A stretch of DNA of 64,000 nucleotides, from assembly GCA_937928765.1 (NCBI GenBank), contig CALFVX010000017.1, forward strand, positions 1-64,000. Reading direction: 5' to 3'. Every line of letters starts with the position of its first letter. The first letter of the stretch is position 1. Below the pieces are notes generated by a model. That model worked only from the letters and a program-made list of their open reading frames with translations, was not told the origin of the DNA and ran no database searches. Source of the DNA: an uncultured Endomicrobiia bacterium. GTDB taxonomy: Bacteria > Elusimicrobiota > Endomicrobiia > DTEH01. Shown here in pieces: positions 1 through 64,000 of this stretch. The position numbers and the translations under genes were made by a program.

Positions 1-70
1 TGTATTATTAAAATTATTAAAACAATTTTGACAAGATAATAATAATTCTTTAAAAAGGAGGATAATTTCT

Positions 71-574
71 ATGTTAATAGGAATAATTTCTGACACACAC
101 GAAAATATGCAATCTATAGATAAAGCAGTAGAAATCTTTAACCAAAGAAATGTAGAACTTGTATTTCATGCAGGAGATATTATCTCTCCAATAACATTTT
201 CACATTTTGATAAACTCAACTGCCCAATACATCTGGTTTTTGGCAACAACGATGGTGAAAAACAGATGTTGAAAGAAAAATATTCAAAACGTGGTTCAAT
301 TATACAAAATCCACCACTTGAATATAATATTAAAGAAGATAATAAAATTATAAAATTTATTATTTTTCATGAACCTCCGCTAGAAATCTACGAGTTAGCA
401 AAATTAGGTAAATATGATTACATAATATATGGACATACACATAAAAAAGATTTAAAGATTGCTGGTAAAACAACAATAATTAATCCAGGAGAATCTGGAG
501 GATGGCTGTTCGGAGAAAAAACTGTTGCTGTAGTTGACACTAAAACACAAAAAGTTGAATTTTTAGATTTGTAG
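71..574 (+). CDS. YfcE/MJ0936-type metallophosphoesterase
   Basis: Motifs SDTHEN, HAGDI, FGNND, GHTHK; AGGAGG ribosome-binding site just upstream. Confidence 0.9.
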   Translation: MLIGIISDTHENMQSIDKAVEIFNQRNVELVFHAGDIISPITFSHFDKLNCPIHLVFGNNDGEKQMLKEKYSKRGSIIQNPPLEYNIKEDNKIIKFIIFHEPPLEIYELAKLGKYDYIIYGHTHKKDLKIAGKTTIINPGESGGWLFGEKTVAVVDTKTQKVEFLDL

Positions 575-582
575 TTATTAAA

Positions 583-1242
583 TCAAAAAATTAATTTTAT
601 AGCTTTAGATAGATAAAAAAAAGAAATTATCAAAAGAATTACTGCAAAAAATTTTTCAATATAAACCATCCACACACCCTTCTTTGGAAGCCTTATAATA
701 AGTCCAGTAAATATCCCTGCTAAAAATATTGTTGTAGAAAGACCTAATGCAAAACTAAACAGTAAAAAAATACCAAAAACAACATTCTTTTTTGTAGCAA
801 CAATTGTTAATATTGTTCCTAAAACAGGTGTTGTACAAGCAGAAAATACAGCACCAGAGCTAGCTCCTAATAAAAATGCGCCAAAATATCCTTTGAAAAT
901 TTGTGGATTCAAAAATTTCATTATTTGAAAATTAATATTAAATATACCAAACATAGATAAAGAAAATATTAAACATATAACACCAACGACAAAATTTGCT
1001 AAAAAACTATTTTGAGTAATACCAAATACAGAACCTGTAAATGATGCAATGGCTCCTAAAGTGGAATATGTAACTGCTGTCCCTAAAATATAAATTAATG
1101 TTAAAAAAACCTTTTTCTTCTGTGAAGAATTTGTTTGTGAACCAATAAAACTAATTATTATAGGTAAAATCGGATATACACAAGGTGTAAAACTTGTCAT
1201 TACACCAGCTAAATATGCTGCTATAAATGATAATCTTTCCAT
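583..1242 (-). CDS. ccdA: CcdA-family cytochrome c biogenesis / thiol-disulfide transmembrane protein
   Basis: Multi-TM protein with FTPCVYPILPI and SACTTPVLGTI cysteine motifs. Confidence 0.85.
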   Translation of the reverse strand: MERLSFIAAYLAGVMTSFTPCVYPILPIIISFIGSQTNSSQKKKVFLTLIYILGTAVTYSTLGAIASFTGSVFGITQNSFLANFVVGVICLIFSLSMFGIFNINFQIMKFLNPQIFKGYFGAFLLGASSGAVFSACTTPVLGTILTIVATKKNVVFGIFLLFSFALGLSTTIFLAGIFTGLIIRLPKKGVWMVYIEKFFAVILLIISFFYLSKAIKLIF

Positions 1243-1255
1243 AAAATTTTAAATA

Positions 1256-3028
1256 TCAAAATGTTGTCTGCAATTTAAACAAAATTCTCTGAGGAGATTG
1301 TTGTATTGCTGGAATTTCTTCATATTTATTATTAAACAAATTCTCTATCCCTAAAACAACTTCTAAATTTTCAAAAAATTTCTTACTGATTGTAAGATTT
1401 GTAATAAGATATTCTTCTGGATTTGTTTTAGTATATTTTTTATAAATATTATTTACTGATGTTTCAAAACCTATAACTGGTGGTAAGAATAATAAAAATG
1501 ATAAAGAATTTGTAGGATAATTATCTATATATTTTAATTCAATATTCTGTGGTAAATCAAATTTTTTATTAACAAAAGTATATATTAGTTTGGAGTTTAT
1601 AAATTTATAATTAAAATTAAATTTAAAATCTAAAACATAAGTTTCAAGTTTTGCAATATTTGTAACTTTCCAACTAGAAGTCCCTGATTCTCTTGCCCAA
1701 TCAATAGAATTTGTCGGTTCATAATAACTTCCTGATAAAGAAAATCCTATATTTTTGTTAATTTTAAATCCGACACCAGCCGAATAATTCATTGTTTGTT
1801 CTATCTTCAAATCTTCTTGTGATTGATGGTTAGGATCCCAATAAAATAATTCTGTATATGAAGGAATACGATATACTTTTGAAATGTTAGCAAATGTTTC
1901 TATATTAAATTTTGGTTTAAAAACAAATTTCTGTCCAAATTGTGATAGATAATTATATCTTGAAAAATAATTAATTCTAAAGCTTGTTTCAGAAGAAAAT
2001 TTATTTTTATCAAAAACAATATTTGTAAAGATTGTTTTTTCTTCATCATAGAAAATTCCCATACCTCGCCATGACGGATAAAGTTTACTTTCACCTTTAC
2101 TATCAAGATTTTTATATACAACTTCTATCCCAGGCTGAATTTTTAAGCTTCTTGTGTAGATAAAATCAATCTTAGTAGTCGTTCCATAAACATAAGAATT
2201 ATGACGATTTCTATATATCTCAGGATAGTCTCTTTGTGTAGTATAATAATCATATCCTGCCCTTAAAAAAATATTAAAATCAATCTTTAAATTTCTTTTT
2301 AAGTTTGACTTATAATTAATATTTGTAAAAAAAGTTTGTGTTTGTTCATATTCTTTTCTGTTTAAAGCATAAAAATCTTGTGCACCAAAATCTTTATTTA
2401 AAAAACCAAGCAAAAAACTCAAATTTTTATAATCTAAAGAACCGTAAAGGTTATAATAAGTATAATCTGTATTCTCTCTATAACCATCAGAACTGCATAA
2501 ATCAAAAGATAGATTTTTATTATCTTCATATGAAACTCCAGAAAATGAAAAAGTATTAAAACTTCCATAACTTAAACTAATATTATTACTATTATATTTT
2601 TTAGTTACTATATTAATTACGCCACTGAAAGCATTATTACCATATTTTGAAAAATTATCTGATTTTATGATTTGAATATAATCTATATTTTTTAAATTCA
2701 ATGGTATATTAAAACTATGATGCCCAGTTTGTGGATCATTCAAAACAACGCCATTAAGCAAAATTTTTATTTGTTCAAAACTACCTCCGTTTAATGACAC
2801 ATCCTGTTGCATATCACTACGAGAATAAATATCCACATTATACATTTTCAAAAGTTCTGAAAAATTTTTAGGTGATAGTTTTTCTATATCTTTTTGTGTT
2901 ATAATAATATCTGATGGTAAAAAAAATGATTCTTTATCAGCATATTTTATTGCATCTAAAAAAATTTCTGATGAAAACAAATAAATATTTTTAGTTATGA
3001 TAAAAAAAATTAAAAAATTTTTTCTCAT
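1256..3028 (-). CDS. TonB-dependent outer membrane receptor (plug + barrel)
   Basis: Plug domain (DIIITQKDIEKLSPKNFSELLKMY...SFEQIKILLNGVVLNDPQTGHHSFNIPL), C-terminal GIENLFNNKYEEIPAIQQSPQRILFKLQTTF. Confidence 0.88.
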   Translation of the reverse strand: MRKNFLIFFIITKNIYLFSSEIFLDAIKYADKESFFLPSDIIITQKDIEKLSPKNFSELLKMYNVDIYSRSDMQQDVSLNGGSFEQIKILLNGVVLNDPQTGHHSFNIPLNLKNIDYIQIIKSDNFSKYGNNAFSGVINIVTKKYNSNNISLSYGSFNTFSFSGVSYEDNKNLSFDLCSSDGYRENTDYTYYNLYGSLDYKNLSFLLGFLNKDFGAQDFYALNRKEYEQTQTFFTNINYKSNLKRNLKIDFNIFLRAGYDYYTTQRDYPEIYRNRHNSYVYGTTTKIDFIYTRSLKIQPGIEVVYKNLDSKGESKLYPSWRGMGIFYDEEKTIFTNIVFDKNKFSSETSFRINYFSRYNYLSQFGQKFVFKPKFNIETFANISKVYRIPSYTELFYWDPNHQSQEDLKIEQTMNYSAGVGFKINKNIGFSLSGSYYEPTNSIDWARESGTSSWKVTNIAKLETYVLDFKFNFNYKFINSKLIYTFVNKKFDLPQNIELKYIDNYPTNSLSFLLFLPPVIGFETSVNNIYKKYTKTNPEEYLITNLTISKKFFENLEVVLGIENLFNNKYEEIPAIQQSPQRILFKLQTTF

Positions 3029-3242
3029 TTTATTTTCTTATCCTTTCTTATTTTTTGTTAAATTCATATTTCATATTAAGAAACAACTTTTATTATCTCT
3101 GTATATAAAAACCAAAAGCCTTTTTGATAAATATAAATAAAACACTAAACCATATAATTTATCAAAGATGGATAGACAAGTATTTGTTATTGTATTATTT
3201 TTTTCATTATAAAAATATAAAGATTTAACAAAAAATTATATT

Positions 3243-3276
3243 TTTGTTAACCAAATATATAATATTGGTTAACAAA
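3243..3276. promoter_or_regulatory. Predicted BirA (biotin repressor) operator
   Basis: TTTGTTAACC-N14-GGTTAACAAA; perfect 12-bp arms TTTGTTAACCAA / TTGGTTAACAAA with 10-nt spacer; matches known BirA box architecture; adjacent to HTH-containing birA. Confidence 0.85.
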
Positions 3277-3294
3277 TTTCAAGATTTGAAAAAA

Positions 3295-4266
3295 TTATCT
3301 TAAATGCACACAATCGCCTGACAAAACTTCTTTCAAACCATATTTTGTTTTTACAACTAACGCTCCTGTTTGTGGTAAAATTTTTATTGCTTTACCCTGT
3401 ATTCTTTCATTAAAAGTAACAATCTCTACTTTTCTATTAATTGTAGAAGATAACTCAACCCATCTATTTACGATATCTAAATATTCCCCTTGAATAAATA
3501 TTTGATACCATTTGTCTATTTCATAAAATAAATCAATTAAAAATTTTGTTAAATTACAACTTATTTTAGTCTCTGCTAAAACAGAGGTTGCTTTAATATC
3601 ATTTTGGACAAAAAAATATTCTTTAATATTAACATTAATTCCAACCCCTACGATACACCAGTTAACATTATCTATCTCAGTATTTGTTTCTATAAGTATG
3701 CCACAAATTTTTCTATCATTAACTAAAACATCGTTAGGCCATTTTGTTGTCGCATTGATAAAATATTTTTTTCTTAAAGTTTCAGCTACTGCAACTGAAA
3801 AAAGATAATTTAAAATAAAAATATTTTTAGGCGAAATTTGTGGTTTTAAAATTAAAGAAAAATAAATTCCTCCTTTAGGAGAAAACCATCTTCTTTGTAT
3901 TCTTCCTTTGCCTTCAGTTTGTTTTTCTGTAATAATCAAGATTTTATCTATTTTTTGATTTTTTTTATTTATGATTTCTTCAGCTATATTCATAGTAGAA
4001 GTAGTTTTTTTGTAGTAGTATATTTCATTAATAAACTTAAAATTTTGTTTTAAAATTTCTTCAGGTAAAAGTGAAGTATGTATAAGTTTATATCCTAATT
4101 TTTTACTCTTTATTATTTTATATCCCTCCTTATTTAATTTATTAATAATTTTATAAACCCCTGCACGAGAAATCTTTGTTAATTTTGCAATATTTTCGCC
4201 AGATACAAAATTTCCAAAATTTTGTTTTAAAACTTCTAATACTTTTAAAGTTTTATTTTTTTTCAT
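3295..4266 (-). CDS. birA: Bifunctional biotin-[acetyl-CoA-carboxylase] ligase / biotin operon repressor
   Basis: N-terminal HTH (SGENIAKLTKISRAGVYKIINKLNKEGY), ligase motifs GKGRIQRRWFSPKGGIYFSLIL, KWPNDVLVNDRKICGILIE, GVGINVN. Confidence 0.95.
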   Translation of the reverse strand: MKKNKTLKVLEVLKQNFGNFVSGENIAKLTKISRAGVYKIINKLNKEGYKIIKSKKLGYKLIHTSLLPEEILKQNFKFINEIYYYKKTTSTMNIAEEIINKKNQKIDKILIITEKQTEGKGRIQRRWFSPKGGIYFSLILKPQISPKNIFILNYLFSVAVAETLRKKYFINATTKWPNDVLVNDRKICGILIETNTEIDNVNWCIVGVGINVNIKEYFFVQNDIKATSVLAETKISCNLTKFLIDLFYEIDKWYQIFIQGEYLDIVNRWVELSSTINRKVEIVTFNERIQGKAIKILPQTGALVVKTKYGLKEVLSGDCVHLR

Positions 4267-6202
4267 ACGAAATTTTTATTTCTCTAATACCCAAAACAGA
4301 ATTTGTTAAATAAATTTTTTCAGCAGTATTTATATCCTCTAAAGTTAAGATTTTTTCTTTAATTTTATCTATATTTTTATTAAATAAATACTCTCTAAAA
4401 ACACCTTTTAAAAGCCCACAGTGTACTGGCGGAGTATAAAAAATATTATTAATCTTTAAAAAAATATTACCGCGAGAAGTCTCTGTAATTTGGTTATTAT
4501 TATTAAGAAATAATACATCAAAGAAATTTTTATTTTTAAATTTTTTATATTCTCTACTATAAATTTCTCTATGAGTAGTTTTATGATATAAAAATATATC
4601 TTCTTTGTTAGTTTTTTTATTTGACAAAATTACATTTTCTATATTTTTACTACAAAATTCCTTTTCATTAAAATCATAATCTTCTATATCAACTTTACCT
4701 GACTTCGAAAGCAGTAATCTTATACGTTTACTTTTTTTAATCTTTTTACTTAATAAGTTTAATTTTTCTAAAACCTCATCTTCTTTATATCTAAAATCAA
4801 AATACAATGCTGAATTTTTTAATCTTTCAATATGATATTTCAAAAGAAAATATCCACTTTCAAATTCTAATTTTGTAATATTTAGCTTTAAACCATTAAA
4901 ATTTTTTATTTCTTTATTAAATTCTGGATAGTATAATATTGTTTCAACTAACTTAAATCTAGGAGGTTTCTTTAACAAAAACATACTTTTAAGTTTACAT
5001 TCTTCAAACTCTTTTTCTGGTTTAGAATCAGAAACAATTCCGCTGCCTATACCCATCTCTGCTGTAGCATTTTTATAAATTAAAACTGTTCTTATAGCAA
5101 CATTAAAAACAGCATTTTTTTTTGGAGTAAAAAAACCAATTGCTCCAGTGTAAACTTTTCTATCTTCCTTTTCTAACTCTTTTATAATCTGCATACTTCT
5201 AATTTTTGGTGCTCCTGTTACAGAACCTGATGGGAAAATTGATCTAAAAAGTTTATATAGATTAATATTTTTATCAATTTTTGCTTGTATAGTAGAAGTC
5301 ATTTGAAATAAAGTTTCGTATTTTTCTATTTCAAACAATTTTTTAGTTTTTACTTCTCCGTATTTTGAAATTTTTCCTAAATCGTTTCTTAGTAAATCTA
5401 CTATCATAATATTTTCAGCACGGTTTTTTATACTATTTTGTAATTTTTTTATTTGCATTTCATCTTCAAAAACATTTTTTCCACGATTTATTGTCCCTTT
5501 CATCGGTTTCATTATTATTAAATTATCAATTTTTCTAAAAAACAATTCCGGAGAAAAAGAAAGTATGGAAAATTTTTTTGTTTTTATAAATGCTGCATAA
5601 GAAACTTTCTGATTTTGTTTTAAAAAATTATAAAATTTTAATAACGCTCCTGAAAAATTAAATTTTGTCTTTATAGTATAATTCACCTGATAAGTATCTC
5701 CATAAGAAATATATTTTTTTATTTTTTTTATTGCGCCAAAATATTCCTCTTTTGATACATTAAGATTAAGGTTTGTTATAAAAAATCTATTATCTTTTAC
5801 TTTGGTCCTATATTCTGAAAAATCTTCTAAAATTTTTGTATTTCCTAAAAAATTATAGTTTTTATGATTGAAAATAAGTGGTGGATCAAAAACATAGAAA
5901 AATGCTAGTGGAAAATCGAATTTTTTTTTAAAGGATTCTCCATTATTTTTATAATCTAAGAAATATCCCAATTCATAAGAAAAAAAGCCTGCAAGATAGT
6001 ATCCTAAAGAGAGATATTTTTCTAAAATTAAGAAAAATTTTTTTGTGTTTTTAAATTTGTATAATACTAACTCTTTTTTTGGTGATATAAAAAAATAAGA
6101 AAAAAAATTTTCTTCGTCAACCTTTAATGTTTCAAAAACTATAAATTTTTCATATTTATTATATATATACTCAATTAATTTTGATATTTCATAATTCAAC
6201 AT
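4253..6202 (-). CDS. pabB-pabC: Fused aminodeoxychorismate synthase component I / aminodeoxychorismate lyase
   Basis: PabB core (KPMKGTINRG, RAENIMIVDLLRNDLG, PSGSVTGAPKIRSMQII, GIGSGIVSDS) followed by PabC/class IV aminotransferase domain (ETSRGNIFLKINNIFYTPPVHCGLLKGVFREYL). Confidence 0.92.
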   Translation of the reverse strand: MLNYEISKLIEYIYNKYEKFIVFETLKVDEENFFSYFFISPKKELVLYKFKNTKKFFLILEKYLSLGYYLAGFFSYELGYFLDYKNNGESFKKKFDFPLAFFYVFDPPLIFNHKNYNFLGNTKILEDFSEYRTKVKDNRFFITNLNLNVSKEEYFGAIKKIKKYISYGDTYQVNYTIKTKFNFSGALLKFYNFLKQNQKVSYAAFIKTKKFSILSFSPELFFRKIDNLIIMKPMKGTINRGKNVFEDEMQIKKLQNSIKNRAENIMIVDLLRNDLGKISKYGEVKTKKLFEIEKYETLFQMTSTIQAKIDKNINLYKLFRSIFPSGSVTGAPKIRSMQIIKELEKEDRKVYTGAIGFFTPKKNAVFNVAIRTVLIYKNATAEMGIGSGIVSDSKPEKEFEECKLKSMFLLKKPPRFKLVETILYYPEFNKEIKNFNGLKLNITKLEFESGYFLLKYHIERLKNSALYFDFRYKEDEVLEKLNLLSKKIKKSKRIRLLLSKSGKVDIEDYDFNEKEFCSKNIENVILSNKKTNKEDIFLYHKTTHREIYSREYKKFKNKNFFDVLFLNNNNQITETSRGNIFLKINNIFYTPPVHCGLLKGVFREYLFNKNIDKIKEKILTLEDINTAEKIYLTNSVLGIREIKISYEKK

Positions 6203-6260
6203 CTTTAAAATTTAAACCCCAAAGAAAATTATGACTTTAATTTATTTTTTATTTTGAATA

Positions 6261-7013
6261 TCATTTCTCTAAATTTTTTATTATAATTTCAGCAGCTTTT
6301 TTCCCAGACATAAACATACCACCAAAAATTGCGCCCATCCGTGGAGAACCAAAAAATGCATTCGCTGCCATACCACAAACAATAAGTCCATCACAGACTT
6401 CTTTTGTATTTTCTAAAATTACTTTTTCAGCTTTTTGTGCCCACATTGATTGCTCTCCTTTTATAGAAATCCAACCTAATTTTCGTTCAACAATTCTTGC
6501 TATTTCGCAATCATGTCCTGTGGCATCAACAACATATTTTGATACTACAGATATAGGATCCACATGAAGTTTTGCTTGTTCAACTGCTGTCCAATTCAAT
6601 ACAACACCACAAATTCTTTTTTCTCTTATTACAACATCTTCTACACTAAAAAGATTAAAAATTTTAGCATTTTGTTTTACTGCTTTGTAAGTCAATGCAG
6701 ATATCGTTTCAATGCTATCCGCGACATATAAATCTTCATTATAATTTTTATATGAAATCCCAAGTTCTTCTAATATATATAAAACTTCTTTTTGGAAAAT
6801 AATTTTGTTAAACATAATTCCACCGCCAGGCATACCACCACCAACTTTAAGATGTTTTTCAAAAATAGCTACTTTAATATTTTGTTTTGCTAAATAATAA
6901 CCACATAAAAGTCCGCTTGGCCCTGCACCACAAATTGCTACATCTACTTCTGTATTTTCAATTAATTCTTTAAGATAACTTTCAATAATTGCTTGAGTAA
7001 TAATTTGTTCCAT
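6261..7013 (-). CDS. thi4: Thi4-family thiazole synthase (archaeal/anaerobe type)
   Basis: FAD motif DVAICGAGPSGLLCGYYLAKQN; KVGGGMPGGGIMFNKI; LHVDPISVVSKYVVDATGHDCEI; GMAANAFFGSPRMGAIFGGMFMSG. Confidence 0.9.
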   Translation of the reverse strand: MEQIITQAIIESYLKELIENTEVDVAICGAGPSGLLCGYYLAKQNIKVAIFEKHLKVGGGMPGGGIMFNKIIFQKEVLYILEELGISYKNYNEDLYVADSIETISALTYKAVKQNAKIFNLFSVEDVVIREKRICGVVLNWTAVEQAKLHVDPISVVSKYVVDATGHDCEIARIVERKLGWISIKGEQSMWAQKAEKVILENTKEVCDGLIVCGMAANAFFGSPRMGAIFGGMFMSGKKAAEIIIKNLEK

Positions 7014-7062
7014 AAATTCCTCCTTATTAAAAGTAAATTTTTAAAAATTATAAAAATATCAG

Positions 7063-8199
7063 CTATTCTAAATAGATTTCTGGATCTACTGGGATAAAAT
7101 TTTTCCTTAGTTCAAAATATATTTGTCCTGAAGAATCTGTTTCAGCAATAGTTTGACCTTTTTTAACTTCTTCTGCTTCAGAGACAAGAATTTTTCCAGC
7201 TTGACCATATATTGAATGTATTTCATCTTTATGTTCTATAATAATTAATTTTCCATAGCTTCTAAAATTTTGTGAAATAAAAATTACTTTACCATCTTCA
7301 ATAGAAACAACTTTATCAAAAGATATACCCTGAATAATAACACCATTACGTACTATACAACTTCCGTCTTTATTAATTTGTTCTTTACCAAATTTACATA
7401 CAATTTCTCCAGAAATTGGTTTTATAAAAGTTCTATTTATTTTTTGTATAGTACTTGCCTTTTGTGAAGGTAAGGCAAGTTTTTTCTTTTCCTGTTCTTC
7501 CTTAAGTTTTCTTAATAATTTCTCAAGCGTGTTTTGTGTTGAAATCAACTCTTTAATTTCTTCTTCTATTTGTTTCTTTTTAGCAGAAGTTTGTGTTAAC
7601 AATTTATTTTTTTCTAAAAACAAACTTTTTTGTTTTTGTTTTTTTTCTTCCAATTGTTTAAAATAATAAATTAACTCATTTTGTTTAATTTCATATTCTT
7701 GTTTCAGTCTTAATACATAATTTTTTTGTGTTTTTGATTTCATAACTTGTTGTAAATATTTCTTTATCACATCTTTTTTCATTCTGCGGATAAAATTATT
7801 TTCAATAAACGGTTTTTTTAGTATATATTGTTTCACAAAATTATTTAAACTTATGTTTAATATTTGAGAATAAAATTCTATATCAGAATTTATTATCTCA
7901 ATATTTTTTTCAATGGATGAAAGTGTAATTTTTACTTCTTGTATTTTATTTTCTATTTTTCTTTTTTGGTTTTCTATTTTTTTTATTTCTATTTCAATAT
8001 TTTTAAGTTGATTTTGTAATTCTTTCAGTTTTTTATCATAACTTTGTTTCTGTTTAGTTTTTTGTTGTATATCTTTTTTTGTTTTTTCTATTTCTTTTTG
8101 TGTCTTTTTTATATCTTGCTGAGAAAAAATTAATTGACAAAAAAATATAATATTTAAAATTACAAAATATTTTTTAAAAAATTGAATGTTTGTTTTCAT
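7063..8199 (-). CDS. EnvC-like murein hydrolase activator (coiled coil + degenerate LytM domain)
   Basis: Signal peptide, long coiled coil, C-terminal peptidase M23-like fold lacking catalytic His/Asp; start overlaps end of FtsX-like ORF. Confidence 0.82.
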   Translation of the reverse strand: MKTNIQFFKKYFVILNIIFFCQLIFSQQDIKKTQKEIEKTKKDIQQKTKQKQSYDKKLKELQNQLKNIEIEIKKIENQKRKIENKIQEVKITLSSIEKNIEIINSDIEFYSQILNISLNNFVKQYILKKPFIENNFIRRMKKDVIKKYLQQVMKSKTQKNYVLRLKQEYEIKQNELIYYFKQLEEKKQKQKSLFLEKNKLLTQTSAKKKQIEEEIKELISTQNTLEKLLRKLKEEQEKKKLALPSQKASTIQKINRTFIKPISGEIVCKFGKEQINKDGSCIVRNGVIIQGISFDKVVSIEDGKVIFISQNFRSYGKLIIIEHKDEIHSIYGQAGKILVSEAEEVKKGQTIAETDSSGQIYFELRKNFIPVDPEIYLE

Positions 8200-8915
8200 T
8201 TATCTTCATTAACTAATAAGGCAGAAATAATATATGTTAGCATATAAAATGTTATATCATAATATTTCAAATTTATTTTTGATGATATTATAAAACTTAA
8301 AACTTTTAAATTTGTTAAAACAAGAAAAATATATAGTAGGGTAAAAAATATTGTTGTTAAATATAAAGCCTTATTACTTTTTAATAATAACAATATTTGT
8401 ATAGCAGTACTCAAAAACATTATAATTAAAAAAATATATTTAGCAATATTTAAATTTTCTGTTGATTTATATAATCGGGTAAGATATGATCTTATATTAT
8501 GGTCAAAAATTATTTCTTTTACAAAAGGTTTAGATTTTAAAAAAGTGTTAAGTTTTACAAATTCTTCTTCAGAATATTTCAGAAATTTAATTTTTAAAAA
8601 ATCAAAAAATGGATTTTCTTCAATTACACTTAATATCGCACTAAATTCTGGATTTTGTTTAATTTCGTTAAATAAATTTTCTTTTGTTATAAAATCAACA
8701 TTCTTAAATTTTAAATTTTTAGATTCAAAACTTTTTATCTCTTTAATAAAATTTTCAACATTTTCATTTTCGGAAATAATAATGCTTATCTCGAATTTAT
8801 CTAAAAATTTTAAGTTCAACCATTTCAATAAAATATATCCATCATATACAATTAACAACCCCACTGTTAATAATATTCCAAGTAAAAATCTTGACATCCT
8901 ATTATAAAATTTCAT
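8196..8915 (-). CDS. ftsX: FtsX-like cell division permease
   Basis: N-terminal TM, periplasmic domain (ISIIISENENVENFIKEIKSFESKNLKFKNVDFITKE), three C-terminal TMs; adjacent to EnvC-like gene. Confidence 0.72.
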   Translation of the reverse strand: MKFYNRMSRFLLGILLTVGLLIVYDGYILLKWLNLKFLDKFEISIIISENENVENFIKEIKSFESKNLKFKNVDFITKENLFNEIKQNPEFSAILSVIEENPFFDFLKIKFLKYSEEEFVKLNTFLKSKPFVKEIIFDHNIRSYLTRLYKSTENLNIAKYIFLIIMFLSTAIQILLLLKSNKALYLTTIFFTLLYIFLVLTNLKVLSFIISSKINLKYYDITFYMLTYIISALLVNEDK

Positions 8916-8931
8916 AATTTTTCTCTCCTGA

Positions 8932-9936
8932 TTATATATAATTGTTATATACTAATAATTTTAATTTTTTAAAAATCTCTTCTTTATATTTTAATCTTTT
9001 TTCTACAGAAACTAATATAATGTTTGCCTTAATATCAAAGTGTTCAATATTAAATTTATTCAATAAAAAAACTTCTTTCCCAAAATTATTAACAAAATTT
9101 TTTAGTTTTTCATCTTCAGAAAAACAAACAAATGGTATAGCTAAATTTATAGCAACAACTATACCATGTAATCTAGAGGTTACTATTAAATCTACATTTC
9201 TAAAAATATTTTTATAATTTTCTACTTTATCCCAAACTCTTATTTCACAATTTTTAATATATTTAATTAAACTAAGACAAAATTTATAATCTTCTTCAAG
9301 ATGAAAAGGAACAAAAACTAATTTATATTTTTCAGAAAGATTTTTTAAAAAAGAAATTATAAGTTTTTTATTAAAACCATATTTTTTTAAAACTAAACCA
9401 ATTGTTTTTATATCATCTATTTTTTTGTTGTTTATAATTTCTTCATAAGATAAACAAATATCTGGACAAAATTCTACTTTGGAATTTAATTTTTTAATTT
9501 TGTTAAATTCAATTTGATTTCTTACAAATATAACATCTGTAGCTTTTATTAAAAATTTTAAAATTTTTTTAGCAAACTTGTTATTAACAACAAATTCTGT
9601 ACTTAAAATACAAATTTTATTCTTAAAAATTTTTGCTAATAAAAATATTGTAAAATAATAAAAAAAACTTAAAATACTTGTTTGATCCTGGAATATTCCT
9701 CCACAAAAAATCAATGTATTAGAAATTTTTAAAGTTTTAATAATTTCTTTAAAATCTAATCTTGGAATATAAAATAAATTATTGTTTATTTGCAATATTT
9801 TTTTGGTATTATATAATACAAAAATCTTTTTATTTCTTTCTTGCAACTTTAAAATTATTTTGTAAAGCGCATCCAACAACCATTCGTCACCAAAATTATT
9901 AAAACCAAAATATCCACAAATACAAATATTTTTCAT
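8932..9936 (-). CDS. csaB: CsaB-like polysaccharide pyruvyl transferase family protein
   Basis: ICGYFGFNNFGDEWLLDAL; CGGIFQD; VTSRLHGIVVAINLAIPFVCFS. Confidence 0.85.
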   Translation of the reverse strand: MKNICICGYFGFNNFGDEWLLDALYKIILKLQERNKKIFVLYNTKKILQINNNLFYIPRLDFKEIIKTLKISNTLIFCGGIFQDQTSILSFFYYFTIFLLAKIFKNKICILSTEFVVNNKFAKKILKFLIKATDVIFVRNQIEFNKIKKLNSKVEFCPDICLSYEEIINNKKIDDIKTIGLVLKKYGFNKKLIISFLKNLSEKYKLVFVPFHLEEDYKFCLSLIKYIKNCEIRVWDKVENYKNIFRNVDLIVTSRLHGIVVAINLAIPFVCFSEDEKLKNFVNNFGKEVFLLNKFNIEHFDIKANIILVSVEKRLKYKEEIFKKLKLLVYNNYI

Positions 9937-11384
9937 ATAATGTTTCTTTCACGATTAATTTTTTTTAAAATAAAAATTATAATTTCACCAATTAACAATC
10001 CTAAAAATATACCTATTATACTCCTTAAAATACACAAATGTATAGGAGTATGTATGTGTAAGAATGTATTAATTACTGAAACTTGACTCAGTATACTAAT
10101 ACAAAATAACATTTTTGTCCAAATAATCTTTTTATATCTTTTCATTAAATATAAAGAAAACAAAAATAAAGGTTGTGCAAAAAACATTTCTTTAAATCTA
10201 GGTCTAAACAAAATTTTTTTCTCTATAAATTCTCTAAAGCAAATCTCATATCTTAAAACAAATTCTTTTCCTATATTACCTGTTCTTAAAAAAATATATA
10301 AAAAAATAATTGCTAATACCAAAATCACAAAAATATCTCTCAACTTAACCTCATATCCTGAAATTTTTTTTAGTTCTGATTTATCAAAAATAAAAAATGG
10401 TGATAAAATTATAGGCAAGAAAAACATAATTTTTGTACCTATAATTTTTTTTTCTAAAACAATATATTCATATCCTTGCATAAATCCCCAGATAAAAATT
10501 CCTAAAGATAGCACTAAAAAATTAGTTTTTATATACACAAATTCTAGTTTTAGTTCTATTTCATTAAAAGGTATATTTTTGTAAATCATCAAGGGAACAA
10601 TTATTGCAAAAAATAACACTAAAATATTATTTATTTTACCAAATGAGATTGTATTAAAAGTCGTTATTTTAAAATTATTTCTAATAACAAAATTTTTTAG
10701 CATATCTTTTATCAAGTTAATATTTTCATCATAATTTAAATATTCTGATGGTATAATATAAATTAAATTACAATTTCTTTCAAATATTGCTTTTTTTATT
10801 TTTAATACTGCGAGGTTTTTCTGTTGAGTGAGATTTAATTCTTTATTAATGTTTAAATCTAACATGAAACTTCTTAATGCTAAAGTTTTCTCAGAAAAAA
10901 TTTTTTCTTTATTAAACTCAAAATTTAATTTTATAAAATTATTTTTTTCAATCAACAATTTTAATTCTTTGTTAGTAATTTTTTTATCTGAATTACTATT
11001 TAATTCTTTAGGCTCAAAACAGTTAATATTTATCTGAGGAGAAAATATAATTGAAAAAATTTTATCACTGTAATATTCAATAAATTCTGAAATCTGATAA
11101 AAATCATATCTTTTGTCTTTATCTATTTTTAATATAACTTCTTTGTTTAAAAAACTACTATAATTATTTAAAAAAAAATCGTAGTTTACACTGAAAAAAA
11201 TTCTATAATTTAGATCTGTTTTTATTCTTTCTATATCATTGATTGGAAAATAATCAATGTCTATAACAAAAAATTTTTCTTTTTGATGATTTTCCCACTT
11301 TATTCTTGAGATTATGTTATAAATAGATATAAAAAAAAATAAAAAAATTGTAATCGAAAAAAAAATTTTTTTTATTTTATTCAT
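9933..11384 (-). CDS. DUF5693-like multi-TM membrane protein
   Basis: Soluble N-terminal half and multi-TM C-terminal half; translationally coupled to csaB, as in known csaB-DUF5693 pairs. Confidence 0.65.
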   Translation of the reverse strand: MNKIKKIFFSITIFLFFFISIYNIISRIKWENHQKEKFFVIDIDYFPINDIERIKTDLNYRIFFSVNYDFFLNNYSSFLNKEVILKIDKDKRYDFYQISEFIEYYSDKIFSIIFSPQININCFEPKELNSNSDKKITNKELKLLIEKNNFIKLNFEFNKEKIFSEKTLALRSFMLDLNINKELNLTQQKNLAVLKIKKAIFERNCNLIYIIPSEYLNYDENINLIKDMLKNFVIRNNFKITTFNTISFGKINNILVLFFAIIVPLMIYKNIPFNEIELKLEFVYIKTNFLVLSLGIFIWGFMQGYEYIVLEKKIIGTKIMFFLPIILSPFFIFDKSELKKISGYEVKLRDIFVILVLAIIFLYIFLRTGNIGKEFVLRYEICFREFIEKKILFRPRFKEMFFAQPLFLFSLYLMKRYKKIIWTKMLFCISILSQVSVINTFLHIHTPIHLCILRSIIGIFLGLLIGEIIIFILKKINRERNII

Positions 11385-12868
11385 TTTCTGTTTCTTTTAA
11401 TAATATTTTGCTTTAAAAGATTTTCGTATATTTCAACATATTTTTTGGCAGAGACATCCCAAGAAAAATTTTTTTTCATACAGTTTATTCTTAAAATTTT
11501 AAAAATTTCTTTATTATTAAAAACTTCAATTGATTGCAAAATCTTATTATAAAATTGTTCCACTGTATATTGTTCAAAGACAAATCCACAACCTTTATTT
11601 GTTAAAACATCAAATTGTTCAACAGTATCAGCAAGACCACCTGTTTTATATACAATAGGTATTGTTGCATATCTCATAGCAATCATTTGTGATAATCCAC
11701 AAGGTTCGGAATTTGACGGCATTAGGAAAAAATCTGCTGCTGCGTATATTTTATGTCCCAAAGGATTGTTAAATTCAATGAACAATTTAAATTTATTCTT
11801 ATGTTTTATACTTATTTGTTCTAATTTTTCCTGAAGATCTTTTCTTCCTTTGCCAAGAATTACAACTTGAACTTCTTTTTCAAAAAGTAATTTTGGTAAA
11901 ACTTCTATTATTAGATCAAATCCTTTAAGAGGATCTATTCTTGAAACCATAACATATAGAGGAACTTCCTGTTTTATTTCCAACCCGCAAATTTGTTGTA
12001 GTTCTTCTTTACATAAAGATTTTTTTTCTATTTGTTTAATATTATAATTTGTTTTAATATATTTATCTGTTTCAGGATCCCATTCTTCATAATCAATACC
12101 ATTTAAAATTCCAACAAACTTTCCTTCTGAATACTTTTTTGAAAGTACACCTTCAAGCCCTCTACCTTCATTATGAGAATCACAAATTAATTTTGCATAA
12201 CTTGGTGATACAGTTGTAACAATATCAGCAAATACAATCCCTGTCTTCATAAAGTTTATCTTATTGTAGTATTCAAACTTTTCAGGTATAAAATCGTATG
12301 AAGAGAATCCTGCTAGCTCAAAAATTTTATAATCATATAGTCCCTGATATGCTATATTATGTATTGTAAAAATACTTTTTGTATGTTGAAAAAACGCATC
12401 TATAGAATATAGAGTTTTAAGATATGCAGGTATAAGTCCTGTTTGCATATCATGACAATGAATAATATCTGCTTTAAAATCCACTGCTTTTAATGTTTCA
12501 AGAACTCCTCTGCTAAAAAATATAAATCTTAAAGGGTTATCTTCATAGTCTGCTTCTGAAGTAGAATAAACTTCTTCTTTCCCAAAAAATCTATCGTTTT
12601 CTAACAGATAAAATTTTATATTCTTATTTAACTTTGACTCCCAAACTTTCCCTTCTATATACTCTTCTTTTAATGGTATTAAAACTTTTTGTTTTGTTTC
12701 TCTTAACTTAAACTTTTTTTTATCTATTTTTTTGCTATGTAATGGTATGATGACTGTTATATCAATTTTTTGTTGTTTAAGAAATTTTGGTAAACTTCCT
12801 ACTACATCTGCTAATCCACCAACTTTTACAAATGGTGAACATTCAAAACTTGCAAAAACAACTTTCAT
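11381..12868 (-). CDS. glgA: Glycogen/starch synthase (ADP-glucose type)
   Basis: N-terminal KVVFASFECSPFVKVGGLADVVGSLPK; GILNGIDYEEWDP; C-terminal PSNSEPCGLSQMIAMRYATIPIVYKTGGLADTV. Confidence 0.95.
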   Translation of the reverse strand: MKVVFASFECSPFVKVGGLADVVGSLPKFLKQQKIDITVIIPLHSKKIDKKKFKLRETKQKVLIPLKEEYIEGKVWESKLNKNIKFYLLENDRFFGKEEVYSTSEADYEDNPLRFIFFSRGVLETLKAVDFKADIIHCHDMQTGLIPAYLKTLYSIDAFFQHTKSIFTIHNIAYQGLYDYKIFELAGFSSYDFIPEKFEYYNKINFMKTGIVFADIVTTVSPSYAKLICDSHNEGRGLEGVLSKKYSEGKFVGILNGIDYEEWDPETDKYIKTNYNIKQIEKKSLCKEELQQICGLEIKQEVPLYVMVSRIDPLKGFDLIIEVLPKLLFEKEVQVVILGKGRKDLQEKLEQISIKHKNKFKLFIEFNNPLGHKIYAAADFFLMPSNSEPCGLSQMIAMRYATIPIVYKTGGLADTVEQFDVLTNKGCGFVFEQYTVEQFYNKILQSIEVFNNKEIFKILRINCMKKNFSWDVSAKKYVEIYENLLKQNIIKRNRK

Positions 12869-12892
12869 AAAAAATTCTCCTTTCTTTACTTG

Positions 12893-13891
12893 TCATCTTA
12901 TTTTAATTTCTCTTAAAAACTTCGCGTCATTTTCTGGTAAAGAAGAATTTATTGACATACCAGTGCCTATTTCAAACCCAGCTGTTTTTATTAATCTAGG
13001 CATTATAGTTATATACCAATGATAATACTCTTTACCTCTTTCATTTACTGGAACACTACGAATTACAAAATTATAATCTGGATTTTCTAATCCATAGTAA
13101 AGTTTTGATATTGTTAACTTAAGGTTTTTTGCTAAATCTGTAATTTCAGCATCGTTTATCTCTCCAAAAGATTCTGTATGTCTTCTTGGTAATATCCACA
13201 TATGAAATGGTGCTAATGCCGCATAAGGAACAAATGAGACAAAATGTCCTGTTTCTACAACAATTCTTTCCTGTAGTTTAAGTTCTTCTTCTAACATCTT
13301 ACAAAATACGCATTCTCCTGTCTCATCAAAATATCTCATTGCTTCTTCTATTCTGTATCTTATATGAAAAGGGACTACAGGAATAGCAATAAGTTGTGAA
13401 TGTGGGTGTTCAATTGATGCTCCTGCTTGTTCTCCATAATTTTTAAACACAATAATCATTTTTATTCTTCTATCTTTTTCTGCAGCAAGATATCTTTCTT
13501 TATAGACACTTATAACTTTTTCCAAATCTTTTTCAGGCATAAAAGGTATTAACATATTATGCTTGGCTGATTCTATTATAACTTCTGCGGTACCTACTCC
13601 TGTAACTTTTCTTTTTATTCCTTCCATTTTATATTCTACTGTCCCTTCTTGAAAAACTGCAGGATATTTATTAGGTATAACTCTTATCTTCCATTTTCCA
13701 TTTTCGTCATTTATAACAAAACTTTCGTAAGGTGTCATCTGTTCATTTCCTGGGCAAAACGGACATTTAGAAGAATGCTCTTCTAAAGCTTTTTTTTCTT
13801 TTATTGATTTAAAATCTTCTGGACGTTTTGCTCTTTCAGTAGAAATTACAACCCATTCTTTTGTTGCAATATTTTGTCTTATTTCTGGCAT
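12893..13891 (-). CDS. galT: Galactose-1-phosphate uridylyltransferase
   Basis: MPEIRQNIATKEWVVISTERAKRP; CPFCPGNE; IEHPHSQLIAIPVVP; FVPYAALAPFHMWILPRRH. Confidence 0.95.
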   Translation of the reverse strand: MPEIRQNIATKEWVVISTERAKRPEDFKSIKEKKALEEHSSKCPFCPGNEQMTPYESFVINDENGKWKIRVIPNKYPAVFQEGTVEYKMEGIKRKVTGVGTAEVIIESAKHNMLIPFMPEKDLEKVISVYKERYLAAEKDRRIKMIIVFKNYGEQAGASIEHPHSQLIAIPVVPFHIRYRIEEAMRYFDETGECVFCKMLEEELKLQERIVVETGHFVSFVPYAALAPFHMWILPRRHTESFGEINDAEITDLAKNLKLTISKLYYGLENPDYNFVIRSVPVNERGKEYYHWYITIMPRLIKTAGFEIGTGMSINSSLPENDAKFLREIKIR

Positions 13892-13934
13892 ATAATATTG
13901 ACCTCCTTATTTTTCAAAAATTTTGTATTAAATT

Positions 13935-14345
13935 TTACTCACCAAAAATTTTTATCCAAACTTTTCTCTGTCTTGGCCCATCAAATTCACAAAAAAATAT
14001 TCCTTGCCAGGTTCCCAGTTTTAATTTGTTGTTGGAAATAAAAACATTTATTGATGTTCCTACAATTGAAGATTTTATATGTGCATCAGAATTACCTTCT
14101 ATATGAGTGTAATATTTTTCGACCTCTGGGATTAAATCTTGAATTTTTTTCATAATATCTTCTATAACTGAAGAATCCGCATTTTCGTTAATTGTAATTG
14201 CGGCAGTTGTATGGGGTACAAAGATATGACAAATACCATCTCCAATATTTGATTCTTTTATTATCTGTGTAACTTTTGAAGTTATATCTATGAACTCAAC
14301 ACGAGATGATGAGTTAATAATTAATTCTTTTGTAAAAATCTTCAT
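13935..14345 (-). CDS. YjbQ/UPF0047 family protein
   Basis: GICHIFVPHTTAAITINENADSSV; HIEGNSDAHIKSSIVGTS; LGTWQGIFFCEFDGPRQRKVWIKI. Confidence 0.92.
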   Translation of the reverse strand: MKIFTKELIINSSSRVEFIDITSKVTQIIKESNIGDGICHIFVPHTTAAITINENADSSVIEDIMKKIQDLIPEVEKYYTHIEGNSDAHIKSSIVGTSINVFISNNKLKLGTWQGIFFCEFDGPRQRKVWIKIFGE

Positions 14346-14350
14346 TAGAT

Positions 14351-15082
14351 TTATAATAAATATTCAAGTTTTATTTTTTTTAAACTGTTAAATATATTAA
14401 GTTTTATGTTAGGGTAGTACTTTTGTAAATTTTCAACAATAACCTCGAGATATTTTCTTCGTTGAATTTTATCAGTTGTATAATATGGACATTTATTTTT
14501 CACAACAGGTAAATTTTTTAATTCTGCATATTTTTTTGTTTCTTCAGAAAAAATATATATAAGTGGGCGAATTATCACTATTTCTCCTTTAAACATTTCA
14601 ATTTTTGCTGGCATTGTAGAAATTTCTCCATGATAAAATAAATTCATCAAAAAAGTGACAATCACATCATCCAGATTATGTCCAAACGCAACTTTTTTGC
14701 AATTTAACTCTTTTGCTAAAAGAAAAATTTCTTTTCTTCTATTCCAACTACACCAAAAACAATTAAATTCTTTATCACTTTTTGGTAATGATTTTTTTAT
14801 AAAAAAATATTTTATATTAATACTCTCAAGGTGTGATTTCAAACAATTTTGAAATTCAGGATCAATAAATCCATAATCTATAGTTGTAGCAAAAATTTTA
14901 AATCTAAAAGGAAGAATTTTTTGTTTCTCTTTCAAAACATCAATTAAAACTAAACTATCTTTTCCTCCAGAAAGAGCTACAAGAACATTATCATTTTCAC
15001 CTAACATTTTATAGTCACCCAATGCTTTGCCTACTTTTTTTAATATATGTTTTATTATTTTATCATCTTTAATTTTATTCAT
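14351..15082 (-). CDS. TtcA-like tRNA thiolase (PP-loop, Fe-S)
   Basis: PP-loop VALSGGKDSLVLIDVL; CFWCSW; FGHNLDDVIVTFLMNLFYHGEISTMPAK; KNKCPY. Confidence 0.85.
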   Translation of the reverse strand: MNKIKDDKIIKHILKKVGKALGDYKMLGENDNVLVALSGGKDSLVLIDVLKEKQKILPFRFKIFATTIDYGFIDPEFQNCLKSHLESINIKYFFIKKSLPKSDKEFNCFWCSWNRRKEIFLLAKELNCKKVAFGHNLDDVIVTFLMNLFYHGEISTMPAKIEMFKGEIVIIRPLIYIFSEETKKYAELKNLPVVKNKCPYYTTDKIQRRKYLEVIVENLQKYYPNIKLNIFNSLKKIKLEYLL

Positions 15083-15115
15083 AATTTTATATTTATAAAA
15101 AATAATACCTTATAG

Positions 15116-16447
<1,332 letters not shown>

Positions 16448-16473
16448 AATATTATATTTCTAACCTAATAAAT

Positions 16474-18603
16474 ATGAAAAATATTCGCTTGCCATTTTTT
16501 TTAAAATTTATTTTGATATTTATATCTTTATCCACTACTCCTCTTATAATTGTGAGTTTTCAATCTAACAAAATTTTAAAACCTGCTTTAAGAACAATTT
16601 ATTTAGAATTACATACAAAAACTATTACTAATATCGCTACAAAAATAAATACCTATTTTGAAACACTATATAGTATTTTGCCTTTTATAGAAGAAGTTAT
16701 CTCTAAACCAGATATTCCCTGGGATAATAAACAAAGAATACTTGAAACTTTAATTAATATGAACAAAAATATCGTCTCCATCTCAATTTTAGATATAAAT
16801 GGAAAAGAAAAAATAAAAATATATAATCCTAACATAATCGTTCAACCTTTGTTGGAAAATTTAAGTAATAACAAATATTTTAAGAATTTAAAAAATTCCA
16901 ACCTTAACACTATTTTAAGCAAACCTTACTTTTATGAAAATAGTTTTATGATAGAAAGTTTTTATAAAAAACCAAATTTTTATATCCGGATATGTTTATC
17001 TTTAAATTCTTTATTTGAACAATTACAAGAGACAAAAGTTGGCAATACTGGTTTTATATTTATTTCTGATATAGAAGAAGATTCTATAATATTTACAAAT
17101 TATAATTCTACTATAAAAAATAAAGATCAAATTTTACCACAATCAATTAATCAACTTGCCAAACAATCAGTTTCTATTGGATCTAAAGAATTTTACCTCA
17201 ACAATACAGGATATATCGCCTCATATATATCACTGCCTTTAATTAATTGGATTATTTTTTTAAGACAACAACAACAAGAGGCATATTTTACAAGTAATAT
17301 TTTAACAAAACAAACAACGAGATTGATCTTAGTTTTGATTTTTATTTCTTCCTTAGTTTCTTTTTTGATAGCAACTGGTATTTCTAAACCAATATTAAAA
17401 ATCATAAATGCTGCAAAAACTGTAGCTTCTGGAAATTTTAATGTAAAAATAAACATAAAAACTTTTGACGAATTAGAAATTTTAGGTGAAACATTTAACT
17501 ATATGGCAAAAAAACTTAACGAATATGCAGAAATACAACTTGATAAACTTATTGCTGAAAAAACTAAGACCGAAGCTATTATTTTTTCAATCAATGACGG
17601 TATTATATTGACAAATTATAACGCAGAGATTTTATTAATTAATAACAAAGCAAAAGAAATTCTTGGATTACAAGAGAAAGAAAATTTATTAAATTTAAAT
17701 ATTTTCAATTTATTAGATGAAAGAATAAAACTTATTCTTGAATCCGCAATAAACGAACCTAACAAAATTTTTGAACTAAATCTAACAGATGAGAATTCCT
17801 CAAAGTATTATCAAACAATATCAATTCCTGTTGTTACACCAAAGAAAAAAGAAAAAATAGGTGTTGTAACAGTGCTACATGATATTACTTTAGAAAAAGA
17901 AATTGATAAAATGAAAGAGGATTTTCTACATTCTATAACTCACGATTTAAGAAACCCAATGACATCTTTACGTGGGTTTATAAAATTTTTATACGATGGT
18001 GTTGGTGGTCCTATAAATGAACAACAGAAAAAAATGTTAGAGACAATGGACAGAGCATCGTTTAAATTATTAAATATGATAAACGATATCTTAGATATTG
18101 CAAAACTTGAAGCAGGTAAATTAGAATTAAATCTTGAAAAAATAAGTTTAATACAAATTATAAATTCTGTGAAAGAATTGTTGCATCCTCAATATACAAG
18201 GAAAAATATAAAATTAATGTTCGACATACAACAAAATAAAGATATTGTTATATATGCTGACGATAAATTATTAGAACGTGTGTATATTAATCTTATTGGT
18301 AACGCAATAAAATTTACTCCTGAAGGAGGAGAAATTACTGTTGGTGTAGAAGAAAATGAATTTTCAGTAATAAGCTATGTAAAAGATACGGGTGAAGGAG
18401 TACCGAAAGAATATCTGGATAAAATTTTTGAAAAATTTTCCCAAGTAAAAGCTAAAAGCAGAGGTGGTACTGGTTTAGGTCTTACAATTTGTAAATATAT
18501 AATTGAAGCACATAAAGGTAAAATATGGGTAGAATCAGAGTTGGGCAAGGGATCAAAATTTTCTTTTGAACTACCAAAAATTGTTAGAGTTGAAAATTTA
18601 TGA
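16474..18603 (+). CDS. Membrane sensor histidine kinase (Cache-like sensor, HAMP, PAS, HisKA, HATPase)
   Basis: DFLHSITHDLRNPMTSLRGFIKFL; NLIGNAIKFTPEGG; DTGEGVPKEYLDKIFEKFSQVKAKSRGGTGLGLTICKYI. Confidence 0.95.
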   Translation: MKNIRLPFFLKFILIFISLSTTPLIIVSFQSNKILKPALRTIYLELHTKTITNIATKINTYFETLYSILPFIEEVISKPDIPWDNKQRILETLINMNKNIVSISILDINGKEKIKIYNPNIIVQPLLENLSNNKYFKNLKNSNLNTILSKPYFYENSFMIESFYKKPNFYIRICLSLNSLFEQLQETKVGNTGFIFISDIEEDSIIFTNYNSTIKNKDQILPQSINQLAKQSVSIGSKEFYLNNTGYIASYISLPLINWIIFLRQQQQEAYFTSNILTKQTTRLILVLIFISSLVSFLIATGISKPILKIINAAKTVASGNFNVKINIKTFDELEILGETFNYMAKKLNEYAEIQLDKLIAEKTKTEAIIFSINDGIILTNYNAEILLINNKAKEILGLQEKENLLNLNIFNLLDERIKLILESAINEPNKIFELNLTDENSSKYYQTISIPVVTPKKKEKIGVVTVLHDITLEKEIDKMKEDFLHSITHDLRNPMTSLRGFIKFLYDGVGGPINEQQKKMLETMDRASFKLLNMINDILDIAKLEAGKLELNLEKISLIQIINSVKELLHPQYTRKNIKLMFDIQQNKDIVIYADDKLLERVYINLIGNAIKFTPEGGEITVGVEENEFSVISYVKDTGEGVPKEYLDKIFEKFSQVKAKSRGGTGLGLTICKYIIEAHKGKIWVESELGKGSKFSFELPKIVRVENL

Positions 18604-20180
18604 AAAAATTGAAAAATTTTGCTATATGTTTTTTAATATTATTAATTTTTAAAAATTTAGCTTATTCACAACAATTACTTAAAATTCAAGAATCAAAGGA
18701 AGAAGAGATATTATTACAAGAAATTGAAGTTAAAGAAGGTCAAACATTGTCTTTTATTGCAAATTATTATTTAAAAGATTCGAAAAGATGGCCTGAAATT
18801 TTAAAATACAACAAACTTTCTACAAGCGATATCTATGCTCCACTACCTGGAATGAAACTTAAAATTCCAATTATCTTAGTTAAAGAAAAATTCCGTCCTG
18901 CTTATCTTATATATATATTAAACAAAGTGCAATATAGAAAAAAAGGAAGTGTTGATTGGAAAGATGCTACTATAAACTTAGAATTATACAATGACGACTC
19001 TATCACTACACATGAAAATTCTCGTGCTAATATAAAATTCTATTCAGGAGAAATTTTATTAATTGACGAAAATTCTTTTATAACAATTCGTCCAGAACTA
19101 AAACAAGAAGAGGTAACTTTGCTTAAAGGAGGTATCCGTGCAACAAAAGCTAAAGTTATTACTGAAAATGCAGAAATTTTACCTAAAATTGATCCTAAAA
19201 CACCAAAAACAGATTTTAGAACAAAAATTCGCGAAGAGGATAAAACAACATTGGTTGAAGTATACGAAGGAGCAGTAGATGTAACAGCACAAGGAAAAAC
19301 TGTATATGTTCCAAAAGGATTTGGTACAGAAGTAAAACCTTTTTCTTCGCCATCTTTACCAAAATTATTACCACCTACTCCTGAATTAAATTTAAAATCT
19401 GAAAATATAAAACTAACCACTGAAAACGAAATCGTTTTAACAAAAAATATGTCAAATTTATCTTTACAATTTATTGAACCTAAAATAGAAACATTACCTT
19501 CTATGTTTAAAATCTCTACTGAATCTAAACCTATTGTAGAAAAAAAACAACAAACAAAAGTTTTAGGTAATATTATAAAAAAATATCGTTTACAAATTGC
19601 AAAAGACATTGAATTCAAAAAAATATTATATGAAGAAATAAAAGAAATTAATCCACAAAATATTGTTAATTTTGATGTAAAGTCCTTGAATTTACCTGAT
19701 GGGAAATATTACTACAAACTTTCTTATATTGACGAATTAGGGTTTGAAAATCCCACTAAAACGCAGACTTTTATTATCGATGCAACTCCACCATTTATCA
19801 AATTAGATCTTCCAGAAACAGAAATAAAGACAGACCAAGAGCTTATAAATATCAAAGGAGAAACAGAACCAAAATCTATACTTAAATTAAACGATAGAAA
19901 TGTTCAAGTTGAAGAAGATGGTAAATTTTCAGTTGCTGTATTGTTAAAACCTGGTAAAAACGAATTAAAATTTGTTGCAAAAGATTATTGTGGAAATGAA
20001 ACAATTATCACATACAATGTTGAAAGAGTAAAAGAATTAACAAAAGAAGAAAAAAATATTTTAAAATTTTCTGCTGAACCAAAAAATACTCAACAAAAAG
20101 AACCTTTTTTAGGCAAGATTACTGCATTTTTAATCTCTAGCGGAATTATTATATTAGTTGTTATGTTTTTTGTTAAATAA
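18600..20180 (+). CDS. LysM + FecR-domain protein with C-terminal TM anchor
   Basis: LysM (EVKEGQTLSFIANYYLKDSKRWPEILKYN), FecR-like region (ENSFITIRPELKQEEVTLLKGGIRAT...YEGAVDVTAQGKTVYVPKGFGTEV), Ig-like repeats, C-terminal FLISSGIIILVVMFFVK. Confidence 0.75.
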   Translation: MKKLKNFAICFLILLIFKNLAYSQQLLKIQESKEEEILLQEIEVKEGQTLSFIANYYLKDSKRWPEILKYNKLSTSDIYAPLPGMKLKIPIILVKEKFRPAYLIYILNKVQYRKKGSVDWKDATINLELYNDDSITTHENSRANIKFYSGEILLIDENSFITIRPELKQEEVTLLKGGIRATKAKVITENAEILPKIDPKTPKTDFRTKIREEDKTTLVEVYEGAVDVTAQGKTVYVPKGFGTEVKPFSSPSLPKLLPPTPELNLKSENIKLTTENEIVLTKNMSNLSLQFIEPKIETLPSMFKISTESKPIVEKKQQTKVLGNIIKKYRLQIAKDIEFKKILYEEIKEINPQNIVNFDVKSLNLPDGKYYYKLSYIDELGFENPTKTQTFIIDATPPFIKLDLPETEIKTDQELINIKGETEPKSILKLNDRNVQVEEDGKFSVAVLLKPGKNELKFVAKDYCGNETIITYNVERVKELTKEEKNILKFSAEPKNTQQKEPFLGKITAFLISSGIIILVVMFFVK

Positions 20181-20183
20181 TTT

Positions 20184-21107
20184 TTATCCCCAAACAACAA
20201 CATTATTAGTTGTTTCCTTGCATTTTTCTTTTGCTAAATTTAAAAGTTCATTTAAGTAAGTCAATAATTCTCCGTGATGATTAAACTTTCCTTTAGGAAC
20301 TTTTGCTACTGCTACAGCAAGGTTTATCAAACTTGATTTTTCTTCACTTCCATCTGGTAATAAATAAGTAAAATATCCTCTATCTATTGTTTCTTTATCA
20401 AATATTTTATTAATCAAATTTTTGAACAAAATCATAACATTTTCTATAATTATTCCAATATCTTCATCTATATAAGAAATTACTGTAAATCTGCTAGCAT
20501 GAATATGATAAAAAGAATCTTTTTTTGTTCCTAAATTTGTAACTGTTGACCTTATAATACCAGAGAAAAGCTTTAAAAGGTTATCGCCATTTTGAAATCC
20601 GTATTTTAAATTATAAGGTTTGAAATTAAGAATATCAAAATATATAATATTAAAATCTTTAGAAGAATTTATTAAATTTATAATTTGTTTCTCAAAAATA
20701 TTTTCTCCTGGAAGTTTTGTTAGTAAATTTACATTATCATAATATTTTTTTAACAAGTTCTCTACCCATGCAACAATTTCATATGGTTCTATGGGTTTTA
20801 CTAAATATTCATCTGCACCAAGTTTAAGTCCTGTGAGTTTATCTTTTGGTTGAGATAAAGAAGTTAACATTATCACAGGAATTAAACAAGTTTCTGGATC
20901 ATTCCTTATTTCTGTAACAACTTCAAATCCATTCATTTCTGGCATCATCACATCAAGTATAATTATATCGGGAACAACTTGTTTTATTTTATTCAACGCT
21001 TCTCTACCATCATATACCTGATAAACTTCATATCCAGCAGATCCAAAAGTAAATTTTGCTAAATCTTGAAATTCTAAATCGTCATCTACAACAAGTATTT
21101 TTGCCAT
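20184..21107 (-). CDS. Response regulator with degenerate GGDEF-like output domain
   Basis: Receiver MAKILVVDDDLEFQDL...DIIILDVMMPEMNGFEVV...PVIMLTSL...GADEYLVKP; GGDEF-fold landmarks LTKLPGENIF, YFDILNFKPYNLKYGFQNGDNLL with HASR at the GGDEF position. Confidence 0.88.
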   Translation of the reverse strand: MAKILVVDDDLEFQDLAKFTFGSAGYEVYQVYDGREALNKIKQVVPDIIILDVMMPEMNGFEVVTEIRNDPETCLIPVIMLTSLSQPKDKLTGLKLGADEYLVKPIEPYEIVAWVENLLKKYYDNVNLLTKLPGENIFEKQIINLINSSKDFNIIYFDILNFKPYNLKYGFQNGDNLLKLFSGIIRSTVTNLGTKKDSFYHIHASRFTVISYIDEDIGIIIENVMILFKNLINKIFDKETIDRGYFTYLLPDGSEEKSSLINLAVAVAKVPKGKFNHHGELLTYLNELLNLAKEKCKETTNNVVVWG

Positions 21108-21135
21108 ATAGACAACTTAATATAAAAAAATTTTA

Positions 21136-22680
21136 TCATTTAATATATGAAATATAAATCTGTCTTCCATCACGAATAATATCAAATACAATACCTTTTT
21201 TAAGATTTATATCTTTTACTATTTTTTTAAAATCTTGTATGTTTTGTATCCTTTGTTGGTTCACTGCAACAATTACATCTCTTTCAACTAAACCTATATC
21301 TTCATAATCTTTACCATCATAATTAACCTTTACTACAAAAACACCATTAATATCGTCTGAAATTCTAAGTTTTTCTTTTAAATCTTTTGTGAGGTCCATA
21401 AATTCATAACCTAACCATATAAACCTTCCTTCTTTCATCTGCTTATTTTCAGTAATTTTAGTTGGTTCCTCTGGAAGTTCACCCAAAACCACTGATAAAA
21501 AAATTTCTTTATTATCTCTAAAAATTTTTAGTTCTATTTTTTCTTTTGGTGCTAAAGAGGTAATTATATCCTGAAGTTCTTGAGTAGAATTTATTTCTAA
21601 AACTTTATTTTTTGCTTTCACACTTAATATTATATCTCCACGTTTAAGTCCTGCTTTTTCAGCAGGCGTGTTTTCTAAAACTCTGTTTATTAAAACACCT
21701 TGTTTCTTTCTTAACCCAAACTGGTTCGCAATAGCTTCGTCTACTGCAATAATTTCTACACCTAACCATCCACGAGTAACTTTACCTTTATGTATTAAAT
21801 CATCTAATATTTCTTTAGCACGATTACTCGGTATTGCAAATCCTATACCTGCAAAAACTCCAGTTGGTGCATATATAGCAGTATTAATTCCAATAACTTC
21901 TCCATTCAAATTTACTAAAGGACCGCCAGAATTTCCTCTATTTATTGCAGCATCTGTTTGAATAAAATCTTTATATTCTCTATTTTCTACTCTAACTCTT
22001 TGCCTCACTGCAGAAATAATCCCAAAAGTTACTGTTTGTTCAAGACCAAATGGCGAACCTATTGCAAAAACCCACTCTCCAATACGAATCTTGTCTGAAT
22101 CTCCAAGTTTTGCATATACCAAATTTTTTGCATTAATTTTTACTACAGCAAGGTCTGTACGAGAATCTCGGCCTACAACTTTACCTTTAAATTCTTTATT
22201 AACACCATCAATGTTAACTATAACCTTAATTTCAGTCGCATCTTTTATAACATGTTCATTTGTAAGAATATATCCGTCAGGAGAAATTATTACTCCACTA
22301 CCACCGCCTTCTGCTTTATATTGTCTATATCTTCTTTGAGGTTGTCTTTTAGGCCTTGGTATATCAAACTCAAAAAATTCTCTAAAAAATTCTTCAAATG
22401 GATCACCAAAATAAAAATTTGGTATCTCAACTTCGTATGTATACACAGTTGTAATACTTACCACTGCAGGTTTTACTTGCTGAATAACTTCAACAAACGT
22501 TTGTTGTAAAGAATAAAAATCTTGCTGTTGTAATGGTTTATTAACAAGAGTTATTGACTTAGAGGGTTGTTTTGTATAAAAAGGTTTAATTATTGGATTG
22601 CCTGAGATTAAAATTATACCTAAAAATAAAACTAAGATTATAATTCCTAGTTTAAAAAATTCTTTTTTCATATGTTTCAT
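21136..22680 (-). CDS. degP: DegP/HtrA-type periplasmic serine protease with PDZ domains
   Basis: Triad contexts YILTNEHVIKDA, RDSRTDLAVVKI, NRGNSGGPLVNL; PDZ domain(s). Confidence 0.95.
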   Translation of the reverse strand: MKHMKKEFFKLGIIILVLFLGIILISGNPIIKPFYTKQPSKSITLVNKPLQQQDFYSLQQTFVEVIQQVKPAVVSITTVYTYEVEIPNFYFGDPFEEFFREFFEFDIPRPKRQPQRRYRQYKAEGGGSGVIISPDGYILTNEHVIKDATEIKVIVNIDGVNKEFKGKVVGRDSRTDLAVVKINAKNLVYAKLGDSDKIRIGEWVFAIGSPFGLEQTVTFGIISAVRQRVRVENREYKDFIQTDAAINRGNSGGPLVNLNGEVIGINTAIYAPTGVFAGIGFAIPSNRAKEILDDLIHKGKVTRGWLGVEIIAVDEAIANQFGLRKKQGVLINRVLENTPAEKAGLKRGDIILSVKAKNKVLEINSTQELQDIITSLAPKEKIELKIFRDNKEIFLSVVLGELPEEPTKITENKQMKEGRFIWLGYEFMDLTKDLKEKLRISDDINGVFVVKVNYDGKDYEDIGLVERDVIVAVNQQRIQNIQDFKKIVKDINLKKGIVFDIIRDGRQIYISYIK

Positions 22681-22735
22681 TTATCCTTTCTAAAATAAAT
22701 ATAATTTTAGGTTATATAAAATATTTAATTTAAAA

Positions 22736-24028
22736 TCAATATTCTATTATCCTTCTTGGTGTCCAACAAGGAGTATATGAATTCCCTTTGATGTTAGCTA
22801 CTCTTCTTTGATTGGAACCATCTAAAAACATAGTATAAAGTTCCCATCTACCACTACGATTTGATGAAAAAACTATAAATCTTCCATCAATAGAAAAATA
22901 TGGATTTTCATTACTTGAAGAATCTTGTGTTAATCTATAATATTCATTTTTTGCTATATCATAAAGATAAATATCAAAAACACCCTTTTCTCCTTGCATA
23001 TTAAAAACAATTTTATCCCCTTTTGGAGACCATACCGGTGAGCTTGAATATCTTTCTGTAGGTAACCTTCTAATACTGCTGCCATCAATGTTAGCGATAT
23101 ATATCTGAGGTATTCCTATGCGGTCAGAAACAAAAACAATTTCTCTACCATTAGGTGAAAAATAACCTGCAACATCAAAGTTGTTTCCATAAGTTATTCG
23201 TTTAAGTAATTTTGTATTAATATTCATAATATACATATTTGGTGAATGTTTTGCCTTTGTTAAAGTAATTATAATATTTTCTAAATCAGGCGACCAGTTG
23301 GCTGTGACATTTAATCCTTGAAATATAGACAAAGCTTGTTTATTTTTTCCTTCTATATCCATAATATATAAATCCGGATTTCTATGTTTATATGTTGTAT
23401 ATATGATTTTTTTACCATCTGGTGAAACACGAGGATATATATTTATACTTTTGTCATTTGTAAGTTGTTTCAAATTATAACCATCATAATCAATAATATA
23501 AATCTCTTTATATCCGCTAGAATCGTTTACAAAAACAATTTGTGTAGTAGCAATGCCATATTCTCCTGTAAATATATAAACAATATTGTCTGAAAACAGA
23601 TGAGATACATATCTTAAATCTTTACTTTTAAATTTTTTCTCATAGATTTTTTCAGTTGTTGAAACATCATACATTGTACCTAACAAAATATATTCCCCAT
23701 CTTCATATTTCATTTCACCACATACAACAACATCAATCCCGTATTTTTGCCATTTTTCTGATATTACTCTATTAGGTAAATACTGCCATCCAGGTTCTAC
23801 AATATTAAATAACCTTGTAAACATCAAATCATCTCTTACAACTTGTTGAATTTGTTCTGCAGATTTAAAATCAGTTAATGTTTTACTAACAAATTTAGAA
23901 ATTCCTATATTTATTCTTTTACCTGCTTTAACTGCTTGAATGTAAACATCTACTCCACTAAAAAGTGTGGTATAATAAAAAATAAAAACTTTAAGTAAAA
24001 TAAAAAACCTTTTCTTTAAAAAAACCAT
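22736..24028 (-). CDS. tolB: Tol-Pal system protein TolB
   Basis: N-terminal TolB domain and beta-propeller repeats (INIYPRVSPDGKKIIYTTYKHRNPDLYIMDIEGKNKQALS). Confidence 0.92.
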   Translation of the reverse strand: MVFLKKRFFILLKVFIFYYTTLFSGVDVYIQAVKAGKRINIGISKFVSKTLTDFKSAEQIQQVVRDDLMFTRLFNIVEPGWQYLPNRVISEKWQKYGIDVVVCGEMKYEDGEYILLGTMYDVSTTEKIYEKKFKSKDLRYVSHLFSDNIVYIFTGEYGIATTQIVFVNDSSGYKEIYIIDYDGYNLKQLTNDKSINIYPRVSPDGKKIIYTTYKHRNPDLYIMDIEGKNKQALSIFQGLNVTANWSPDLENIIITLTKAKHSPNMYIMNINTKLLKRITYGNNFDVAGYFSPNGREIVFVSDRIGIPQIYIANIDGSSIRRLPTERYSSSPVWSPKGDKIVFNMQGEKGVFDIYLYDIAKNEYYRLTQDSSSNENPYFSIDGRFIVFSSNRSGRWELYTMFLDGSNQRRVANIKGNSYTPCWTPRRIIEY

Positions 24029-24057
24029 TTATTTTTTCTCCTTGTTTTTTTAAATTC

Positions 24058-24684
24058 TTATTCTTTATACTTAAATTCAAAATACACACCTAAATAATCT
24101 TCCTTAAATCCTTCAGGCAATGGTGGAAATGGTGCAGAAACTTCTACTGCTCTTAGACAAATATTATCATAAAATCTATTTTTTGATGATTCTTTAATAT
24201 GCAACTCTTTAATTTCTCCTGAACGAATAATTTTAAAATAAACAACTGTTTTTAACTCACCTGAATAATTCTGTGACCATACCCAATTTTCTACAATCTT
24301 TTTCCTAATCTGGTTTACATAATATGAAAAAGGAAATTTGGCTGTTTCTAAAGACAAAGATGGTAAAGTTGTTGGTTGTGATTCTATTTTTGTAGTTTCT
24401 TGTAAATTTTTTTCTTCTATTTTTTTAACTTCTTGTTTTTTATGTTTTTTTACTTTTTTAGGAATTATAATTTCTTCTTTTTTTTGTATCTGTTGTGGAA
24501 TCTTTTCTTCAATTTGTTTTTCTACAGACGGAAGTGTTATAAGTTCTACTGGGAAAGAAATTACTATTGGTCTACTTCTTGGTATAAATTTTACTCCTGA
24601 AAGCAATAAAAAATGGATTATACAAGAAAGTAAAAAAGATATTTTTATCCTTAAAGAATCTATCATACATAATTTTTTACACAA
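24058..24684 (-). CDS. TonB/TolA-like C-terminal domain energy-transducing protein
   Basis: N-terminal TM, Lys/Glu/Pro-rich linker, TonB_C-like VYFKIIRSGEIKELHIKESSKNRFYDNICLRAVEVSAPFPPLPEGF. Confidence 0.85.
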   Translation of the reverse strand: MCKKLCMIDSLRIKISFLLSCIIHFLLLSGVKFIPRSRPIVISFPVELITLPSVEKQIEEKIPQQIQKKEEIIIPKKVKKHKKQEVKKIEEKNLQETTKIESQPTTLPSLSLETAKFPFSYYVNQIRKKIVENWVWSQNYSGELKTVVYFKIIRSGEIKELHIKESSKNRFYDNICLRAVEVSAPFPPLPEGFKEDYLGVYFEFKYKE

Positions 24685-25380
24685 CTATTCTGATGATAAA
24701 AGTTCTTTTGTTTCTTTACTGTTAGGATAATTTTTTTTTATATAATTAAAAATTTCTTTTGCTTGGTTATCCATTTGAAGATATTGAAAACATAAACCTT
24801 TTTTGTATAACATTGAAACAAGAAATTCATCTTTTTGATATTTTGCTAAATACTCATCTATAATTTTAATACATTCTTGATATTGTTTTTTTGCATAGTA
24901 AGAATCTGCTAAATAATAATATGCTTTATTAGAAAGTTCACTATCTGGATATCTTGAAAGATAATCTTTAAACCCTCTAACTGCTAAATCGTACAATCCT
25001 CTTGAATAGTCATTGTATGCAATGTTAAAAAATTCTGTAGGTGAAGGTAAAATTGGCATATCAACTTTTGGCAATTGTTTAGACAAAATATCCATTCTTT
25101 GTGTTAAACTTGAATGAATATCATCCATTTTTTGTGCTAAAAATGACATTTTGTATTTATTTTCTTCAAGTTTTTCGGTATAAATTTGTAGATTAGAATC
25201 AAGTTGTTTCATTTGAAGATTTAGTTCAGCTTGATTTCTTCTTATTGTTTGCATCTCTGATCTTAAAAGAGAAATCTCTTCTTTTAACAAAACTATATCG
25301 TTTGAAGTGGCAACACAACTATAAAAAATTGTACTAAAGAATAAAAAGTAAATTATAATAAATACATATTTTCTTATCAT
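24685..25380 (-). CDS. CpoB/YbgF-like TPR protein of the Tol-Pal cluster
   Basis: Signal peptide, coiled coil, TPRs (FNIAYNDYSRGLYDLAVRGFKDYLSRYPDSELSNKAYYYLADSYY). Confidence 0.88.
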   Translation of the reverse strand: MIRKYVFIIIYFLFFSTIFYSCVATSNDIVLLKEEISLLRSEMQTIRRNQAELNLQMKQLDSNLQIYTEKLEENKYKMSFLAQKMDDIHSSLTQRMDILSKQLPKVDMPILPSPTEFFNIAYNDYSRGLYDLAVRGFKDYLSRYPDSELSNKAYYYLADSYYAKKQYQECIKIIDEYLAKYQKDEFLVSMLYKKGLCFQYLQMDNQAKEIFNYIKKNYPNSKETKELLSSE

Positions 25381-25889
25381 TTCTTAACTCTAACTTTTGT
25401 TTCAACTCTACGGTTAGGTTTGCATAGAGGAGAATCTGGAGGAGCAACATTTTTGTTTATGGGTTTTTCTTCTCCATATGAAACTGTAGCTATTCTTCCT
25501 GAAGGAATACCTAAGTTTACATAATAATCTTTTACAATTGATGCACGTTTTTGTCCTAAGGCTAAATTGTATTCATTCGAGCCGCATTCGCAACAATGCC
25601 CTTCTATTAAAACCTCATATTGTGGATTTTCCATCAAAAATTTTGCATTTTTTTGTAAAATATTTTTTGCTTCTTCAGTAAGATAAAACTTGTCAAATTC
25701 AAAATATACATTTTTTAATTCTTCAATAGATACAAAATCCTCTCCTGTACGAATATCTGGTTCTTCTGTTGTTATTTCTTTTTCATATTGAGGTTTTTCT
25801 ACTACTGGAGGTTTTACTTTTTTAGGACAACCAAAAAATGAAATAACTAAAATTAAAGCAATAAATTTAAGCATTTTTAAGTTTTTCAT
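25377..25889 (-). CDS. pal: Peptidoglycan-associated lipoprotein
   Basis: Lipobox SFFGC; OmpA domain (NVYFEFDKFYLTEEA; IEGHCCECGSNEYNLALGQKRASIVKDYYVNLGI). Confidence 0.93.
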   Translation of the reverse strand: MKNLKMLKFIALILVISFFGCPKKVKPPVVEKPQYEKEITTEEPDIRTGEDFVSIEELKNVYFEFDKFYLTEEAKNILQKNAKFLMENPQYEVLIEGHCCECGSNEYNLALGQKRASIVKDYYVNLGIPSGRIATVSYGEEKPINKNVAPPDSPLCKPNRRVETKVRVKK

Positions 25890-26019
25890 AAATTATAACC
25901 CTCCTTTTAGTAATAATTATTGTAGTAATAAAATTATATTTTTTGGTGTTCTATTTTAATAATAAAAAAACTAATATTTTTCAATATATTAAAAAAAATT
26001 TATTATTATAAACTTAAAC

Positions 26020-26093
26020 CGCCCCTAACAGGACTTGAACCTGTAACCGTCTGGTTCGAAGCCAGCTGCTCTATCCAATTGAGCTATAGGGGC
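26020..26093 (-). tRNA. tRNA-Arg (anticodon TCG)
   Basis: Minus-strand GCCCCTATAGCTCAATTGGATAGAGCAGCTGGCTTCGAACCAGACGGTTACAGGTTCAAGTCCTGTTAGGGGCG; anticodon loop CTTCGAA; CCA not encoded. Confidence 0.93.
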
Positions 26094-26106
26094 GGTAAAG
26101 TATCAA

Positions 26107-26865
26107 TTATTGCTCTTCTGCATTAATAACTATATTTATTTTGCTTCCTTTTGAAACTAAACTTCCAGCTTTAGGCGTTTGAGAAAGAATTATATCAAAC
26201 TCTTTATTTTCATCACAGACTTTTTTTATATTACCAATAACCAAGCTTTGTAATTCAACAATTTTTTTTGCTTCAATTAATGTTTTACCCACAATATTTG
26301 GAACTTTAACTTTTTCAACTACAGGAGAACCTTTGCTTAATAAAATATTTATTTTCGTATTTTTTTTAACTTCAACTGCTTGTGGTGGTTCTGTATCAAC
26401 TACGTTTTCTTTCTCAACTTCAGAAGAATAAACTTCTTTTACTTCTCCTATCTGTAATCCTATCTCTGACAAAATCTTTTTTGCTTCTTCAAGTGATTTA
26501 GATTTTAAATTAGGAATTTTTACTAAAGAAATTCCTCTTGAAACGATTAAATTTATTATGCTATTTTTTCTGACTAAACTTTTAGGAAGTGGTGTTTGAG
26601 AAACTATTTTTCCTGAAGCAATATTTTCTGATTCTTCTTCTGCTATAATATCATATTTAAGATCTAACTTACTAATAATACTGATTGCTTCTGAAACAGA
26701 TAAATTTCTTACATCTGGTGTTCTTACTAAAAAATATTTTTTTTCAACTTGTGGAAATATATAAAAATAAGTAAAAAAAGATACACAAAATGATACAATG
26801 ATTGATATCAATATAACAATTAAAACACTTAATCCTCTTGATGCTTGTTTAATTTCTTCGCTCAT
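26107..26865 (-). CDS. PASTA-domain protein with single N-terminal TM, no kinase domain
   Basis: Three PASTA repeats (VRTPDVRNLSVSEAISIISKLDL; VKIPNLKSKSLEEAKKILSEIGL; VKVPNIVGKTLIEAKKIVELQSL). Confidence 0.9.
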   Translation of the reverse strand: MSEEIKQASRGLSVLIVILISIIVSFCVSFFTYFYIFPQVEKKYFLVRTPDVRNLSVSEAISIISKLDLKYDIIAEEESENIASGKIVSQTPLPKSLVRKNSIINLIVSRGISLVKIPNLKSKSLEEAKKILSEIGLQIGEVKEVYSSEVEKENVVDTEPPQAVEVKKNTKINILLSKGSPVVEKVKVPNIVGKTLIEAKKIVELQSLVIGNIKKVCDENKEFDIILSQTPKAGSLVSKGSKINIVINAEEQ

Positions 26866-26896
26866 AATTCAACCTCCTTTAAACTAAACAATCTTC

Positions 26897-28948
26897 TTAT
26901 TTTCCTAAAATAATTTCTATTCTACGGTTTTGTGCTCTACCATATTTTGATTTATTTGATGCAATAGGTCTTTCTTCACCACACCCTTTTGCTTCAAGCA
27001 AATTTTCTTGGAGTCCTAATTCTTTTACAAAATAAGAATAAACCGCCCACGCATATTTTGATGATCTTGCTTTATTTTCTTTATCATCACCTACAGAATC
27101 TGTATGACCTTCAATAATAATGTTTTTATCTTTAAATTTTGTTTTTATTATTTCACCTAAAGAATTAAGTGATTGTTTCATATCTGGATTTATTTCTGTT
27201 GTATTTTTAATAAATAATTCGTCTGTAGAATAAATTACTACTATTCCTCTTTTATCTATAATAACCTTTGCTGCTTCAATATAAAATAAAACTTCTTCTT
27301 TTTCTACGACTTTTTCAACAATCTTTTCTGGTTTTTTAGGTGCAATATATACATTAAATTTTTCTTCTTTTATACTTTTATTTCCTGCTTTATCTTTAAC
27401 AGAACACAGAATTTTATATACACCATTGGGTACAACTTCTTTATATATTTCATCTTTACCATCCCAAAGAAAATTTACCTCAAAATCTTTTTGTAATGGT
27501 TGTAGTTGTATCGTTTTGTAAGTATAAACCTTTTTATCATCAACTGTTAATATATTAACATTAAAACTTTCTATAGGATTTTCATCCATTATATAAATAT
27601 TAAATTTTATATCATCATTATTTCCATCTCCGTCAGGAGAAAAGGTTGTTGTTGAAAGTTGAATTTTTATAAGTGGTGGCGCCGTATCTACTACAAAAAA
27701 TTCTTTTTGTGAAGTGTATATTATTACCTCTTCTTCTGCATCATCTCTTAATACAAATTCTACACTATATTTTCCATCTTTTAATGTTTCACCAGATAAA
27801 TCTTTAGCATCGTAGGTATAAAAACTATCTATAATATTTTTTGCTGAAGTTGATTTTATAACCTTCACAACTTTATTTTTATCATCTTTGATTACATAAT
27901 TTAACAGCGTTATATTTGTAAATGTAGAAACATTATGTCTAAAAAAAATATTGTCTAAATATCCATCTTCGTTAGGAGAAAAATAATATGGTTCAACAGT
28001 AAGTTTTGCTTGAAGATTTACTGTTGGTTTTTCTTTCCTTACAGAAACAAATTTGTAATATACTCCTATATTATGTGTTGTTCCTAAAACAGAATTTGGT
28101 AAATATGAATAATCTATACCAAAACTACCAATTCTTAAACTAAATCCTGCTGTGAAAAATGATATATTATCATAAATACCAAGTTTTGTTTTCTCATCAT
28201 CGTAAACATAACCTGCTCTTAATCCTAAAACATTTGATCCCCAATGTTCTATACCAAAACTATAAATTATTTTATTAGTTTTATAATCAACTTTTGCTGA
28301 AGTAAGTAAACTAAATTCTGTTTCTTGTTGTGGCATACTTAAGGTTAACTTTGTGCCTACATTATAATTTGTAGGGATAGAATATCTCTCAGAAATATTG
28401 TAATTTTCCAAACTACAAGAAATACTAAAAATATCATTTGATGTCTTTAATAAAAATCCTGTATCATATAATAAAACAGTATCTTCTTCATTATATATTT
28501 TTTCATTAACATATTTAACACCAAAACCAAAACTTAAATTTTCTGATATTTTTAAAGACAAAGAATTGTTTATTAAAAAAGAAGTGGCTGTAAAATTACC
28601 TAAATTTTTATAATTTTTTATAATAGGAATATCAGAAGTAGAAAACATCTTTCCTGTGATACCTACTCCTATTTTCCCTAACGGAAGAACTAAAGATAAT
28701 TGTTGAATTTTGCTTTCTAAAAAATAAATCTGATATGCTAAAGATAGTTCATAATTAGGACAAAACACTCCTACTGCAGGATTATAAAACAATCCTTCTG
28801 ATGTATTATACATTGAGACAAAGCTTCCTGCAACACCAGATGCTCTAACTCCTGATGGTATTGACAAAAAATCAAAATTGTAGTTACTAAAAGATATAGA
28901 TATTAAAAATATAGAAGATAAAAGATTTATTATAAAAATTTTTCTCAT
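26897..28948 (-). CDS. Outer-membrane PorV-like barrel + FlgD-like Ig domains + C-terminal OmpA domain
   Basis: N-terminal SIPSGVRASGVAGSFVSMYNTSEGLFYNPA; YYFSPNEDGYLDNIFF and TTFSPDGDGNNDDIKF; C-terminal IIEGHTDSVGDDKENKARSSKYAWAVYSYFVKELG. Confidence 0.85.
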   Translation of the reverse strand: MRKIFIINLLSSIFLISISFSNYNFDFLSIPSGVRASGVAGSFVSMYNTSEGLFYNPAVGVFCPNYELSLAYQIYFLESKIQQLSLVLPLGKIGVGITGKMFSTSDIPIIKNYKNLGNFTATSFLINNSLSLKISENLSFGFGVKYVNEKIYNEEDTVLLYDTGFLLKTSNDIFSISCSLENYNISERYSIPTNYNVGTKLTLSMPQQETEFSLLTSAKVDYKTNKIIYSFGIEHWGSNVLGLRAGYVYDDEKTKLGIYDNISFFTAGFSLRIGSFGIDYSYLPNSVLGTTHNIGVYYKFVSVRKEKPTVNLQAKLTVEPYYFSPNEDGYLDNIFFRHNVSTFTNITLLNYVIKDDKNKVVKVIKSTSAKNIIDSFYTYDAKDLSGETLKDGKYSVEFVLRDDAEEEVIIYTSQKEFFVVDTAPPLIKIQLSTTTFSPDGDGNNDDIKFNIYIMDENPIESFNVNILTVDDKKVYTYKTIQLQPLQKDFEVNFLWDGKDEIYKEVVPNGVYKILCSVKDKAGNKSIKEEKFNVYIAPKKPEKIVEKVVEKEEVLFYIEAAKVIIDKRGIVVIYSTDELFIKNTTEINPDMKQSLNSLGEIIKTKFKDKNIIIEGHTDSVGDDKENKARSSKYAWAVYSYFVKELGLQENLLEAKGCGEERPIASNKSKYGRAQNRRIEIILGK

Positions 28949-28976
28949 TATATAAAACTCCTAAAATAAAATTTCT

Positions 28977-29693
28977 CTATTTATCCACAATAGCAATAAA
29001 TTTTGAAATTGAAGAATTGCCTTCAACAATTAACGAAACAATATACAATCCTTTAGTAACAACTTCACCATTTTCATTTTTACCATCCCAGTCTATTGTA
29101 TAAAGCATATCTTTAATTGCAACAGTATCTGCAAGTTTTCTTATTGGTTTACCTGAAAGTGTAAAAATATAAATTTTTACTGGAAAATCTTTATCTTTTA
29201 TCAAATATCTTATCTTAGTAATCTCACCATTTTTAGGACAAAATGGGTTGTTGTAATCAATTTCTAAAGAAATATTATCTTTCAAGCTTACTGCTGATTC
29301 TGTAGTAAAAAACTTATCATTAATTGTTTTTGTATCTGCTAAGATATCATATATTGATAATAACAAAAAATAAGTTGTATTTTCTATAAGAAAACTTTTA
29401 GGAATTTCTTCTCTTACCATATAATTTATAGTATTTTCTGTATTCGTACTACTTAACAAATACCATATTGTGTTACCTGAAAATAAATTTTGTGTAGATG
29501 TTGCAAGTTTTATCTCGTAATATGTGATAACATCATATTTTGTGTATTCAAAAAATACAACAGGATCTCTATTTTTTATCATAACATTAAAATTATTTGA
29601 TGAACCATCAACACCATATGAAATTATCTCTAACGAATATAATGTACTAGCAAAAAAAATTGCTATTAAAAAATATATTATTAGTTTTTTCAT
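28977..29693 (-). CDS. Secreted protein with C-terminal FlgD-like domain
   Basis: NGEITKIRYLIKDKDFPVKIYIFTLSGKPIRKL...IDWDGKNENGEVVTKGLYIVSLIVEG; start at MKKLIIYFLIAIFF preferred over 29777. Confidence 0.7.
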   Translation of the reverse strand: MKKLIIYFLIAIFFASTLYSLEIISYGVDGSSNNFNVMIKNRDPVVFFEYTKYDVITYYEIKLATSTQNLFSGNTIWYLLSSTNTENTINYMVREEIPKSFLIENTTYFLLLSIYDILADTKTINDKFFTTESAVSLKDNISLEIDYNNPFCPKNGEITKIRYLIKDKDFPVKIYIFTLSGKPIRKLADTVAIKDMLYTIDWDGKNENGEVVTKGLYIVSLIVEGNSSISKFIAIVDK

Positions 29694-30718
29694 AAATTTA
29701 AAACTTTTACTCCTTCTAAGATTATAAAATATAAGAAATACGAAATAATTAATGACAAAGGTATTGTTAAAATCCAAGTTAAAAATATATCTCTACTAAC
29801 AAGCCATTTTACTGCTTTAATTCTTTCTGCTGCACCTGTGCCCATAACTGAAGTAGTAACTACGTGTGTTGTTGACAAAGGTATACCTAATAAAGATGCA
29901 AGATATACAACTATAGTCGAGGTAACCTGTGCAGAAAAACCGTTTATATGTTTTATCCTATAAATATTCATACCAACAGTTTTTATCACACTTAAACCAC
30001 CAAACATTATACCTAAACTTATACTTAAAGCACACAACACTATTATCCATGAAGGAACAAAAAAATTTCCATCTTTTGGATAAGAAATTACTCCTAATAT
30101 CATAAGTCCAAAAGTTAAAATTCCAACATTGCGTTGACCATCATTAGAACCGTGTGCTAACGCACATCCTAAAGAGCTTATAATTTGTAAATTTTTATAA
30201 AAATTGTTTATTTTCAAAGTTGCTTTTCTAGATAAAAAATATGAAATTTTTGTTAGCAAATATGAAAATATGAAAGATATTATTGGTGCAAAAATTAACA
30301 TTGAAAAAATTTTTAATACATTACTCCACCTTACCACATTATACCCAAAAGCAGCAACACTGCTTCCAACAAACCCGCCTATCAAAGCATGTGATGCAGA
30401 AACAGGTATACCAAAAGTTGTACAAATTATGTTCCAAAATATAGAAGTTAATAATGTAGAAAATAAAATAATTATAGCATAACTGTTATCAAAAAAGATA
30501 TTTATCTCTACAATACCAACTGCTATTGTTTTTGCTACTTCTTTACCAAAAAAATATGTTCCTATAAACTCAAATATAGAAGCTAAAATTAACGCTTTTG
30601 TAGGAATCAACGCTCTAGTAGCAACAGGAATAGCAATAAGGTTAGCAGAATTATTATATCCATTTGAAAAACTAAAAATTAAACATAACAAAATTACTAT
30701 AATAATTAAAACTGACAT
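29690..30718 (-). CDS. PiT-family inorganic phosphate transporter
   Basis: FSNGYNNSANLIAIPVATRAL; GIPVSASHALIGGFVGSS; LAHGSNDGQRNVG; GIPLSTTHVVTTSVMGTGAA. Confidence 0.95.
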   Translation of the reverse strand: MSVLIIIVILLCLIFSFSNGYNNSANLIAIPVATRALIPTKALILASIFEFIGTYFFGKEVAKTIAVGIVEINIFFDNSYAIIILFSTLLTSIFWNIICTTFGIPVSASHALIGGFVGSSVAAFGYNVVRWSNVLKIFSMLIFAPIISFIFSYLLTKISYFLSRKATLKINNFYKNLQIISSLGCALAHGSNDGQRNVGILTFGLMILGVISYPKDGNFFVPSWIIVLCALSISLGIMFGGLSVIKTVGMNIYRIKHINGFSAQVTSTIVVYLASLLGIPLSTTHVVTTSVMGTGAAERIKAVKWLVSRDIFLTWILTIPLSLIISYFLYFIILEGVKVLNL

Positions 30719-30751
30719 AATTTTAAAAATTCAAAAATTAAAACACTTAAA

Positions 30752-31261
30752 TTATTTTTTTAACAACAGATCTTTTATTTTTTCTGCAAACAACTTTGCA
30801 GCAAAAGGGCCTGCTGCAGTAACAATTTTGCCATCAACCTCAACATCTTTTGCTGTATAGTTTACTCCAAATGATTTAATATTCTCAGCTTCAGAAGAAA
30901 ATACAGTAGCTTTTTTACCTTTTAAAACTCCTGCTTTAGCTAATATCATAGGAGCAATACATATAGCTGCTAAAACTTTGTTTTGTTTTACAGCTTCTTG
31001 TGCAATATTATGGGCTAATTTTTTATCAAAATATTCTGTTGCTCCAAAACCTCCTACAAAAATTATCACATCATAATCTTGTACTTTAATATCTTCTATT
31101 GTTTTATCAACCTCTATAGTGGCTCCTAACATACCTTTTGCTATTCCTTTGGAACTACTAAATGTATAAACTTCAAATCCTGATTCAATAAAAATCTCTT
31201 TTGGATGTAAGTATTCTTCATCACGAAAATTATTTTTTGCAATTATCATTGCTATCTTCAT
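30752..31261 (-). CDS. DJ-1/PfpI family protein
   Basis: DVIIFVGGFGATEYFDKKLAHNIAQEAVKQNKVLAAICIAPMILAKAGVLKGKKAT; start at MKIAMIIAKNN. Confidence 0.92.
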   Translation of the reverse strand: MKIAMIIAKNNFRDEEYLHPKEIFIESGFEVYTFSSSKGIAKGMLGATIEVDKTIEDIKVQDYDVIIFVGGFGATEYFDKKLAHNIAQEAVKQNKVLAAICIAPMILAKAGVLKGKKATVFSSEAENIKSFGVNYTAKDVEVDGKIVTAAGPFAAKLFAEKIKDLLLKK

Positions 31262-31368
31262 AATTTTTTTATCCTTCCTTGGGAAATATTTTTTTATTAG
31301 ATTTAGCTGAAACAAAAACTATTAAAATAATCATTAAAAATAAAATTATTTTTTTCATAATTTTTAAT

Positions 31369-31731
31369 CTAATCTAAAAATTGTATCCCAAAATCAATCA
31401 TATCACTATCATCCCATACTTTAAACCATTTTATCTCATATTGATGCTCAATTTTTTTGCCTTCTATTTCTGTATAAATTTTCCCTTGAGAAATAATCTC
31501 TATAACTTTATCTAATTCATAAATATAACAATTATTATTTTTCTTACATATAATATAATCATTTATAGGATAAAACTCACAATTTTCACAACAAAATGTT
31601 TTATAAAAAGTAATCTTCATACCTTTAGCAGAAATATTTCTAATCCACACTGGAATTTTTTTTGCACTTTTTGAAGATATTAACACTGCCTCTGCTATTA
31701 TAGGTCTTCTATCAAACTTTCTTCTTTCCAT
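31369..31731 (-). CDS. PilZ-like domain protein with Cys-rich insertion
   Basis: ERRKFDRRPI...VWIRNISAKGMKITF (RxxxR / NxSxxG pattern), insert CCENCEFYPINDYIICKKNNNC. Confidence 0.6.
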   Translation of the reverse strand: MERRKFDRRPIIAEAVLISSKSAKKIPVWIRNISAKGMKITFYKTFCCENCEFYPINDYIICKKNNNCYIYELDKVIEIISQGKIYTEIEGKKIEHQYEIKWFKVWDDSDMIDFGIQFLD

Positions 31732-31742
31732 ATAATTTATCT

Positions 31743-32438
31743 TTAAAATGCTGCTATTAAAGCAAATATTGAAATTATTAATGTTGTCAATACTAGATAC
31801 GGAGATTTAGTAATTCTTTTCAAGTTTGGATCTTTTATTTCAGAAATATTTTGGAGTCTCTGCTCTTCTTTAATTTCTAAAATTTCTCTTTTTAACCCAT
31901 CTATTTTTTTATTCAATGTTTCTATATCATTAATTTCTGATTTTTCTTTTATTTCGTAATCTATAGTTTCTTTTTTTTGACTAAAATTCTTATCTAAGAC
32001 TACTATATCTTTACTTCTTTCAATTGTTTCAATTCTTTCTTGTAACTCAATATTATCTTTCTTTATATTTGATATTTCTGTTGAAAGACTCTCAATTTTT
32101 TTTAACAAATCTAAAATGTCATTATTTAACTTTTCTATTTTGCGGTTTAATTCTATTAATGAAGAAGAAGTTTCTTTTACATCTTGTGTGTTAATCTCAA
32201 GTTGAGTGTTAATTTTATCTAATTCTTTATTGTAATATTCTATTTGTTTTGCTAAATCTTTAATTTTTGATTTTAAAGAAGAGATCTCTTGATAAGATCT
32301 ATCTATTGTGGTAGTTTGTTGTGTAGATGATGCTTGTGTAGGTTGAGAAAAAGAAAAATTAAAATTTATTACTACAATGATAAATATGATAAAAAAAATT
32401 TGAAATCTTCTGGTAATTCTGCAATAAATATTTTGCAT
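31743..32438 (-). CDS. Exported coiled-coil protein with C-terminal TM
   Basis: N-terminal hydrophobic signal, long heptad region, C-terminal YLVLTTLIISIFALIAAF. Confidence 0.6.
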   Translation of the reverse strand: MQNIYCRITRRFQIFFIIFIIVVINFNFSFSQPTQASSTQQTTTIDRSYQEISSLKSKIKDLAKQIEYYNKELDKINTQLEINTQDVKETSSSLIELNRKIEKLNNDILDLLKKIESLSTEISNIKKDNIELQERIETIERSKDIVVLDKNFSQKKETIDYEIKEKSEINDIETLNKKIDGLKREILEIKEEQRLQNISEIKDPNLKRITKSPYLVLTTLIISIFALIAAF

Positions 32439-33289
32439 TTTTTACTCCCTGGGTAAAAAAATTCTATAGAATAGGCATGTAACATCATCCTAGGAACTTT
32501 TTTATCAATTATTTTTTCTTCTCCACCATAGATTTTATCACCTATTATTGGATGACCTATGAATTTTAAGTGTGTTCTGATTTGATGTGTCCTACCAGTT
32601 TTTGGATACAACTCTAAATATGAAAATGTTTTTGTATAAGAAAGAACTTTAAATTTTGTTTCTGCTTTTTTACCCAAAAAATTTATTTTTGATAAATTTT
32701 TTTCTTTTTTTATTGGCGCTAAAATTTCTCCTTCAGAAATTTTTACTTCGCCAGAAACTATTGAACGGTAAATCTTTCTTATTTCTCTTTTCTGAAATTG
32801 TTCTGAAAGAATAAATTGCATTTGTGGCGTTTTTGCTATAAGTAAAACTCCCGAAGTTTCTCTATCTAGCCTGTGAACTAAAAATGGCCTGTTTAAAAAC
32901 CAGTTTTTATTTTTCAAAGAAGGAAATTTTTCTATTAAAATATCTATTAAAGTAATTTCTTTATCAAACTTTTTTGCAGGATGTACTTTTAAAAATGGCG
33001 GTTTATTAATAACCATCAAATCATCATCCTCATAGATCACATCTAAATTTTTCAATTCAAGATTTTTTTCTTCAATAAAATCTTTTCTTTCAGGAAGGAT
33101 AACTTCAATTTCATCACCAAAATTAACTTTTTTATCAGGTTCTACATACTTGTTATTAATTTTTACCATTTTGTTTTTACAAAGATCTTTAATATATTCT
33201 CTTGAATATTCTTTTAAAACTTCTTTTAAATATTTATCAACTCTTTTATCTTTTATATCTTCAGCTATTTTGAAACATCTCTTTTCCAT
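32372..33289 (-). CDS. rluD: RluA/RluD-family 23S rRNA pseudouridine synthase
   Basis: S4 domain plus VHRLDRETSGVLLIAKT and KTGRTHQIRTHLKFIGHPIIGDKIYGG. Confidence 0.93.
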   Translation of the reverse strand: MEKRCFKIAEDIKDKRVDKYLKEVLKEYSREYIKDLCKNKMVKINNKYVEPDKKVNFGDEIEVILPERKDFIEEKNLELKNLDVIYEDDDLMVINKPPFLKVHPAKKFDKEITLIDILIEKFPSLKNKNWFLNRPFLVHRLDRETSGVLLIAKTPQMQFILSEQFQKREIRKIYRSIVSGEVKISEGEILAPIKKEKNLSKINFLGKKAETKFKVLSYTKTFSYLELYPKTGRTHQIRTHLKFIGHPIIGDKIYGGEEKIIDKKVPRMMLHAYSIEFFYPGSKKCKIFIAELPEDFKFFLSYLSL

Positions 33290-34044
33290 TTTTTAATATA
33301 AAATATTAATAAAAAAAACAATGAAAAAACTATTATACTTATAAACTGAGAAGGATAAAGCCCTAATATCAAGCTACCTCTATCATCTCCACGAATAAAT
33401 TCGTTTAGAAATCTAAAAAAAGAATAAATCATTGCTCCTAAAAAAAATATTCTATACTTTAACAATTTTTTTTGTAACAAAAAATGCGTGATTAAAAAAA
33501 TTATAAAAGCATATAAAGACTCAAACAATTGCGTAGGAAAAATTTTTACTCCTATAGGAGCTAAAGACTCAGGATGAAAAAAAACAACGCCTAAAAAATC
33601 CAAACTTTGATGAACTTCTTTACCATAACAACATCCAGCACAAAAACATCCTATCCTACCTATACTTAAACCTAAATATAAAGCAGGTGTAAGAATATCC
33701 ATTACAAAAAGCAAATCTTGTCTATTTAATAAAGTATAAATTATTCCAAAAATTAATCCTGAAAAAAATCCTCCATAAAAAACTAAACCGCCTTGCCAAA
33801 TTTTTATTACAGATAAAATATCTGTCTTGTAATAATCAAAATTTAAAATTACATATAGCAACCTACCACCTAATAATCCCACTAAAACACAAAAAAATAT
33901 CAAATTACTTAAAAATCTCCAATTAAGATTTCTTTTTAATGCTTGATATTTAACATAATTATAAGCAAAGATCACTCCCAAAGCAACAAAAAATCCATAA
34001 GTCCTTAAAGTTAAACTTCCTATTCTTAAAAGAGTTGGAAACAT
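33265..34044 (-). CDS. lgt: Prolipoprotein diacylglyceryl transferase
   Basis: GGLVFYGGFFSGL; LYLGLSIGRIGCFCAGCCYG; FRFLNEFIRGDDRG. Confidence 0.93.
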   Translation of the reverse strand: MFPTLLRIGSLTLRTYGFFVALGVIFAYNYVKYQALKRNLNWRFLSNLIFFCVLVGLLGGRLLYVILNFDYYKTDILSVIKIWQGGLVFYGGFFSGLIFGIIYTLLNRQDLLFVMDILTPALYLGLSIGRIGCFCAGCCYGKEVHQSLDFLGVVFFHPESLAPIGVKIFPTQLFESLYAFIIFLITHFLLQKKLLKYRIFFLGAMIYSFFRFLNEFIRGDDRGSLILGLYPSQFISIIVFSLFFLLIFYIKKWKRDVSK

Positions 34045-34529
34045 TTTTTGTCATCCTTTAAACTTTTTATTACCTTTACAAAATACTTAATTATCATAAT
34101 CCACACACCAATAAAAACATAACTATCAGCAAGATTAAAAACAGGCCATATGTTTTTATAATTGAATTGTAAATCAATAAAATCTATAACTTTACCTAAG
34201 AAAATTCTATCAATCAAATTCCCTATACCACCACAAAAAATAAATGTGATCACAAAATTACCCAAATTTTCTCCTAAATCATTTCTAATACTTTTTGCAT
34301 AGATTATTAATATCAAAAGAACTATAACTATTACTATTGAAAAAAAGAAATTGAACCCTTCAAAAAATCCAAAAACAATACCTGTATTTGTTGTATATGT
34401 AAATGCAAGAAAAGAGGTTATTTGTTTTGTCTGATAAAGAACAAAATTTTTCCTTATTAAAAACTTACTTATTTGATCTAAAAAAATTAAAAAAAAACAC
34501 AAAATATAAAATTTTAATTTTTTTTCCAT
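34026..34529 (-). CDS. lspA: Lipoprotein signal peptidase
   Basis: DQISKFLIRKN; TTNTGIVFGF; GGIGNLIDRIFLGKVIDFID; FNLADSYVFIG. Confidence 0.94.
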   Translation of the reverse strand: MEKKLKFYILCFFLIFLDQISKFLIRKNFVLYQTKQITSFLAFTYTTNTGIVFGFFEGFNFFFSIVIVIVLLILIIYAKSIRNDLGENLGNFVITFIFCGGIGNLIDRIFLGKVIDFIDLQFNYKNIWPVFNLADSYVFIGVWIMIIKYFVKVIKSLKDDKKCFQLF

Positions 34530-34544
34530 ACTTATTTTTATTTC

Positions 34545-37373
34545 TCAATCAAATATTGCTTCCTCACATTTTTCACAAACACCTTTCTCTGTCAACTTTT
34601 CGTAATAGACCCAGCATCTTGGACACTTCACACCATCAAATTTTTTAACTTTTATTTCAAAATATTTTTCTTGTCTTTTGCTATCATACTCAACTTTCAA
34701 AGATGAAACTATAAAAATCTGTTTTAACAAATTAGAATACTTTTCAACTATAGATTTTAAATCATCATCATAAATTTTCAACTCAACTTCTGCTTCAAGA
34801 GAACTTCCAACAATATTTTCTTTTCTTAACTTTTCTAAAGCTATATTTACTTCATCGCGCAACTGTAAAATTTTTTTCATTTCAGACTCAATAGTAGAAT
34901 TCTTAAATTTTTTTAATTCTTTAAAATCAAAATTTACTAAAAATATACTTTCTTTATTTACTAAACCCATTGACTTTGCTTCTTGCCATGCTTCCTCAGA
35001 TGTAAAACTTAATATTGGAGAAATTAATGGTAAAACTGAAATAAGAATTTTATATAGAACAAACTGTGAACCCCTTCTGTATGGAGAGTCTTTTTTATAA
35101 GTATAAAGTTTATCCTTTAAAATATCAAAATAAAAATTTGACAACTCTTTAATAAAAAAGTTGCTTATAACATTTATTACATTATAAAATTTATATTCTT
35201 CATAACAGGAGATAACCTCCTCTACAATATCTGATAATCTTGATAACATATATTCGTCTAAAAAATCAAACTTATACTCTTTAAATTCAATATTAAAATC
35301 ATAAAGGTTGCCAATAATGTATCTTATAGTATTTCTTATTTTTCTATAATTCTCAACCAACCTGTCTAAAATCTCTTTTGAAATTCTAATATCTTCAGAG
35401 TAATCAGCAGAAGCGCTCCATAACCTTAAAATTTCTGCTCCATGATGTTTTATTATTTCCTGTGGGAAAACAACATTTCCTAACGATTTTGACATCTTTT
35501 TCCCTTCGCCATCTACTACGAACCCGTGAGTTAAAACAATACTATATGGTGCTTGCGCCTCACAAGCAGAAGAAACTATTAAAGAAACCTGAAACCAACC
35601 TCTATGTTGGTCAGAACCTTCAAGATACATTATATCTTTAGACGAAATTTTGGAAATATAAGCTGTGGAATGTGAAGTATAAAGTATTTTGTATGAAACA
35701 GAAGAGTCATACCATACATCAAAAATATCTTTTTCTTTTTTAAATTCATTACTACCACATCTTTTACATACAAAATCTTTTGGTAAAAAGTCTCTTACAT
35801 CTCTTATAAACCAACTATCTGAACCTTCTTTTGAAAATATTTCTTCAACTTTTTCTAAAATCTCTTTATCAATATAAACTTCATCACAACTTTTACAATA
35901 AACTGCAGGTATAGGAACACCCCAGTATCTCTGTCTTGATAAACACCAATCAGGTCTAAGTTGCACCATTGAAGAAATACGGTTTTCACCATATTCTGGT
36001 ATCCATCTGACAGATTTAATATTTTCTAGAATTCTATGTCTTAGATTTTTATGGTCAATAACTAAAAACCATTGTTCTGTTGAACGAAAAATTACTGGTT
36101 TTTTACACCTCCAACAATGTGGATAAGAATGTTTGATTTTTCCACTAAAAAGTAATAACCCTTTTTCTCTTAAATAATTAATTATTATACCGTTTGCGTT
36201 AAATACTTGTTCACCAAAAATTTTTAATTCTAAATTTTTTAATTTTTCATCTGCAAATTTTCCTTTATCATCTACAGGTGAATAAATTTCAAGATTATTC
36301 TTTATACCAAGATGATAATCTTCTTCTCCATGACCCGGAGCTATGTGTATCACACCAGTACCATCATCAACAGAAACATTTTCATAAGGAATACAATAAG
36401 AAATTTTCTCAATAAAAGGATGTTTGCATAAAGTGGTTTTTTGTTTATCTTCATCTGCTATATCAGAACCATAAATTTCATAAATAAATTCTAAATTTTT
36501 AGATAAAACCTTTTGTATTTCTTCCGCCCTACTTTTCATAAAAATAAGATATTCTTCATTGTTTTTTGCTACAACATATTTTACATCAGGTTTTATTGCT
36601 AAAGCTAAATTTGCAGGTAATGTCCATGGAGTAGTCGTCCAGATTAAAATATATAATTTATCCTTCGGTATTTCTAAGTTAGATTTTAATTTTTCTACGG
36701 GAAATTTAACAAATATAGAATCCGATATTTTATCTTCATACTCAACTTCAGCTTCTGCTAATGATGTCTCACAGTGGATACACCAATAAACAGGTTTCTT
36801 ACGCTTTATAATATATCCTTCTTCAACCAATTTTTTAAATGTTGAAATAATATTTTTTTCATATAAAGGATCCATTGTCAAGTACGGTTTATCCCATTCG
36901 GCTAAAATCCCTAATCTTATAAATTCTTCTTTCTGTATTTCTATATACTTTTTAGCATAGTCTTTCGCTTTTTTTCTAAATTCAACTTGTGAAATTTGAT
37001 CTTTTGTAATCTTTAACTCTTTCAATAACTGATATTCGATTGGTAAGCCGTGGCAATCCCAGCCTGGAATATAAGGTGAATAGTATCCCTGCATTGATTT
37101 GTATTTTATTACTATATCTTTCAAAATCTTATTCAATGAATGACCTATATGTATATGTCCGTTTGCATATGGAGGCCCATCGTGTAAAACAAATATTTTT
37201 TTCCCTTCGTTATTTTTTAAAATTTTTTCATAAATTTTATTTTCCTGCCAAAACTTTATAATCTGGAGTTCTTTTTGAGAAAGGTTTGCTTTCATCGAAA
37301 AATTTGTCTTAGGAAGGTTTACAGTCTTTGAATAATCTATCTCTTGTTGCATAAAATTGTTCTCCTCAATCAA
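34545..37373 (-). CDS. ileS: Isoleucyl-tRNA synthetase
   Basis: HDGPPYANGHIHIGHSLNK; KMSKSLGNVV; C-terminal zinc finger CPRCWVYYEKLTEKGVCEKC. Confidence 0.97.
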   Translation of the reverse strand: MIEENNFMQQEIDYSKTVNLPKTNFSMKANLSQKELQIIKFWQENKIYEKILKNNEGKKIFVLHDGPPYANGHIHIGHSLNKILKDIVIKYKSMQGYYSPYIPGWDCHGLPIEYQLLKELKITKDQISQVEFRKKAKDYAKKYIEIQKEEFIRLGILAEWDKPYLTMDPLYEKNIISTFKKLVEEGYIIKRKKPVYWCIHCETSLAEAEVEYEDKISDSIFVKFPVEKLKSNLEIPKDKLYILIWTTTPWTLPANLALAIKPDVKYVVAKNNEEYLIFMKSRAEEIQKVLSKNLEFIYEIYGSDIADEDKQKTTLCKHPFIEKISYCIPYENVSVDDGTGVIHIAPGHGEEDYHLGIKNNLEIYSPVDDKGKFADEKLKNLELKIFGEQVFNANGIIINYLREKGLLLFSGKIKHSYPHCWRCKKPVIFRSTEQWFLVIDHKNLRHRILENIKSVRWIPEYGENRISSMVQLRPDWCLSRQRYWGVPIPAVYCKSCDEVYIDKEILEKVEEIFSKEGSDSWFIRDVRDFLPKDFVCKRCGSNEFKKEKDIFDVWYDSSVSYKILYTSHSTAYISKISSKDIMYLEGSDQHRGWFQVSLIVSSACEAQAPYSIVLTHGFVVDGEGKKMSKSLGNVVFPQEIIKHHGAEILRLWSASADYSEDIRISKEILDRLVENYRKIRNTIRYIIGNLYDFNIEFKEYKFDFLDEYMLSRLSDIVEEVISCYEEYKFYNVINVISNFFIKELSNFYFDILKDKLYTYKKDSPYRRGSQFVLYKILISVLPLISPILSFTSEEAWQEAKSMGLVNKESIFLVNFDFKELKKFKNSTIESEMKKILQLRDEVNIALEKLRKENIVGSSLEAEVELKIYDDDLKSIVEKYSNLLKQIFIVSSLKVEYDSKRQEKYFEIKVKKFDGVKCPRCWVYYEKLTEKGVCEKCEEAIFD

Positions 37374-37469
37374 TCTATAGCTAAAATATTTTTTATTAAT
37401 CTATCATAAATAAAAATAAAATATTATATAAAATTTTATTCAAAATCAAGTTTTTTATCTTTTGGAATA

Positions 37470-38897
37470 TCATACGAAATTTAAATAATTCATAGGAAAT
37501 ATATTATCTAAAGATAAAATACATTGTGGATCAAAAACTTTTTTTATTTTCGCCATTTCTAGCACACCTTCTTTACCATACATCAATTCAAGATACTTGT
37601 TTTTTGTTTTTCCAACGCCATGTTCTGCAAAACCACTACCACCTAAAGATACTGCTTTTTTTATAGATTCTACATAAATTTTTTCTGCAAGTTCTTTTTG
37701 TAGTTCATTCCTAGGGAAAAGATTGAAATGTAAGTGATTTTCTCCAATATGACCAAAAATTACCGTCTGAAGATTTAAATTTTCTTTTTGTATTTTTTTA
37801 TAAAAATTATATAATTGAGCAAATTTTTCTTGTGGGACTGAAGCATCAATTGCTATCTTTATACTTCCTATTTTCTTAAAATAAGAATTAATATTCTCAG
37901 GAAGTTTATATCTAAAATCTATAAGTTTTTTATAATCAGAAAAACTTTCTGAAATAACTGTATCTTTATAGTTTATTTTTTCTAAAATTTCATCTAAAAG
38001 ATAAATTTTTTCTTTATCTGCTTCAATATATATTGCACAATTTTGCCCTACAACAAAATTGTATTCTTCTTTTAAAAATTCTAATGAATTTTTGTCAAAA
38101 AATTCAAGTGAAAAAATATTCAACTTATCTTTTTGTTCCTTAATTTTTGAAATAATCTCGGGAATATCTTCATCTTTATCAAAAAATATTATTATTATAA
38201 ATCTTTCTGGAAGTTTATCAATTAGAGATAACTCTACCTCTGTGATTACTCCTAATGTTCCTTCAGAACCTATAATTAAGTCTATTGTATCCATTTTATC
38301 CTTAATATAATATCCAGCAGAACATTTCACATCCGGAGTTCTATAGCTTGGCATTTTTATTTTAAATATTCCATAATCTAAAAATCCTTCTTTTTCAAAC
38401 AATTCACCTCGTTTTATATCTAAAACTTTTCCACTACTAAGTATCAACCTTATTCTTTTAATATAATTTCTGGTAGGACCAAACCTAAAACTATACTCAC
38501 CTGAAGCATTAGTAGCAATATTCCCACCAATAAATGCATTACGTTCAGTAGGAAATGGTGGGTAAAAAAGATTAATTTTTTCTATTTCTTTCAAAAAATC
38601 GTTTACAACAACACCTGATTGCAAAACAGCTATCTTATTTTTGGAATCAATTTTTATAATTTTATTCAAACTTTCAGTAGATAAAATTACCCCTTCAGTA
38701 GGAATTCTACCTGCAACATTACCAGTTCCTGCTGCTGAAATTGTCACAGGAATTTTTTCTTTACAACAATATTTTAAAATTTCAATAACTTCATCTTCAT
38801 TCTCAGGTATATAAACTTTATTTGCTTTGCCATTTTTAAAATTTGAAGAATCTTCTAAATATCCAACAATACTTAATAAATCGTCTTTTGTTTTCAT
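37470..38897 (-). CDS. FAD-binding oxidase, GlcD/D-lactate dehydrogenase family
   Basis: PVTISAAGTGNVAGRIPTEGVILS; FIGGNIATNASGEYSFRFGPTRNYI; GSEGTLGVITEVEL; GEHGVGK-like AEHGVGKTKNKYL. Confidence 0.9.
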   Translation of the reverse strand: MKTKDDLLSIVGYLEDSSNFKNGKANKVYIPENEDEVIEILKYCCKEKIPVTISAAGTGNVAGRIPTEGVILSTESLNKIIKIDSKNKIAVLQSGVVVNDFLKEIEKINLFYPPFPTERNAFIGGNIATNASGEYSFRFGPTRNYIKRIRLILSSGKVLDIKRGELFEKEGFLDYGIFKIKMPSYRTPDVKCSAGYYIKDKMDTIDLIIGSEGTLGVITEVELSLIDKLPERFIIIIFFDKDEDIPEIISKIKEQKDKLNIFSLEFFDKNSLEFLKEEYNFVVGQNCAIYIEADKEKIYLLDEILEKINYKDTVISESFSDYKKLIDFRYKLPENINSYFKKIGSIKIAIDASVPQEKFAQLYNFYKKIQKENLNLQTVIFGHIGENHLHFNLFPRNELQKELAEKIYVESIKKAVSLGGSGFAEHGVGKTKNKYLELMYGKEGVLEMAKIKKVFDPQCILSLDNIFPMNYLNFV

Positions 38898-38933
38898 AGT
38901 TTCATCTACTTTTATAATTTTACCAACTAACTT

Positions 38934-39740
38934 TCAACTTTTAAAAACTCTACTAAATAAAATACCAAAAATAAACAAAAAAACTACTATTGTAGGAGTT
39001 GATGGTAAATCTATAATGAAAGAAAAAATTAATCCTAAAATTGTTGAAACAACTGATATGATTAGATTTTTATAAATCAGTTGTTTTATATTTGGTGAAG
39101 AAATTAATGCAAAACTACATGGAATAACTAAATAACTAAAACTTAGTATTAAACCAATGCTTCTTAAAAAAAATATTATGTTTAATCCAACAATTATAAA
39201 AAAAATAAAATTTAAAATTTTATAGTTTATACCAAAAACATAACTTGTATGAGTATCTGAATACATAAAAAATAATTGTCTGTTAAACAAGATGAAAAAT
39301 ACTATGCTAACTAAAAATATAAATATGCTAAAAATTAAGTCCCAATTTTTAACTATAAGAATATTTCCTGACAAAACATCCAAAATATATGTCTCAAAAA
39401 AATTAGTTTTAGATAAAAGTAATACACTCAAAGAAAATGAAACTGCATATACTATTCCAACCAAACTGTCTTCTGAAAAATTTTTGTCTTTTTTATAGAA
39501 ACTAAACAGACATAAACCTAAAAAAGTAACTAATATCATACTTAAATACGCATTAAAAGAAATTATGATTCCTGCAACCAAACCTAAAACTGCAAGTTCT
39601 GCTATAGCTAGGGTTATAAATATTGCTCTTTTTAAAACTACAAAAATTCCTAATAAACTAAGTGTTATAGATGAAAAAATCCCTATAATTAAAGATTTTA
39701 AGAAAAGATTTTGAGTTAAATGCTCTAAAATAGTATTCAT
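38934..39740 (-). CDS. znuB: Metal (zinc-type, cluster 9) ABC transporter permease
   Basis: ABC-3 family multi-TM protein coupled to ATPase and binding-protein genes. Confidence 0.88.
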   Translation of the reverse strand: MNTILEHLTQNLFLKSLIIGIFSSITLSLLGIFVVLKRAIFITLAIAELAVLGLVAGIIISFNAYLSMILVTFLGLCLFSFYKKDKNFSEDSLVGIVYAVSFSLSVLLLSKTNFFETYILDVLSGNILIVKNWDLIFSIFIFLVSIVFFILFNRQLFFMYSDTHTSYVFGINYKILNFIFFIIVGLNIIFFLRSIGLILSFSYLVIPCSFALISSPNIKQLIYKNLIISVVSTILGLIFSFIIDLPSTPTIVVFLFIFGILFSRVFKS

Positions 39741-40480
39741 ACTTTAATAAATTTCCAATCTTCAATTTTATGAATTTTTATATCTACTTTAAAAACTTCT
39801 GATATTTTTTTTCGTAAAAAATCTATATCTTCGACTTCGTCAATTATATCAATAGCTCCATTGTATACTAAAAATAACCTATCTACATAATTTAAAACTG
39901 TTTCTAAGTTATGAGATGCAAAAATTACAGCAAAATTTTTATCTTGTTTTATATTTTTTATGAACTCAAGCACCATTTTTGTATTAAATAAATCTAAATC
40001 ATTTGTAGGCTCATCTAAAATTAATATATCTGGCTGTTTTAACAAACTTCTAAGTATTAAAACTTTTTGCTTTAATCCTCCAGATAAATTTCTATAAAGT
40101 TCAAACTTTAAATCTTTTATATTAAATTTTTCTATTATATCGTCAATTTTTTGTTTATCTTCTATCTCAAGATTTAATTTAAAATTTTTTAAAAAAGCAA
40201 ATGATAAAATTTCATAAACACTAAACGGATATGTTTCATTAATTGTAAAAATCTGTGGTACATAACCAAATTTTAAATTTCTATTTTTTATAATTTTACC
40301 TTTTAAAGGTTTAATTATACCTAAAATAGTTTTTAAAAAAGTAGTTTTACCAGATGCATTAGGACCAACTAACCCTATAAACTCACCTTCATAAATTGAA
40401 AAACTTAATCTTTCTAAAACTTTTTGTTTTTTATTATATCCACAAAAAAGATTTTTTACCTCTAAAATTTTATTTTTCAT
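39737..40480 (-). CDS. znuC: Metal ABC transporter ATP-binding protein
   Basis: GLVGPNASGKTTFLKTILG; NLSGGLKQKVLILRSLLKQPDILILDEPTNDLD. Confidence 0.92.
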   Translation of the reverse strand: MKNKILEVKNLFCGYNKKQKVLERLSFSIYEGEFIGLVGPNASGKTTFLKTILGIIKPLKGKIIKNRNLKFGYVPQIFTINETYPFSVYEILSFAFLKNFKLNLEIEDKQKIDDIIEKFNIKDLKFELYRNLSGGLKQKVLILRSLLKQPDILILDEPTNDLDLFNTKMVLEFIKNIKQDKNFAVIFASHNLETVLNYVDRLFLVYNGAIDIIDEVEDIDFLRKKISEVFKVDIKIHKIEDWKFIKV

Positions 40481-41387
40481 ACTTACATATTGCTTCTATA
40501 ATTGTATCAATTAAAGTAATATAATCTTTTATTTCTTTACTTCCGCCAACAGATAAAGCCACAACTTCATATCTTACACCAACAGATTTTGAAACAAAAT
40601 CTGTATATTTTGTTGAATAAAAATTTTCATGCAATATAACTGTTGGTTTTTCATCTTTTAATTTTTCTATTAAATATTTAATGTATTTAGGACTTGGTGG
40701 TACAGAAGGTTTTGGCTCTAAAGTTGCAATTTCTTTAAGTCCAAAGAAATCACAGAAATAGGCAAAACTTTTATGGTATGAAACGACTTTTTTGTTATTA
40801 ATCTTTGCTATTTTTTCTTTCCATATATAAACTTTTTCTTCAAGTAATTTTAAATATCTATTTTTGTTTGTCTCAAAATAACTCTTAAAATCAGGCATAA
40901 GAATAGCTAGACGTTCAGTTATGTCTTCCAAAATAATTTTTGCATTTTCAGGAGACAACCAATAGTGAGGATTACCAAATATATGAATCTCACCCATGCT
41001 AGCATCTATTTTACTCTGAGGGACTTCAAGTTTTTTTATTCTTAAAGAAACATCTAAATTACCAACTTCGCCATAGAAAACTTTTTTATTCCCTGAAGTA
41101 AAAATCAAGTTATCAACCCAACTATCTAAATCCATACCAATTCTTACAATCAAATCTGCTTTTCTTATATTAGCAACCATTGAAGGTCTTAATTCAACAT
41201 TATGCGGATTCTGCCATCCGTAACTTAAAGTTATAACTTCTGCTTTATCTTCAGCAATAACAGAAACAAAATGGGCTAAATCTTGTGTTGTTGTTACCAC
41301 ATAAATTTTATCTTTAACTTTAGAAAAACAAAAATTAAATAATATCAAACTTATAAAAAAAATCCCCCTCTTCATACTATCCTCCAA
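40470..41387 (-). CDS. znuA: Metal (zinc) ABC transporter substrate-binding protein
   Basis: VTTTQDLAHFVSVIAEDKAEVITLSYGWQNPHNVELRPS; GNPHYWLSPENAK; VSYHKSFAYF; HENFYSTKY. Confidence 0.92.
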   Translation of the reverse strand: MEDSMKRGIFFISLILFNFCFSKVKDKIYVVTTTQDLAHFVSVIAEDKAEVITLSYGWQNPHNVELRPSMVANIRKADLIVRIGMDLDSWVDNLIFTSGNKKVFYGEVGNLDVSLRIKKLEVPQSKIDASMGEIHIFGNPHYWLSPENAKIILEDITERLAILMPDFKSYFETNKNRYLKLLEEKVYIWKEKIAKINNKKVVSYHKSFAYFCDFFGLKEIATLEPKPSVPPSPKYIKYLIEKLKDEKPTVILHENFYSTKYTDFVSKSVGVRYEVVALSVGGSKEIKDYITLIDTIIEAICKYEK

Positions 41388-41425
41388 ATTAAAAAATCAA
41401 TATAATTTAGCAATTATAAAAAAAT

Positions 41426-42514
41426 TTATTCTAACATATGGCTGTGGGGACCAAAACCAAAAACAAATTGGAGATATAATCTATGATTGTTGTCTTGCTC
41501 GTTCTTATATTGTGTCCTAAAGTATGTTGATTCAGTAATGTTTCTTGTAATAACAAAACTTAGGGAAGAAAATACTTCTTTTTTTTCAAGTTCTTGTTCA
41601 TCTACAACTTTTGGTTCTTCAACATAATCTGTTCTTATTCCTAAGGCCCAATATTTAGAAATTTTGTAATCCAAAAACAAATATCCACCTAATCTGTTAT
41701 ATATTCCTAAAGGTATATCTCGGATAAGATGAAAAATTTCTGTTTGAACTTTAAAAACTTTATAAGCAGAAATTATATGTTTATAAGTGAAATCTAAACT
41801 TAATATATTAACATCATCTTTATGATAAGAAAAATCGGGGCCTTTACAAACCAAATGATTTAGTCCAAGTTCTAACTCTGAGATCTTACTTAATGGAAAA
41901 CTTAACCACAGCTTAGAATTATAACCTCTATCAGATAAAGAAAAATTTTCATTGTTATGTTCATCTTCATTATCATGGTTATGTTGATGAAACTTAGGAA
42001 TATCCCATATACCAAATGTTATTCTTGAAAAAAAATTAAAAGGTAAATTATAATTTAACCAAAAACCATCGCCAACTAAATTATGTTCACCAAAAAATTT
42101 TTTCATAAACTCTGGTTGGTCAAAATATCCTCTATGATGAGGATGAATTTTGTTTATTTTGCCAAAATCTATGTATTTTCTACCAAAATCCAAACCTAAG
42201 CCTCCAACAATTGTCTGAAAACTCACATATCCTTCATCTAGTTCAACTTCAAATATATTTTCATGTCTATGTAATGACCATATTATATCTGAACGAATTT
42301 GAGGATAAAGATAGCCTTGAAATACTAACTCTATTTCTTTTATATTTAATAAATTTTTTGATTCTTTAGAAATTTCGCTATAAAAATTACTAATTATGGA
42401 AATATCTGGAAGCTTATATAGGATATTTTTATTAGCAGATAGTGATGTTTGAGTATAAACTGTTAGGTTAAAAAATAAAGATATATATAAAAATGTTAAT
42501 AAAATGTTTTTCAT
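41426..42514 (-). CDS. Putative outer-membrane barrel protein with His-rich loop, zinc-uptake associated
   Basis: Signal peptide; alternating beta-barrel pattern; KFHQHNHDNEDEHNNEN; upstream of znuACB. Confidence 0.6.
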   Translation of the reverse strand: MKNILLTFLYISLFFNLTVYTQTSLSANKNILYKLPDISIISNFYSEISKESKNLLNIKEIELVFQGYLYPQIRSDIIWSLHRHENIFEVELDEGYVSFQTIVGGLGLDFGRKYIDFGKINKIHPHHRGYFDQPEFMKKFFGEHNLVGDGFWLNYNLPFNFFSRITFGIWDIPKFHQHNHDNEDEHNNENFSLSDRGYNSKLWLSFPLSKISELELGLNHLVCKGPDFSYHKDDVNILSLDFTYKHIISAYKVFKVQTEIFHLIRDIPLGIYNRLGGYLFLDYKISKYWALGIRTDYVEEPKVVDEQELEKKEVFSSLSFVITRNITESTYFRTQYKNEQDNNHRLYLQFVFGFGPHSHMLE

Positions 42515-42589
42515 AATTAAACTCCTTTTTACTTTAATAAAAAATTTAAAATTTTTGATATATTGAATTTTAAATTATTGTGAGAATTA

Positions 42590-42895
42590 TTAATATGGTG
42601 GTGCGCGAGAGAAAACTAAATCAAAAAAGATAGTTAAAGGAAGTTTTAAAAAAGTTATTTTTAATATAAAGACAAAAATTATCAAAAAAACAAAATTTTG
42701 AAAGTTAACTGTTAAGTTTTTAAATTGCTCTGTTATAATACATATTAAACATCTATACTCTTCATCTGAAAGAGAATCATGTAAATGAATATGCGAGATT
42801 ATTTCAAAAGAAGTAAACAAAAACAAAAAAATTATAAGTAATAGTAAGTTTTTCTTCATATTAATTATATTATCAAAATTATTTTTAAAAATCAA
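42590..42895 (-). CDS. DUF2946-like small membrane protein (start possibly the internal ATG of MKKNLLLL)
   Basis: HIHLHDS...CLIC motif and C-terminal FSRAPPY. Confidence 0.6.
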   Translation of the reverse strand: MIFKNNFDNIINMKKNLLLLIIFLFLFTSFEIISHIHLHDSLSDEEYRCLICIITEQFKNLTVNFQNFVFLIIFVFILKITFLKLPLTIFFDLVFSRAPPY

Positions 42896-42943
42896 CCTAA
42901 TTATTGAGATTTATAGCAGATTTTAGTATAATTTATAAAAATT

Positions 42944-44131
42944 ATGAAAAAAATCTACAGAATATTTTTTTTAATTTTACAACTACCAATATTTATTTTT
43001 TTATTTTCTTGTGTTAAAAATGATAAAAAAAATTCTGTTGAAGTTATAGTTTCAACGGGAACAATTAAATCAGGTGATATTTTAGAAAATATTTTTAAAA
43101 ACAAAAATTTTAATAAAAACGATATAAAAAATATAATTTCAACAATAAATAAAAATTATGATATAAGAAAAATCTTTCCTAAAGATTACTACGAAATTTT
43201 TTACACAACCTTCAATACTATAGTAAAATTCAATTATTGGTTGAATCCGTCAGAGTATTTCTCAGTTATAAAATCTAGTAATGAAATTTTTGAATTCAGT
43301 AGAATGAAACTAAATTACAAAGAAAATTTAGTTATAAAAGATGGTGAAGTTGAAGATTATTTGTGGAATGCTATGATAAAGCAAGATATTACTCCAGAAA
43401 CTATACTTAATTTCACAGACATCTTTTCCTGGCAGATAGATTTTTTAACAGAAGTAAGAAATGGAGATAAATTTAAAATTGCATATAAACAACTTGAATA
43501 TGAAAATGGATATAAAAAGGATGGAAATATTTTAGCAGCAAAATATTCTGGCAAAGCTACAAATAAACATATAGCCTTCTATTTTGAAAGTAAAGATGGA
43601 AACTTTAAAGGATATTTTTCAGAAGATGGTAAATCAGTCAAAAAAATATTTTTAAGGGCACCACTTAACTATAGAAGAATTTCTTCAGGATTTACAAAGA
43701 AAAGGTTTCATCCGATATTACGTATTTTTAGGCCACATCATGGGACTGATTTTGTAGCACCTATTGGTACACCAATAGTCTCTATAGGTGATGGTGTTAT
43801 AGAATACGCAGGATGGAAAACCGGTTATGGCAATGTTGTAATAATAAGGCATAATTCAACATATAAAACATTATATGGGCATCTTTTAAAAATAGAAAAA
43901 AATATAAAGCCAAAGACAAAAGTTTTCCAAGGACAACTCATTGGCTATCTTGGTTCCACAGGTATTTCTACAGGACCACATTTACACTTTGAGATTCATG
44001 TAAACAATAAACCAACAAATTTTTTTTCTTTAAAATTTCCGCCATCAGAAAGTATACCTGAAAAATATAAAGCTGAATTTGAACAAACAAAGCAAATTTT
44101 GTTGAAATATTTAGAAGAAAAAATAAACTAA
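42944..44131 (+). CDS. M23 (LytM) metallopeptidase lipoprotein
   Basis: Lipobox FLFSC; PHHGTDFVAPIGTPI; LYGHL; GPHLHFEIHVN. Confidence 0.93.
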   Translation: MKKIYRIFFLILQLPIFIFLFSCVKNDKKNSVEVIVSTGTIKSGDILENIFKNKNFNKNDIKNIISTINKNYDIRKIFPKDYYEIFYTTFNTIVKFNYWLNPSEYFSVIKSSNEIFEFSRMKLNYKENLVIKDGEVEDYLWNAMIKQDITPETILNFTDIFSWQIDFLTEVRNGDKFKIAYKQLEYENGYKKDGNILAAKYSGKATNKHIAFYFESKDGNFKGYFSEDGKSVKKIFLRAPLNYRRISSGFTKKRFHPILRIFRPHHGTDFVAPIGTPIVSIGDGVIEYAGWKTGYGNVVIIRHNSTYKTLYGHLLKIEKNIKPKTKVFQGQLIGYLGSTGISTGPHLHFEIHVNNKPTNFFSLKFPPSESIPEKYKAEFEQTKQILLKYLEEKIN

Positions 44132-44161
44132 ATTAAATATTTTTTAATTAATCTGTCTTTG

Positions 44162-44767
44162 CTATTTATTTTCTGTAGCAACAAAATAAATCTTTTTGTT
44201 ATCTAAAAATTCTTTTATTGTAAATTTTATTTTTTTAAACCATAAGAAAAGCTTATATTCTTCAGGCAAAAGGTCATCTTTTATAACACCACCTGTTTTT
44301 ATATGATTTTTATTAACTATATTTTTATTTTCTGAATGCACAATAACAAAATATCCTTTAGGTTTTAATACTCTTTTTATCTCTTTTAATACTTTTAACT
44401 TATAAACAAAATGTGGGAATGTATCAAAACATACAATGCAATTGAATTTTTTGTTTTTAAACGGCATATTATATGCATTAGCTTTTATATATAAAAATTT
44501 ATCGCCAAACTTTTCTTTTGCTTTATTTAACATTTTTTCTGAAAAATCTAATGCATATACTTCACCTTTATCCCCTACAATAGATTTTAAATATGGCAAC
44601 AAAATCCCTGTACCACAACCTAAATCTAATACTACATCATTATGTTTTATGAATTTTTTTAACAAAGGGAAGATTTTTTTCTCAATTATTTTTTTTCTTT
44701 TTATAAAATTTTTAGATTCTTCAGTCCAAGAGATTGCAAGATTGTCAAAAAATTGTTTTCTGTTCAT
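44162..44767 (-). CDS. Class I SAM-dependent methyltransferase
   Basis: VVLDLGCGTGILLPYL; VYALDFSEKMLNKAK; CIVCFDTFPHF; start overlaps stop of ABC permease. Confidence 0.88.
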   Translation of the reverse strand: MNRKQFFDNLAISWTEESKNFIKRKKIIEKKIFPLLKKFIKHNDVVLDLGCGTGILLPYLKSIVGDKGEVYALDFSEKMLNKAKEKFGDKFLYIKANAYNMPFKNKKFNCIVCFDTFPHFVYKLKVLKEIKRVLKPKGYFVIVHSENKNIVNKNHIKTGGVIKDDLLPEEYKLFLWFKKIKFTIKEFLDNKKIYFVATENK

Positions 44768-45561
44768 AATAGATAATTTCTTTTAGGTGATATTAATAAA
44801 CTTATAAAATAAATTAAATTTGCAAAAATAATTATAGTTGCTGCTGTAGGTAAAGATAAAAAATAAGAAATAATAAGTCCAAATATAGAAGATATCAATG
44901 CGAAAATTATTGATAAAATATACATTGTCTTTAAATTATAAGTCAGCTGATATGAAGTTAAAGCAGGCAAAGTAATCAAACTAAAAACCAAGATGCCGCC
45001 TATATAATTAAGATTTACTGCAACTGTTATACTACATAAAAACAGTAAACTATAAAAAATAAATTTTTCATATATCCCAACAGATTTAGCAATTTCACGA
45101 TTAAACAATACAGCAAAAATTTCTTTATTAAACAAAATTATAAAAATAACTATTACAATAAAAATAATGCTTAAAACAAATAAAGAAGTCCAATTTACTG
45201 CAAGAATGTTTCCCCAAAGAAAATTCAAAATTTCATTTTTTGGCCATTTGATTAATCCTGCTAAAAGAAAACTCAAACCTAAAACAAAAGAAAAAATTAT
45301 ACTTGTAGAGATGTTCAAAGAGATGTTTCCTTCTTCAGCTAAAGGTCCTATAAACATAGAAAAAGTTATGCAAAAAATTATTGATGATAGCAGTGGATTT
45401 ATATTAGATAAAATTCCAAAAATTGCACCTAAAAATGCTGAGTGTGCCATTGCAACACTTATGAAAGGAATATTTAACAATACAACCCATACGCTTACAA
45501 TACCGCAAATTATACCACTCAAAATTGAAACTAAAAAAATTCTTAAAAAAAATTGGTTCAT
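44764..45561 (-). CDS. Cluster-9 metal ABC transporter permease (second system)
   Basis: ABC-3 family; GIVSVWVVLLNIPFISVAMAHSAFLGAIFG. Confidence 0.88.
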   Translation of the reverse strand: MNQFFLRIFLVSILSGIICGIVSVWVVLLNIPFISVAMAHSAFLGAIFGILSNINPLLSSIIFCITFSMFIGPLAEEGNISLNISTSIIFSFVLGLSFLLAGLIKWPKNEILNFLWGNILAVNWTSLFVLSIIFIVIVIFIILFNKEIFAVLFNREIAKSVGIYEKFIFYSLLFLCSITVAVNLNYIGGILVFSLITLPALTSYQLTYNLKTMYILSIIFALISSIFGLIISYFLSLPTAATIIIFANLIYFISLLISPKRNYLL

Positions 45562-45564
45562 CTT

Positions 45565-46353
45565 TTAAGGATGTATAGGATCTATGTGAAAATGTCTTTT
45601 ATTGTCTATATTTTCTACTTGGACCTCACATTCATAAAGATTTGACAAAAAATCTTTTCTTAAAACTTCATCTGGTTTACCAGAGGATATTATTTTCCCA
45701 TTTTTTAAAAGTATTATTTTATTACAACAACTTTGGATATGATTTAAAATATGTGTTACACAAATTGTAGTTATATTTTTTTGCTTATAAATATTTTCTA
45801 TAATATCTAACAGCTCATATTGAGATTTTGGGTCTAAATTTGATGTTGGTTCATCTAATATTAAAATTTTTGGTTGTTGGACGAGAACTCTTGCAATGTG
45901 TACTTTTTGAAATTCTCCACCGGAAAGATGTCCTATGGGTTTTTCTGTCAAACTATCAATTTTTAAAAAACTTATTACTTCATCAATTATAATTTTATCT
46001 TCATAGTTAAGGTTCTTAAAAAATCCAAGTTTGCCAAACCTACCTAAAGAAATTATGTCTTTTACTAAAAAAGGTAGTTTTTTATCTATTAAATAATTTT
46101 GTGCTACATATCCAATTTCCTTTCTTACCTCAACAATATTTTTTCTACAAAGTTTTTTTCCAAACACATAAACCTCTCCAAAAGAAACTTTCTTTAACCC
46201 ACTTATAACATTAAGCAAAGAACTTTTACCAGCACCATTAGGTCCAATAATAGTAAGAAAAGTTTTTTCTTCTAAGTCTAAATTTATATCTTCCAATATT
46301 ATCTTTTTTTTACCATACCACAACCAAACATTTTTCAATTCTATTACTTTCAC
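45565..46353 (-). CDS. Metal ABC transporter ATP-binding protein (second system)
   Basis: TIIGPNGAGKSSLLNVISGL; HLSGGEFQKVHIARVLVQQPKILILDEPTSNLD; His-containing tail KRHFHIDPIHP. Confidence 0.92.
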   Translation of the reverse strand: MKVIELKNVWLWYGKKKIILEDINLDLEEKTFLTIIGPNGAGKSSLLNVISGLKKVSFGEVYVFGKKLCRKNIVEVRKEIGYVAQNYLIDKKLPFLVKDIISLGRFGKLGFFKNLNYEDKIIIDEVISFLKIDSLTEKPIGHLSGGEFQKVHIARVLVQQPKILILDEPTSNLDPKSQYELLDIIENIYKQKNITTICVTHILNHIQSCCNKIILLKNGKIISSGKPDEVLRKDFLSNLYECEVQVENIDNKRHFHIDPIHP

Positions 46354-47123
46354 TTCAATACCTTTTCAATTTTATAGATGTTTTCTTTAAATGTATTAAT
46401 ATAATTATCTTTTACAAAATTTGTTAAAACAATATGTTTTATTCTAAGATCTTTTGCAAGCTGTTTTGTAATTTTATAACCACTTTGTAGGTTGTCTGCT
46501 ACAAAAATAATTTTTCCATACATTGAAAAAATATTTTTGAAATCTTTTAAACTCACCTCTTCTTGTCTAGGATAAGAATATATAACTTCAAAACCTAACC
46601 AGTTAAGAAATTCTTTTTGATGTTCAGAAGAAATCACTTTATAACCTTTGTATTTTACAAATTTTTGTTTTATTTCTCTAACATACTCATTTACTTTATT
46701 TTCGTATTCTTCATAATTTTTCTCAAAGTATTCTTTATTTTCTGGCTGAAGTTCACATAGAAGTTTAAAAATTTCTTTACCAACAGTAAGATTTGTTTCT
46801 GGCAACATAAGATTTTTATCAACAGAAATTTTATAAATTTTTTTTGTTTTATCTAAAATTTTTTTCACCCAAATTTCCCAACCATGATAAATAAACAGAT
46901 CTGCATCAAAAATATTTTTTAAATCTTTTATAGACAAATCAAAATGTCCAGGACAAGTACTATAAGGTATTATGTTGATAACTTCTGCTTTATTTTTTAC
47001 AATCTCCTTAACAATTGCAGAAATATTTGTAGTAGTTGAAACAACTTTTATTTTCTTTGTTTCAGAATTAATAAACTGTGTTAAAAAAATTAATATTAAA
47101 ATAATAAACTTTATTTTTTTCAT
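46350..47123 (-). CDS. Divergent cluster-9 metal-binding ABC solute-binding protein
   Basis: KVVSTTTNISAIVKEIVKNKAEVINIIPYSTCPGHFDLSIKDLKNIFDADLFIYHGWEIWV; VISSEHQKEFLNWLGFEVI. Confidence 0.85.
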   Translation of the reverse strand: MKKIKFIILILIFLTQFINSETKKIKVVSTTTNISAIVKEIVKNKAEVINIIPYSTCPGHFDLSIKDLKNIFDADLFIYHGWEIWVKKILDKTKKIYKISVDKNLMLPETNLTVGKEIFKLLCELQPENKEYFEKNYEEYENKVNEYVREIKQKFVKYKGYKVISSEHQKEFLNWLGFEVIYSYPRQEEVSLKDFKNIFSMYGKIIFVADNLQSGYKITKQLAKDLRIKHIVLTNFVKDNYINTFKENIYKIEKVLK

Positions 47124-47129
47124 AAAAGT

Positions 47130-48935
47130 TTAAAAATTACATACTACACCTAACCCAAAAGTTCTTTTCGGCATTTGATAAATCCCACTTGCAGAAGGTA
47201 CTTCTGTATAAATTTTGTATTCTATATCAAAAATATTATCAACAGTAGCATAAATATTTAAATTTTTCATTACCTCATAATTAAGCTTTAAATTTGTAAC
47301 ATTATAATCATCAATTCTTTCTTTTACATTATTTGAAAGATAATAATACTCGCTCACATATTCGTTATACAAACTGCTACTTAATCTTCTAATATTAAAG
47401 CTTACTAAACCTACCACTTTGTTCTTAGGTTGAGCAACAACTTTGTCTTTTGTATCAATATATCCGTAACTTAGATAAAAATTTAAAAATTTCAAAGGAT
47501 TTATTTCTGTAATTATTTCTAAACCATCAAAGTCAAACTTTCCTATGTTTTTTTTCTTGCCAGAAACAACTTGTATTAAATCTTCTCCTTTCATATTAAA
47601 AACTGTAAAATCAAAATATATAATATCAAATAATTTATTTCTTACACCAAACTCTATATTTGTCACTTTTTCAGGTTTCAACTCAGTATTTGAATTATTA
47701 AAAAGGAACAAATCGTTAATATGTGGTGGTCTAAAACTGTTTGTCCAAAAGGTTCTTAGTGTTGTATTTTTAGATAATTCAAAAACAACTCCTGCTTTTG
47801 GTGTTAAAAAACTTTTAGCATATTCGTCATAATGATATCTTAAACCAAAATTAAGAGTAAATTTTTTAAACAATATATGCCTATCATCAAAATAAAGACC
47901 GTAGTCATATTTCTTATATTCTTTTAAAAAATTTTGTGGTGCACCAGAAATTACCTCGCCCCATTGGTTTCTAAAATCAAAGCCATAGGTTAAAATATTA
48001 TCTCTAAACAAAACACTATTTCCATAAACCATAACACCATCTGTTATATCTTTAGAATGCCACCCGTCAGAAAATTTGTGTTCACCAAAACTGCGATAAA
48101 ATTTTGTTGTTAAATTCATAAATTTAAAATTATCTTCATAATTTAAATCTAACGAACCACGATTATAGTCATTCCAAGTACCTACGGATGCAGGCAAAGG
48201 TTCATACTTTATACCATCAAAATATTTAAAAGAAAAATTTAGTTTTGAAGTATTAAAGAAATTATAACCTACAGATCCGCTAAAATCTGTTGCTTTATAC
48301 GAAGAATTTGTTGTATGCCCATCAGAATATCTTCTGTCTGCTGAAATAAAATAATTAAATTTAGAAAAATTTTGTCCTAACTGAAACCTACCTATTTCAG
48401 TGTTATAAGAACCACCATATAGATTTAAACTTGCTTCAAAATCTTTCTTTGTTTTTTGAGTAATAATATTAACAATACCACCAAATGCTTCAGGACCATA
48501 TACAACAGATTCTGGTCCACGAATTATTTCTATTCTGTCTACATTGTTGAAAGGCAAAGTATTAGTTACTGAACATCCAAAAATAGACATCTTATCTGGC
48601 CTACCATCTATAAAAATTCCAAGCCGTCTTCCGTTATCACCTAAACCACGAATATTTACATCTGCTCTGCCAAAAGCAGAAGTTTTTGTTATAAAAACTC
48701 CAGGGATTAATTCTAATATATCAGTCGTCTGATAAAAGTTTAAAACTTTTATATCTTCTTTAGTTAAAACAGAACATGACAACGGCAAACTTCTTATTTC
48801 CATATCATATCTTGTAGGAGTAGAAACAATTCTTTCAGCAGAAATATAAATTTCTTGTTGTTGAGCAAAAGATAAAGTCGTAAATAAAATTATTAGAACA
48901 AAAATTAAAAACATTTTCATAAATTTTACCTCCAT
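47130..48935 (-). CDS. TonB-dependent receptor in NikR-linked metal uptake operon
   Basis: Plug (RSLPLSCSVLTKEDIKVLNFYQTTDILELIPGVFITKTSAFGRADVNIRGLGDNGRRLGIFIDGRPDK) and C-terminal barrel. Confidence 0.92.
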   Translation of the reverse strand: MEVKFMKMFLIFVLIILFTTLSFAQQQEIYISAERIVSTPTRYDMEIRSLPLSCSVLTKEDIKVLNFYQTTDILELIPGVFITKTSAFGRADVNIRGLGDNGRRLGIFIDGRPDKMSIFGCSVTNTLPFNNVDRIEIIRGPESVVYGPEAFGGIVNIITQKTKKDFEASLNLYGGSYNTEIGRFQLGQNFSKFNYFISADRRYSDGHTTNSSYKATDFSGSVGYNFFNTSKLNFSFKYFDGIKYEPLPASVGTWNDYNRGSLDLNYEDNFKFMNLTTKFYRSFGEHKFSDGWHSKDITDGVMVYGNSVLFRDNILTYGFDFRNQWGEVISGAPQNFLKEYKKYDYGLYFDDRHILFKKFTLNFGLRYHYDEYAKSFLTPKAGVVFELSKNTTLRTFWTNSFRPPHINDLFLFNNSNTELKPEKVTNIEFGVRNKLFDIIYFDFTVFNMKGEDLIQVVSGKKKNIGKFDFDGLEIITEINPLKFLNFYLSYGYIDTKDKVVAQPKNKVVGLVSFNIRRLSSSLYNEYVSEYYYLSNNVKERIDDYNVTNLKLNYEVMKNLNIYATVDNIFDIEYKIYTEVPSASGIYQMPKRTFGLGVVCNF

Positions 48936-49193
48936 TATATAAAATTTTTGTTAACTTTATTAACTTACTAACTTTTTATAAATTGCATCATACTTTCTAC
49001 CAATTAAATATGAAATCAAAATAGATTAAACAACTTAATCACTATTTACTAACTTAATAAAGCTAACAACATTATATCCTTTTTTTACTTTTTCAATTTT
49101 TCGCTTCTACCAACCATCTAATTATCTTTTTATTTATCTTAATAATTATAACTTAAAAGATTACTAAGGTTAACAAATTTATAGAAATTTTAT

Positions 49194-49220
49194 GTGTTAC
49201 TTTTATAAAATTTGTGCTAC
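49194..49220 (+). promoter_or_regulatory. Candidate NikR-family operator, copy 1 (upstream of TonB receptor operon)
   Basis: GTGTTAC-N13-GTGCTAC. Confidence 0.55.
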
Positions 49221-49267
49221 TTAAATATAGATTTTACTATGTTAACTATATTATAAAATATTTACTG

Positions 49268-49675
49268 TTATAAACTTGATGTGATACTTAATGTACCGTG
49301 TTGGACACCTTTCATTGAGGAAAGATTATCTTTTAGTTGTTTTATCAAAGACGCTTTGCCTTTTACTATTATTACTTCAAGACAATGATGATGATCTAAG
49401 TGTATGTGTAAAGATGAAATAATTAACTTTTGATAGTTATGTTGAACATCAACAATTTTATCTACAAGTTCTCTTTTTTGATGATTATATACAATAGATA
49501 TTGAACCAGCAACTATTTTATCAGAAACCCAACTTTCTTTAACAAACTCAGCACGGATTAAATCTCTTATTGCTTCAGAACGATTTTTATAATTTTTACT
49601 TTTTATATATTTATCAAATCTATTAAGCAGATCTCTAGGTATTGCTACACCAAAACGTTTTAATTTTGAGTTCAT
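49268..49675 (-). CDS. nikR: NikR-family nickel-responsive ribbon-helix-helix regulator
   Basis: KRFGVAIPRDLLNRFDKYIKSKNYKNRSEAIRDLIRAEFV; metal-binding HLDHHHCLEVIIVKG; GVQHGTLSIT. Confidence 0.95.
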   Translation of the reverse strand: MNSKLKRFGVAIPRDLLNRFDKYIKSKNYKNRSEAIRDLIRAEFVKESWVSDKIVAGSISIVYNHQKRELVDKIVDVQHNYQKLIISSLHIHLDHHHCLEVIIVKGKASLIKQLKDNLSSMKGVQHGTLSITSSL

Positions 49676-49682
49676 ATTTTTA

Positions 49683-49709
49683 GTAACACAATTTTTATTT
49701 TTGTAGCAA
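49683..49709 (-). promoter_or_regulatory. Candidate NikR-family operator, copy 2 (immediately upstream of nikR)
   Basis: Minus strand TTGCTAC-N13-GTGTTAC, 7 nt upstream of nikR start codon. Confidence 0.55.
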
Positions 49710-49816
49710 AAAATTTTTTAATTTTCAATAGGTTCTAAAAATTTTTTCTTAAATTTATTTTTTACTATTAATAATTATCTTGTTTTAAAGGCTAAAATTT
49801 TATATTTTAATTTTAT

Positions 49817-50470
49817 ATGAAAGACTTTGAGGAAATAAAATTCTTTAATAAACATTACTATAAACTTGTAAAAACCTCCGGATGGCCTACAATACAGATT
49901 GATGGTATTCAGATGCATAGAATATCAAAATTTACTCCAGAAATTGATGCATCAAAAAAAGTTGATGCCTTAAATCCAAAACCTGGAAGTTTAGTATTAG
50001 AAATTTGTACTGGATTAGGATACACAACAATATTTTTACTTAAAAATAATTGTAGTGTTATAACTATAGAAAAAGACGAAAACGTAATATATATCGCAAA
50101 AAATAATCCTTACTCAAAACCATTATTTGACAATCTTACAGAACAACAAATTCCTTGCTTAGGTAAGGCAAGACTTATTTTTGGTGATGCCACAAAAATT
50201 ATAAAAACTTTTGAAGATAAATATTTTGAATATATTCTTCATGATCCGCCAAAGTTTAACATAGCAGAAGAACTTTATTCTTATGAATTTTATAAGGATT
50301 TGTATAGGATATTAAAACCTAAAGGAAGAATTTTACATTATATTGGCTCGCCACAGATAAAGTTAAAAAATAAAAATATTATTGCAAATGTAGTTCGTAG
50401 ATTAAAAGAAGTTGGATTTAAAAAAGTAGAACCTATAAAAGAAATAGAATGTTTTTTAATAACAAAATAA
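49817..50470 (+). CDS. Predicted SAM-dependent methyltransferase (COG2521-like)
   Basis: VLEICTGLGYTTIFLLKNNCSVITIEKDENVI; YILHDPPKFNIAEELYSYEFYKDLYRILKPKGRILHYIGSP. Confidence 0.82.
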   Translation: MKDFEEIKFFNKHYYKLVKTSGWPTIQIDGIQMHRISKFTPEIDASKKVDALNPKPGSLVLEICTGLGYTTIFLLKNNCSVITIEKDENVIYIAKNNPYSKPLFDNLTEQQIPCLGKARLIFGDATKIIKTFEDKYFEYILHDPPKFNIAEELYSYEFYKDLYRILKPKGRILHYIGSPQIKLKNKNIIANVVRRLKEVGFKKVEPIKEIECFLITK

Positions 50471-50480
50471 TAAAATTTTT

Positions 50481-51500
50481 ATGAAACAAATTCCAAATAA
50501 ACTCTACGAAAAATTTGTTCTAAGATTAAAACCTATATTAACTTTATTGAATAAAACAAAAAAAGTTATTGTAAGCATATCTGGCGGTCCTGATAGTATG
50601 TTTTTGTTTTTTTTAACATATAAATTTTCATTGAAAAACTATTTTAAAATAATTCCCGTATATATAAACCATAAAGTTAGACCAAAAAAAGAAATAGAAG
50701 CCGAAATTAAAATAATAAAAACTTTCTGTAAAGAAAAAAATTTAACTCTTATAACAGAACAAATAAATCCTAGAAAGTTTGATGAAAATACATTAAGGCA
50801 ATTAAGATATGAAAAAATTTTGGAAATCTCTAAAAAACAAAACTGTCAATTAATTTTTACAGGACATACCCAAAATGATGTAGTTGAAACTTTTTTCATA
50901 AATTTATTAAGAGGTAGTGGAGTAAAAGGTCTCTGCAGTATAACACCAATAAGAGAAATTGAAAAGTCTAAAAAAAAATTTTATATAGTCCGTCCAATTA
51001 TTGATATAAAAAAAGAAGAAATTATTAGAGTTTTAAAAAAACAGAATATCAAATATGTAACAGATACTACGAATTTAAAACTAAAATATACTCGAAATTT
51101 TTTAAGAAGAAAAATATTGCCATTATTAAAAAATATAAATTCAAATTTTGAAGATAATATTTTGTCAACAATAGAAATTCTAACACAAACAAACAATTTT
51201 GTTACAAAATATGTAGAAGAAAAAATTAAAAATTTTGTAGTCCAAAAAAATTCTTGTATTTATATTGACTTGAATAAATTTTTAATGTATAATGATTTTA
51301 TAAAAAAAGAGAGCTTATATAGAATCATTTCTGAAATTGCTTTAAAAAGAAATTTAAATTTTCAGCTAGGATATAAGAAAGTTGTTAATCAAGTTATAAA
51401 CTTTTTAAATAGTAAGAAAAACACTTTAGATATTAATAAAAATTTAAAGTTAAAAAAATCTAATAAAAAACTTTATATCATTATTTGTGAAAAAAAATAA
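50481..51500 (+). CDS. tilS: tRNA(Ile)-lysidine synthetase
   Basis: VIVSISGGPDSMFLFF; FTGHTQNDVVETFFINLLRGSGVKGLCSI; RNFLRRKILPLL. Confidence 0.92.
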   Translation: MKQIPNKLYEKFVLRLKPILTLLNKTKKVIVSISGGPDSMFLFFLTYKFSLKNYFKIIPVYINHKVRPKKEIEAEIKIIKTFCKEKNLTLITEQINPRKFDENTLRQLRYEKILEISKKQNCQLIFTGHTQNDVVETFFINLLRGSGVKGLCSITPIREIEKSKKKFYIVRPIIDIKKEEIIRVLKKQNIKYVTDTTNLKLKYTRNFLRRKILPLLKNINSNFEDNILSTIEILTQTNNFVTKYVEEKIKNFVVQKNSCIYIDLNKFLMYNDFIKKESLYRIISEIALKRNLNFQLGYKKVVNQVINFLNSKKNTLDINKNLKLKKSNKKLYIIICEKK

Positions 51501-52008
51501 ATTAAAAATTCTAATCACAGAAGAAAAAATTATAAAGCAAGTATCTTATCTTGCCAAAAGAATATCTAAAGATTATAGAAGGAAAGGTAAACTTTTAATA
51601 GTAGGAATTTTAAAAGGTAGCATGATATTTTTAAGCGATCTTGTAAGACAATTAGAAATTGATTGTGAAATAGATTTTATTTCAATTCGTTCTTACGATG
51701 GAAAAAATTCATCTGGGGTAGTGCAGTTAATACTTGACTTATATGACAATCCTGTCGGCAAAAATATACTTATTGTTGAAGATATTGTCGATACCGGAAG
51801 AACATTGAAATTTTTAAAAGAAAATCTTTTAACAAGAAAAGCAAAATCAGTAAAAATTTGTGTCCTTTTAAACAAAATTGGTAGAAGAAAAACAAATATA
51901 AAAATTGATTATAAAGGTTTTGATGTCCCTAATAAATTCATCGTTGGTTATGGTCTTGATTATAAAGAAAAATATCGTAATCTACCATATATTGCTAGTA
52001 TAGATTAG
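51487..52008 (+). CDS. hpt: Hypoxanthine phosphoribosyltransferase (GTG start)
   Basis: GKLLIVGILKGSMIFLSDLVRQL; ILIVEDIVDTGRTLKFL; FIVGYGLDYKEKYRNLPYIA. Confidence 0.94.
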   Translation: MKKNKLKILITEEKIIKQVSYLAKRISKDYRRKGKLLIVGILKGSMIFLSDLVRQLEIDCEIDFISIRSYDGKNSSGVVQLILDLYDNPVGKNILIVEDIVDTGRTLKFLKENLLTRKAKSVKICVLLNKIGRRKTNIKIDYKGFDVPNKFIVGYGLDYKEKYRNLPYIASID

Positions 52009-52064
52009 TTTTTCTTCTTTTTATATTTTTAGAAATTTTTAAAAAATTTGGAGAATGTTATATT

Positions 52065-53870
52065 ATGAAAAAAAACGAATTAAAATCATTAATTTCATGG
52101 ATATTAATATTTTTTTTAATCTTTTTATTCATCCGCGGATTAAGAGAATTGCAAGTTGAAAAAGAAATACCATATTCTGAATTTAAGATACTTCTAAAAG
52201 AAGGTAGAATATCTGAAGTAAGAATTAAATCTGATATAATATTTGGAAAATACTCTGATGAACAAAATAAAATTGTACAATTTAAAACATATCGTGTATT
52301 AGAAGATACAAAACTTATAGATGAGTTAGAAAACAAAAATGTTAAGTTTGCTGCGGTTGGAGACAAAGGAAGCTGGATATGGTCAGTTCTATTAAATTTT
52401 GGTCCTGTATTATTAATTTTTTTATTATGGTATTTATGGACAAAACAACTACAATCCGGCGGCAAACAAGCTATGATGTTTGGTAAATCGCGTGCAAGAT
52501 TGTATGTTGGAAAAAATAAAAGTGATGTTACATTTAAAGATGTAGCAGGTTGTGATGAAGTTAAAGAAGAATTACAAGAAATTATAGAGTTTTTAAAAGA
52601 TCCGAAAAAATTTCAACGTTTAGGTGGAAAAATACCAAAAGGTGTGTTATTATATGGTCCTCCAGGTACTGGAAAAACACTTCTAGCAAAAGCAGTTGCA
52701 GGTGAAGCAGGGGTGCCATTTTTTTCTGCTTCTGGTTCAGAATTTGTAGAAATGTTTGTAGGAGTTGGAGCATCGCGTGTAAGAGATTTATTTGAACAGG
52801 GAAGAAGGTATGCTCCATGTTTGTTATTCATTGACGAGCTTGATGCTGTAGGAAGACATAGATTTGCAGGTATTGGTGGTGGACATGATGAACGAGAACA
52901 AACTTTAAACCAACTTCTTGTAGAACTTGACGGCTTTGATACAAAAGAAGGTGTGATATTAATTGGTGCAACAAACAGGCCAGATGTATTAGATCCTGCA
53001 TTGCTTCGTCCAGGAAGATTTGATAGACACATTGTTGTTCCTGTGCCTGATATTAAAGGAAGAGAAGAAATTTTGAAAGTTCATTCAAGAAAAGTAAAAT
53101 TATCAGATGATATTAACTTATCAATTATAGCACAGAGAACGCCTGGATTTGTAGGAGCAGATATTGCAAATTTAGTAAATGAAGCAGCTTTGCTTGCAGC
53201 AAGGAAAAATAAAAATGCAGTTGATATGTCAGACTTTGATGAAGCAATCGAAAAAGTGATGGCTGGCCCTGCAAGGAAATCTAGAGTTATCTCTGAAAGA
53301 GAAAAAAAGATTATCGCTTACCATGAATCAGGTCATGCCTTGGTAGCAAAACTTACACCTGGATGTGACCCTGTACACAAAATTTCTTTAATTCCGCGAG
53401 GCCCTGCTTTAGGATATACACTACAACTTCCTGCTGAAGATAAATATATAATTTCAAAACAAGAGTTGTTAAACAAAATTTCAGTATTATTGGGTGGAAG
53501 AACTGCAGAAAAAATTATATTTAATGATTTTACAACTGGTGCACAAAATGATCTTTCAAAAGCTACAGAAATCGCTACAAAGATGGTTACAGAATATGGT
53601 ATGTCTGAAAAAATTGGTCCTTTGACATTAAGAAAACGTGAAGAAGAAATTTTTTTAGGTCGTGATTATTTAACCCGCGAGAAAATGTATTCTGAAGCAA
53701 CTGCAAAACTTATTGATGAAGAAATAAAAGATATTATTGAAAAATGTGAACAAAGTGTTGAAAAATTGTTGTCAGAAAATATTAAAAAATTGCATAGTTT
53801 AGCACAAAGAATTATTGAAAAAGAAGTTCTTGAATCACAGGAAATTGACGAAATTATTGCAAATAATTAA
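52065..53870 (+). CDS. ftsH: ATP-dependent zinc metalloprotease FtsH
   Basis: [42 protein letters not shown] motifs. Confidence 0.98.
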
Positions 53871-53888
53871 AGAAAGTAAATTTTAAAA

Positions 53889-54464
53889 ATGATTAAAAAA
53901 ATTGATAAAGAAAAAATTGAAAAAGCAGTAAAAGAGATTTTGTTAGCAATAGGAGAAGATCCTGACCGTGAAGGATTAAAGAATACTCCAAAACGTGTTG
54001 CAAAATTTTATGAAGAAGCCTTATCTGGATATTTTCAATCTCCTAAAGATATACTCACTGTATACTATGAAACTGAAGAATATTCAGAGGTTGTTTTAGA
54101 AAAAAATATACCATTTTATTCTATTTGTGAACATCATTTACTACCTTTTTTTGGAAAAATTCATATATCTTATATTCCTAACAAAAAACGACTTTTAGGA
54201 ATATCAAAACTTGCCCGTTTAGTTGAATTATTTTCAAAGCGGTTACAACTACAAGAAAGGCTTACTAAACATATTGCTGAAACAATAATGCAAAAAGCAA
54301 AACCTTTAGGTGTAATAGTTGTATGTGAAGCTGAACATTTGTGTTTATCAATGCGTGGTGTTAAAAAACCTGGACATAAAATTATAACTTCTTGTATGCG
54401 TGGTATATTTTTAAGAGACTTGCGTGCAAGAATGGAAGTTTTAGAGTTGATTAAAAATACTTAA
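53889..54464 (+). CDS. folE: GTP cyclohydrolase I
   Basis: SICEHHLLPFFGKIHISYIPNKKRLLGISKLARLVELFSKRLQLQERL; CEAEHLCLSMRGVKKPG. Confidence 0.97.
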   Translation: MIKKIDKEKIEKAVKEILLAIGEDPDREGLKNTPKRVAKFYEEALSGYFQSPKDILTVYYETEEYSEVVLEKNIPFYSICEHHLLPFFGKIHISYIPNKKRLLGISKLARLVELFSKRLQLQERLTKHIAETIMQKAKPLGVIVVCEAEHLCLSMRGVKKPGHKIITSCMRGIFLRDLRARMEVLELIKNT

Positions 54465-54469
54465 TTTTT

Positions 54470-55312
54470 ATGAAAATTGTTGGTATTATTAATATCACTC
54501 CTGATTCTTTTTATGATGGTGGAAAATATTTAGAGTTATTTAATGCGATGAAACACGTAGAAAAGCTTATAGAAGAAGGTGCAGATATCATAGATATTGG
54601 TGGTGAATCAACTCGTCCTGGAAGCAATCCTATAACTGTAGAAGAAGAAATAAACCGAGTTATTCCAATAATCAAAGAAATTAAAAAAAATTTCCCAAAG
54701 ATAACTTTATCTATTGATAGCTATAAATACGAAGTTGTTAATCAAGCGATTGATTTAGGAGTAGAAATCATAAACGATATTTACGCATTAAGATATTCAA
54801 AAAATATTGTCGATTTACTTAAAAAATATAAAAATGTAAAGATTATTCTTATGCATATGAAAGGAACACCACAAAGTATGCAAATTAATCCTCAATATCC
54901 AATTGGTGTAGTAGAGGAAATAAAAGATTTTTTTTCTGAAAGAGTAGAGTTTATGCTACAACACGGAATAGAAAAAGAAAGAATTATTCTTGACCCAGGT
55001 ATAGGTTTCGGAAAAACTACACAAAATAATATAGAAATTTTAAAAAATTTAGAAAAGTTCAAAGAGGTAAAAATAAACACTACTTATTTTTCTTTTCCAC
55101 TTCTTATAGGACTTTCAAGGAAAAGTTTTATTGGCCGTATTTTAGGTTCAGAAGAAAGTCCTCTTGCACCTGAAGAACGCTACGAAGGGACAATTGTTCT
55201 TCATACATATTGTATTTTAAAGAAAGTTGATTACCTAAGAGTGCACGATGTAAAACCTGTCAAACAAGCAATAAAGTTGTTAGAACCAATTATCGGATAT
55301 TTAAAAAATTAG
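54470..55312 (+). CDS. folP: Dihydropteroate synthase
   Basis: GIINITPDSFYDGGKY; DIIDIGGESTRPGS; ILDPGIGFGKT; GLSRKSFIG; RVHDV. Confidence 0.96.
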   Translation: MKIVGIINITPDSFYDGGKYLELFNAMKHVEKLIEEGADIIDIGGESTRPGSNPITVEEEINRVIPIIKEIKKNFPKITLSIDSYKYEVVNQAIDLGVEIINDIYALRYSKNIVDLLKKYKNVKIILMHMKGTPQSMQINPQYPIGVVEEIKDFFSERVEFMLQHGIEKERIILDPGIGFGKTTQNNIEILKNLEKFKEVKINTTYFSFPLLIGLSRKSFIGRILGSEESPLAPEERYEGTIVLHTYCILKKVDYLRVHDVKPVKQAIKLLEPIIGYLKN

Positions 55313-55476
55313 TTTTGTTTTTTTGCACAAAAATTATTTAGTTTTGTTAATCCAACAGCATAGTTAAATAAAATCAAATTTTGTCAGAATATTATTTTTT
55401 AAATTAAATATTTATTACCAAAGATGCATAATTTAAGAATATTATATTTTTGAAAAAATATATATCCTATATTTTT

Positions 55477-56067
55477 TTAAACACTTTCTTCTAACATCTT
55501 CTGTCTTGCTTTAGTAAAAAATTCTATTGCTTGGGGCAATCTATAGTCTGGATATGTCCAATCCAAAGTCTGAAAATTTTTGTTTTTATACAACAAAGTA
55601 ACTTCTGCAAATATACCTTCTTCTAAATACACCCTGTGTGAGTAATTTTTTGTAGAAAAAAGAACAAGCTTTGAGCCTTCAATATATCCAGAATCTATGT
55701 TTACCTTACGATTTTTATTTTCATCTGAAAAAATTTCTGTTTCAATTTCGTTAGTTAAAACTTTTATTTTATAAATATCTTTTGCATAAATCACAGGTGA
55801 AAAACTTATCCAATAACGAAAGATTTCTTCGCCCATTTCATCTTTATAATAATCTGTAGTATCAAACTTTATAACCTTACTTTGTAAGTCAACTTTTAAA
55901 AATATTTTTAATTTTTTACTAAAATTTTCTTCAATTATAGAATTTATATTCCTTGCAATAGAACTTAAATCTTCATAGTTATAATTAAACTTCTTAGCAC
56001 AATATAAAGAGTTAAATAATATTCCACAGATAATTTTTATTTTATAATCTTTTTTTATAATGCCCAT
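55477..56067 (-). CDS. Hypothetical protein
   Basis: 196-codon ORF, no antisense competitor; family not recognised; contains Cys-poor, DUF4416-like ending unclear. Confidence 0.55.
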   Translation of the reverse strand: MGIIKKDYKIKIICGILFNSLYCAKKFNYNYEDLSSIARNINSIIEENFSKKLKIFLKVDLQSKVIKFDTTDYYKDEMGEEIFRYWISFSPVIYAKDIYKIKVLTNEIETEIFSDENKNRKVNIDSGYIEGSKLVLFSTKNYSHRVYLEEGIFAEVTLLYKNKNFQTLDWTYPDYRLPQAIEFFTKARQKMLEESV

Positions 56068-56169
56068 TTTTTAAGAAATATCAAAATATCCAATATTATT
56101 TCAACTATTGATTATAACTAAAAAATTTCTTATTTAAAAATTAAATTTAAAACTAAAAATTTTTATTTT

Positions 56170-56787
56170 ATGAACCAAAAAACAAAAATTGATGACAACT
56201 CATTGGTTGATCTTGTAAAAAAAGGTGATATCTCTGCTTTTGAAGAACTTATAAAACGCTACGAAGACAAAATTTATTCTTTAGCATACAGAATTTTAAA
56301 TGACAAAGAAGAAGCATACGACGTATTACAAGAAACATCAATCAGCGCATTTAAAAATATAAACAAATTTAAAGGTAAATCATCATTTTCTACCTGGATA
56401 TACAGAATTGCGTTGAACTTTGCCTTGATGAGAAAAAGAAAACAAAAAAGTTTACTAAAAAAGGCACAAATCGTCGAACCAGAGAATGATGATAAACTAC
56501 CACAATTTACTGAAATTTCAGAACAAAAAAGTATAACTGATTGGTCTGAAAATCCTACACTTAATTTAGAAAATGAAGAATTAAGAAATTTGTTATTAAA
56601 CTCTTTAAACAAATTACCGCAAAAATATAGAAATGTATTAATTTTGAAAGAACTTGAAGGTAGATCTGTAGAAGAGGTGGCAAAAATTCTGGGTATCTCA
56701 AACTCTGCAACAAAAACACGTCTTCATAGAGGAAGACTTTATTTAAGAGAACTATTAGATAAATATATCTCACAAGGATATTTTTAA
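56170..56787 (+). CDS. ECF-type RNA polymerase sigma factor (RpoE/SigW-like)
   Basis: Region 2 (FEELIKRYEDKIYSLAYRILNDKEEAYDVLQETSISAFKNINKFKGKSSFSTWIYRIALN) and region 4 (LPQKYRNVLILKELEGRSVEEVAKILGISNSATKTRLHRGR). Confidence 0.95.
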   Translation: MNQKTKIDDNSLVDLVKKGDISAFEELIKRYEDKIYSLAYRILNDKEEAYDVLQETSISAFKNINKFKGKSSFSTWIYRIALNFALMRKRKQKSLLKKAQIVEPENDDKLPQFTEISEQKSITDWSENPTLNLENEELRNLLLNSLNKLPQKYRNVLILKELEGRSVEEVAKILGISNSATKTRLHRGRLYLRELLDKYISQGYF

Positions 56788-56826
56788 CAAAATTTTAAAA
56801 ATCTTAGTTTAAGGAGTAGAGGATAA

Positions 56827-57096
56827 ATGATAATAAGATGTAAAGATATTATTGACTTGTTATCAGACTTATACGAACATAAATTAGAACAAGAACTTGA
56901 AGAAACTCTTATGGAACATATTTACGAATGTAAAAGATGTCTTGCAATGTTTCATACTTTTGAAAAAACTCTATATTTATTGCATAAAGTAGAACCACAT
57001 GTGAAACTTGAAAGAAAGAAAAAAAATGATTTTCATAAATGGTTAAGAGTAGAAATACGGCGTATAACAATAAAAAGATATTATAAAAAATTCTAA
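56827..57096 (+). CDS. Zinc-finger anti-sigma factor-like protein
   Basis: HxxxCxxC (HIYECKRC) immediately downstream of ECF sigma. Confidence 0.8.
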   Translation: MIIRCKDIIDLLSDLYEHKLEQELEETLMEHIYECKRCLAMFHTFEKTLYLLHKVEPHVKLERKKKNDFHKWLRVEIRRITIKRYYKKF

Positions 57097-57114
57097 AATT
57101 TTTAGGAAAAAATT

Positions 57115-57444
57115 ATGTCATTAAAACCATATGAACTTGTAGAAAAAATTGTTTTTTTTGAACAACAAAAAGAAGATGAAATAATGAAATTTAAAGAGGA
57201 AAAAACAAAAGAATTAGAGTTATATGAACAACAATTACAAAAAATTTGTGACGAAAAAATAAAAAATTATAAAAATTTGTTAGAAAAAAAATTTTTTGAA
57301 GAAGTAAAAAATTATACTCTTACAATAGAAAAAGATTTCCAACAAAAAATTGACATATTTTTAAATAAAATAAAATCTATAGAAAAAAATTTTGACAGCA
57401 TTGTAGAAAAAATAGACATACTTAAATATTATGGCAATAGATAA
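57115..57444 (+). CDS. V-type ATP synthase peripheral stalk subunit-like (H/G) protein
   Basis: Coiled-coil, Lys/Glu-rich, overlaps start of subunit I. Confidence 0.6.
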   Translation: MSLKPYELVEKIVFFEQQKEDEIMKFKEEKTKELELYEQQLQKICDEKIKNYKNLLEKKFFEEVKNYTLTIEKDFQQKIDIFLNKIKSIEKNFDSIVEKIDILKYYGNR

Positions 57445-59392
57445 AATTAAAAAATCTGTATTTTTGATACCACAGGATATTTATGAAGAATTTCTTTTAG
57501 AGTTAAAAAAAATTTCCGCAGTAGAAATTATCCCTCAACAACAAACAACTTCTAAAAATTTGATTGAAGAAAAATTCTTAGGTTATTCTTATAACACAAT
57601 TAAATTGCTCATCACAAAATTTGAATCTATAATTTCTTTATGGAAAAAATATGATACCAACACTAATATAAAGATAGATACACAAATATTTATATCTAAC
57701 AGTTTAGAAGATGACTTAGCTGAAATAGAAACTATTTTCTCTGAAATAGAAGAGATAAACAAAGAAATAAAGTCACTTCAAAACATATCACAGAAAATAG
57801 AAACAAAAATTTCTCTATTAAAAAATTTTTATGGAATAAATCTTAAATTTGACAAACTTAAACAATTAAAAAATATAAAATATTATTTTCTAAAAATTGA
57901 TAAAAAAAATTTAGAAAATTTTTTAAAAGAAACTAACAAAACAGAAACTATTTATGTATGGGTACAAAAAAAATTAAAAGAAACTATTTTTTTGTTTGTT
58001 TTGTTGCACAACGAAATAAATGAAAAATTTTTAAACATTTTAAAAAAATCTGAAGGACAGATTTTAAACTTGCAGGAAGAAATTTATCATTCAACTATTG
58101 AAGAAGAAATAAACTTCCTTCAAAAAGAATTTGAAGAAAAACAAAAATTGTTAATAGAAAAAAAAGAAAAAATTACAAAAATTTTTGAATCCAACATTCA
58201 AAAAATTTTAAATCTCTACTATCAGATCTTAGAATTACAGGATTTTCTTTCTGTTGAACAAACAGTTTATAAAACAAAATATCTAAAAATTATATGTTGC
58301 TGGATACCACAAAAGTTCATAAATAAAGTTAAAAATTTAGCAAGTAAATTTAAACAAATAAATCTTCTTTTTTTTGATCCACAAAAAGATGAAGATGTGC
58401 CTGTTGTTCTTAACAATAAAAAAGTAATTGAACCTTATGAGTTTGTTACTACATTATACGGATATCCAAAGATAGAAAGTATTGATCCTACGGAATTTCT
58501 TGCACCTTTTTTTACTATATTTTTTGCTTTATGTTTAAGTGATATGTTTTATGCTATTTTAATGATTCTTCTATGGTTATTTTTGAAAAACAAAGTTGAA
58601 AAAAATTCTGAATATTATAAATTTATACAATTATTTAAATATCTCGGTTTAACATCTATAATTTGTGGATTGTTTTTAGATAGTTTTTTAGGATTTAGTA
58701 TCATAAAAAACTTTAGGTTTCCTTTAAACCTAGCAATCTTTGATCCTTTAAATCGACCTATTGATATGTTAAAATTTACATTTTTATTAGGTTTTATACA
58801 AATCATTTCTGGTTTACTAATAAGTTGTATAAAAAGTTTTAAAGAAAAAGAAATTTCTTCTGGGATTGACAATCTTAGTTGGGTAGTATTTATAGTAGTT
58901 TTTTCTCCTTTAGTATATAAACTTTTTTTTCCACAAGATGTTGATTACAAAATATCAAATATTTCAAGCAAGGTTAGTTTGTTTATTTTTATTTTTATAA
59001 TTATATATCAATCTCGTAATATAAAACCTATTTTTTTAAAACCTATAAATATTTTTGTTAAAGCATATAATACAATTGGTTATTATGCAGACATTTTGTC
59101 CTACTCAAGAATTTTAGCTTTAGCGTTAGCATCTTCTGCTATTGCTCAAACTATAAATCTTCTTGTCTTAAGGTTATTTAATGCTGAACTTTTAGGCATA
59201 AAGTATGTAGAACCAATTTTAGCACCTATAGTTTTCATAGCAGGACATCTGTTTAATTTTGTTATGAGTGTATTAAGTGGACTTGTGCATTCGGCAAGAT
59301 TACAATATTTAGAATTTTTTTCAAAATTTTTTGTCAGTGGAGGAAGAGCAATAAGGTTGTTTTCGCCTGTAAGAAAATTAAATGCAGATTGA
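57431..59392 (+). CDS. ntpI: V/A-type ATP synthase subunit I
   Basis: Coiled-coil N-terminus; PTEFLAPFFTIFFALCLSDMFYAI; YYADILSYSRILALALASSAIAQTINLL; GHLFNFVMSVLSGLVHSARLQYLEFFSKFF. Confidence 0.93.
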   Translation: MAIDKIKKSVFLIPQDIYEEFLLELKKISAVEIIPQQQTTSKNLIEEKFLGYSYNTIKLLITKFESIISLWKKYDTNTNIKIDTQIFISNSLEDDLAEIETIFSEIEEINKEIKSLQNISQKIETKISLLKNFYGINLKFDKLKQLKNIKYYFLKIDKKNLENFLKETNKTETIYVWVQKKLKETIFLFVLLHNEINEKFLNILKKSEGQILNLQEEIYHSTIEEEINFLQKEFEEKQKLLIEKKEKITKIFESNIQKILNLYYQILELQDFLSVEQTVYKTKYLKIICCWIPQKFINKVKNLASKFKQINLLFFDPQKDEDVPVVLNNKKVIEPYEFVTTLYGYPKIESIDPTEFLAPFFTIFFALCLSDMFYAILMILLWLFLKNKVEKNSEYYKFIQLFKYLGLTSIICGLFLDSFLGFSIIKNFRFPLNLAIFDPLNRPIDMLKFTFLLGFIQIISGLLISCIKSFKEKEISSGIDNLSWVVFIVVFSPLVYKLFFPQDVDYKISNISSKVSLFIFIFIIIYQSRNIKPIFLKPINIFVKAYNTIGYYADILSYSRILALALASSAIAQTINLLVLRLFNAELLGIKYVEPILAPIVFIAGHLFNFVMSVLSGLVHSARLQYLEFFSKFFVSGGRAIRLFSPVRKLNAD

Positions 59393-59546
59393 TTAAAATA
59401 ATAAATTGAAAAATTAAAAAGTGCTAAAAAATAAAAAATCTAAAAGCAAGGCATCATCTTTTAAATGCAATGACTATTTTATTGCAAAAATTTTTTTCAG
59501 ATTTTTTTACTACATTACACCATTTATGTTTTGTTAAGTTTAAAAT

Positions 59547-60239
59547 ATGAAAGATGTTTTTTATGATAAAAAGTTTTCTTTTTTATCACTTTTAAAGTTG
59601 CCTATTTTAAGAGGTCCACTTAAAGGATATAAATGGGTAGTTGGAAGTTGTGGAAAATTGTTGAGATTTTTAACTTCAACTTATGAGTATGGATTGACAA
59701 AATGTTTTGAAAGAATGCTAAAAAAAGGTGATATTGTTTATGACATAGGTGCTCATGTTGGGTATTTTACACTTCTTGCTTCTGTACTAGTAGGAGATGA
59801 AGGTAAAGTTATTGCGTTTGAACCTTCTTTAAGAAATTTTTTGTTTTTAAAAAAGCATATAAAAATTAATAAATTAAAAAATGTTATCTGTTTAAATGTT
59901 GCAGTTTCAAATAAAAGTGCAAAAAGTTTTTTTAAAAAAGGTTATGGAATATAGACAGGAAAACTTGCAGAAGGTGGTGAATACGAAATAAATACAGTGA
60001 GTTTATATAACATAGTTTTTTTAGAAAAATTCCCCCCACCGGATATAATAAAAATAGATGTAGAAGGTACAGAAATTTTAGTGTTAGAAGGTGCAAAAAA
60101 GGTTTTAGAAGAAATGTCTCCAATATTGTTTATAGAAATAAAGGAATTTGATAAATCTACTGAACTGTTAAATAGGTTAGGATATAAATTACAACCTATA
60201 AAAGGGCATAATGAGTTGTTTTTTGCATATAAAGTATAG
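59547..60239 (+). pseudogene. FkbM-family methyltransferase interrupted by one in-frame TAG
   Basis: GDIVYDIGAHVGYFTLLASVLVGDEGKVIAFEPS ... KKGYGI*TGKLAEGGEYEINTVSLYN...PPDIIKIDVEGTEILVLEGAKKVL; both ORFs are in the same frame (59997-59547 = 450 nt). Confidence 0.82.
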
Positions 60240-60402
60240 TCATCAAATATAATTGAAAATCTTTTGGTATGGCCAAAAATTTTTATATCTAATAGCAAAA
60301 TAAATCCTTAATCTACTCAATAGACAGTACTAAATTATTTGAATAGATATCCATATATACAGCTTCTAAAAAGAGATTTAACAAAACTTAATATACAAGG
60401 AT

Positions 60403-60678
60403 GGCAAAATTATTATAGTTTATCTATTCATAGTAATTCTTATTGTTTTAGTTGTATTTTTAATAAGTATAATTATCTATTTAGTTTCCATATATAACCA
60501 ACTTATACAACTAAAAATTAGCATTGACAAATCTTTGCTAAATATAGAATTCCTTGAAAAATGACATTACGATGAAATACAAAAACTTATAAAAGTTTGT
60601 AATAGAACAAATTCTAGATATCTTTTTTTCAAATTTGTAGGATATAAAGAGAAAGAGTTGTTTAAAGCTTTAGCATAA
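60403..60678 (+). pseudogene. LemA-like remnant with in-frame TGA and no start codon
   Basis: IIIYLVSIYNQLIQLKISIDKSLLNIEFLEK*HYDEIQKLIKVC...KFVGYKEKELFKALA*. Confidence 0.5.
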
Positions 60679-60747
60679 TAAAAAGGTTCTTCTGAGATAA
60701 AATTTGTATTTACTAAATAAAAATTTTCCAATTTTAATTAAAAAATT

Positions 60748-61488
60748 TTAGCAAACTCTAATTTTGTCTGTTTTTGACCAAAACGAAATCGTTTTGTTTT
60801 TAATTATACATACAAAAATTGTTTCATTAAAACTTTTTGCAAACTCTACTGCAGTTTTAATATCAGATTCTGTTTTAACTAAATTTCCAGTAGCAGTTGC
60901 TAATGTATCAGAAAAACTTGCTGAATTAGAAATTATAATAACAGCATCTGAACTGCCAAAACTTAAAGAATGTCCTACAGTGCCTGAAGAAGTACAAATA
61001 CCTAAAGGTTGATTAAGTAAATTAATTTTTAGAATTAGTTTACCTGTAAATGGTGAAGTTTCTGATGCATAGATCGCTATGTTTATTGGCTCGTCTATAT
61101 AAGCAAAAATATCACCACCATTTTCTATAATCAAAAATTTTTTAAAATTTTCTTTTTCTATCCAATTTAATATTTTATATCCTAAAAATTCAGCAATAGT
61201 TCCTGCAACAGCAGACATAGGTCCAACACCAGTCTTTTGTGATACAAAACACATTTTTTTTATAATTTCAGGAGCATATTTTTTTGGCTCTATAGGTTTT
61301 AATGAAGTTAAAAATTCTGGATTTTTTTTTATATAATTTTCAATAGGTTTTCTTAAAGAAATCAAATTTTTTAAAATTCTAATTTTAAAATTTTTTTCTA
61401 ACTTAATAAGAAGATAAGTTTCTTTATAAACTACTTCATAGGATAAAACTTTTTGTGTTTCATTTATATATGTTCTGTATTTTAACAT
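60748..61488 (-). CDS. UPF0280 (COG2122) family protein
   Basis: KTGVGPMSAVAGTIAEFLG; IIENGGDIFAY; LGICTSSGTVGHSLSFGSSDAVIIIS. Confidence 0.92.
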   Translation of the reverse strand: MLKYRTYINETQKVLSYEVVYKETYLLIKLEKNFKIRILKNLISLRKPIENYIKKNPEFLTSLKPIEPKKYAPEIIKKMCFVSQKTGVGPMSAVAGTIAEFLGYKILNWIEKENFKKFLIIENGGDIFAYIDEPINIAIYASETSPFTGKLILKINLLNQPLGICTSSGTVGHSLSFGSSDAVIIISNSASFSDTLATATGNLVKTESDIKTAVEFAKSFNETIFVCIIKNKTISFWSKTDKIRVC

Positions 61489-61527
61489 ACATATAAGATA
61501 AGCAAGCTTTGAAGTTTTTTTATTTTT

Positions 61528-61944
61528 TTACAAAATTAATTTTATAGCTTTTGGTGGACAAACTTTTACACACAACTCGCATAGAATACATTTGTTTTTA
61601 TCAAAAGATACCGTATATGTTTCTTTATCCATCTTTAATGCACCAACAGGACATATTGGTATACAAACACCACAATGATAACATATCTCTTCATTAAACT
61701 TAATATCTTTACTTAAAGGTTCAACTTCTATACCAAAATTTCTTAAAAATTTAACTCCTTCATCAAAATTCTCTTTTTTGCCTGAAATCTCTAAAACTAA
61801 AACACCTTCTGCATCAGGTTGAATAGTGGCTTTCAAAATATTTATCATCAGATCATAATCTTTAACAAGATGATACACAACAGGTTTATCAATTAAATGT
61901 TTTGGAAATTTTAAAACAAGTTTTCTTATTAAATCTTTTGTCAT
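61528..61944 (-). CDS. NIL domain + two [4Fe-4S] ferredoxin-motif protein
   Basis: N-terminal NIL-type domain; CYHCGVCIPICPVGAL and CILCELCVKVCPPKAI. Confidence 0.93.
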   Translation of the reverse strand: MTKDLIRKLVLKFPKHLIDKPVVYHLVKDYDLMINILKATIQPDAEGVLVLEISGKKENFDEGVKFLRNFGIEVEPLSKDIKFNEEICYHCGVCIPICPVGALKMDKETYTVSFDKNKCILCELCVKVCPPKAIKLIL

Positions 61945-61980
61945 AAAAATATCCTCATCTTTTTAAAATTACTATTTTAT

Positions 61981-63666
61981 TTAATAATCTTTATTTTCTT
62001 CTTTTGGTGAGATAATCTTTCCAGAAAATGCTTTACAAAACTTTTCTACTTCAGGAGTAATTCTTGTTTTCTTTGGTTTTATTTCAATAGGTTTTAAATC
62101 GTTAAGTTGCTTATTAGAAGAAACTTCTTCTGATAAAACAATTTTTTGTTCAGATTGTATATCGTATACAACTTTAAAATTCTTTGTTGTAAGTTGATAA
62201 AGAATTTTTTCTAAATTCAAATTATGCTGTTGCAACATGTGTTTTACATATTTGTTAGGAAATAGTATTTTTAAGGTATCGTTTAGAAAACAAACCTTTG
62301 ATTCTAAAAGTATAGGATAGCTTAGCGGTTTTTCAGTTTTTATTTTCTCTAATACTTGTTCCCATAAAGATTCTAAAGTTTCTTTATTAAAATTAAATTC
62401 TTGTTTATCAACAGAAATATCTTGTTGTTTAAGCTCCTCTTGATTAGAAGATGAAGAATTTTTTTCTAAAACTTTATCATCTTTAGTTAATTTTTTATCT
62501 TTCAAACCAACTTCATCTTTTTGTTTTTCAATAATATCATAAGTATTATAATTTTCAATATATTTTATAATTTCACTAATTTCAAAATATTGTCTTATAA
62601 GTTTTACACTATTAATTTCAAGCAAAATTTTTGGAAATTCTGTTCTTTTAATTTCTTCAACTAAATAAAGTAATTGTTGAATGTAAGATATAATATGTGT
62701 TGTTGAAAAAAGATCTTTAAATTGTTCTAAATTATAAATATTGTCTTCTTGGATACTCGCAGTTCTAAAATACAATAACTTTCTAAAAAATTCTAAAACA
62801 TCTTTTGCAAATTGTATAAGATCTATCCCAGAGTTATAAATCTCGTCAACAAATTCTAAAATTGATTTTACATCATCTTTGGTTATTAATTTTACATATT
62901 TTTCAACATACTCAGTTGGTGTTGAACCCCAAAGCTGAAGTATAACTTTTGAATCAACCTTAGCATACAATTCCGTTAAAGCAAGTATCTGGTCTAGCAA
63001 ACTTAGAGAATCTCTTACAGAACCTAAAGAAAATTCTGAAATTAATTTCAAAGCATCATCAGTGATTTTGTCTATTTTGTTTTCAGATTTTACAACAAAT
63101 TTTAATCTTTCAAATATAATATTTTTTAAAACAGGCCTGAATTGAAAAACTTGACATCTAGAAATAATTGTTTGTGGCAAGGAATTAAATTCTGTTGTTG
63201 CAAGAATAAAAATTACATAACTTGGTGGTTCTTCTAAAGTTTTAAGAAAAGCATTAAATGCAGCTTCAGTAATTTGGTGTGCTTCATCAATTATATAAAC
63301 TTTATATTTACAACTTACTGGAACATACTTTACACTTTCTGTCAATGAACGTATTTCGTCAATACCACGGTTTGATGCTGCATCTATCTCTATTACGTCT
63401 ACACAATTACCCTGAGTTATCTCTGTACAATTTTTACATTGGTTACAAGGTTCAAAATCAACAGTTGGAGATAAACAATTTATTGCTTTTGCAAAAATTC
63501 TTGCAGTAGAAGTTTTACCAGTACCTCTTGTGCCAGAAAAAATATAAGAATGCCATACCTTGCCAGATTTTAGTGCATTTTTTAATGTTGTAACAATATG
63601 TTGTTGGCCAATAATTTCACTAAATTTTTGTGGTCTATATTTTCTTGCTAAAACTAAATAACTCAT
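61981..63666 (-). CDS. dnaX: DNA polymerase III subunit gamma/tau
   Basis: MSYLVLARKYRPQKFSEIIGQQHIVTTL; FSGTRGTGKTSTARIFAKAINC; CNQCKNC; IDEAHQITEAAFNAFLKTLEEPP. Confidence 0.97.
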   Translation of the reverse strand: MSYLVLARKYRPQKFSEIIGQQHIVTTLKNALKSGKVWHSYIFSGTRGTGKTSTARIFAKAINCLSPTVDFEPCNQCKNCTEITQGNCVDVIEIDAASNRGIDEIRSLTESVKYVPVSCKYKVYIIDEAHQITEAAFNAFLKTLEEPPSYVIFILATTEFNSLPQTIISRCQVFQFRPVLKNIIFERLKFVVKSENKIDKITDDALKLISEFSLGSVRDSLSLLDQILALTELYAKVDSKVILQLWGSTPTEYVEKYVKLITKDDVKSILEFVDEIYNSGIDLIQFAKDVLEFFRKLLYFRTASIQEDNIYNLEQFKDLFSTTHIISYIQQLLYLVEEIKRTEFPKILLEINSVKLIRQYFEISEIIKYIENYNTYDIIEKQKDEVGLKDKKLTKDDKVLEKNSSSSNQEELKQQDISVDKQEFNFNKETLESLWEQVLEKIKTEKPLSYPILLESKVCFLNDTLKILFPNKYVKHMLQQHNLNLEKILYQLTTKNFKVVYDIQSEQKIVLSEEVSSNKQLNDLKPIEIKPKKTRITPEVEKFCKAFSGKIISPKEENKDY

Positions 63667-64000
63667 TTTTTGTTTATAAAAATTAAATCATTTAAGTATT
63701 TTAAAGTTTTATTTATATTTTCTGATTCATAAATACTTCTTCCAACAACAACATAGTCTGCATCTAAAGATAAAACATTCTCAATTGTGTTAGTTCTTTT
63801 TTGATCAACATTTTTATTACCTAAAGTTATTCCAGGAACTAAAGTTAAAAATTTTTCCCCACAAGTTTTTTTTATAATTTTGACCTCATTTGCTGAACAT
63901 ACTACCCCATCTAAACCACAACTTTTTGCTAATTTAGCAAGATTGAGAATAGTTTCTTTTATGTTTGTTTTGAAACCAAAATATTTTAAATCTTCTTCTT
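63663..64000 (-). CDS. pyrF: Orotidine 5'-phosphate decarboxylase, C-terminal part (runs off window)
   Basis: Manual minus-strand translation: KETILNLAKLAKSCGLDGVVCSANEVKIIKKTCGEKFLTLVPGITLGNKNVDQKRTNTIENVLSLDADYVVVGRSIYESENINKTLKYLNDLIFINKK*. Confidence 0.9.
   Translation of the reverse strand, partial: EEDLKYFGFKTNIKETILNLAKLAKSCGLDGVVCSANEVKIIKKTCGEKFLTLVPGITLGNKNVDQKRTNTIENVLSLDADYVVVGRSIYESENINKTLKYLNDLIFINKK

Follow-up and report, generated by a model that had tools for sequence, protein, structure and literature searches.

The two copies of a bipartite direct repeat that adjoin nikR in the DNA analysed here (64,000 nucleotides, hereafter the window) are very likely operators of the nickel-responsive repressor encoded between them. 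Each would be bound by a NikR tetramer placing one symmetric dimer on each heptameric half-site, an arrangement in which the spacing of the half-sites would be fixed and their relative orientation free. This reading is built on comparisons of sequence within the window, across its genome and phylum, and among nikR loci of several phyla.

Two direct repeats beside nikR

The sites lie upstream of nikR and of the neighbouring transport operon, and the features concerned are as follows.

49194..49220: copy 1, direct-repeat putative NikR operator GTGTTAC-N13-GTGCTAC, plus-strand spacer ttttataaaattt
49683..49709: copy 2, direct-repeat putative NikR operator GTAACAC-N13-GTAGCAA (plus strand), spacer aatttttattttt
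49268..49675, minus strand: nikR, nickel-responsive ribbon-helix-helix repressor, 135 aa
47130..48935, minus strand: TonB-dependent outer membrane receptor, probably for nickel uptake, with orthologs next to nikR in several genomes
46350..47123, minus strand: ZnuA-type substrate-binding protein with CPGHFD motif
45565..46353, minus strand: ABC transporter ATPase
44764..45561, minus strand: ABC-3 (ZnuB-type) permease
44162..44767, minus strand: class I SAM methyltransferase, last operon gene, conserved with the operon

On re-reading of the sequence, the coordinates and N13 gaps that the first-pass annotation had given for both copies were borne out, as was its description of the half-sites as standing in direct orientation, 20 bp apart, in each of them. 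Copy 1 (half-sites GTGTTAC and GTGCTAC) lies in the interval that separates the stop of nikR (49268) from the start of the TonB receptor gene (48935), approximately 258 nt upstream of the latter, and reads GTAGCAC-aaattttataaaa-GTAACAC towards the TonB operon. Copy 2 (half-sites GTGTTAC and TTGCTAC), which reads TTGCTAC-aaaaataaaaatt-GTGTTAC on the nikR strand, is indeed 7 nt from the nikR ATG (49675, minus strand), and its outer half-site departs from the consensus at one base (GTAGCAa), both as annotated; TTGCTAC and GTGTTAC differ in two positions.

The nikR product is a complete Arg-Gly-Ala NikR with the beta strand RFGVA, and Geobacter NikR has a beta strand of the same Arg-Gly type as the group to which the window protein belongs. 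It scores 172 bits against the NCBIfam NikR model (cut-off 105), and carries an N-terminal RHH_1 domain (PF01402) above cut-off and the C-terminal nickel-binding domain NikR_C (PF08753, E=2.6e-30). Its nickel ligands H79, H90, H92 and C98 (His3Cys) are invariant in alignment A1, aligned with E. coli NikR, and its best solved relative is the NikR of PDB 2bj1.

The motif does not occur at random frequency. The pattern KTGYTAC-N13-KTGYTAC, whose K was picked after copy 2 had been seen, matched twice in the window against 0.01 expected from dinucleotide shuffles of the window, and pattern searches, which served as the genome-wide background, found no exact match beyond copies 1 and 2 anywhere in the 1.54 Mb genome. 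The signal lies in the pairing of half-sites, as single GTGTTAC half-sites were not enriched (4 versus 3.2 expected). One-mismatch matches elsewhere in the genome (8 in one search, 11 places in another) came close in number to those of the reversed-pattern control, and no further regulon members were distinguishable from control in this genome.

Spacing and orientation across nikR loci

The signal predicted for deltaproteobacterial NikR (Geobacter, Desulfovibrio) is the inverted GTGTTAC-[N13/14]-GTAACAC (PMC545781, Table 4), with which the half-site named in the first-pass annotation, GTGTTAC, agrees. The window sites share with this signal the heptamer half-site, the 13–14 nt spacing (N13 in both copies) and a place before nikR or nickel transport genes, the operon behind copy 1 being a presumed nickel importer. 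Deltaproteobacterial sites are inverted (-><-), whereas both window copies are direct (-> ->), neither inverted nor everted, and for this reason we file them as a variant and not as an ordinary operator of that type. The everted sites GTAACAC-[N13/14]-GTGTTAC predicted in 2004 in Desulfotalea psychrophila and at D. vulgaris nikK (PMC545781) resemble those of the window in that orientation varies at constant spacing, but have both half-sites flipped instead of one. Direct repeats are absent from the NikR sites of the same study, and no description of direct-repeat NikR operators was found in the literature, subscription papers on Geobacter NikR lying outside the coverage.

The E. coli NikR operator, GTATGA-N16-TCATAC (PMC7055735), also consists of two half-sites approximately two helical turns apart, to which a Ni(II)-NikR tetramer attaches with its two ribbon-helix-helix domains. 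It differs from the window sites in its half-site and in being an inverted repeat only. The NikR operators of Helicobacter pylori are poorly conserved inverted repeats. In this species NikR controls TonB-dependent nickel uptake, its regulon taking in fecA3 and further genes for uptake at the outer membrane (PMC7055735, PMC5385501); the window regulon would share this trait, with a ZnuABC-type ABC transporter as the inner-membrane partner.

For comparison, nikR loci were gathered by protein similarity, independently of the motif, and half-site pairs (GTGYTAC or its complement) were tallied by gap and orientation. Exact pairs in 128 loci were limited to N13 and N14 (N13 + N14: 21 + 1 inverted, 9 + 1 direct, 2 + 1 everted), as were those in a non-redundant set of 71 loci from several phyla with NikR below 80% identity (9 inverted, 7 + 1 direct, 2 + 1 everted). 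With at most one mismatch allowed, these 71 loci held 24 inverted, 25 direct and 8 everted pairs at N13; N14 was rare compared with N13, and any other gap yielded 0–2 pairs per orientation class. A reversed-sequence control had 3 inverted and 0 direct sites at N13. Clustering by NikR identity took the place of a stricter de-duplication by site similarity, because the motif fixes 14 of the 27 positions; the excess of direct pairs at N13 persists under both schemes.

Direct sites are present in the nikR loci of relatives, where the first-pass annotation had proposed to look for them, and were found in Elusimicrobiota, Omnitrophota, Deltaproteobacteria, Planctomycetota, Chlorobi-group and Nitrospirae bins. 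Against the reading, the close relatives G001 and G002 have no N13 site upstream of nikR, and 30 of the 71 loci have no site with at most one mismatch; the consensus or its location therefore varies. Twelve of the 71 loci combine a direct site with another geometry near one nikR, which suggests that a single NikR very probably handles more than one site geometry. Freedom of orientation, judged from these tallies, appears to be general and to extend beyond the window locus.

Across the phylum of the window, presumably Elusimicrobiota, the direct motif GTARCAC-N13-GTARCAM had exact matches in 28 of 341 genomes, namely 25 of the 89 with nikR versus 3 of the 252 lacking it; of these last three genomes, two carry a site of random appearance and one is 63% complete. 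Direct sites also lie 13–22 nt upstream of nikM-type nickel permease genes (loci L104, L147, L153, L174 and L196). The overlap with nickel genes that had been put forward as a check is thereby found, as the motif both tracks the presence of nikR and precedes nikM-type genes.

Promoter context and the transport operon

In the loci compared, sites stand immediately upstream of nikR and of the transport operon next to it. Copy 2 occupies the same location as inverted and direct sites upstream of nikR in 27 other non-redundant loci. Read in gene direction, sites before nikR were inverted (21), direct and forward (>>, 6) or everted (1), with none direct and backward (<<, 0), versus 17 <<, 9 everted, 4 inverted and 2 >> before other genes. 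In 15 of 27 nikR-upstream sites a TTGACA-like box (at least 5 of 6 bases) starts 19 nt ahead of the half-site, and in 21 of 27 it starts within one base of this position. Given this offset and a 17-nt spacer, the -10 hexamer therefore consists of the TAC of GTGYTAC and three further bases; it reads TACAAT at 8 and TACTAT at 6 of these sites (14/27). The window has the corresponding elements:

49723..49728, minus strand: putative nikR -35 box, TTGAAA, starting 19 nt ahead of the start of copy 2
49700..49705, minus strand: putative nikR -10 box, TACAAA, formed by the TAC of TTGCTAC with the three bases that follow it, separated by 17 nt from the -35 box

Copy 2 lies over a conserved nikR promoter, with the spacing seen in other nikR promoters, which lends its assignment independent support. 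Sites at nikR and at transporter genes differ in orientation, apparently because at nikR the half-site also supplies part of the -10 box; the promoter may thus dictate which way the first half-site points there. Transporter-upstream sites are preceded by a T run at -15 to -9, which copy 1 lacks. Direct sites before transporter genes, such as those of L153, L104, L084, L162 and others, have approximately seven consecutive T exactly 8 nt ahead of the first half-site, and their second half-site often ends in A instead of C (GTAGCAA), the variant of copy 2.

The TonB/ZnuABC-type operon (44162–48935), a probable nickel importer, also stands beside nikR in six other genomes (G003, G058, G049, G042, G264, where a contig end cuts the operon, and G031). 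Operon-bearing loci beyond the window are L067 and L234–L238, and seven genomes of the phylum have it in all. Direct sites lie 28–29 nt upstream of the orthologous TonB operon in G003 and G058; copy 1 lies approximately 258 nt from the TonB start, against 4–30 nt in most relatives. This distance, without a convincing promoter, is the weakest point of the case. The gap (48936–49193, approx. 258 nt) is AT-rich, and scanning the intergenic regions for promoters and terminators gave no clear signal, with no promoter assignable at copy 1 (10 promoter-like matches versus 8.5 expected). A leader riboswitch was sought in the gap because the receptor resembles BtuB, and no Rfam match was obtained before the TonB gene.

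Within the same genus, copy 1 has a near-identical counterpart, spacer included, in G002 (GTAGCAC-gaattttataaaa-GTAATAC). Its counterpart in G001 (GTAGCAC-gaattttataaaa-GTGCTAT) lies 4 nt upstream of an operon ending in nikMQO-like genes, the nikM/nikQ/nikO-like assignment being based on how the sequences look and on the usual order of such genes. Adjoining these G001 genes, L068:14213-14764 consists of regular repeats that translate to VAIPLLSGYLFA and RNPLVIGLSFRT and looks like a CRISPR array.

Proposed mechanism and alternative readings

Ribbon-helix-helix dimers are two-fold symmetric, and the E. coli NikR tetramer presents two of them approximately two turns apart. The half-site GTGYTAC is itself nearly palindromic (GTRNYAC); with symmetric dimers on such half-sites, a flip therefore need not disturb the tetramer, whereas a change of spacing would. 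The tallies bear this signature, with constant spacing and variable orientation. On the described NikR fold (PMC7055735), we propose that one Ni(II)-NikR tetramer would bind each copy, one two-fold-symmetric ribbon-helix-helix dimer sitting on each heptamer, with 20 bp, or two helical turns, between the centres of the heptamers. As each dimer, symmetric in itself, would read its own asymmetric half-site, flipping a half-site would leave the geometry of the complex unchanged, making inverted, everted and direct sites all usable. Occupancy of copy 2 would cover the nikR -10 box and cause autorepression, and that of copy 1 would repress the TonB receptor/ZnuABC-like operon, which would import nickel. 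The NikR operator of variant geometry proposed in the first-pass annotation is supported in that rarity, the loci of relatives and the tracking of nikR all agree; we infer the binding, the symmetric-dimer reason, the nickel dependence, the repression and the nickel cargo of the operon.

Three other readings were weighed against this one. NikR could bind direct sites as two separate or overlapping tetramers, each on one good and one cryptic half-site, in a tandem array. Three half-sites do stand in a row in G003 (GTAACAC-N14-GTAACAC-N13-tCAACAC), the third of them degenerate, so more than one tetramer is possible there, and the spacer of L018 contains an extra GCTAC. Yet a search at gaps of 5–23 on both sides of the 26 non-redundant direct sites found no further half-site with at most one mismatch, and the gap of direct sites is the N13 of inverted sites, an equality that independent tetramers would not demand; we regard such an array as unlikely.

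Less likely again is another regulator, encoded by a gene that accompanies nikR or metal transport genes, for instance a Fur/Zur-type or methyltransferase-linked factor. The ZnuABC-type system behind copy 1 could indeed be zinc-regulated, but the half-site and its spacing are those predicted for NikR (PMC545781), inverted and direct sites share one place in nikR promoters, and the motif follows nikR throughout the phylum and precedes nikM-type genes. That both matches are functionless products of chance in an AT-rich genome is hardly credible: the chance frequency of lone half-sites and the control-level near-matches elsewhere in the genome would fit it, but not two matches where 0.01 are expected, both beside nikR and conserved in relatives.

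Extending the operator reading of the two copies to other phyla, we are moderately inclined to think that NikR of the Arg-Gly-(Ser/Ala) type tolerates any orientation at a fixed 20 bp from centre to centre, the sample containing direct and inverted sites in roughly equal numbers, and that promoter context sets the orientation, the first half-site pointing at nikR so that its TAC falls in the -10 box and being flipped at transporter genes. Searches for NikR sites presuppose an inverted repeat and would therefore overlook over half of the present sites, among them the majority at transporter genes. Direct sites would also offer a clean test of how far a symmetric ribbon-helix-helix tetramer tolerates half-site orientation, and copy 1 would tie the TonB/ZnuABC-type operon of Elusimicrobiota to nickel.

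Two minor observations concern neighbouring or similar genes. A second ZnuABC-like cluster of the window (38934–42514), with permease, ATPase and binding protein and an outer-membrane-type protein gene upstream, is apart from the NikR-linked one and probably serves ordinary zinc uptake. In approximately 14 genomes of genus g55 (L197–L212, L222), GTAACAC-N13-GTARCAC directly precedes the gene of a conserved secreted protein of approximately 340 aa, of unassigned function and encoded away from nikR, which is a possible extra NikR target.
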